IMG/VR virus record: IMGVR_UViG_3300015204_000007 | Span: 1 to 30,898 of that record | DNA from: a virus | Direction: 5' to 3' (one strand) | DNA: 30,898 nt | Part shown: positions 1-30,898 of the stretch, in pieces | How the letters are laid out: every line of letters begins with the position of its first letter | How positions within the stretch are numbered: the stretch's first letter is position 1 | Made by a program: the position numbers and the translations under genes | Notes under the pieces: model-generated | Databases searched by the model: none | What the model was told of the DNA's origin: nothing | Seen by the model: only the letters and a program-made list of their open reading frames with translations

Positions 1-1
1 C

Positions 2-526
2 CTGGCGGGCATGAACGTCGGCGGCACGTTTGGAGCCATGACTGGCGGCACGTTTAACGCTCCCCCTCCCATGCCGTCACCCGCCAGCAATGCCGGTGGC
101 ATGACAGGTAAGATGACGCCCTTTATGCAGTCCACACCACCGCAACGCAGCATGGCGAGCGGACCTAACTTTAATCAATCCAGGATGACCGGCGGGCGGC
201 GCGGGTTCGGTAGGCAGGCGTTTGGCGCTCAGGGTATGGCCCACGGCGGCGCGGCACCCTCGCAGGGCGCGCTAGCCCATGCATCTAACGCGTCCCGGCA
301 CGTCAACGGCCCGGGCGATGGAACCAGCGACTCGATAGCGGCCCGTTTGGCGGACGGAGAATACGTGCTCTCGGCAGACGTCGTGGGCGCAATTGGTAAC
401 GGCTCTAATAACGCGGGCGCTAAGAAATTGGACGCGTTAATGCACAATATTCGCAAACACAAGGCTACGGGAAACGGCAAGTTGCCGCCAGATACAAAGC
501 CACTTCACACGTACATGGGTAAATAA
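2..526 (+). CDS. virion-associated protein, C-terminal part (possibly 5'-truncated)
   Basis: The reading frame is open to the left edge of the window, so this may be the end of a longer protein; the first ATG in frame is at 11 and gives 171 residues. The N-terminal half is low-complexity Gly/Met/Pro/Asn. The C-terminal half carries a block containing GTSDSIAARLADGEYVLSAD followed by a G-x-G-S-N-x-A-G-x-K-x-L-D stretch, a pattern I recognise from structural proteins of Bcep22-like and related podoviruses. The function of that block is not known to me. It lies two bases upstream of the next virion gene and should be co-transcribed with it. A G-M-A-x-G-G motif around residue 76 recurs in two other virion proteins here. 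Virion role is inferred from family and context. Confidence 0.7.
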   Translation: MAGMNVGGTFGAMTGGTFNAPPPMPSPASNAGGMTGKMTPFMQSTPPQRSMASGPNFNQSRMTGGRRGFGRQAFGAQGMAHGGAAPSQGALAHASNASRHVNGPGDGTSDSIAARLADGEYVLSADVVGAIGNGSNNAGAKKLDALMHNIRKHKATGNGKLPPDTKPLHTYMGK

Positions 527-528
527 TC

Positions 529-1572
529 ATGGCCGACATTAATGGCGCATTGCAATTTTTAAACCAGGGAACTGCGCCGTCCGCTAGTTCTCACTATTCG
601 CAATCTTCAACACAATTGCCGCCAGCTATTCAAAGCTACGTAGACCAGATGCTGCAAAAGGCCGCGCAGCACGCCAACGAGCCGCTACCATTGTACGGCG
701 GGCCACGCATTGCCGGTCAAGACGCTATGACCAAGTCGGCGGATACCCAGGTTGCGGGAATGGCAGGCATTCCGGGGCAAACCACTCAAGCCGCGCAGGC
801 TCTTATTAGTCAGGGCGCAAACAACAATAACCCCCTTTCGACCGCCCAGCCTTACCTGGCTGCGGGTACCGACCCGACGTACAACAACGTCGATAAGTAC
901 ATAAACCCATACAACCGTAACGTTACCGACCAGATCGCGGCGGCGGGCGCTCGTAATTTTAACGAAAACATCATGCCCGGCATGAACAGCCGGGCCATCG
1001 CGGGTGGTAATATAACGGGTAATAGCACGCAGTCTCTTAACATGCAGGACAACGCGGCCAGGGACGAGCAAATTGCTGTAAGTAACGCGCAGGCTGGCGC
1101 ATTACAGCAAGGGTACCAGGGTTCACTGGCCGCTGCACAGCAGGGTAATCAGAACCAGTTGCAGGCGGGCAACATGGCGGGCCAACTTAATAATGAGCAA
1201 GTCAATAATAGCTTGAATGCTGGGGCATTAACTAACCAGGTAGGTACTGCTGGAGTTAACAATGGCCTGGCGGTCGCTGGCGCTAATAATTCCTTGGGCG
1301 AACAAAATCGTAATTTCAATCAAGGCAACATGTCTTTAGCGTATGATGATTTTATGAAACAATACATGCACCCCATCACAGGCCTAAACGAGATGGGCGG
1401 GGCGCTTGGTCAAGTTTCTAATTTACTACCGCACGGGCAAGTTAATTATGACTACACGAACGGCATTAACGGCGCTAATGACAGTACCAAGGGCGATCAA
1501 GTTTCCCCAATCAATCAATTGTTGGGGCAATATCAAAATATTAACGGCAACAATACCCCGGTCAAACCGTAA
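529..1572 (+). CDS. virion structural protein, Asn/Gln-rich (podovirus tail/internal type)
   Basis: A 347-residue protein, strongly enriched in Asn, Gln, Ala and Gly, without Cys. Residues ~30-60 carry the pattern YVDQML...P-L-Y-G-G-x-R-I-A, and residues ~120-165 the pattern Y-I-N-P-Y-N-R-N-V followed by an Ala-rich helix and M-N-S-R-A-I-A-G-G. Both are familiar from a widespread podophage structural protein that sits upstream of the internal virion proteins. The middle (170-260) looks like long polar helices. The start ATG follows the previous stop by two bases, and the stop overlaps the next start as TAATG, so translation is probably coupled along the block. The exact position in the particle cannot be assigned from sequence. 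Confidence 0.8.
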   Translation: MADINGALQFLNQGTAPSASSHYSQSSTQLPPAIQSYVDQMLQKAAQHANEPLPLYGGPRIAGQDAMTKSADTQVAGMAGIPGQTTQAAQALISQGANNNNPLSTAQPYLAAGTDPTYNNVDKYINPYNRNVTDQIAAAGARNFNENIMPGMNSRAIAGGNITGNSTQSLNMQDNAARDEQIAVSNAQAGALQQGYQGSLAAAQQGNQNQLQAGNMAGQLNNEQVNNSLNAGALTNQVGTAGVNNGLAVAGANNSLGEQNRNFNQGNMSLAYDDFMKQYMHPITGLNEMGGALGQVSNLLPHGQVNYDYTNGINGANDSTKGDQVSPINQLLGQYQNINGNNTPVKP

Positions 1573-3332
1573 TGGCTAATACAAGCACAGACCAGCAGGG
1601 CGTCATTACTGAAGACGACCTAAACGACGACCCGGATGCTAGCGAGTCTGCGGGCGCTATTGCGTCGTCGGGCGGCCCGTCGTCTACTCAAGACGCGTCA
1701 GGCCCCACCCAGACGTCTGCACGCAAGGACGCCAAGGGCCGATTCGATGAAAACACCAATGAAATGCAGAGTCTGCGGAAGCAGTACTCTCAGGTGTCGC
1801 AGCAGCAGGCGGACGCGTACCAGGAGCAACGTGACCGTATAGACCAGGCCACTAAGCGTATCTTGAATATGCAGACCGGCCCCAGCGAACAAGAAATGAT
1901 GTACCGCATAGGGGCGGCGGCGGCACGACCAAATTTTAGTGGCGTCGATATTGGCGGCATTAACGCCGTAAAGGCGCAGGGCATGGCGGAAAGCCGCGAA
2001 GCTGAAATGATGAAACAAAAGTACTTGTCTGAGCTAGCCGAGAAAGGGCCAGAATCTACCATTAATGCCACCAATGCTTTAATGGGCAAGAACCTAACAC
2101 AGCAGCGCATTGTCGCCAGTCAAATTAATAGCTCCGGTACGCAGCAATTGCGGGGCCAGGCCAACTTACCTTGGTATGTCACGACAGACGATAGCGGCAC
2201 TATGGTCATGAAGCCGGGCGCACTGGATAACCTTAAAGCAATTGAAAAAAACAAATTACTAAGCAAGTTCACCAAAGTTCGCCAGCCAGACGGTTCCGAT
2301 AAAGTTACGTATGTAGGAGGAGGAGGCGGTGGAGCAGCCCCACAGACTCCGCAGCAGCCGCAAGCGCCCCGGGCCGGTCCTAGCGCCCCGCAAGCACCAG
2401 CGCCCGTTGGAGGGTCTACACAGCAGCCTGGTGCCCCATCATCACCTGGCGGCCAGGCACCCCTAGCCGCTGACCCGCAGGCGTCTTCATACGACGATTT
2501 ATTTCAGCCCAGCACGATACTGGACCCTAAGTATGGTTCCTTAACACCACAAACTAAGCCCGCTTACGTGCATACTGCCGTTCAGGCTTTTGACCCCACT
2601 TATTTTCGCGGGTACCAGTGGCATCCCCGCGTCATAGGCGACGACAAGATTCGCATTAAACAAATCGAGAAAGGCAGCGACGAGCAGGCAGCCGCCGCAC
2701 AAGCCGCGTCATCTACCATCTATAATTATGGTAACGCATTGAATCAAATGGATAAATTAAGTGACCCTACGCTACGAACGGGTCCGTCCGGGCAGCGCAT
2801 TAGTGCAATGCAAAATGCGTTACGTGGCGTGCTGGGGGACGGATTGTCGGGTCAGATTTTTAACGATCCAGACCTTCAAAAGTTAGCGACCGGCCAAGAA
2901 ACCGACAAGTATTTCTTGCAGGCCGCAACCACTGGCCTTAAAGCAATCTACGGCGCTCGTGTTACCAACATGGACATCCAGCAGCGTTTAAAGTCCTTGC
3001 CGTCTAACAATTTATTGCCCGCCGTGACCAGGATGCTGGCGAGCGCGCAGGCAGAAGTTGCCCAGGACACCGTAAACCGATCTAAATTATGGAGTGCCTA
3101 CTTGGACCACAACGGCGACCCCAATGCGGCCAAATTTAATACCTGGTACGAAGCTAATTTCAATCCCTTTGGTGACAGCCGCCTACACGGCAATTTAAGG
3201 TCCATGCAAAAACAGAAAAATCAGTCCGCGCCGTCTTCCATAAGTCCGCTGGCGTCTTATTATCAAAAAATGGGCGCATGGCAACGCGGCGGCAGCAAGG
3301 GTCCCGCCCCGGTTAAACCGGCGGGCATGTAA
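1572..3332 (+). CDS. virion structural protein, 586 residues, with Pro/Gln-rich linker
   Basis: This 586-residue protein is coupled to both neighbours through TAATG overlaps. Its N-terminal ~65 residues are acidic and Ser/Thr-rich, probably disordered. Residues ~65-100 form a Gln/Arg-rich coiled-coil-like segment. A Gly run followed by a Pro/Gln/Ala-rich linker lies near residues 250-300. The C-terminal 270 residues are mixed and globular-looking, with regularly spaced helices. No enzymatic motif is visible. The position between a tail-type protein and an internal-virion-type protein suggests a tail tube or ejected internal protein. I do not recognise a named family, so the call rests on context and composition. 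Confidence 0.72.
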   Translation: MANTSTDQQGVITEDDLNDDPDASESAGAIASSGGPSSTQDASGPTQTSARKDAKGRFDENTNEMQSLRKQYSQVSQQQADAYQEQRDRIDQATKRILNMQTGPSEQEMMYRIGAAAARPNFSGVDIGGINAVKAQGMAESREAEMMKQKYLSELAEKGPESTINATNALMGKNLTQQRIVASQINSSGTQQLRGQANLPWYVTTDDSGTMVMKPGALDNLKAIEKNKLLSKFTKVRQPDGSDKVTYVGGGGGGAAPQTPQQPQAPRAGPSAPQAPAPVGGSTQQPGAPSSPGGQAPLAADPQASSYDDLFQPSTILDPKYGSLTPQTKPAYVHTAVQAFDPTYFRGYQWHPRVIGDDKIRIKQIEKGSDEQAAAAQAASSTIYNYGNALNQMDKLSDPTLRTGPSGQRISAMQNALRGVLGDGLSGQIFNDPDLQKLATGQETDKYFLQAATTGLKAIYGARVTNMDIQQRLKSLPSNNLLPAVTRMLASAQAEVAQDTVNRSKLWSAYLDHNGDPNAAKFNTWYEANFNPFGDSRLHGNLRSMQKQKNQSAPSSISPLASYYQKMGAWQRGGSKGPAPVKPAGM

Positions 3333-5362
3333 TGGCCGGTAAAAACGACAGCGCGCTGATAGAGGCACTGCAAGCCGCCGACGCGGCGGGCGACACACAG
3401 GCGGCTATTAAAATATCCGAAGAATTATATGGCCAACCCGTTACGCATGAAGTTGAAAACGCGCCTAAAATAGACAGTCCTGCCAAGCCAGCAGTAAATG
3501 ACCCTAGCGAAAGCGGCTCCACAACCGCGCAAGTGTGGACGCCTTTTGGTAATGTTAATACCCACATTCCATTGTCCCAGGGCATGGATCGACTGCTTGC
3601 TGGTTACGGACACTCGTATGCTCAGGGGGCGCGGGGGATTAGTCAATTGTTCGGCGGGCAAACTCAAAAAGACACGGAAGAGCAAAACCGCATGGACGCG
3701 CCGTTATTGCGTACAGGCGCTGGCGCGGCAGGCGACATTTTAGGCGGCCTTTCTCAATATGTTCTGCCCGGCATGGGCGCCAGTGCCGTGGGCGCTAAAA
3801 TAGCCGCCAAGCTAGCGATAAACCCTGGCGCACTTGCCGCCGCGCAAAAAATAGGTAGGTTTCTGGGGCCAGCAACTGTCGGGGCAGGTTTCGGGGGCAC
3901 CGCCCCTGTAAGCACTGACGAGACGCGACTAGGTAACACCGCGCAAGGCGCTGTAGCCGGAGAACTAGGTCATCTAGGTGGAAATGCCGTCAATACCGTT
4001 CTACGGTCTAGCGAAGACGCATTAAGCAAGGGCGCTCGATTGGGCGCACAAATAGCCGACAAGTACGGCATTAATTTATCCATGCCGCAGATGGCAAAAG
4101 GATTCCCGGGGTTCCTGGGAAGCACATTGGATAAACTTCCATTTAGCGGCGCAGACGCAAGAGTTGCAAATCAACGCCAGCAATACAATGCCGCGCTAGG
4201 TAAAATTAGCGGTATCGACACTAAAGGTGAAAACCTTAATATGGAGAACTGGCAGCAGGGACGCCAGGCGGTTGGTTCTCAAATAGGTAACATGGCTAAC
4301 GCCACCAATGCCTTTATTAGGCCGCAGGACTTGTCCGCTATGCGCGGGGTAGTTTCCGATGCTGAGCAATTTGCAACGCCGGAAGTTGCAAAGCAAGTTC
4401 GAGCATACGCCGACGCGATGTTAAAAAAATCCATTGTTGACCCCAACCCGTTACCGGGCGGCGCAATTGGTACCATACCGGGCCAGGCCTGGCGCGAAGC
4501 TAACACGGCCCTTAGCGGTCACATGAACCGGCTTGGGCAAAACGACGGCGACCTTGAGCACCGGCTGGGTAAGTTACATGGTATCTACATGGATACTATG
4601 GAAGCCGGTATGGCTCCAGAAGATTTTTCAAAGTTTCAAGACCTACGCAAGCAGTACTCGAACGCCATGACCATCAAGCCGCTAGTCATGAAAGCCGGTA
4701 ACGAGGGCGTGGACCCCAAGCTAGTGCTTGCTCGAGCGAACACGCAGGGGACGGCTTTTGCTCCCAGCGGTAAACTTAACGACATAGGCGAACTAGGGAC
4801 CTTTGCTCGTGAGCAGATGATGTCTAAGTACCCGGACAGCGGAACCGCGCAACGTCAGTTACTGTACTCTGGAATACTGGGGGGCGGGGCAGCCGGGTTA
4901 AACGCATTGAAGGGAGGCAGCGAAGGGGAAGACCAAAACAAAGATAGCGCGATTGCAGCCGCCGCCGCTGTTTTTGGCGGAAGTTTGTTAGGCAGAGGCT
5001 TAAACAGTCGCACGCTGGCCCGGCTCTATTCATCCAGGGCACCGGAGGCCATGGGGTCATTCGTTCGGGATGTTACCGCGCAAGCGCCAATGGTCGGCGT
5101 CAGAGACTTACAGGCAGACAAAATAGCGGGCACTTCTGATACCCCACCGCAACCAACAGAGCAACCCGCGCCCGGAATGGCGGACGGCGGGCAACCACAA
5201 AAATCTACGTTCTGGGATCTTGTAAAGACCGCCTACGGCGAACTACAAGAACCTAAAAAAGAACCCCCGCCTGACATTAATACGGGCGACCACGCATCGG
5301 GCACAAAGGGCGTAGACTTTGATAATTATGTGGCGCGCAATGTGGCGGCTAACGGCGGGTAG
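3332..5362 (+). CDS. internal virion-like protein with duplicated N-terminal module
   Basis: This protein has 676 residues. Residues 1-~215 begin with a helical segment of the A-D-A-A-G-D-x-x-A-A-x-x-I type, common at the N-termini of podophage internal proteins. They continue through PFGNVNTHIP, RGISQLFGGQ and MDAPLLRTGAG to an Ala/Gly-rich, membrane-seeking stretch (130-220). The same module starts the 1270-residue protein at 7296: ungapped comparison of residues 71-140 gives 45 identities in 70. The middle is helical, and the C-terminus holds a second Gly/Ala-rich segment (~515-560) and the linker GMADGG. The start is fixed by a TAATG overlap. The last 14 bases overlap the 3' end of a leftward gene. 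The amphipathic, glycine-rich make-up fits a protein ejected with the DNA into the host envelope; that is inference. Confidence 0.78.
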   Translation: MAGKNDSALIEALQAADAAGDTQAAIKISEELYGQPVTHEVENAPKIDSPAKPAVNDPSESGSTTAQVWTPFGNVNTHIPLSQGMDRLLAGYGHSYAQGARGISQLFGGQTQKDTEEQNRMDAPLLRTGAGAAGDILGGLSQYVLPGMGASAVGAKIAAKLAINPGALAAAQKIGRFLGPATVGAGFGGTAPVSTDETRLGNTAQGAVAGELGHLGGNAVNTVLRSSEDALSKGARLGAQIADKYGINLSMPQMAKGFPGFLGSTLDKLPFSGADARVANQRQQYNAALGKISGIDTKGENLNMENWQQGRQAVGSQIGNMANATNAFIRPQDLSAMRGVVSDAEQFATPEVAKQVRAYADAMLKKSIVDPNPLPGGAIGTIPGQAWREANTALSGHMNRLGQNDGDLEHRLGKLHGIYMDTMEAGMAPEDFSKFQDLRKQYSNAMTIKPLVMKAGNEGVDPKLVLARANTQGTAFAPSGKLNDIGELGTFAREQMMSKYPDSGTAQRQLLYSGILGGGAAGLNALKGGSEGEDQNKDSAIAAAAAVFGGSLLGRGLNSRTLARLYSSRAPEAMGSFVRDVTAQAPMVGVRDLQADKIAGTSDTPPQPTEQPAPGMADGGQPQKSTFWDLVKTAYGELQEPKKEPPPDINTGDHASGTKGVDFDNYVARNVAANGG

Positions 5363-5636
5363 GCGCAACGTGTTTATTGTACCACTGCAAATGCAGTAAA
5401 GCCTTGTCCTCAAAGTTAGCCGGATTTTTCAATGCCTCTATGTGGCGGTCCTTGGCTTCCTGGAAAGACACTTCAGCACGCTTGTTTTCTAATTTTATGT
5501 GTCCGTAGATGTCAACCAGTATTGAAACAAGGGCCGAAAACATAACAATTGCAGCTATAATGCCAATAATTCCCCAATAAAGAGACAGCATGGCTGCGAC
5601 GTATAAGGTAAAAAGTGTCATTAAAAGTACAATCAT
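5349..5636 (-). CDS. small inner-membrane protein, leftward gene inside the virion block
   Basis: The gene starts at ATG 5636, preceded by GGAG eight bases upstream, giving 95 residues; the frame is open further upstream but without a ribosome-binding site. Two hydrophobic helices (about 2-18 and 22-43, containing WGIIGIIAAIVMF) are followed by a charged cytoplasmic-looking tail with Lys/Glu heptads. It is the only leftward gene in the first 11 kb, and its 3' end overlaps the end of the upstream virion gene by 14 bases. The neighbouring rightward gene encodes an SPFH-like membrane-associated protein, so the pair could act together at the membrane. A holin-like role is conceivable because of size and topology, but no lysis neighbour is present. 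Function unknown. Confidence 0.7.
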   Translation of the reverse strand: MIVLLMTLFTLYVAAMLSLYWGIIGIIAAIVMFSALVSILVDIYGHIKLENKRAEVSFQEAKDRHIEALKNPANFEDKALLHLQWYNKHVAPTRR

Positions 5637-5699
5637 GTCATTCTCCGTTTTTTTCTCTCTTAGGTAGTACTGTAAGCTAACCCACCAAGGAAAGCAACT

Positions 5700-6215
5700 A
5701 TGATCGATAGATTGGTTGAAGTTCTTTTGCAATTCATTGAATTGTTTAGGTTTTGGGTAATCTTGCCGCCCTACGAGGGCGGGGTTTTAATCAGGCTAGG
5801 AAAGTTTGTTAAGGTCCTGGAGCCGGGGCTGCACTGGATCTTGCCGATGGGTATAGACCGCACCGAGCACGAGCACATGGTACCCAGGACGCACACGCTG
5901 GGCGACCAAAGCGTGACCACGCTAGACGGAAAACAAGTTGGATTTCAAGCGGTTATAACATACAAGGTGCGAGACATTAAGGTAGCGCTTCTTGAAGTCG
6001 AAAACAGTGAACACGCCATCCAAGACAGTTGCGCTGGCACGATAGGCCACATTATGGCGCAGTGTACCTGGGACGACATTGTTAAGGGGGAAGAAGTCAT
6101 GGATAAAGTTACGACCGCTTGCCGTAAGCGCGGATTTAAGTTTGGCTTGGAAATTACCAGTTGCCAGTTTGCTACGCTAAGTTTGGTAAAAACAATTCGT
6201 TTGTTAAACAAATAG
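5700..6215 (+). CDS. SPFH/Band-7 (stomatin/prohibitin-like) domain protein
   Basis: This 171-residue protein has a hydrophobic N-terminal segment (about 4-24) followed by the SPFH signature Y-E-G-G-V-L-I-R-L-G-K-F with E-P-G-L-H-W-I-L-P (residues 25-50). Next comes the beta-rich section with T-L-D-G-K-Q-V-G-F-Q-A-V-I-T-Y-K-V (about 74-90) and a helix ending in the region C-T-W-D-D-I. SPFH proteins form membrane microdomain cages or scaffolds and modulate membrane proteases. Cellular stomatins run to 250-300 residues with a long C-terminal coiled coil; here the protein stops soon after the SPFH core. The start has AGGAAAG spaced well upstream. It is placed beside a leftward two-helix membrane protein and a phosphoesterase, between two paralogous virion genes. 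Family assignment is firm; any role in infection is inference. Confidence 0.88.
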   Translation: MIDRLVEVLLQFIELFRFWVILPPYEGGVLIRLGKFVKVLEPGLHWILPMGIDRTEHEHMVPRTHTLGDQSVTTLDGKQVGFQAVITYKVRDIKVALLEVENSEHAIQDSCAGTIGHIMAQCTWDDIVKGEEVMDKVTTACRKRGFKFGLEITSCQFATLSLVKTIRLLNK

Positions 6216-6269
6216 ATGTGGTATCATTCTCAAGCGCACAATTTCAGCGCTGTATTTAGGTTAGCTTAA

Positions 6270-7118
6270 TTGAAAACCCATAATGTAGTAGCGAAACGCC
6301 ATTTATTAATACCCGACACCCAGGTACGTCCGGGGGTTCCTACCGACCACATAGACTGGATCGGGCAGGCAATCGTGGACTACGCGCCGGACGTCGTAGT
6401 GCATATCGGGGACCACTGGGACAACCCGGCATTTTCGATGCACGACGCCAAGGGTTCATTAATTATGGAGGGCGCTAGGTACGAGGACGACATCGCGGCA
6501 GGTAACGAAGCGTTTGTGCGTCTAGGTGCGCCGATGTTTAAAGAAATTAAACGTCAATCTCGCAATAAAAAAGGATGGAACCCGGAACGTCATTTTGCGT
6601 TTGGTAACCACGAGAATAGGGTGCAGCGTGCCCTCAATAGCGAACCTAAATTAATTGGTTGCGTTGGGATGCACCACATGGTAACTAACGGCTGGAAACG
6701 CCACCCGTTCTTGCAGCGATTCTGGATAGATGGGTTGGTTTATTCTCATTACTTTCAGGCTCAAAATAGTTCGTTTGCGATTAGTGGAACCATCGACAAC
6801 CGCCTCAATAAGATTGGCGAATCATTCGTGCAAGGCCACGCCCAGGGGTTTATGTACGGCAATCGCGTGTACCCTACCGGCACGGTGCGGCACGGCCTGG
6901 TCGCGGGGTCTAGCTACTTGCACCAGGAAGGATACAAGGGCGCGCAAGGTAACAATCACTTCAGGGGGATAGTAGTGTTAAACGAAGTTAGAAATGGCAA
7001 CTACTGTGTGATGCCTTTAACTTTGTCGTATTTATGTAAGCGGTACACGGGCAAGGATCTAATTGCTTATATGAACAAAAAATACAAGCACGACGACTGG
7101 CAGCACCTACTTATATGA
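6270..7118 (+). CDS. calcineurin-like metallophosphoesterase
   Basis: A 282-residue protein with the metallophosphoesterase motif order: I-P-D-T-Q (D16; the usual D-x-H is D-x-Q, as in a known phage subgroup), H-I-G-D-H-W-D (D48), F-G-N-H-E-N-R (N113, H114), Y-S-H-Y-F (H160) and G-H-A-Q-G-F (H190). These residues bind two metal ions and hydrolyse phosphomono- or diesters; the substrate cannot be told. The start appears to be TTG, since no ATG or GTG lies before the first motif, and TTTAGG stands at a suitable distance. The last four bases overlap the next start (ATGA). It lies in the 2-kb interruption of the virion block next to the SPFH gene. Confidence 0.87.
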   Translation: MKTHNVVAKRHLLIPDTQVRPGVPTDHIDWIGQAIVDYAPDVVVHIGDHWDNPAFSMHDAKGSLIMEGARYEDDIAAGNEAFVRLGAPMFKEIKRQSRNKKGWNPERHFAFGNHENRVQRALNSEPKLIGCVGMHHMVTNGWKRHPFLQRFWIDGLVYSHYFQAQNSSFAISGTIDNRLNKIGESFVQGHAQGFMYGNRVYPTGTVRHGLVAGSSYLHQEGYKGAQGNNHFRGIVVLNEVRNGNYCVMPLTLSYLCKRYTGKDLIAYMNKKYKHDDWQHLLI

Positions 7119-7318
7119 CGATATTGCTGCTGCGCGACCTGCTGGACATTAAGGCCCGCAAGCAGCGAGAACTAGCATTTTATACCGATAAAAAGACCGA
7201 ACTAGAGACAACCCTCTGCTTAATTCGGCGTGAACTAAATTTAACCGACCGCATCCTACGGATGATAAAGGCCGAAGAACTTCAGGAAATTAACGATGGC
7301 AGGCACCCAAAAATATAG
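7115..7318 (+). CDS. small coiled-coil protein
   Basis: A 67-residue, highly charged protein predicted to be almost entirely helical, with Leu/Ile at heptad spacing (RDLLDIKARKQRELAFYTDK and onward). The start overlaps the phosphoesterase stop as ATGA without its own clear ribosome-binding site, so translation is probably coupled. The end overlaps the start of the 1270-residue gene by 23 bases, and that gene's AGGAAA lies inside this coding sequence. A small two-helix coiled coil in this position could be a chaperone or assembly factor for the large protein behind it; this is a guess from order alone. Confidence 0.65.
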   Translation: MTILLLRDLLDIKARKQRELAFYTDKKTELETTLCLIRRELNLTDRILRMIKAEELQEINDGRHPKI

Positions 7319-10300
7319 CGACAGCGAACTGCTGGCTGCGATGCAGAACGCCAAGGACGCGGGCGACCATGCTACCTCCGTGCGTATCGCCAAGATGATG
7401 TACGACCAGGCCGTTACCCACGAAGTAAAAGAGCCGCCGAAGGTTGACCTTAGTAAGTACGCCCCCCTACAGAACGACCCCAGCGCAAGCGGGGGCGGGA
7501 CTATTCCTTTTGGCCCCTTTGATACGCACATTCCTATGTCGCAGGGCGTAGATCGGTTTCTTTCGGGCATGGGGCAGTCCGTATATGAAACGGGCCGTGG
7601 AATTAGTCAGATGTTTGGTGGCCAGACTAAGGCAGACACCAACGAGCAGAGCCGCATGGATGCGCCCTTGCTTCATACTGGCGCTGGATTTGCGGGTAAC
7701 CTTATGGGCAACCTGGCGGGATTTATGTTGCCGGGGGTGGGAGTCGAGGCGTTAGCCGCGAAGGTCGTGCCAAAACTTGCAACCGCCGCGCCGTTAGCAA
7801 CAAAAATTGCAAAAATTTTATCACCAGAAATAGGCGGCTCAGGGTATGGGGCAATTTCTCCGGTAGGCACCGACCAGTCCCGCCTAGGGAACGCGGGCTA
7901 CGGGGCAATAGCGGGCGGCGTGCTTCATTCCGCCGGGCAATCGCTAGGTTCCGGCGCTCGTACATTAATAAATAAATACGCCAGCAAGGCAGCGGACCCG
8001 GCGCTTAGCGTAAAGCCTAGCTACATGACCGCCATAGAACCCGCCAACGACGCCGAGCGAGACGTTGACTGGAAGACGCAAACCGAGTGGCCCGACAAAG
8101 CTATAGCAGTGACCGCCAGGGACCCCCAGACAAATCAATTACTCAGTCGCCAGGTCCTAACGCATCGCGGCGATAACATCCAGTCGCTTCGCATGGACAC
8201 GCACCCGGACTACCAGGGCCAGGGCATTGGTTCCGACGTGCTGCACAAGGCGATAGGGTACGCCCACGACCAGAATTTGCCCTTCACGTCCGACACCCAA
8301 GTTTCAGTCCCCGCCATGAAGACGTACCTGAAGGCTCGCGGCGTGAACCCCAAAGTTAACGCCGAACACGATGAAGTAATGGACGCCAATGACGGCATGG
8401 TTGCGTCTTCCGCCAACGGCAGGCCTATGGTACACATAGACCCCGAAGTACACGCCGACGACGCGCAAGATACCGAGATCCCATCTTTTAACCCAAACAG
8501 CTACGCTGGCGGGGGCGGGATTGCCAGAGCAATTATAGAGCCTACGGTCAACGCGGTACGGGAACACGCGGGGCCTATCCTAGGCGACGTGGGCGCTATG
8601 ATTCGGCAGCTAGCCGAGAAGGGCGGCTTTACTAAGAATCTACAGAACGGCACCGACGCCACGCACGGCTACGCCGTCAGCACCAGCAAGGGCCTCGAGC
8701 AACAGCACGCAAGCATTCCTACCGTAGAGCAACTGCATAACTATGTAGAATTAAATAAAAAGGCACTTTCGCAGCCCGGAAATCATTTTGGGGCGTGGTC
8801 GGACCCCGAAAGCGGAAATCATTTTTTAGATGTTACCCACGTCGAGCCAGATTTTGGCTCTGCTATTCAGAAAGCACGAGACAATCAACAGCTTGCAATA
8901 TTTGATCTGGCTCACGGCCACACTATCCCAACGACCGACGACTATACTCATTTTACCCATTACGGCAACCCCGACCTTCCCGAACTTACTTTAGACCCTA
9001 ACAAGATGGGTACCGGCATCAAGGGCGCTGAAGCGCGCCGTGGCGGCCCGAAGGTTATCAGCGTCTACGCGCACGACAACGCCGCGCCCGAGCCTGGCCT
9101 GGAATCCAAGACCCCCTACCGCGTGACCATCCCGTCCGCAAATTTATACGACGCCAACAAGGACCCCCTAAATTTAAAGGCGGACGCCACCTACAACAAC
9201 AACCTGGACATGTCCGACTACGAGTCCGCTATTAAGGGCGCAGGGTTCCATGGCTACCACATACCGGACGCCGAGGGGCAGCTACGGGGCCAAGCAAGAT
9301 TGTTTCAGCCTACGAACGCCGTAAGGATAGGGCCTGGAAGCCCCGCAGATGATCTGAGTGAGGACTTTGATCACGGTATGGCTAGTGGTGGCCTAGTGAG
9401 CAGGTACGACGAGGGCGGGGCTATCCGTGCGCTAATGAAGCCCGCCGCCCAGGCCGTCCGCAGTGAACTCATTGAACCCGGAATCGCCGCCGCCAGGTCC
9501 CTGTGGGAAAAGTATGCCGGAAATTCCGCGTCCCAACTGGAAAGCGTCGCTAATACCGTCGCAGACACCGGCCACGCCACGTACAATCCTACGTCGGGCG
9601 ACATACACACGGAAGGCTACGCCGTCCCTGCGGGTCCTAGCGCGTCCCTGGACCACGCCCCTACGGGCGACGAGATGCACGACTTTATGGCGCAGCACCA
9701 GGACTCGTTTGACAATCCTAAGGCGGCTTTACATATAGAGTCTGACGACAGTGGCAATCATTTTATGCATGTCGCGCACCACGAAAATGATTTTGATTCG
9801 GCGGTCGCCGCCGCGCATCAGTTTGGCCAGCCCGCCGTCCGCGAACTGCACACGGGCAATAACCTAGATGCGACCGGCCCCGTCGGCTTCGACAGTGGCA
9901 ACAAGACTCTGGAGCCTGAGGACGTGCAACTCTACGGCAACGACAACAAGTCCTTTGCAAGTAACGCACTGGTACACGAAAATCCCGCCAGTAGGCCGCT
10001 AGATGAATATGATTTTATGCATTCCACGCCCGCCGCCAGAACGAACTGGACGCCGGGGCAGCAGACAGTCAACAATCCCGTGCGGCTGCATACCGCCGGA
10101 ATCTACGGGGACACCAAGAGCGTAGTGGACCAGGCCGCAGAACTGGCCGCCAAGTCCCCGGAAGACCCCATGATGCACCAACTCTTTGGTGTTACCCGGC
10201 AGGACCTTGCCGACATAGGGGCCGGACGCCAGGGCAATCTAATGGGGCAACCCCTGGGCTACAGGGCAAACCCGCAGGGGTCGGCGGCGGCGCTTAATGT

Positions 10301-11108
10301 AATGGTTCCCAAGAACGCCCAGCGGCTAGTAGACGCACTGGAATACGCCAAAACAAAGCCGGAGTTATCGACCGGAATGACCGGCTGGTACGTAACAGAT
10401 CCCGCCTATCAACGCATCTTGCATTTAGTCGATGGCGACACCGAAAAAGCCAAGACTATGTTTGACCAGCTAAATACTTTTCAGGCAGTCAGCAGCCCCC
10501 AGACACCGGTAGACCGGGAACTGGAAATAGCGGGAACGGCCCACTGGCTTAGAAACTCGGGCCGATGGAAGGACTTTGAGCAGATGGCGAACGCCGCAAA
10601 AGAAAACAGGCCCCAGTCCGACCTCGCTGATTTAATGACCCACCTGTATCACAACAGTCAGAACGTCCCGGCCATGAACCGCTACCTCGAGGCGGGCAAG
10701 ATCGGCAGCGTCCCCATGCAGGCCCCCAAAGCCTACACCTACGGGGAGGCGTCTAACATACCCGACATTGGAAACCAGACCAGGACCCCGGTCGGAGACA
10801 CTCACTTTGCGGGCGCGCTAGGCTTACTGGATACCCGCACCTCGAGCAACCCCAAGGGCAGTCTGTCTACCGAAGAACTGCAAACCCTCAGCCCATGGTT
10901 CAGGTCCAACGTGTCTGACCGGGCGGGCATGGAACCCGTACCCGCGCAAGCCAACCTGTGGGGTATCTTTGCGCCCCAGACCGGAGTTCGTAGCGGCATT
11001 GGAATGCCTAAACTTGAATTGATGACCCAGCAAATTAAAAACATCGCAGCCGAAAAAGGGGTTAGCCCGGAAACCGCCAGGGACATGTACCTAATGGGTA
11101 AACGCTAA
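7296..11108 (+). CDS. 1270-residue multidomain virion ('polyvalent'-type) protein with GNAT-like domain
   Basis: Modules in order. Residues 1-~215 are paralogous to the N-terminus of the 676-residue protein. About 245-350 form a GNAT-like acetyltransferase fold with H-P-D-Y-Q-G-Q-G-I-G (303-312) as the acetyl-CoA loop. About 451-546 and 763-860 are two copies of a ~95-residue repeat (GYAV..., S-G-N-H-F, A-x-x-x-x-x-Q-x-A). Residues 552-680 contain H-Y, G-T-G-I-K-G-A-E-A-R-R, Y-R-V, L-Y-D and A-G-F-H-G-Y, a layout I associate with ADP-ribosyltransferase-like domains of phage polyvalent proteins. Residues ~980-1100 carry M-T-G-W-Y and a helical core. Linkers are Gly-rich (YAGGGG, MASGGL). Polyvalent proteins are carried in the particle and delivered with DNA to counter the host. 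AGGAAA precedes the ATG. Catalytic activities are untested; the ART-like call is moderate. Confidence 0.85.
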   Translation: MAGTQKYSDSELLAAMQNAKDAGDHATSVRIAKMMYDQAVTHEVKEPPKVDLSKYAPLQNDPSASGGGTIPFGPFDTHIPMSQGVDRFLSGMGQSVYETGRGISQMFGGQTKADTNEQSRMDAPLLHTGAGFAGNLMGNLAGFMLPGVGVEALAAKVVPKLATAAPLATKIAKILSPEIGGSGYGAISPVGTDQSRLGNAGYGAIAGGVLHSAGQSLGSGARTLINKYASKAADPALSVKPSYMTAIEPANDAERDVDWKTQTEWPDKAIAVTARDPQTNQLLSRQVLTHRGDNIQSLRMDTHPDYQGQGIGSDVLHKAIGYAHDQNLPFTSDTQVSVPAMKTYLKARGVNPKVNAEHDEVMDANDGMVASSANGRPMVHIDPEVHADDAQDTEIPSFNPNSYAGGGGIARAIIEPTVNAVREHAGPILGDVGAMIRQLAEKGGFTKNLQNGTDATHGYAVSTSKGLEQQHASIPTVEQLHNYVELNKKALSQPGNHFGAWSDPESGNHFLDVTHVEPDFGSAIQKARDNQQLAIFDLAHGHTIPTTDDYTHFTHYGNPDLPELTLDPNKMGTGIKGAEARRGGPKVISVYAHDNAAPEPGLESKTPYRVTIPSANLYDANKDPLNLKADATYNNNLDMSDYESAIKGAGFHGYHIPDAEGQLRGQARLFQPTNAVRIGPGSPADDLSEDFDHGMASGGLVSRYDEGGAIRALMKPAAQAVRSELIEPGIAAARSLWEKYAGNSASQLESVANTVADTGHATYNPTSGDIHTEGYAVPAGPSASLDHAPTGDEMHDFMAQHQDSFDNPKAALHIESDDSGNHFMHVAHHENDFDSAVAAAHQFGQPAVRELHTGNNLDATGPVGFDSGNKTLEPEDVQLYGNDNKSFASNALVHENPASRPLDEYDFMHSTPAARTNWTPGQQTVNNPVRLHTAGIYGDTKSVVDQAAELAAKSPEDPMMHQLFGVTRQDLADIGAGRQGNLMGQPLGYRANPQGSAAALNVMVPKNAQRLVDALEYAKTKPELSTGMTGWYVTDPAYQRILHLVDGDTEKAKTMFDQLNTFQAVSSPQTPVDRELEIAGTAHWLRNSGRWKDFEQMANAAKENRPQSDLADLMTHLYHNSQNVPAMNRYLEAGKIGSVPMQAPKAYTYGEASNIPDIGNQTRTPVGDTHFAGALGLLDTRTSSNPKGSLSTEELQTLSPWFRSNVSDRAGMEPVPAQANLWGIFAPQTGVRSGIGMPKLELMTQQIKNIAAEKGVSPETARDMYLMGKR

Positions 11109-11130
11109 AGGTTAATTTCTCCTTTCAGCG
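11103..11130. other. inverted repeat across two convergent stop codons
   Basis: The arms CGCTAAAGG and CCTTTCAGCG pair over nine bases with one bulged C, around the loop TTAATTTCT. The repeat sits exactly on the overlapping stop codons of the rightward virion gene and the leftward operon. There is no T tract on either strand, so it is not a standard intrinsic terminator; it could slow or protect the ends of both mRNAs. Low confidence that it is selected. Confidence 0.3.
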
Positions 11131-11446
11131 GCAAAGACGGATTCTGCAATGACTTGACGGTGTCGGGATGAACGCTTGCGGGAAGCACCAGGGACGGCCC
11201 CTTAGCTTCCGCAGGCGGCACAAACATAAACTCATATTCTTGAGTTTTTTTGTTAAAACTAAAATCAACACTCGACCCCTTAGGTAACTTACCAAGTTCC
11301 GTCAGGCTCACCGTAAACACGCCGTCTTCCTGCATGTAGGCTATCGTTGCCAGAATTAGCATCATGTCCTGGACCTGCTTTTCTAGGCCCGTCACTACGC
11401 CCACCAGGTCGCTTGCGGACATTCCCTTGGTTCGTGTCGTACTCAT
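11105..11446 (-). CDS. hypothetical protein, last gene of the leftward operon
   Basis: Chosen start is ATG 11446 (113 residues), because AAGGGA stands eight bases upstream; the GTG two codons earlier would sit too close to it. The N-terminal part is a hydrophobic-heptad helix (LVGVVTGLEKQVQDMMLILA) suggesting oligomerisation. The middle has alternating beta-like segments ending F-M-F-V-P-P. No family recognised. Its stop overlaps the stop of the convergent 1270-residue gene by a few bases, so there is no intergenic terminator space between the two operons. Confidence 0.68.
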   Translation of the reverse strand: MSTTRTKGMSASDLVGVVTGLEKQVQDMMLILATIAYMQEDGVFTVSLTELGKLPKGSSVDFSFNKKTQEYEFMFVPPAEAKGPSLVLPASVHPDTVKSLQNPSLPLKGEINL

Positions 11447-11458
11447 GCTCACATTCCC

Positions 11459-11611
11459 TTACCGAGCCGGTCTGTTGCTAGGCTTAAAACACAAGTACCG
11501 GTCCCCCAGATACTCGAGCGCGGCGGCAACCTTTTCGCCGTAGGGTATAATTTCTTTGGCCATGTGCTGGGGCCAAATTTGAGTTGCAATTTCTGTCTCT
11601 TGTTTATTCAT
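11459..11611 (-). CDS. small hypothetical protein (50 residues)
   Basis: The start at ATG 11611 has AAAGGAAG at ideal spacing, giving MNKQETEIATQIWPQHMAKE and onward, 50 residues. Earlier in-frame starts (to 11671) lack such a site and would overlap the upstream gene more deeply. The protein is mixed-charge with one amphipathic helix and a short basic C-terminus. The start overlaps the zinc-ribbon gene stop by eight bases, so the two are probably translated in sequence. No family recognised. Confidence 0.55.
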   Translation of the reverse strand: MNKQETEIATQIWPQHMAKEIIPYGEKVAAALEYLGDRYLCFKPSNRPAR

Positions 11612-11852
11612 AGCGGCTTCCTTTAAATTTACATTTTTGACATTTAACTTGCAGAACTGTCGGCGACTCACTTAATATTTTTTGCGTATCGTAGAGGCCG
11701 GACCCGCACTCGGGGCACTGGAACCCATTGCAAAAATATTCTGGATTAGAAACCTGTAATTTAACGTTGCTCCAATACAATATCCGACCGTCGTTCCACT
11801 CTTTTAAACTGAGTGTCCCAGGACTTTGGTCCCGGCTCAAATTCTTCTTCAT
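11604..11852 (-). CDS. zinc-ribbon protein
   Basis: An 82-residue protein with C-P-E-C-G (C46, C49) and C-Q-K-C (C71, C74), spaced as a classical zinc ribbon, with a short basic end. AGGAG lies seven bases before ATG 11852, a near-perfect ribosome-binding site. The first 92 bases overlap, in another frame, the end of the upstream membrane-protein gene, an unusually deep overlap. Zinc ribbons of this size in phages often bind nucleic acid or a host protein; no specific target can be named. Confidence 0.7.
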   Translation of the reverse strand: MKKNLSRDQSPGTLSLKEWNDGRILYWSNVKLQVSNPEYFCNGFQCPECGSGLYDTQKILSESPTVLQVKCQKCKFKGSRYE

Positions 11853-12036
11853 CTTTTTGCTCCTGAATAACGATCTTCAATGCTTCTTCGTACTGATTGC
11901 CGAGACGGCACAGGGTCACTGACGACCTAGTGCTGCCCCGGCTAATACATGTCGCGGGAACGCTAAACAATACAACTATTAAAACATCCAGTGCTAAAAA
12001 ACACAAAAGCCATTTTGTTGCGCTTTTTCGATTCAT
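11761..12036 (-). CDS. small single-pass membrane or exported protein
   Basis: A 91-residue protein starting at ATG 12036, which overlaps the previous stop as TAATG; a GTG three codons upstream is less likely. A basic N-terminus (MNRKSATKW) precedes one hydrophobic segment (about 9-27) ending in P-A-T-C, which is not a convincing lipobox. The rest is charged and helical. Its transmembrane part shares a 20-base identical stretch with the gene at 12435-12926 (both encode L-C-F-L-A-L). The last 92 bases also encode the start of the zinc-ribbon protein. An envelope role is likely; spanin or holin function cannot be shown. Confidence 0.6.
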   Translation of the reverse strand: MNRKSATKWLLCFLALDVLIVVLFSVPATCISRGSTRSSVTLCRLGNQYEEALKIVIQEQKDEEEFEPGPKSWDTQFKRVERRSDIVLEQR

Positions 12037-12422
12037 TACACGCACTCTATTTCGTATATAATTTCTTCAACCATCTTTGTGCCAACCTTTTTGCGGAAAC
12101 ACACGGAGCTAGTGTAATTAAAAAATAATTTCTGTTTTTCACCATCCGGGGAACCCCAGAACGTACAAAAGTCACTAAATTTAGTTTCAGTAACTTTCTT
12201 GTCCGGCGTCCACCCATGCGAACGCAACAACGCCCACACCCTTTTAAATAAAGAAAAATCCCCCGTAAAGCCAACATATACATAACTATCGCCAGCCGAC
12301 GCCTCGATACCCAGCGCTTGCAATGCATTAAATACCGCGTCTCCAACAGTTTCGACCGCATTAGCCTGCTTGCTGGCTTTTTCATAAATTTTATCAGTTA
12401 ACATTTTTACAATAGAACTCAT
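12036..12422 (-). CDS. hypothetical protein, 128 residues
   Basis: The start has AAGGAG six bases upstream, one of the best sites in the operon; the site overlaps the stop region of the preceding gene. The N-terminal helix (MSSIVKMLTDKIYEKASKQA) is followed by a mixed region with V-Y-V-G-F-T-G-D-F and aromatic-rich strands (F-C-T-F-W-G-S, F-F-N-Y-T-S-S), suggesting an alpha/beta single-domain protein. No motif or family recognised. Stop overlaps the next start as TAATG. Confidence 0.68.
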   Translation of the reverse strand: MSSIVKMLTDKIYEKASKQANAVETVGDAVFNALQALGIEASAGDSYVYVGFTGDFSLFKRVWALLRSHGWTPDKKVTETKFSDFCTFWGSPDGEKQKLFFNYTSSVCFRKKVGTKMVEEIIYEIECV

Positions 12423-12434
12423 TTCTATCTCCTT

Positions 12435-12926
12435 TTACGGTTTAATACCAATCATGTGATTATCTATTACTTGCCACGCCTTTGAACCTATCATTATACC
12501 TTGCCAGAGGCGCTGTAGGCCACGGTAATTTTTGTCCTGTTGAACCATATTTTCGATCCCCACCGTGACCGCGTAGTGGGCTACCGCAAACAACGCCATA
12601 ACCGCAACCGCGTCCTTGCGTGACGGATGGGCACCCACAAAAACACTAGCAACGCCAGTTTCTTCAAACCTGTCGGGGTTCTGGGCAATGTATACGGTCT
12701 GCATTCCGTCCACTACGTTCAATGCCTGCCACACAACCTCCTGGGCGGTAGTTTCTGGTGAGAACACCACGTTAAAATGGTGCGGGCCTACGTAGTCGTA
12801 GTCTGCGGCCTTGGCGCTAGAACACACAAAAGCCGTTAACCCCATCAGTGCTAAAAAACACAAAATCCATAGTGTAATTAGGGCCACTACGGCGGTAATA
12901 TTTTCGAGTAACTTTGAACTTTTCAT
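12435..12926 (-). CDS. exported protein with signal peptide, 163 residues
   Basis: N-terminal K-rich start, a hydrophobic core (about 10-34, ILCFLALMGLTAFV) and A-K-A at 38-40 followed by A-D give a classical Sec signal peptide with cleavage near residue 40. The mature part has several helices with Trp and Ala, including a moderately hydrophobic stretch (DAVAVMALFAVAHYAVTVGI) that may touch the membrane. AGGAAA precedes the ATG. The likely location is periplasm or inner-membrane face; a role in superinfection exclusion or lysis control is possible but unsupported. The signal-peptide DNA shares 20 identical bases with the next-but-one gene downstream. Confidence 0.68.
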   Translation of the reverse strand: MKSSKLLENITAVVALITLWILCFLALMGLTAFVCSSAKAADYDYVGPHHFNVVFSPETTAQEVVWQALNVVDGMQTVYIAQNPDRFEETGVASVFVGAHPSRKDAVAVMALFAVAHYAVTVGIENMVQQDKNYRGLQRLWQGIMIGSKAWQVIDNHMIGIKP

Positions 12927-12965
12927 GTCATTTCCTGTGTTATTTAATACCCGGTAACAATATCA

Positions 12966-12982
12966 CCAACGCGGGTGGTTGG
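12966..12982 (-). other. short hairpin between two leftward genes
   Basis: CCAAC and GTTGG flank a seven-base loop in the 60-bp gap downstream of the diphosphohydrolase gene. No T run follows, so it may be an mRNA-processing or stability element, or chance. Confidence 0.25.
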
Positions 12983-12986
12983 CAAG

Positions 12987-13529
12987 CTATTTCTTGTACC
13001 GGTCGTCTATGGCCGTACCGTCATGAATGTTTTGTAATACAAAAGCTACCCGGCACATGGCATGCGACAGGGGGTTAAGGCCGGACTCGGCGTCCTGGTC
13101 GCGACCTTCAAGGTAGTCGGCTATGTGCCGGAGGGCGCAAGACAAGTTGCGGCTAACTTCCATTCCCTTGCGGTAATTATTAAAATCCTTGTACTTCTTG
13201 TGCCCATATTGCTGCACCGCACTAAGATCATTAATGGCGGCCCAGGGTAGCCACGACAGGGGTAGCTTGCCGTCATCGTAGGTCTTGGCTTTAGGCGCGT
13301 CCGGCGCTTGAGTTATTGAAACCGAACCAAATCCTGGCCCATTAATTTCAAGCGCTATGCCACTCAGCGGGGATTTAATTGGTCCCCAAAAAGCGTCTTG
13401 ACCTATCCCTGGTACAGTTTGATTGGTAAATGATTCTACGCGACTAATATCCGCCATGAATTTTTCTTTGTCTTCTGGTGCTTTATATTGTTTCAAAAAA
13501 TCATTGTATCCAGCGTCGTTATTATTCAT
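12987..13529 (-). CDS. DUF5664-like dATP/dGTP diphosphohydrolase (MazG-related)
   Basis: A 180-residue protein. The C-terminal half reads Y-D-D-G-K-L-P-L-S-W-L-P, Y-G-x-K-K-Y, Y-R-K-G-M, A-L-R-H-I-A-D-Y and D-A-E-S-G-L-N-P-L-S-H-A, the order of conserved blocks in the DUF5664 (dATP/dGTP diphosphohydrolase) family. Members are all-alpha enzymes that hydrolyse dNTPs to dNMP and pyrophosphate and adjust nucleotide pools, in some phages as part of 2-aminoadenine DNA synthesis. No PurZ-type synthetase is present in the window, so pool editing is the safer reading. The first ~85 residues are an extra N-terminal region of unknown role. The start overlaps the upstream stop as ATGA, with GGGA in front. 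Confidence 0.82.
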   Translation of the reverse strand: MNNNDAGYNDFLKQYKAPEDKEKFMADISRVESFTNQTVPGIGQDAFWGPIKSPLSGIALEINGPGFGSVSITQAPDAPKAKTYDDGKLPLSWLPWAAINDLSAVQQYGHKKYKDFNNYRKGMEVSRNLSCALRHIADYLEGRDQDAESGLNPLSHAMCRVAFVLQNIHDGTAIDDRYKK

Positions 13530-13750
13530 GATTTATTCCCAAAAACAAGTTTGTTGAACCACCGCCGTATCACGTACTGGCGGACAATGCTAATAACCGT
13601 AAAAATTAATCCTATAAGGGCGTTCTTGCTTAAAGAAAGCGTACTAAACCCAAACAATGGCAATATCAAAATATTAGCCATAAAGTTAATAGAATACCCT
13701 ACAACTAAATTAAAAGCTACCTCGGCGACGCTGCCTTTCTTGGTCTGCAT
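13526..13750 (-). CDS. DUF7220-like small membrane protein
   Basis: A 74-residue protein with two hydrophobic helices and the pattern N-L-V-V-G-Y, L-P-L-F-G, L-I-G-L-I-F-T-V-I-S-I-V-R-Q-Y-V-I-R-R. This I recognise as the DUF7220 family, common in proteobacterial phages. Function is unknown; the conserved second helix with its basic tail suggests an inner-membrane anchor. The start overlaps the upstream stop as TAATG with a G run in front, and its stop overlaps the next start as ATGA. Confidence 0.78.
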   Translation of the reverse strand: MQTKKGSVAEVAFNLVVGYSINFMANILILPLFGFSTLSLSKNALIGLIFTVISIVRQYVIRRWFNKLVFGNKS

Positions 13751-14181
13751 TAGAACCCCCCGTGCACTGTGGATTCCTGAAGCGCAGAATCCAAATCCAC
13801 CCCCTCAAATTGAGGCAACAGGCGCGGTATGGCGTCCAGAGCGGACTTGTAGAACGTGTCGAATGCCGTCTGGTCCATAGACGCCCAGTTAATAGATCGA
13901 GGCTTGAAAGCCACCACGTCGCCTGCCAGGCGAACTTCGTCCACGTACCCGGCCTGGATGGAGACCGCAAACCTGAGCGCTTCTTGAGACACGTATATTT
14001 CTTGGTTCTTAAATACCATCGACAGTAACCCAAAAAATTTACGATGGTGGCCGGGGTTGCGATCCTTGCGGCACTGTGCTCGCACAATTTCGCCAGCGCC
14101 CAGGGACGTGACGTAGTCTTCCCCGGCCTCGTCTATTGGTTTTAACGCGCCACCTAAAGTTTTAACTAAGTACAGGTCCAT
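13750..14181 (-). CDS. DUF1367 family protein
   Basis: The start at ATG 14181 (143 residues) is favoured because AGGAAA lies just upstream; the ATG at 14196 contains that site. The sequence opens M-D-L-Y-L-V-K-T-L-G-G-A-L-K-P, followed by A-G-E-I-V-R-A, R-N-P-G-H-H-R-K-F-F-G-L-L, and S-I-N-W-A-S-M-D-Q-T-A-F-D-T-F-Y, the conserved blocks of DUF1367. The family is frequent in recombination/regulation clusters of phages, but its activity is not established to my knowledge. It overlaps the preceding small Cys protein gene by 20 bases. Confidence 0.85.
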   Translation of the reverse strand: MDLYLVKTLGGALKPIDEAGEDYVTSLGAGEIVRAQCRKDRNPGHHRKFFGLLSMVFKNQEIYVSQEALRFAVSIQAGYVDEVRLAGDVVAFKPRSINWASMDQTAFDTFYKSALDAIPRLLPQFEGVDLDSALQESTVHGGF

Positions 14182-14356
14182 TAGATTTTTCCTCATGCAG
14201 TGGCATAAACCAGAAACACTCTTCGTCGCCTTGAAGTCTATTAAAGGGCGGCTCTGTAAAGTACGTTTTTAAGTTTGCCGTTGGGTTCACCGCGTACCTG
14301 TAGCAATTTGATTTTTTAGGACAATTTCCGCCATAACACATTGATATATCAAGCAT
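14162..14356 (-). CDS. small Cys-rich protein, probably metal-binding
   Basis: A 64-residue protein with C7, C12, C18 and C47 (M-C-Y-G-G-N-C-P-K-K-S-N-C-Y-R-Y, later E-E-C-F-W-F). The pattern matches small phage proteins of the C-x4-C-P-x4-C-Y-R type that have no assigned function. GGAG stands five bases before the ATG. A hairpin with a short T run lies just upstream, so expression may be separated from the SSB gene. Confidence 0.68.
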   Translation of the reverse strand: MLDISMCYGGNCPKKSNCYRYAVNPTANLKTYFTEPPFNRLQGDEECFWFMPLHEEKSNGPVLS

Positions 14357-14370
14357 ATTTACTCCGTTAA

Positions 14371-14390
14371 AAGTGCCGGTCTTTCCCGGC
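14371..14390 (-). terminator. weak intrinsic terminator or attenuator downstream of the SSB-like gene
   Basis: On the leftward strand GCCGG and CCGGC pair around GAAAGA and are followed by ACTTTT. The short stem and four-base T run suggest partial termination between the SSB-like gene and the small Cys-rich gene. It overlaps the space where the next ribosome-binding site begins. Confidence 0.45.
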
Positions 14391-14440
14391 TGTCAGCGTA
14401 CTAATCCCTGGAGGAGTGTCAATGATTTTCCGCGCAAACA

Positions 14441-15094
14441 CTAGAAAGGAATTTCGTCGTTAAACTCGTCTTCGTCCTTTGCGGCTACGGAAGATACTGG
14501 CTTGACAGACGCCACCACTCGAGCGTTAATTTTAGTGCGTAGCCATTCGGGAAGTTTATTAAACACAGCCTCGTCGTGAGCGTCAGGCGAATAAACTACC
14601 AGTTCGTTATGAGAGATGGCCAGCTTGGGTTCCGCCTCAATCGCAAGACGTTGCGCCTTCATTAGCGGCAACGCCGTTGTAATATTGGCGTAAGTCTTGT
14701 CGCCGCGAGTTTCGTGAGTTACGCCAACCTGGCACACCTTGCCAATAATGGACGTAATGTCGAAACCTTCTTTTTCGGCGGGGGTAAAACTGCTGCCGCG
14801 CCAGCCTTCCAGGAAAGGACCTAGATTGCTTTTGTCGCCAATAGTTAACCCGAACGTTCGACCAATGGTAGAGGGACCCGTAATTTCTTTACCGTTTTTT
14901 GTGTAAGTAATAGCCTCGTCGGGCAATTCAAATCGCAAATAAACCTGGTGCTTTACCTTGTCGTCGCCCTTGTAAGTTGTTTTTTGATTGCCCAGGTCTA
15001 CCACGCCAATACAAATTGCGTAGTGAGCACCCTGGGGTACCGGAGTGAAATCTGTGCCGCCTTTTGCGGAAACTTTAATGCTAGGAAATGACAT
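14441..15094 (-). CDS. single-stranded DNA-binding protein (phage SSB-like)
   Basis: A 217-residue protein. Strand-rich body with H-Y-A-I-C-I-G-V-V-D-L-G, V-Y-L-R-F-E-L-P-D-E, R-T-F-G-L-T-I-G-D-K-S-N-L, F-L-E-G-W-R-G and T-Y-A-N-I-T-T, a block order seen in a phage OB-fold family annotated as SSB-like. The last 11 residues, DEDEFNDEIPF, reproduce the acidic, hydrophobic-ended tail with which SSB proteins recruit replication and repair partners. It would coat ssDNA during replication by the helicase/primase genes across the divergent region. AAAGGT precedes the ATG. The start overlaps a 48-codon gene by 14 bases. Confidence 0.85.
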   Translation of the reverse strand: MSFPSIKVSAKGGTDFTPVPQGAHYAICIGVVDLGNQKTTYKGDDKVKHQVYLRFELPDEAITYTKNGKEITGPSTIGRTFGLTIGDKSNLGPFLEGWRGSSFTPAEKEGFDITSIIGKVCQVGVTHETRGDKTYANITTALPLMKAQRLAIEAEPKLAISHNELVVYSPDAHDEAVFNKLPEWLRTKINARVVASVKPVSSVAAKDEDEFNDEIPF

Positions 15095-15227
15095 CTTTGT
15101 TACCTTTCGTTAATGTTAAAAATTGTTCAAGAAATTCAAAATACCCAGGATCTAAACTAAGCAGTGATTGCTCATCTAGCTCGGCCTGGTGCCAACTAGA
15201 ATCATTGTAATCATCCGTCTGCGTCAT
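15081..15227 (-). CDS. very small acidic protein (48 residues)
   Basis: This short frame runs from ATG 15227 (AGGAA about ten bases upstream) to a TAG inside the SSB gene start. The product begins MTQTDDYNDSSWHQAELDEQ, is acidic and probably helical. It overlaps both neighbours (17 bases with the preceding gene, 14 with SSB), the same chained layout as the rest of the operon, and fills a gap that would otherwise be empty. No family recognised. Confidence 0.55.
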   Translation of the reverse strand: MTQTDDYNDSSWHQAELDEQSLLSLDPGYFEFLEQFLTLTKGNKDVIS

Positions 15228-15462
15228 TGTTTTTTATTCCTGGCCAGCGGCGCTGGACTTCGTCAAACATCCTAGATATTCCAACATACTTAGGATCACC
15301 TGTCAATCTTTTAATTTCATTAATTAGTTTAGCTTTTTTAATGATTTCTAGTGCGCGGGACTTGGATTTTCGTTGACTGGTCATGCTCGTAGGAATAATC
15401 ATGCCGTTGCTGTTGGTCCACAGGCTCTTAAAATGACCATAGATGTTACTTTTAGCGGTCAC
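15211..15462 (-). CDS. small basic protein, GTG start
   Basis: An 83-residue Lys/Arg-rich protein. GTG 15462 overlaps the upstream TGA (GTGA), with GGAG eight bases ahead, which supports the GTG. The basic middle (SQRKSKSRALEIIKKAKLIN) followed by a helix with R-M-F-D-E-V-Q-R-R-W suggests nucleic-acid binding. No defined helix-turn-helix found. Confidence 0.62.
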   Translation of the reverse strand: MTAKSNIYGHFKSLWTNSNGMIIPTSMTSQRKSKSRALEIIKKAKLINEIKRLTGDPKYVGISRMFDEVQRRWPGIKNNDADG

Positions 15463-15971
15463 GGCGCAATCTCCAGTAATAAAGTTACCAAATCATCATA
15501 GCCCGTTACGACTTCGTCTAACTCTTCGTTCCTGGCCGTAAATATTGAAATACCCGCTTCTTTACACCAGGCTACCTTGTGACGTATTGTGCCGTTGCGC
15601 CAGGTGCGCCGGAGATGCTCTGCGGTTAATTTTTCTTCATATTCGGGGTCGAGTGAACCTTTCCGCTTTACTCGTTCCATAAACATGTCGGCCATCTTGA
15701 GCGCCTTAAAGCTATCTTTATGAATTAATAAGTAGTACCGGCGCTTCAGAACTTCGTCCGTAAAAGCGGCGTTAATTAATTGGTCGGACGGCGCGCCCGA
15801 GTCTTCCAGGTGCTCGTGGATGTAGTGGTAGTTTGACCGCTCCATAGGCGTACACCTAAAGGGACGCCAGTACGCCACATAGTAATTTTCAAATGACGGG
15901 CCTTCGTAGTTGACTGTGTCAATCCACAACGACAGGTGCTGGGGGGTAAACTCGGCTGTTGTTTTATTCAT
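15459..15971 (-). CDS. hypothetical protein, first gene of the leftward operon
   Basis: A 170-residue mixed-charge protein, rich in aromatic residues near the N-terminus (SLWIDTVNYEG, YYVAYWRPF) and helical in the rest, with an R-R-T-W-R-N-G-T-I-R-H-K-V-A-W segment that could be DNA-contacting. No good ribosome-binding site precedes the ATG, so the transcript may be nearly leaderless or the site weak. First-gene position next to the divergent control region would suit a regulatory protein, but no known fold is recognised. Confidence 0.68.
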   Translation of the reverse strand: MNKTTAEFTPQHLSLWIDTVNYEGPSFENYYVAYWRPFRCTPMERSNYHYIHEHLEDSGAPSDQLINAAFTDEVLKRRYYLLIHKDSFKALKMADMFMERVKRKGSLDPEYEEKLTAEHLRRTWRNGTIRHKVAWCKEAGISIFTARNEELDEVVTGYDDLVTLLLEIAP

Positions 15972-16270
15972 TGCATTTATCTTATCAGTAATTTCATTAA
16001 ATAGCTACCTATTTATGCCTTTAATTCCAACATATTACTAACTGTAAGTTTCAATATTACCGGGGTTGTTCTTAGTTCCTATTTCTCACATGGTCAGGGC
16101 CAGGCTGGGCATACCAGTACCTGCCCACATATCTCAGTAGGAGGAACGGGTACTAGGACGATCCCATGGCTTGGGCCGAGTGTAGTATATTGTGAGGTTA
16201 CTTTCTAATCACACGCCTTCCTCACTTAACCAGTGGCGCTGTAGCTTTTGTGAATGCCCCCAGTAGCTAC

Positions 16271-16309
16271 AAAAAAAACCCGCCGCTGATGCAAAAGGGC
16301 GTCCAGCGG
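16271..16309 (-). terminator. intrinsic terminator, leftward
   Basis: Read on the minus strand: CCGCTG, a 15-base loop, CAGCGG, CGGG and an uninterrupted run of eight T. This is the clearest rho-independent terminator in the window. No leftward gene precedes it, so it ends either a small RNA or stray antisense transcription from the replication operon. Confidence 0.7.
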
Positions 16310-16354
16310 GACCGTCACCTGGTCATACTATTTTGCTAGCAATGACCACCGACT
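16271..16354 (-). ncRNA. candidate leftward small RNA in front of the replication operon
   Basis: An extended -10 element on the leftward strand (TGATATAGT) would start transcription near 16354. The predicted RNA of about 84 bases has one stem (TGGTCAT with ATGACCA, 15-base loop), a small GTCC/GGAC stem, and ends in a CCGCTG/CAGCGG hairpin, then CGGG and eight T. No start codon with a ribosome-binding site lies in it. Placed antisense to any leader of the rightward replication operon, it resembles in layout lambda OOP or plasmid antisense control RNAs. Existence and function are inferred from promoter plus terminator; transcription is untested. Confidence 0.45.
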
Positions 16355-16360
16355 AGGAGT

Positions 16361-16369
16361 ACTATATCA
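16361..16369 (-). promoter_or_regulatory. extended -10 promoter, leftward
   Basis: TGATATAGT on the minus strand matches the extended -10 consensus (TG-n-TATAAT) at all but one base. A weak -35-like TTGCTG lies 18 bases upstream, inside the first rightward gene. It points to the terminator about 90 bp away. Confidence 0.45.
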
Positions 16370-16374
16370 CACCT

Positions 16375-16623
16375 ATGAATACCACAGCAACACCAGTCAA
16401 TTTAAATTCAGAGGCCTGGGCGGAATGGCTAGCCTACCGCAAGGCAATCAAGCGCCCGCTAAAGGAACCCTCGTGGCCGCTAGCCCAGAAAAAAATGGCC
16501 AGCATGGGGGACCGGCAGCTTGACGCAGTGCATCATAGTATTGCAAATGGTTGGCAGGGGCTATGGTGTCCTCGAGAAGAGCGTGCTAGTATCGGCGGAA
16601 TACGGGCGGAGGACATCTGGTGA
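16375..16623 (+). CDS. small phage protein, replication-operon leader gene
   Basis: An 82-residue protein with A-W-A-E-W-L-A-Y-R-K-A-I-K-R-P, L-A-Q-K-K-M-A-S and N-G-W-Q-G-L-W. This block is familiar from the C-terminal part of phage replication organiser/DnaT-like proteins, where it appears as a short domain, but here it stands alone. The only purine-rich site (AGGAG) is 15 bases before the ATG, too far for normal use, so initiation may be leaderless or weak. The stop is immediately followed by the next gene, whose GTG overlaps. Confidence 0.68.
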   Translation: MNTTATPVNLNSEAWAEWLAYRKAIKRPLKEPSWPLAQKKMASMGDRQLDAVHHSIANGWQGLWCPREERASIGGIRAEDIW

Positions 16624-16844
16624 ATGACGCTGACAAAAAAGAATTTTCATTAGAACTTAGGAACCTGGGCGCGCTGTACGGCAAGCCGGTCAGCGCCGAA
16701 TTGCGGCTGCTGTATTGGGACGTGCTCCGGGTATTGACAATCGACGAATTCAGGCGTTCGGTCGCCGCAGTAAAGCGAACATCGACCTGGTTTCCGAGGC
16801 CAAGCGAGATAATTAAATCGGCAAAAACGGTAGGTTGGATATGA
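16620..16844 (+). CDS. small replication-operon protein, possible helicase-loader-type domain
   Basis: A 74-residue protein starting at GTG 16620; GGAGG seven bases ahead is an excellent site. The sequence has L-R-N-L-G-A-L-Y-G-K, L-L-Y-W-D-V-L and D-E-F-R-R-S-V-A-A-V followed by W-F-P-R-P-S-E-I-I. This arrangement occurs in small phage proteins next to replicative helicases and resembles the short helical domain of lambda P-like loaders. Position directly before the primase-type and helicase genes fits a loader or accessory. Assignment is tentative. Confidence 0.65.
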   Translation: MNDADKKEFSLELRNLGALYGKPVSAELRLLYWDVLRVLTIDEFRRSVAAVKRTSTWFPRPSEIIKSAKTVGWI

Positions 16845-17275
16845 GCGTAGAAAATCTATTAAATAATTTGACCAAGGTCAAGGCAACGGGTCCAGGCAAG
16901 TGGGTGGCGTGTTGCCCGGCGCACGAAGACCGAAGCCCCTCGCTTGCCATTAAGGACGACGGCGGGCACGTTCTGATTCATTGTTTTGGCGGTTGTAGTG
17001 TGGGCGACATTATGGGCGCGATGGGCCTGCCCATTTCAGATCTTTTTCCGCCAAGCGACGGCAAATGGAAGCCGGACGAGAAACCAAAGTTTTTTGGCAC
17101 TGCAAAGTTTACCGCTATCGATGCGCTCAGGTGCTTGTGGGGTGAAGGCGTAGTCATGGCGTTACTTGCATCGCAGATGGCCGACGGCCAGGTGCTCGAC
17201 GCGTCGGAACGTGACCGTCTAGCTACGGCCTGCGGGCGCGTCGCTACGGCCATGGAATACCTGGAGGCGCAATGA
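16841..17275 (+). CDS. primase zinc-binding domain protein without TOPRIM
   Basis: A 144-residue protein from ATG 16841, which overlaps the previous stop (ATGA) and has TAGG in front; a TTG two codons earlier is too close to that site. Residues 21-52 read W-V-A-C-C-P-A-H...R-S-P-S-L-A-I...H-C-F-G-G-C, the zinc-binding domain of bacterial/phage primases (C25, H28, C48, C52) that reads the priming trinucleotide. After I-M-G-A-M-G-L-P-I-S-D-L-F-P the usual TOPRIM catalytic domain is missing; a ~70-residue helical tail follows. It may recruit another primase, or supply template recognition to the adjacent helicase as in a split T7 gp4. Confidence 0.85.
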   Translation: MSVENLLNNLTKVKATGPGKWVACCPAHEDRSPSLAIKDDGGHVLIHCFGGCSVGDIMGAMGLPISDLFPPSDGKWKPDEKPKFFGTAKFTAIDALRCLWGEGVVMALLASQMADGQVLDASERDRLATACGRVATAMEYLEAQ

Positions 17276-18306
17276 CAGACGCCGAATCAGCCGCCGCGAA
17301 GGCGGACGACATTAGCCGGGCCAGGCGCATTGGCCGGATGCTAATTACAGAGGCCTCGCCGGGGGAGGACGACACGCCCGAGAAGATACTACTGGATTTT
17401 GCCAAGATGTCGGCCAAGGAAATGCGCGACGCGTACCTGAAGCATATGGCCACTTTTGAAACCCTGCCCCTGGACGCAAGCGGCGAAAAGGTTAGACTCT
17501 ATGCGGGAGAGTGGAGCATATGGAGCGGATTTCCGGGGGCCGGTAAGACGACCGCGATACGACAGATGGCCTGCAAATTTATGAAATCCTTGCGGGACGG
17601 GGAATGTGTTTTTATTGCTACCCTAGAGCAAGACCCGAGTTGGTACATTGTTGAAATGGCGGGGACGGCGGCGGGCGTTGAAACTCCGAGCGAGGAACAG
17701 ATCACTTCTTTTTTAGATACCTACGGAGACAAACTTAAAATATGGGGAATTGTAGGTATTGCGGATCACAAGAAGATACTAGCGACGGTGCGTGACCTGG
17801 CGACAAATCACGGCTGCAAGCATGCTATAATAGATTCATTAATGGCACTGGACATAGATAGTGGCGACAACGAAGCACAGCGGCAGTTTTCAAATTTACT
17901 TTCCGCCACAGCAAGGACCACGGGCGTGCACGTACACCTTGTCGCCCACCCACGTAAGCCACTGGCTGCTGACCAGGCCCCCAATAGTTGGGACGTGGCG
18001 GGTTCCAGTGACCTGGGTAGACTCGCATTCAACATTTTTTTTCTACGACGCGGACCCCAAGTTACCGGGGTAGAGAACATCAGCAATATGCTGCTGCATG
18101 TCGTTAAGCAGCGCACCAAGGGCTGGCACGGAGAGATTACGGGATGTTTTTATAGTTTAATGAGACAGTTTCACCTCGACGCTTATGCAACCATGCCGAT
18201 TAAATATTTGCCAGACGACCAGTACGACCCGGAAGGAATGTCGGACGAGCCTCCGTTTGTATTTAAGCGAGACGAGCAAGTAGTTAGACCGCCCTGGGAG
18301 TTATAA
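17272..18306 (+). CDS. RecA-fold replicative helicase (DnaB/T7 gp4 C-domain type)
   Basis: A 344-residue protein: Walker A G-F-P-G-A-G-K-T (86-93), catalytic Glu in A-T-L-E-Q-D (E119), Walker B H-A-I-I-D-S-L (184-190), the H-L-V-A-H-P-R-K-P motif (222-230) and V-A-G-S-S-D-L followed by F-F-L-R-R (arginine finger 259/260). This is the hexameric helicase core that unwinds DNA ahead of the fork. The first ~70 residues are helical and replace the primase domain found in fused phage enzymes. Start ATG overlaps the zinc-finger gene (ATGA), with GGAGG close ahead, so both parts should be made together. Confidence 0.9.
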   Translation: MTDAESAAAKADDISRARRIGRMLITEASPGEDDTPEKILLDFAKMSAKEMRDAYLKHMATFETLPLDASGEKVRLYAGEWSIWSGFPGAGKTTAIRQMACKFMKSLRDGECVFIATLEQDPSWYIVEMAGTAAGVETPSEEQITSFLDTYGDKLKIWGIVGIADHKKILATVRDLATNHGCKHAIIDSLMALDIDSGDNEAQRQFSNLLSATARTTGVHVHLVAHPRKPLAADQAPNSWDVAGSSDLGRLAFNIFFLRRGPQVTGVENISNMLLHVVKQRTKGWHGEITGCFYSLMRQFHLDAYATMPIKYLPDDQYDPEGMSDEPPFVFKRDEQVVRPPWEL

Positions 18307-18648
18307 ATGAGTAGAAAACCGCCAACCAAACAAGAAGCACTGCGAATGTCGCAACTAAAGGACATGGGGTGCATCGTTACGCGCCTGAGTTTTGGGGCGT
18401 TTGCCGGTGCCGATATCCATCACCTAACGAAGGGTGGGCGAAGGCTGGGGCACATGCAGACGATACCCTTGTGTCCGTGGTTCCATCGCGCCGTACCTAA
18501 CATAGGACTTACGCCGGACGCCATGCGGGAACTTTATGGGCCGTCTATGGCAGAAGGAAAGCGCGCCTTTGAGAATGCTTTTGGGACTGAGGAGTATTTA
18601 CTTGAGGAAACAAACAAATGGCTTGGCTTGAAAAACAACCGCGACTAA
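18307..18648 (+). CDS. Ref-like recombination enhancement nuclease (HNH superfamily)
   Basis: A 113-residue protein with A-D-I-H-H-L-T-K-G-G-R-R-L-G-H (35-49), P-L-C-P-W-F-H-R (54-61) and L-Y-G-P-S-M-A-E-G-K-R-A-F-E. These are the hallmarks of the family of phage P1 Ref, a RecA-dependent nuclease that cuts where RecA has formed a displacement loop and stimulates recombination. It is shorter than P1 Ref, lacking the basic N-terminal extension. GGGAG precedes the ATG. It follows the helicase with no gap and overlaps the next gene by 31 bases. Confidence 0.87.
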   Translation: MSRKPPTKQEALRMSQLKDMGCIVTRLSFGAFAGADIHHLTKGGRRLGHMQTIPLCPWFHRAVPNIGLTPDAMRELYGPSMAEGKRAFENAFGTEEYLLEETNKWLGLKNNRD

Positions 18649-18863
18649 CGCAAGTCTATTGCTACGTGGCAAGCCAGCTAAACGACATAGGCATAGAGCC
18701 TGGCGGGGCGGTCATTAAAGAACACATTCGCCAGGACCTTAGGGACATGAACGTTCAACCCGACCCGCAAGAGATTGCGTTAATGCTGTCGGGAATGATT
18801 GCCGAAAAGGCATTGAACCAGGAAGACGTCAATCGTCTGGCGCGCCATGCTAAAATACGCTGA
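18618..18863 (+). CDS. hypothetical helical protein, 81 residues
   Basis: Opens MAWLEKQPRLTQVYCYVASQ and remains helical, with acidic/basic alternation and no Gly-Pro breaks in its second half. GAGGAAA stands before the ATG inside the end of the Ref-like gene. The 31-base overlap with that gene and 17-base overlap with the following nuclease gene suggest translational coupling among recombination proteins. No family recognised. Confidence 0.66.
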   Translation: MAWLEKQPRLTQVYCYVASQLNDIGIEPGGAVIKEHIRQDLRDMNVQPDPQEIALMLSGMIAEKALNQEDVNRLARHAKIR

Positions 18864-19236
18864 GTCTATTGAGCAGCAGGGATTTTTTGCGCGCGCTGCT
18901 AAAAGACCCTATGGCTACGAGATGCTAAGTGACTATTGTTATGCCGTCCCTAACGGAGGCACGTCCGGTGGCCGCAGGGCCATGCTTGCGGGAGTGCGTC
19001 GCAAGGCGGAGGGTGTGACCGCAGGGGTGCCGGACATTGAATGCATGATTGCTGTTTCGCCCTACACTGGGCTGCACATAGAAATGAAAAAAGAAAATGG
19101 AGTTCCGTCGGACGTTACCCTGGCGCAGCAACTAATGATGGCCAGATTGACTGGGTGCGGGCGAAAGTGCGTGGTGGCTTTTGGGGCCGCCCAGGCATGG
19201 ACGGAACTATGTAAGTACCTGGGGTTTGCAGAGTGA
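18847..19236 (+). CDS. VRR-NUC domain nuclease
   Basis: A 129-residue protein containing A-V-P-N-G-G (33-38), G-V-R-R-K-A-E-G-V-T-A-G-V-P-D-I (49-64, catalytic D63), L-H-I-E-M-K-K (76-82, E79/K81) and an A-Q-Q helix (Q94). This is the stand-alone VRR-NUC fold, a PD-(D/E)XK relative; viral members act as homodimeric, Holliday-junction-resolving or structure-specific nucleases. The ATG lacks a good ribosome-binding site and is probably reached by coupling from the overlapping upstream gene. The stop overlaps the next start. Confidence 0.87.
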   Translation: MLKYAESIEQQGFFARAAKRPYGYEMLSDYCYAVPNGGTSGGRRAMLAGVRRKAEGVTAGVPDIECMIAVSPYTGLHIEMKKENGVPSDVTLAQQLMMARLTGCGRKCVVAFGAAQAWTELCKYLGFAE

Positions 19237-19457
19237 TGCAGATCAAAGAGCAGTCAATACGCGCAATTATCACGGACGCGTTCCATATGCTGAAGTTTGT
19301 GCAGTCGCAGTCCATCCAGCGTGGTGTATGGGACAACATCCCGGCGGAGTCTCGAAAAAGAATGCTAGACCTTGACTATATACGAGTAACCCCGAACGTG
19401 GTATATTTAACCAATGAAGGACTTGCTGTATTGGGTTACAATGAAGTTAACGCTTGA
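19236..19457 (+). CDS. small protein, possible winged-helix type
   Basis: From ATG 19236 (TGATG overlap with the previous stop; the GTG one codon upstream is less likely) this gives 73 residues. Two helices are followed by R-K-R-M-L-D-L-D-Y-I-R-V and V-V-Y-L-T-N-E-G-L-A-V-L-G-Y, which look like the recognition helix and wing of small winged-helix proteins. That reading is a guess from pattern. Between two nucleases it may be an accessory DNA-binding protein. Confidence 0.6.
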   Translation: MQIKEQSIRAIITDAFHMLKFVQSQSIQRGVWDNIPAESRKRMLDLDYIRVTPNVVYLTNEGLAVLGYNEVNA

Positions 19458-19480
19458 ATTTAAGGAAAAAGGATATGGTT

Positions 19481-20284
19481 ATGACTATTATTGCAAAAGG
19501 AACTGTTAAAAAAGACGACTGGGCAGACTCCAGCGGTCACTGGTATTGCGCCAAGACCGGCGCGCCTAGATACACCATTGTCGGCAAGAACGGCAAGGTC
19601 AGGAACACCACGATTCGAGATGCGAGAGAGCACGGCTACGTTCCGTCCGTGTCCACCATCCTCCAGTTAGAAGCCAAGCCGCAGTTAACTCGCTGGCTGG
19701 TTAATCAGGCCATGATGGCGTGCCTTACGCTTCCCCGGAACGAGGGAGAAAGCGACGATAGTTTCATGGCTAGGGCGCTGATTGATTCCAAGCAGCAGGC
19801 CATTAAGGCGGCGGCGCGCGGTACGTACATACATGGGTTGCTCGAAGAGTCCGTGCGCCAGGGCGCTGCCAGGGGAGACGCAACAGACCTGCCCTACGTG
19901 TTTCCAATACTGGAATGGCTCGATAAAAACTTTGAAGGGTATACGTGGTCCGTCGAGCGTTCTTTTTCGTGCAAAGAAGGATACGGCGGTAAAATGGATT
20001 TAACGGGAACTAAGCAGTACGGGCGTCCGGTAGTCATAGACTACAAGTGCAAGGACTTTAAGGACGACAGTAAAAAGATGGCGTACCCGGAGCACGTAAG
20101 CCAGCTAGCGGCCTACGCCCAGGGGCTAGAATACATTGCACCCCGCTGCATTAACCTATTTATATCGTCCACGGTGCCCGGATTGTATGTGGCGCATGAA
20201 TGGACAGAACAAGAGATATTGACCGGGCGCGATGCGTTTTGGGCGTTGCTGGCTCTATGGAAGGCCCGCAAGAGCGTGGCATGA
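19481..20284 (+). CDS. PD-(D/E)XK exonuclease (Cas4/RecB-like)
   Basis: A 267-residue protein from ATG 19481, with AAGGA seven bases upstream; ATG 19475 is a possible alternative. Motifs: P-S-V-S-T-I-L (55-61), A-R-G-T-Y-I-H-G-L-L-E (112-122), V-E-R (158-160), G-G-K-M-D-L (169-174, D173), V-V-I-D-Y-K-C-K (184-191, D187, K189) and Q-L-A-A-Y-A-Q-G-L (208-216). This is the RecB/Cas4-type nuclease core with the helical Q-x-x-x-Y motif. No four-cysteine Fe-S cluster is seen. Probable role: 5' or 3' end resection for phage recombination with the SSB and Ref-like proteins. Confidence 0.88.
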   Translation: MTIIAKGTVKKDDWADSSGHWYCAKTGAPRYTIVGKNGKVRNTTIRDAREHGYVPSVSTILQLEAKPQLTRWLVNQAMMACLTLPRNEGESDDSFMARALIDSKQQAIKAAARGTYIHGLLEESVRQGAARGDATDLPYVFPILEWLDKNFEGYTWSVERSFSCKEGYGGKMDLTGTKQYGRPVVIDYKCKDFKDDSKKMAYPEHVSQLAAYAQGLEYIAPRCINLFISSTVPGLYVAHEWTEQEILTGRDAFWALLALWKARKSVA

Positions 20285-20523
20285 CCGACGTCGCCTACAA
20301 GCTGGTTAAAGGTAAGTGGGTGCTGAAAGCCATGACCCCGAAGGCCAGGGAGTCTATGGGGAAGTACATGGGCGGTCCCTGGGAAATGTCGAAAGACTTA
20401 TTTTGGTACGACATAGCCGAAGATCAACTAAGCGACACCCTGGCGCTGTTGAATGGCCTTGGTCTGAACACGTCTTTGCCGGTCAAGGTAAAGGTCGATA
20501 CTCGGCAATATACGGACTTTTGA
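20281..20523 (+). CDS. hypothetical protein, 80 residues
   Basis: Start ATG 20281 overlaps the nuclease stop as ATGA; earlier in-frame starts would run antisense-like through the nuclease end and are less credible. Sequence MTDVAYKLVKGKWVLKAMTP continues with basic then acidic halves and ends in V-K-V-D-T-R-Q-Y-T-D-F. No motif recognised. Confidence 0.62.
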   Translation: MTDVAYKLVKGKWVLKAMTPKARESMGKYMGGPWEMSKDLFWYDIAEDQLSDTLALLNGLGLNTSLPVKVKVDTRQYTDF

Positions 20524-20539
20524 AATGCTATACTAAGGA

Positions 20540-20707
20540 ATGACCGACACTTGGACGGACATTTTATTGATTCAACCCGAGCAGTACCAGCGGGTGCTGG
20601 TAAAATTGCTGGGTGGTTCGGTAAGAATTACAACGTATGATAAATTCGACTATGGACAATGGGCAATTGCTTTTTGGAAGGCTATGCCAATGCAGGCTGT
20701 AAAATGA
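20540..20707 (+). CDS. very small protein (55 residues)
   Basis: ATG 20540 opens MTDTWTDILLIQPEQYQRVL and the frame closes in an ATGA overlap with the following gene. AAGGA is directly adjacent to the ATG, too close for good function, so expression may be weak or start differently. The Trp-rich end (Y-G-Q-W-A-I-A-F-W-K-A-M) and perfect stop/start fusion support it being real. Confidence 0.5.
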   Translation: MTDTWTDILLIQPEQYQRVLVKLLGGSVRITTYDKFDYGQWAIAFWKAMPMQAVK

Positions 20708-21045
20708 CACACTACGACAACGACAAAGTATTTTGGGAATGCGGCCCCGGCTGGGGGGCGCTCATACGCCCGCTCGTTGAAAAATGCACGGAACTAGGCG
20801 GCCGCATCGACGTTATTAAAGAAAAGTTTGGCACGCTTGTGGTGCAGTACACGGAGGCAGACGAAACCCCAGAAAGTTGCTGGGATGATTTTAATGAACT
20901 GGTGCAGCAATCAGAGGTATACAGCGCGAACGTCTGCGAGATGTGCGGAGCGAGCGGCGAAATTATGAAATTGGGCGGATGGTATAAAGCGATATGTCCT
21001 GAACACGCGATTGAACTTGGTTACAAAAAAGGAAAAGAAACATGA
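20704..21045 (+). CDS. zinc-finger-like phage protein with KEKFGTL motif
   Basis: A 113-residue protein. The pattern E-C-G-P-G-W-G-A-L-I-R-P-L (12-24), V-I-K-E-K-F-G-T-L-V-V-Q-Y (37-49) and C-E-M-C-G (C78, C81) with C98 and H101 in A-I-C-P-E-H is shared by many small phage proteins of unknown function. The Cys/His set suggests a C-terminal zinc knuckle. ATG 20704 is preferred over 20659 because it has AGG at normal spacing, forms an ATGA overlap and begins at the conserved block. Confidence 0.72.
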   Translation: MTHYDNDKVFWECGPGWGALIRPLVEKCTELGGRIDVIKEKFGTLVVQYTEADETPESCWDDFNELVQQSEVYSANVCEMCGASGEIMKLGGWYKAICPEHAIELGYKKGKET

Positions 21046-21443
21046 ATGTTAAAGAATTTATTATGGCTAATTTTGATTCAAAGTGGGCCGGTGACGCCCG
21101 GCACCCTCTCAAGGTGGGGGACGTTGGATTTTTATTGGCACTGACCCCTGCGGCATTCTGGGGCGCGCGATTCCATCCGCGCCAGAGACTCGAGATTAGG
21201 CCGCACCCTGTCCGCGTAGCGGGGACACTGGAAGAAGTGCTGTATGGCGTCATACCGGGCGAGAGGACTGAGGTAGAGGCCCTCGGCGTTGCCAGGGTGC
21301 TGGAAGTATCTGCCAATGGCCGGGGACGCGTACAGAGCCTCTGGGGGGACGACGCGGTCATTGCCCTAGATCAACTGGCGTATCCCGACCTGGCGGACGA
21401 CCTGTACATTGGTAGTGAACCCTACGAAACAAACGACACCTAG
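21042..21443 (+). CDS. hypothetical protein, 133 residues
   Basis: Start overlaps the previous stop as ATGA with AAGGAAAAG ahead. Beta-rich body with G-D-V-G-F-L-L-A-L, H-P-R-Q-R-L-E-I-R-P, V-A-G-T-L-E-E-V-L-Y-G-V and G-V-A-R-V-L-E-V-S suggests a small barrel. The acidic C-terminus ends D-L-Y-I-G-S-E-P-Y. No family recognised. This is the last gene before the sigma70-type promoter at 21580. Confidence 0.68.
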   Translation: MNVKEFIMANFDSKWAGDARHPLKVGDVGFLLALTPAAFWGARFHPRQRLEIRPHPVRVAGTLEEVLYGVIPGERTEVEALGVARVLEVSANGRGRVQSLWGDDAVIALDQLAYPDLADDLYIGSEPYETNDT

Positions 21444-21461
21444 GGTAGGCCGGACAAAATA

Positions 21462-21590
21462 ATGCCGCCATCAAGTGGAGAACTTGTGGCGGCTGTTGTC
21501 TTGCCACTCGGCGGGTGGCTTGTGGTGGGAGTCGGTTTTAACCCGACAAATACCATCATAGCATACGTTTCGTTGGTGATTGACAAGTAA
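21462..21590 (+). CDS. possible 42-residue hydrophobic protein
   Basis: A short frame from ATG 21462 encodes MPPSSGELVAAVVLPLGGWL followed by a second apolar stretch and V-I-D-K. It could be a single-pass membrane peptide. There is no well-placed ribosome-binding site, and its end overlaps a promoter -35 element. Weak candidate; the 190-bp stretch otherwise holds only that promoter. Confidence 0.3.
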   Translation: MPPSSGELVAAVVLPLGGWLVVGVGFNPTNTIIAYVSLVIDK

Positions 21591-21608
21591 GGAATATACG
21601 CGTATAAC
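21580..21608 (+). promoter_or_regulatory. sigma70-type promoter
   Basis: TTGACA (perfect -35), a 17-base spacer and TATAAC (five of six) form a strong host-type promoter. Transcription would begin near 21615, about 20 bases before the next ribosome-binding site, and serve the run of small genes from 21636 onwards. Confidence 0.8.
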
Positions 21609-21635
21609 TCCACAAAGATACTCAAGGAAACTGAA

Positions 21636-21809
21636 ATGACTAGTAAAAAAGACGTTTGGAGAACCCGTTGGAATACCCGGTATGTCCCAGGACAGATACA
21701 GGTATCTACCCGCCGCACAATAGGCAGCGGGCTGCTGATTGAAGAAATTGTACTGGAACGAAAGCCACTGAATTTAGCGCGCTACATGCGGCAGCCGGAT
21801 CAAAGATGA
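21636..21809 (+). CDS. small basic protein (57 residues)
   Basis: AAGGAA six bases before ATG 21636 and the promoter just upstream make this a convincing first gene. The product starts MTSKKDVWRTRWNTRYVPGQ and is Arg/Lys-rich throughout with a short hydrophobic core (G-L-L-I-E-E-I-V-L). It ends in an ATGA overlap with the next gene. A positively charged early peptide of this size may bind nucleic acid or a host protein; no family recognised. Confidence 0.7.
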   Translation: MTSKKDVWRTRWNTRYVPGQIQVSTRRTIGSGLLIEEIVLERKPLNLARYMRQPDQR

Positions 21810-21955
21810 TTACACTAGCGCAGTACCTGGAGATATTTTCGATTGGGTCGCTAATGCTTGTATTTGCGCTTACCGCATTGTCGGTAGCGTATGCAGTCCT
21901 TTTGCTTTGTACGGTAATAGCACTGTTTACGGGAGACGACCATGAGCATTCATAA
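21806..21955 (+). CDS. small membrane protein (49 residues)
   Basis: Starts in the ATGA overlap. Almost the whole sequence is hydrophobic (about residues 10-43, with S-L-M-L-V-F-A-L-T-A-L), giving one long or two short transmembrane helices. The tail G-D-D-H-E-H-S is acidic/His-rich. Size resembles phage-encoded membrane peptides that alter host envelope functions. Function unknown. Confidence 0.6.
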   Translation: MITLAQYLEIFSIGSLMLVFALTALSVAYAVLLLCTVIALFTGDDHEHS

Positions 21956-22118
21956 GCTAGACTGCGGCTGTAGAGTGAACGACTTTGATCGCTTTGTGTC
22001 CATGTGCGACGCCTGCCAGAAACAGTTTACAGACCTGCACGCGGTAGCCAAGATATACCACGACGAAGGCCAGTTCGCTGAATTTGTTAACGTTGAAAAG
22101 GAGTCAGCCATCGCATGA
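21942..22118 (+). CDS. small zinc-binding-type protein (58 residues)
   Basis: GGGAG six bases before ATG 21942. The sequence begins with L-D-C-G-C (C8, C10) and then M-C-D-A-C (C22, C25), a plausible four-Cys zinc site, followed by a helix H-A-V-A-K-I-Y-H. The frame overlaps the preceding gene by 14 bases and ends in an ATGA overlap with the next, supporting a real gene despite its size. Confidence 0.68.
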   Translation: MSIHKLDCGCRVNDFDRFVSMCDACQKQFTDLHAVAKIYHDEGQFAEFVNVEKESAIA

Positions 22119-22513
22119 AAACTCAAGAAGAAATTAAAAGTACGGTAAAGTCCAAGGCGGAGCTGCGGGAAGAGCAACTGAGGGATGAGTGTTTTTATTT
22201 AGCCACATTGGATATGGATTCAGATTTATCGGCGCTAAAAGAACAAAACGTAAAACAGCAATTTGAAATTGAAAAGCTAAAGGCGCAGATTGCAACGCAA
22301 CTTATTCAATTAAATGAAGCCGACGTTTCGGGAACGCAGCTTTTGCTGCAATGCAAAAGACTTAGAGCGGCATATGGGGATAAGCAAATTGAAATTGTGA
22401 AATTAAAGTCTCAGGCTAGATTTCAAAAAGCCTTTGCTGGACAAAACTTTAAAATGGAAATTGCGTGGCACGCAGGGCGTTGCCCAGACACCAGCAACAG
22501 CACCAGAAAATAG
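22115..22513 (+). CDS. coiled-coil protein, 132 residues
   Basis: Long uninterrupted charged helix with heptad hydrophobics (A-L-K-E-Q-N-V-K-Q-Q-F-E-I-E-K-L-K-A-Q-I and I-E-I-V-K-L-K-S-Q-A), then a short C-terminal tail with H-A-G-R-C-P. AAGGAG stands eleven bases before the ATG. The coding DNA is more A-rich than its neighbours. Probably an oligomeric scaffold or anti-host factor; nothing more specific is visible. Confidence 0.68.
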   Translation: MKTQEEIKSTVKSKAELREEQLRDECFYLATLDMDSDLSALKEQNVKQQFEIEKLKAQIATQLIQLNEADVSGTQLLLQCKRLRAAYGDKQIEIVKLKSQARFQKAFAGQNFKMEIAWHAGRCPDTSNSTRK

Positions 22514-22564
22514 TTCAAATGGTATCAGTCATTGGCGTAAAATTGGACGCAAGCTGGACTTAAC

Positions 22565-22580
22565 ATTACAAAACTGTAAT
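22565..22580. other. short AT-rich inverted repeat upstream of a promoter
   Basis: ATTACA and TGTAAT flank AAAC, about 10 bases before the -35 of the candidate promoter at 22591. It could be an operator. The 137-bp gap 22514-22650 contains nothing else that I can identify. Confidence 0.3.
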
Positions 22581-22590
22581 TATATGCCCC

Positions 22591-22619
22591 TTGCTATTAT
22601 TTGAGACTTTTGATACAGT
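22591..22619 (+). promoter_or_regulatory. possible sigma70-type promoter
   Basis: TTGCTA, 17 bases, TACAGT. Both boxes are imperfect, but the spacing is ideal and the site lies in the only sizeable gap of this part, upstream of the gene at 22651. Confidence 0.42.
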
Positions 22620-22650
22620 CTGTCTACGGAATTAGCAAACGGAACATGAA

Positions 22651-22905
22651 ATGAAATACGTAAACGATGTTAGAAAATTAAGTGGAAACGCCAAGTACAT
22701 GGGCGTTGTTTTTCAGGGAACGATGGATGAAGCTATTGAGCAGGCGCGCAATATGCCCGACCATGGTTTAGCAGAACAATACACCCCGAAGGGCATTAGT
22801 CGGGACCGGGCAGCACTGTTGCAGCATCTGAACTTGTTAGAAACAGAAGTTGCACCGGTGGGTATTTGGGGTATTGAGTACGCCGAATCGAGGGGCTGGC
22901 TATGA
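22651..22905 (+). CDS. hypothetical protein, 84 residues
   Basis: ATG preceded by GGAA. The sequence MKYVNDVRKLSGNAKYMGVV continues with an acidic helix (T-M-D-E-A-I-E-Q-A-R-N) and ends in V-G-I-W-G-I-E-Y-A-E-S-R-G-W-L. Compact alpha/beta look, no motif recognised. First gene behind a candidate promoter; ends in an ATGA overlap. Confidence 0.65.
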   Translation: MKYVNDVRKLSGNAKYMGVVFQGTMDEAIEQARNMPDHGLAEQYTPKGISRDRAALLQHLNLLETEVAPVGIWGIEYAESRGWL

Positions 22906-23147
22906 GATGCGACGGGGTAAACTTAAAGGGGCGCACAAAAGGCAATGCGTGCCTTGTCCCCGCCACCTATTCAACGCGAGGCCACTGGTACTGCGCGATA
23001 CATTGCGCTGCAATTTCAGGGGAACCCAAGTTGTCCAAAGAAGCAATGCGTATACGGGCGGCTCGACAAAAAGCCGCCAGGCGTGCCTGGTCCGTCAGCA
23101 TAGATGCACTGATGGATCAATCTGATTTTATTGATACCGTGCTATAA
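22902..23147 (+). CDS. small Cys/His protein, probable zinc-binding
   Basis: An 81-residue protein with C3, C17, H28, C31, H34 and C35, including G-N-A-C-L-V-P and G-H-W-Y-C-A-I-H-C, which could build a treble-clef or CCHC-like site. The second half is an Arg/Ala-rich helix (R-I-R-A-A-R-Q-K-A-A-R-R-A-W). GAGGGG stands six bases before the ATG. A nucleic-acid-binding role is plausible. It directly precedes the probable small terminase gene. Confidence 0.65.
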   Translation: MRCDGVNLKGRTKGNACLVPATYSTRGHWYCAIHCAAISGEPKLSKEAMRIRAARQKAARRAWSVSIDALMDQSDFIDTVL

Positions 23148-23180
23148 TGGGAATATCATCCACTACTGAGGTCCGCCCAC

Positions 23181-23789
23181 ATGGCAGACGAGAGCACCCC
23201 TGGCGGGTATTTAGAGGCATTAAACCTAAGACACGAACGCTTCAGGGCGCTGGGGGGAACCCAGGACATTCAGGCGGACATGAGCGTCTTGAACCCGATC
23301 AAAGACGAAATAACGGACCTGCACCGCAAAATAGTGTTCGACCTGGCGTCTGCGGGTCTGTCGAACCAAGACGTGGCGGACGTCATGGGGATCTCCAAGG
23401 AGCGCTTGCAGACCCTATTCGACCGAGAGGTCAAGACCGCCTACCAGTTGTGTCACGCTTCTCTAGCAAGGTCCTTGTACTACATGGGCGTGGCGGGGGA
23501 CGAGAAGGCAGCTACGAACTGGTTAAAACACCACAATCGCTCGAAATGGGCCACCAAGACACAGGTCAGCGGCACCGAGGGCGGGGAACCAATCAAGACC
23601 GAGGACACGGGTTCCCGGGACGTGCTGGCCAAACTTATAGCGGGCATGTCGGTAGCCACCAACCTAGTAAGAAAGACCGGCCCAGCGGCCTTGCCTCAGG
23701 TCAAAGAAGCGGCAGTCAAAACGGTATCCGTGAAAGCCAAAAAACAAACTATGATAAAAAAACCACGCCAGGATACCGAGGGTACTTGA
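23181..23789 (+). CDS. terS: probable terminase small subunit
   Basis: A 202-residue protein with a helix-turn-helix at about 61-80 (S-N-Q-D-V-A-D-V-M-G-I-S-K-E-R-L), then a helical middle with L-A-R-S-L-Y-Y-M-G-V-A-G-D-E-K-A-A-T-N-W and L-K-H-H-N-R-S-K-W. This combination of HTH and oligomerising helices is typical of small terminases, which bind the packaging site and load the large subunit. The C-terminus is basic and probably flexible. GAGG precedes the ATG. The gene lies 1.8 kb upstream of the large subunit instead of next to it. A phage regulator with the same HTH layout is the alternative. Confidence 0.72.
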   Translation: MADESTPGGYLEALNLRHERFRALGGTQDIQADMSVLNPIKDEITDLHRKIVFDLASAGLSNQDVADVMGISKERLQTLFDREVKTAYQLCHASLARSLYYMGVAGDEKAATNWLKHHNRSKWATKTQVSGTEGGEPIKTEDTGSRDVLAKLIAGMSVATNLVRKTGPAALPQVKEAAVKTVSVKAKKQTMIKKPRQDTEGT

Positions 23790-23893
23790 ACGACGTGCAG
23801 CCCCTCGAGGGATTAACGTGCGAAGAATTATCGCGCATAGTGGATGATTTGCCGGGATACTGTCAACACAACAGGAGCATTGAGCATGGTTAA
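23786..23893 (+). CDS. possible 35-residue peptide, TTG start
   Basis: TTG 23786 overlaps the terminase stop (TTGA) with GAGGG four bases ahead. The product reads as a natural acidic helix (C-E-E-L-S-R-I-V-D-D-L-P-G-Y) and ends inside the next gene start. It fills an otherwise empty 96-bp gap. Low confidence because of size and start codon. Confidence 0.35.
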   Translation: MNDVQPLEGLTCEELSRIVDDLPGYCQHNRSIEHG

Positions 23894-24251
23894 CTTTAAA
23901 AATATTCATCGGTCTACTTTTGAACAACGACGCGCTGACCGTCTCAGCGAATCCATGGCGGCGGTTGAAGAGTACCTGGACGACACGGGGCTACCTTTCT
24001 TGGTTCCCGAAAACAATTTAGTGCGCGAAAAAAATTCCGCCCACAATCAAGTTCTAAACGAGCTATACCACGACCGGGCGCGACTCGAGCGGGTAGTGGA
24101 CGACGCGGTAACGCTTATGCGAACGATGCAAGAGTACCTGTCTTGCAACTACGATGAGAACTGGAATCGGTACTGGGACGAAAATTCAATGAACGTTTAC
24201 CTGATGGGGCTAATAGACCAGTTCGACGATTCGCACGGTAAACAAGAATGA
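23886..24251 (+). CDS. hypothetical helical protein, 121 residues
   Basis: ATG 23886 with AGGAG eight bases ahead is preferred over an ATG 14 codons upstream without such a site. Sequence MVNFKNIHRSTFEQRRADRL continues as charged helices (L-Y-H-D-R-A-R-L-E-R-V-V-D-D-A-V) and an acidic, aromatic C-terminal half (Y-D-E-N-W-N-R-Y-W-D-E-N). No family recognised. Overlaps the next gene as ATGA. Confidence 0.66.
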   Translation: MVNFKNIHRSTFEQRRADRLSESMAAVEEYLDDTGLPFLVPENNLVREKNSAHNQVLNELYHDRARLERVVDDAVTLMRTMQEYLSCNYDENWNRYWDENSMNVYLMGLIDQFDDSHGKQE

Positions 24252-24544
24252 GCATCGAAAATACTACTACCGAATCAGAACACGACTGCGGGCACCGCAA
24301 GGTAATAGAGGCCATGCTAGATGCCCTGGTATCGCTAGCTTACAGTGCCGAACATCAGTGGACGGGATTGTCGGCTGACAAGAAGCTGGCGGCAATCTCT
24401 GGGACCATTAATTCTATTATTTTTCATGGATCAAGGGCGTTGCATATTACGTCATTTAATCTTAAATTAAAGAACGGGAAAATGGTCAGCATTACTCCCG
24501 TGGAAGTGAATCCTTTCCCGGAAGATCGGGGTAAACTACATTGA
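24248..24544 (+). CDS. hypothetical protein, 98 residues
   Basis: N-terminus acidic with H-D-C-G-H, then a long helix (K-V-I-E-A-M-L-D-A-L-V-S-L-A-Y) and a short beta region (L-K-N-G-K-M-V-S-I-T-P-V-E-V). Starts in an ATGA overlap. No recognised family. Confidence 0.62.
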   Translation: MSIENTTTESEHDCGHRKVIEAMLDALVSLAYSAEHQWTGLSADKKLAAISGTINSIIFHGSRALHITSFNLKLKNGKMVSITPVEVNPFPEDRGKLH

Positions 24545-24563
24545 ACACTGGGGACATTATCGC

Positions 24564-24863
24564 ATGAAAACCTTGCTGCTGTGCGTAGCGATAGCCGTTC
24601 AAGGCTTTAATGTTTCCAGCGTTACGCAGTTTGCAGATAGAACGACCACGCCACGCGCTTCATTTACTGAGACAGTGGTGTTGTTTTATTTTAAAACTAC
24701 CGACGAAATGGTATCTAGGCTGGTGCTGGTTCCGTCTATGCCGAACCATATCCCGTATCTTTGCTTGCAGATGCAAAACAAGCGCGGCGTAGAATGTTTC
24801 TACATAGGAAAGGACGACGGAGTTACTCAAATTACGGTGATACTGGACGAGGAAAAAACATGA
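24564..24863 (+). CDS. possible exported protein, 99 residues
   Basis: Short N-terminal K then a hydrophobic stretch L-L-L-C-V-A-I-A-V-Q-G suggests a weak signal peptide; the remainder is beta-rich (T-E-T-V-V-L-F-Y-F-K-T, C-F-Y-I-G-K-D-D-G). GGGGA stands upstream of the ATG. Alternatively a cytoplasmic beta protein with a buried first strand. Overlaps the next gene as ATGA. Confidence 0.58.
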   Translation: MKTLLLCVAIAVQGFNVSSVTQFADRTTTPRASFTETVVLFYFKTTDEMVSRLVLVPSMPNHIPYLCLQMQNKRGVECFYIGKDDGVTQITVILDEEKT

Positions 24864-25231
24864 ATATATATGAACCTAGATTTTCGGAATGTCAAATTTT
24901 GCAGCGGCAAGTGCAGGAATTTAAAGATTTAGCGGAATATTGGAGACGCAGTTCGTACAGTTATTTGGATTTAAACCATAAACTTCGAGCGCGGCTAGAT
25001 GCAATGCAAAGTAATCACGCATTGGAACCCTACCCGCTAGCGAACAGGGTAATGCCGGAGGCGCACTGCCCGACCCTACAAGTTGTTAGTCACGAGGACG
25101 ACGTAGAGGCGTTTGTGCCTACCGATTATCAGCACTACTGGACGTGCGCTCACTATCCGAGCGCAATAGACAACTGGGCACATAAATTTAAGCAATCCGA
25201 TTGCCGGTTCTGCAATACAAAAGATGAATAA
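24860..25231 (+). CDS. hypothetical protein with C-terminal Cys/His cluster
   Basis: ATG 24860 lies in the ATGA overlap with GAGGAAAAAA in front; 123 residues. The first third is a coiled-coil-like helix (C-Q-I-L-Q-R-Q-V-Q-E-F-K-D-L-A), and the end holds C-A-H and C-R-F-C, a possible metal site. Overlaps the next small gene by eight bases. No family recognised. Confidence 0.62.
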   Translation: MNIYEPRFSECQILQRQVQEFKDLAEYWRRSSYSYLDLNHKLRARLDAMQSNHALEPYPLANRVMPEAHCPTLQVVSHEDDVEAFVPTDYQHYWTCAHYPSAIDNWAHKFKQSDCRFCNTKDE

Positions 25232-25403
25232 TCTATTACCCTTTAAATTGAAGGCGGCCAAGCAGCCCCCGGCCTGCGATAAGGTGTGGGCGTGCGGCAA
25301 TTGCGGGGAACAATTGTTTTATATTTGCTTGAGGGGCGTTATTGAATGCGCCGAATGCGAGGGCATTGTTGAGAACGTAGCCGTTACGTCTGAAAAAGTA
25401 TGA
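25224..25403 (+). CDS. zinc-ribbon protein (59 residues)
   Basis: Two Cys pairs, C-G-N-C-G (C24, C27) and C-A-E-C-E (C42, C45), with additional C18 and C35, and the core W-A-C-G-N-C-G-E-Q-L-F-Y-I. That core is shared with small zinc-ribbon proteins seen in many phages. No clear ribosome-binding site, but it overlaps both neighbours by a few bases and keeps the chained layout. Probable protein- or nucleic-acid-binding ribbon. Confidence 0.68.
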   Translation: MNNLLPFKLKAAKQPPACDKVWACGNCGEQLFYICLRGVIECAECEGIVENVAVTSEKV

Positions 25404-25579
25404 GCGCACCCCCGCCCGTCGAATACGGGAAAATGCGCGCGTGGGACGCGGCGGGAAATGAACTAACCGAAGTGACGGACGAATCGGATGCGTGCGCCCG
25501 GCACTTGCGACATTTTTTTGACACGACTGAGCGTAGCGACACAATAGATGCATGCAGTCCTCCGACGTCCTTGAAATAG
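25400..25579 (+). CDS. small acidic protein overlapping the terminase start (59 residues)
   Basis: Starts in an ATGA overlap and runs 28 bases into the large terminase gene. Product MSAPPPVEYGKMRAWDAAGN continues D-E-S-D-A-C-A-R-H-L-R-H-F-F. Translation of this frame would bring ribosomes to the terminase start, which has no good site of its own; coupling is the likely reason for the overlap. Function unknown. Confidence 0.52.
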   Translation: MSAPPPVEYGKMRAWDAAGNELTEVTDESDACARHLRHFFDTTERSDTIDACSPPTSLK

Positions 25580-27093
25580 GACTGCGGCAGGGGTTTACGC
25601 AGCCCCAGATTGCATCCGCCCTTCGCAGCCTAGACGAGCTAGACGTAGACCGCCTGGCCTGGATGTGCGGCTGGGTAGACGTGAGACACGAATTTCAGGT
25701 AGTCCCGCCCGGGCAATGGTCCAACTGGCTGGCGCTGGCGGGCAGAGGCAGCGGCAAGACGCGCCTGGGGGCCGAATGGATAGGAATGAATGCCGCTATG
25801 GCCGCCGCAGGTGACCGTAGCCTGGTTATGGCCCCTACCAAGGGGGATATCAGGGAGGTGCTGTTTGAAGGCGACTCGGGCCTCCTGCGCTCGATTCCCC
25901 CTAGCCTAATAAAGTACTACCACAAGTCCCCCAGCCCGGAGATGATGCTGTGCAACGGCGCGCTGATAGGGGGCAAGGCGGCTGTGTCGTTCGAGCGTAC
26001 CAGAGGCCCCCAGTGGTCGCGTGCTTGGGCCGACGAGCTGGCGGCGTGGGGGGAAGACGGCAAGGTGGACCCCGACGAGGTCTGGGACACCATGGTCATG
26101 TCGGTGCGCCTAGGGAAAGATACCCGCATCCTGGCGACGACGACTCCTAAGCCCAAGCCCCTCATTAGGCGGCTACTTGCAGACACCGACACGGTGGTTA
26201 CGACCGCCAGCACCCATGTCAATTTAGACAACCTGAGTCCCGAGTTTGCGCGCCGAATTTTAAAGTACGCGGGCACTAAGATAGGTCGTCAAGAAATATA
26301 TGCGGAGCTAATCGACGCCGAAGATGGCGGAATTATTAAGCGCGAGTGGCTTAACATGTGGCCCGCAAGCAAGCCGCGCCCGGAGTTCGAATACATTGTT
26401 ACGAGCCTAGACACGGCATTTTCGGAGGAAAGTTACAACAAAAAGAAGCAAACAAGTGACCCTAGCGCGTCCTCTACCTGGGGTTGCTTTAGATACAAGG
26501 GTAAGCCGGGTATCATGCTGCTGGATTGCTGGCACGAGCGCCTAGGGCTACCGGACCTGGTGGACAAGGTCAAACTTGAGAGCGGTTCCCGGTACGGAAC
26601 GTCCGACAAGGGGCCACAGATTGCGCCCTCGAGCGTCCCCAAGTGGGTTAAGGGGCCGCGCCCCAAGCCTATAACGGGCAAGGGAATTGACGTTATTGTG
26701 ATCGAGGGTAAGGCCTCTGGCAAGTCCCTGCGGCAGTACCTGGCCAAGGCGGGCATAATGACCCAGGAATTTAACCCGGGGCGCGCCGACAAACTTACCC
26801 GTGGGCACGTAGTAAGCCCGATTGCTAGTAATGGTATAATCTGGATACCGGAGTCAAATAGTCGTCCCGGTAAATTTATGACCTGGGCGGAGCCTCTGGT
26901 AGAGCAATTGTGCAGCTACAATGGCCCCGGCTCCGTTCTGCATGACGACTTGTACGACACCACGACCCAGGCATGGCGCGTGATAGACTGGCAATGGCTG
27001 CATCACTTAGAAGAAGCCAAGCGAGTGAAAAATAGTCCGGAAGTCCCCCAGCAGCCCCAGCGTCGCCCCACCACTAACCCCTACTCGGAATAA
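25552..27093 (+). CDS. terL: terminase large subunit
   Basis: A 513-residue packaging motor. ATPase: Walker A G-R-G-S-G-K-T (64-70), Walker B R-A-W-A-D-E-L (157-163), coupling motif A-T-T-T-P-K (195-200). Nuclease: S-L-D-T-A-F (D287), V-I-E-G-K-A-S-G (E385) and H-D-D-L-Y-D (D465/D466), the three acidic positions of the RNase H-like domain. The length is normal for phage TerL; residues about 342-377 form an extra Gly/Pro-rich loop within the nuclease domain. It translocates DNA into the prohead and cuts the concatemer. It is followed three bases later by the portal gene, its physical partner. The start lacks a strong ribosome-binding site. Confidence 0.96.
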   Translation: MQSSDVLEIGLRQGFTQPQIASALRSLDELDVDRLAWMCGWVDVRHEFQVVPPGQWSNWLALAGRGSGKTRLGAEWIGMNAAMAAAGDRSLVMAPTKGDIREVLFEGDSGLLRSIPPSLIKYYHKSPSPEMMLCNGALIGGKAAVSFERTRGPQWSRAWADELAAWGEDGKVDPDEVWDTMVMSVRLGKDTRILATTTPKPKPLIRRLLADTDTVVTTASTHVNLDNLSPEFARRILKYAGTKIGRQEIYAELIDAEDGGIIKREWLNMWPASKPRPEFEYIVTSLDTAFSEESYNKKKQTSDPSASSTWGCFRYKGKPGIMLLDCWHERLGLPDLVDKVKLESGSRYGTSDKGPQIAPSSVPKWVKGPRPKPITGKGIDVIVIEGKASGKSLRQYLAKAGIMTQEFNPGRADKLTRGHVVSPIASNGIIWIPESNSRPGKFMTWAEPLVEQLCSYNGPGSVLHDDLYDTTTQAWRVIDWQWLHHLEEAKRVKNSPEVPQQPQRRPTTNPYSE

Positions 27094-27096
27094 TTC

Positions 27097-29766
27097 ATGG
27101 CAAGCGAAAGCGAAGTATTGCAATCTTTTGACCTAGCCGCGCCCGAACTAGATGAAAATTCTGATATTGCGGAGGACGCCGAGGAGCGCAGCGAGGGCCG
27201 GGTACCCACAGACGCCGACACTAAAGAGCTAGATGATGGCTCTGCGGTGCTGACCCTGCACGACAACGAGGACGTGGAGCGCAGCAAAGAATTTTATTGC
27301 AACCTTGCCGAGGACATGAAAGACAGCGAGCTACGGGAAATAGCGGTTAAACTGCTGGACCTGTTTGATAAGGACGTTATTGCTCGAGACCTTAGGGACA
27401 AGCAATACGAAGAAGGACTTAAGCGTACCGGATTCGCCAATGACGCGCCCGGCGGTGCCACGTTCGAGGGCGCTAGCAAGGTCGTGCATCCGCTGATTGC
27501 CGAGGTCGCCATAGACTTCAGCGCCCGCGCCATTAAGGAACTTTGGCCCGCTGGCGGCCCCTGCAAGGACAAGATTATAGGCGAACCCGACGAAAAGAAA
27601 GAGAACAAGGCCAAGCGCAAGTCCCGCTACATGAACTGGCAGATGACCGAGCAGATGCCCAGTATGCGATACGAGATGGAGCAGATCCTAACCCAGGTCC
27701 CTATGGGCGGGGTCCAGTATTCAAAATTGTGGTGGGACGTCCACCGCAAGAGTCCGGTCCACGAGCCGGTGTGGGTAGACGAGATCGTGCTACCTTTTAG
27801 CGCGACGGACTACTATTCGAGCAGCCGCAAGGCCCACATACAAAAACTTGATAACTACACGTTTGAAGATCGAGTGCGCAATGGTATCTATCGAGATGTA
27901 GACACAATTGCCGTTGTATCGACGCCGGACCAGACGCGTTCCGAGCGCGCTAACAACAAGATCGAGGGCAAGGCCCAGACCAACTACAACGAAGATGGCG
28001 TCAGGATTGCGTTAGAGTTCGCCGTACAATATATCATTAGCGACGAAGAGCGCGGCATTAGCGACCCCGAAGATACCGCAGACGGCCCCGCGCCGTACTT
28101 GATTACGATTGACAAGGAAACCCGAGATGTACTCAGTATCTACAGGAACTGGGACGAAGACGACGAGGCGATGGACGAGTTGGTTCATATCGTTGAATGG
28201 CCGTTCCTGCCGTGGCGGGGTGCCATGCCTATCGGAGCACCACAGGTGCTTGGGGGCATTGCGGCTGCTGCCACCGGAGCCTTGCGGGCGCTATTGGATT
28301 CTGCTCTTATTAACAATTTCCCTGGTGGAGTGCGTCTCAAGTCCGGCCCTGTGGGTGGACAATCAATTCGCGTTGAGGCCGGACAGACCAATGAAATAGA
28401 CGGCGGGATCATGCAGGACGACATCCGCAAGACCTACATGCCGACGCCGGTCAATCAAACTTCTGGCGTTTTGCTCGAGCTAATGCAGTTTTTGGTAGAG
28501 GCCGGTAAGGGCGTAGTGCAAACTACGATGGACGAAGCGAACGACAACGCCAACGTGCCGGTAGGGACCACGATGGCCCGCATCGAGCAGCAGATGGTCG
28601 TATTTAGCGCGATCCACAGCCGCCTGCACAACAGCATGGGCAAACTTCTGAAGGTGCTGCACCGTCTGAATGCGACCTACCTGGAAGACGAAGAAGTCGT
28701 CAAGCAGACCGGCGAAAAAATGGCCTTCAAGGCGGACTTCGACGCGCCAGATGATGTCATTCCGGTCAGCGACCCGGAAATATTTAGCGAACTACAGCGC
28801 ATAGCTCAGGTGCAGACCATTGCCCAGCGGGCGCAGTTGTTTCCCGCCCTCTACGACCAGCGCAAGGTAGAGTCCAGTATTTTAAAGATGATGAAGGTAG
28901 CGAACCCGGAGCAGTACCTGCTACCGAAGCCGGAGCCTAAGCCGCTTAACGCTATCAACGAAAACATAGCCGCGAGCCTGGGGCAGCCGATCAACGCGTT
29001 TCCAGACCAGGACCACCTGGCCCACATACAGGCGCATCTTTCGTTCATCCAGGACCCGCTATTTGGCGCTAACCCGCTGATGGCGCAGCAGGCCACGGGG
29101 GCGCTGCTCCAGAACGTTAAAGAACACATGCTGATGTGGTATGGGATGGACGTTCACCGCATAGCGTCTGAAGCCGCCGGGGTAGACGTCAGCGAGTTTA
29201 TGTCCATCAAGGACAGCCTGGTACAGACGAGTTTTGACGGCCTCCTAGCCGCCGCCAGCGGGCAGTTGCACAAGACCAGCCAGATGGTGTTTGGTGGTTT
29301 GCCGCCGATCATCCAGAAGGCCCAGCAGATGCTACAGGGCATGATGCCTCCGCAGCCCGTGGACCCAGGCGCTGTAATGCAACAAAAGATTCAGAGCGAC
29401 CACGCCCTGAAGACCCAGGAACTACAGCAGGACGGCCAGCAGTCCGCCGCGCAATTGCAGCAGAAGACCGCAGAGGCCGCACAGAAGGCGTCTATCGCGC
29501 AGTCACAGCAAGCCATAGACGACGCGTCCGACCGCGCACACGCGCAGCTAGACACGGCAAACAACAAGAACAACAACGACACCAAGCAACAGATAGCACG
29601 CGGATCTAACGAGACTAAGGTCAGCACCGTGCAGCTACAGGACGCAACGAAGCTAACGGCGACTCAAGAAGACAATGCGGTGGCATTGCAAATAGCGGGC
29701 GCTGAACTAGCGTCAGGACACAAAACCAACATTAAGGACGGCCAGGCGGTCGGAAAAGAAGGGTAG
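27097..29766 (+). CDS. portal protein (large podovirus type)
   Basis: An 889-residue protein directly behind terL. Very acidic N-terminus (1-60), then the portal body with G-A-S-K-V-V-H-P-L-I, R-Y-M-N-W-Q-M-T-E-Q-M-P, V-P-M-G-G-V-Q-Y, P-F-S-A-T-D-Y-Y, V-E-W-P-F-L-P-W-R-G and N-V-P-V-G-T-T-M-A-R-I-E-Q. This is the arrangement of the large portals of Bcep22-like and related phages. The last ~130 residues are Gln/Ala/Asn-rich helix, probably the internal barrel or crown. The dodecameric ring forms the DNA entrance and binds terminase and tail. GGAA precedes the ATG. Confidence 0.9.
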   Translation: MASESEVLQSFDLAAPELDENSDIAEDAEERSEGRVPTDADTKELDDGSAVLTLHDNEDVERSKEFYCNLAEDMKDSELREIAVKLLDLFDKDVIARDLRDKQYEEGLKRTGFANDAPGGATFEGASKVVHPLIAEVAIDFSARAIKELWPAGGPCKDKIIGEPDEKKENKAKRKSRYMNWQMTEQMPSMRYEMEQILTQVPMGGVQYSKLWWDVHRKSPVHEPVWVDEIVLPFSATDYYSSSRKAHIQKLDNYTFEDRVRNGIYRDVDTIAVVSTPDQTRSERANNKIEGKAQTNYNEDGVRIALEFAVQYIISDEERGISDPEDTADGPAPYLITIDKETRDVLSIYRNWDEDDEAMDELVHIVEWPFLPWRGAMPIGAPQVLGGIAAAATGALRALLDSALINNFPGGVRLKSGPVGGQSIRVEAGQTNEIDGGIMQDDIRKTYMPTPVNQTSGVLLELMQFLVEAGKGVVQTTMDEANDNANVPVGTTMARIEQQMVVFSAIHSRLHNSMGKLLKVLHRLNATYLEDEEVVKQTGEKMAFKADFDAPDDVIPVSDPEIFSELQRIAQVQTIAQRAQLFPALYDQRKVESSILKMMKVANPEQYLLPKPEPKPLNAINENIAASLGQPINAFPDQDHLAHIQAHLSFIQDPLFGANPLMAQQATGALLQNVKEHMLMWYGMDVHRIASEAAGVDVSEFMSIKDSLVQTSFDGLLAAASGQLHKTSQMVFGGLPPIIQKAQQMLQGMMPPQPVDPGAVMQQKIQSDHALKTQELQQDGQQSAAQLQQKTAEAAQKASIAQSQQAIDDASDRAHAQLDTANNKNNNDTKQQIARGSNETKVSTVQLQDATKLTATQEDNAVALQIAGAELASGHKTNIKDGQAVGKEG

Positions 29767-29771
29767 TAAAT

Positions 29772-29948
29772 ATGGGTAACAAGGCAGACACAGAAAACAA
29801 CACTGGCAAAGAGACCAGCAACACGACCGACAGCCACCTAATCGGGCCGCGCCAGGAATACCGACGCACGGGTATTGCGCCGGACCCCAGCGACTCGGGC
29901 GTGACTACGAAAGAGCACGGCAAGGCCTCGACTCCGTTTCCGTACTAA
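29772..29948 (+). CDS. small protein behind the portal (58 residues)
   Basis: AAGGG eight bases before ATG 29772 is a good site. The product is hydrophilic: an Asn/Thr-rich start (MGNKADTENNTGKETSNTTD) followed by R-R-T-G-I-A-P-D-P-S and a P-F-P-Y end, probably unfolded. It may be a minor head component or assembly peptide; no family recognised. Confidence 0.66.
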   Translation: MGNKADTENNTGKETSNTTDSHLIGPRQEYRRTGIAPDPSDSGVTTKEHGKASTPFPY

Positions 29949-30062
29949 GTGGGGTACGCTAGATACAACGTCAAGTCCCCGGAGTGGTGGAAGCACCTGC
30001 GAAGCTGGAAACGGTCGTTTTGGAAACGAGTAAGGCAAGATGGCAAAACTAACCGGGAATGA
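29949..30062 (+). CDS. possible small Trp/Arg-rich basic protein (37 residues)
   Basis: GTG 29949 follows the previous TAA directly. The product contains S-P-E-W-W-K-H-L-R-S-W-K-R-S-F-W-K-R, which resembles short basic phage proteins with W-W-x-H-L-R and is unlikely as random sequence. No ribosome-binding site, so it would depend on re-initiation. It overlaps the next gene by 23 bases. Confidence 0.48.
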   Translation: MGYARYNVKSPEWWKHLRSWKRSFWKRVRQDGKTNRE

Positions 30063-30255
30063 ACAGAAGTTATTCCAGGCCCTGGAGGCTGTGCGTTACA
30101 AATTTGTAATGGAAGGCCTGGCGGACATTAGCCAGGGCAAGGACGTAGCCTACGAGGCCGGGCGGCGCATAGGGGCCAGGCAGGGAATGGACCTGATGCT
30201 TCACGCGCTGAACAATTACTATACGGAAGAGGCCGCCCAGGACAAGGAAATGTAG
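30040..30255 (+). CDS. hypothetical protein, 71 residues
   Basis: AAGG four bases before the ATG. MAKLTGNEQKLFQALEAVRY opens a helical protein with G-R-R-I-G-A-R-Q-G-M-D-L-M and an acidic end. Last member of the portal-linked group before two promoters. No family recognised. Confidence 0.65.
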   Translation: MAKLTGNEQKLFQALEAVRYKFVMEGLADISQGKDVAYEAGRRIGARQGMDLMLHALNNYYTEEAAQDKEM

Positions 30256-30262
30256 AAACCCC

Positions 30263-30291
30263 TTGACGGGGGCCGGGCCGGGAACTAAAAT
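30263..30291 (+). promoter_or_regulatory. sigma70-type promoter
   Basis: TTGACG (five of six), a 17-base GC-rich spacer and TAAAAT (five of six). Transcription would start near 30298 and read the small HTH gene at 30336. Confidence 0.75.
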
Positions 30292-30335
30292 TCTGTTCGA
30301 GAGATGAAACGTTATTGAACTATAGGAGTATTGAA

Positions 30336-30605
30336 ATGGGTGTTAAATCAAAGCACAGCGCCGCTACAATGGCGCACACTGTCGGTAGATACGTTATGGG
30401 TGAGTCAGTTAAAAAACTCGCCGGGGAGCTAGGCATGTCAGTCCCTGCCGTATATCTGTGGATAATCCGAGCTACAAAAGATGCTGTAGACGGGGCCAAG
30501 GGCAAGCATCAAGAAACGCTAATGGAGTTGCGCCTTAAATCCAGAATGCAGGACAATGAAATAAGTATGCTGCACAGCATCATATTGAACCTTCAAGCTG
30601 TTTAG
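30336..30605 (+). CDS. small helix-turn-helix protein
   Basis: ATG 30336 with AGGAG seven bases ahead gives 89 residues; a TTG upstream lacks such a site. Residues about 24-43 (S-V-K-K-L-A-G-E-L-G-M-S-V-P-A-V-Y-L-W-I) form a clear HTH of the transposase/regulator kind, followed by a charged helix (L-K-S-R-M-Q-D-N-E-I-S-M-L-H-S-I-I) that could dimerise. It has its own promoter on each side, so it may be a transcriptional regulator of late or head genes. No transposase domain. Confidence 0.72.
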   Translation: MGVKSKHSAATMAHTVGRYVMGESVKKLAGELGMSVPAVYLWIIRATKDAVDGAKGKHQETLMELRLKSRMQDNEISMLHSIILNLQAV

Positions 30606-30633
30606 TTGACAAGTTATAAAATAAGGTTATAGT
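30606..30633 (+). promoter_or_regulatory. sigma70-type promoter
   Basis: TTGACA (perfect), a 16-base AT-rich spacer, TATAGT (five of six). It starts just after the HTH gene stop and shares TTGACAAGT with the promoter at 21580. It would read the gene at 30668 and whatever follows. Confidence 0.75.
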
Positions 30634-30667
30634 GTAACCCATAGAGAAACAGAACGGAGAAATAGAG

Positions 30668-30898
30668 ATGAACAGCAAAGCCTTAAAATTCGAGTTTCGA
30701 CAGGTAACCATAGGACAGGTCGTGTCTAAACTACTTGGAACATCGCGCAAGATGTCACACGACGAATTAGAGCAACTCCGTCGCAACCTTAACGCCAACA
30801 ATTCGCTAGGTTCAATCACATTACTTTGGATTGTGAACACAACAACCGGGAAGTTTGTTTCTAGTTCCAGCCGCCACGCTTTAGGGGTGCAATCATGA
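30668..30898 (+). CDS. small hypothetical protein, 76 residues
   Basis: GGAG eight bases before the ATG. MNSKALKFEFRQVTIGQVVS continues with an L-E-Q-L-R-R-N-L helix and an I-T-L-L-W-I-V-N strand; a small alpha/beta protein without recognised family. Its TGA is the last codon of the window, and an ATG overlaps it as ATGA, so another gene very probably begins at 30895 and leaves the window. Confidence 0.65.
   Translation: MNSKALKFEFRQVTIGQVVSKLLGTSRKMSHDELEQLRRNLNANNSLGSITLLWIVNTTTGKFVSSSSRHALGVQS

Follow-up and report, generated by a model that had tools for sequence, protein, structure and literature searches.

The divergent gap in front of the replication genes of a 30,898-base IMG/VR virus record (hereafter the window, meaning the whole stretch analysed) raises the question of whether a short self-terminating RNA is transcribed leftward from it, away from those genes, and what such a unit would do. 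An initial annotation had proposed an antisense small RNA at 16271-16369 guarding the replication operon, with a layout recalling lambda OOP and plasmid copy-control RNAs. The best explanation that we can offer is an OOP-like leftward unit damping the O/primase/helicase operon in cis, a reading to which we assign a probability of about one half. The window contained no tRNA and no Rfam match at gathering score, and in the gap none appeared at E values up to 10.

The divergent gap and its flanking operons

The candidate unit is held by an intergenic gap of 403 bp (15972-16374) in which no ORF of at least 50 aa was found, in agreement with the earlier description of the interval as free of genes. 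A rightward ORF of 29 codons with a GTG start running across the RNA (16250-16339) was dismissed, being without a ribosome-binding site. On the right, the replication operon opens with the gene of an 82-aa O-like replication protein (16375-16623, + strand; PHROG 678, E 7.6e-12), which corresponds to the C-terminal part of O only and whose ATG start is backed by alignment with the related phage L042. The remainder of the operon (16620-18306, + strand) encodes a 74-aa protein, a zinc-ribbon primase domain and a helicase, beyond which comes a RecA-dependent nuclease. On the left, a leftward operon begins with a gene of unrecognised family (15459-15971, - strand) and continues with a small protein, an SSB-like protein, NinB and a dGTP diphosphohydrolase. 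Because the gap is divergent, a leftward RNA would also aim at this operon (SSB-like, NinB; start 15971), a point absent from the initial annotation. Searches of bacterial genomes with the helicase and the upstream protein returned no prophage relatives.

Anatomy of the leftward unit

The putative leftward promoter has an extended -10 element, TGATATAGT (16361-16369, - strand; hexamer TATAGT at 16366-16361, TG at 16369-16368), with a position weight matrix (PWM) score of 10.35, and a candidate -35, TTGCTG (16385-16390, - strand), situated 18 bp from the -10 and within the O-like coding sequence. The -35 is weak, matching the consensus at 3/6 positions, as is usual among extended -10 promoters. 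TTGCTG-18-TGATATAGT had the top PWM score in the gap on both strands and ranked 17th in the contig, and a promoter as good as this would turn up by chance within the 90 nt leading to the terminator with a probability of about 2.5%. Its predicted start is A16354, seven bases past the -10, and its discriminator is the complement of a Shine-Dalgarno-like AGGAG (16355-16359, + strand) located 15 nt from the O-like ATG. Similar promoters directly upstream of genes in other gaps of the contig, for example TTGCCA-17-TGATATTGT at 12962(-) and TTGCTA-17-TGATACAGT at 22614(+), make it plausible that the phage uses this promoter type.

Good sigma70-type promoters were seen in gaps directly upstream of genes at 12962(-), 22614(+), 30286(+) and 30628(+), two of them with the pattern TTGC..-17-TGATA..GT that resembles the promoter of the unit. 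The 15-nt spacing between AGGAG and ATG (16355-16377) is far above normal, the leftward -10 sitting in the long spacer, and an in-frame ATC at 16366 would have the usual distance from AGGAG.

From the position of the -10 and the T-run we predict a self-terminating RNA of 84 nt (16271-16354, - strand; start A16354), and folding of the 85-nt stretch at this place gave a z-score of -2.5. Its first stem-loop (TCGG.TGGTCAT...ATGACCA..TGAC; 16314-16353, - strand) has a folding energy of -16.9 kcal/mol (z -3.8), equalled in 0/200 shuffles, and pair probabilities mostly above 0.9. The intrinsic terminator (16271-16310, - strand) consists of a hairpin of -13.1 kcal/mol (16310-16279; pair probabilities about 0.65-0.9) followed by eight T (16278-16271). 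Stem 1 and the terminator draw on different bases, and pair modelling indicated that both form, each independently of the other. A further hairpin just beyond the T-run (GTAGCT...AGCTAC; 16240-16271, - strand) would be present in read-through transcripts only.

The T8 at 16278-16271 is the only run of at least seven T in the contig that has a stable hairpin, against 0.05 expected per shuffled contig, and the terminator was reproduced in 0/2000 shuffles of the gap. A promoter and terminator at such spacing arose together in 1/3000 local shuffles of the region from -250 to +60; the contig holds one other promoter-terminator unit (23130-23072), with a weaker hairpin and within coding sequence. 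A simple scan missed both elements because it accepts promoters only from 9/12 matches upward and hairpins only with loops no longer than 8. The promoter is unconvincing by itself, and it is the combination of promoter, stem and terminator that convinces. The extended -10, second stem and hairpin with eight T initially described on the leftward strand were thus confirmed by sequence, PWM, folding and shuffles, and this anatomy and these shuffle statistics support an RNA of about 84 nt that is read leftward beside the replication operon and terminates itself. We consider it probable that a short leftward RNA is made.

Distribution among relatives

Six phages share the divergent gene order (L002, L006, L042, L043, L046 and L047), and the proteins beside the gap are 37-52% identical between them and the window. 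A covariance model of the window RNA found only itself, the RNA being absent from the six syntenic phages, none of which has a leftward terminator close upstream of O and placed to end such an RNA. All that L042 offers is a weak stem, rich in AT, some 190 bp upstream of O, and the weak stem matches in L006 lie upstream of its leftward promoter. Leftward promoters do occur 75-100 bp upstream of O in L002, L006 and L042, with scores of 15.0, 13.8 and 10.6, respectively. In a redundant sample of O-like loci from IMG/VR, any leftward terminator was present in 5 of 75 and the whole unit in none, so that the proposed search for the terminator and extended -10 in homologous intergenic regions yielded no counterpart either in the six syntenic phages or in the 75 loci. 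No DNA relatives of the gap were found among phages at near or distant search settings, and stem 1 had no relatives in IMG/VR.

Two kinds of match were set aside. Three exact 18-mer matches to a terminator arm fell in unrelated DNA without a T-run, at about the number expected by chance. A two-hairpin covariance match in L046 (3537-3604; E 0.058), with a fold broadly resembling that of the RNA, is probably an ordinary terminator, since it stands directly after the SSB-like gene and outside the syntenic gap.

The initial annotation had held that a lack of conserved stems and terminator in relatives with conserved flanking genes would refute the RNA. That lack was found in 6/6 syntenic phages and counts against the RNA in part, but these are distant (37-52% identity) and turnover of the gap is to be expected, so the absence shows that the unit is lineage-specific without showing that it is non-functional. 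Judged from sequence, the window most likely carries a lineage-specific, well-formed, OOP-like transcription unit.

The gap itself varies greatly among the relatives, measuring about 134 bp in L046, which has a full-length O-type initiator (242 aa; L046:1131-1859); the window and most relatives keep the C-terminal 80-96 aa only, and in L043 the O-like part and the small gene after it form a single fusion. Most of these phages appear to have lost the origin-binding domain or exchanged it for something else. On the reverse strand, L002:3820-3920 and L006:3845-3945 share a leftward promoter that is strong, TTGACT-18/19-TATAATCC, and after it a conserved start, AGCGGAGCGA; the two also share GTCAACACTTGC...GTTAGC upstream of O. 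The divergent gap of L042 (3820-3930) contains tandem GGGGTATGCT repeats and a CATACATACA palindrome, possibly an origin or operator, and the roughly 430 nt upstream of the O-like gene of L043 (1452-1880) are highly structured and apparently non-coding.

Proposed action and competing readings

As we picture it, the 84-nt two-hairpin RNA would be made from an extended -10 promoter of sigma70 type that overlaps the beginning of the O-like gene, the intrinsic terminator would stop it short of the leftward operon, and the unit would brake the O/primase/helicase operon in cis. RNA polymerase firing leftward would run against rightward polymerase that had started at a promoter further to the left in the gap; by pairing with the rightward leader just upstream of AGGAG, the RNA could also expose that leader to cleavage. 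Transcripts running rightward from a start left of 16271 would contain, directly before AGGAG, a sequence fully complementary to the RNA. Scoring of the gap for rightward promoters gave nothing convincing, the best candidate lying in AT-rich DNA at 16020 with a score of 8.9, and we therefore infer the antisense step; between 16343 and 16365 there is no good rightward promoter, and a rightward start further left is therefore likely. When masking of the leader by the RNA was modelled, the first base of the ATG was freed and the accessibility of AGGAG hardly altered. A direct block of ribosome binding is consequently not predicted, and polymerase interference or duplex cleavage appears more likely. 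In lambda, a weakened pO raises pR transcription past pO, with convergent interference as the proposed cause, and OOP leaves the stability of O-P mRNA unaltered (PMC3985674). These data favour the promoter rather than the RNA as the active part, and the same may hold in the window.

The main rival explanation regards 16366 as an early promoter, the principal one of the leftward operon (SSB-like, NinB) and subject to attenuation, the 84-nt RNA as its aborted leader and the terminator at 16278 as a leader terminator overridden by a phage or host factor. The direction of the RNA, toward that operon, agrees with this, as do the weaker scores of window promoters nearer to it (9.7, 8.7 and 8.5) and the layout in L002, L006 and L042, where leaders run from the leftward promoters (15.0, 13.8 and 10.6) to the leftward operon without a strong terminator. 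The same relatives argue the other way as well, since none has a leftward leader terminator at this place beyond the weak stem of L042; moreover, no alternative antiterminator fold was found, stem 1 and the terminator not being mutually exclusive, the scanned proteins, a subset of the ORFs, included none recognisable as an antiterminator, and the Rfam search yielded neither a leader element nor any other match. We rate attenuation as rather unlikely. The terminator could instead serve as insulation, keeping stray leftward antisense transcription from the replication operon out of the leftward operon, with a fortuitous promoter match and no defined RNA; the far lower probability of the terminator by chance (0/2000 vs 2.5% for the promoter) is what would be expected then, yet a strong stem also stands between promoter and terminator (z -3.8), the harm from leftward transcription entering the leftward operon is not obvious and relatives of like layout manage without such a terminator. 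This too we hold to be unlikely, and slightly more so than attenuation.

The functional part might otherwise be the DNA, with the promoter and nearby inverted repeats (TGGTCAT-N15-ATGACCA) belonging to the replication origin or an operator and transcription activating the origin, as pO activity does near ori-lambda. The site adjoins replication genes, the cumulative GC skew has its minimum at about 15-16 kb, the stretch 15972-16060 is AT-rich and lambda pO influences ori activity (PMC3985674). The skew change, however, coincides with the change in gene direction, and only two-copy repeats, no iterons, were seen. TGGTCAT-N15-ATGACCA was considered as an operator, but 7-bp inverted repeats at such spacing are common by chance, an estimated 32 or so per contig, so that the zero expectation computed for this pair overstated its significance. 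We regard an origin or operator as improbable, and return to the OOP-like unit acting in cis.

Comparison with lambda OOP and other antisense RNAs

As a positive control, the promoter and terminator script used on the window was run on phage lambda, where it recovered pO (TGTCATAAT), with the -10 at +3 relative to the O start and the -35 inside O, and tO, with the T-run at -81. In the window the corresponding positions relative to the O-like start are -9 for the -10 and -97 for the T-run, and by this one scan the distance from -10 to T-run is 88 bp in the window and 84 bp in lambda, so that the resemblance to lambda OOP noted at the outset proved quantitatively close. Counted from the O start, lambdoid OOP extends from -90 to -10 (PMC3349717) and the predicted window RNA from -104 to -21. 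Both are leftward, self-terminating and 77-84 nt long and end in a strong GC hairpin and T-run; both begin 10-21 nt ahead of an O-type gene that contains the -35. In lambdoid pO and the window promoter alike, the discriminator overlaps sequence complementary to the ribosome-binding site of O (AGGAG).

In contrast to lambdoid OOP, the window RNA lacks sequence homology to the family and carries a second strong stem at its 5' end, its gap is divergent with no cII upstream, and its O-like protein corresponds to the C-terminal portion of O alone. A covariance model (R2) built from 10 aligned OOPs of lambdoid phages of E. coli, Salmonella and Erwinia scored the window RNA at 1.2 bits (E 1.4, 471 bp searched), no better than elsewhere in the gap, against 100 bits for lambda, a member of the training set, and a weak 17.9 bits for a Klebsiella phage outside it. 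Local alignments of the RNA alone to OOPs reached scores attained by 67-345 of 1000 shuffles, hardly distinct from these. Membership of the lambdoid OOP family was rejected on both results, and the unit is OOP-like in anatomy and not an OOP by sequence. Antisense overlap with the 3' end of cII is ruled out in the window, which has no cII-like gene and a divergent upstream operon.

Why lambdoid phages fire a promoter against O has been debated since the 1970s, with a primer, cII antisense and replication control as the proposed roles. A phage without cII that has the geometry of lambda in unrelated sequence would separate these roles, since that of its unit cannot be cII control. It would also supply a replication-control RNA from a little-studied environmental phage group. 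It is possible, though in our view doubtful, that non-lambdoid phages arrived independently at a self-terminating antisense unit resembling OOP where an O-type replication operon begins. Were this so, the leftward promoter opposing O would be the selected feature and cII regulation a lambdoid addition.

Plasmid copy-control RNAs (RNAI of ColE1, CopA of R1, RNAIII of pIP501) are short stem-loop RNAs that are cis-antisense to a replication leader. The window RNA is likewise short, stem-looped and, by position, cis-antisense to a replication leader, but that leader is itself predicted, no Rfam match was seen at E values up to 10 and the adjoining genes are a phage O-like/primase/helicase set and not a Rep gene. 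Small phage antisense RNAs opposing an adjacent gene include P22 sar and the P4/P1 C4-type RNAs. The window RNA is a candidate for the same class, of which sar is treated in PMC12197685, with the difference that sar and the C4-type RNAs target immunity or antirepressor genes, whereas the RNA proposed here adjoins replication genes.
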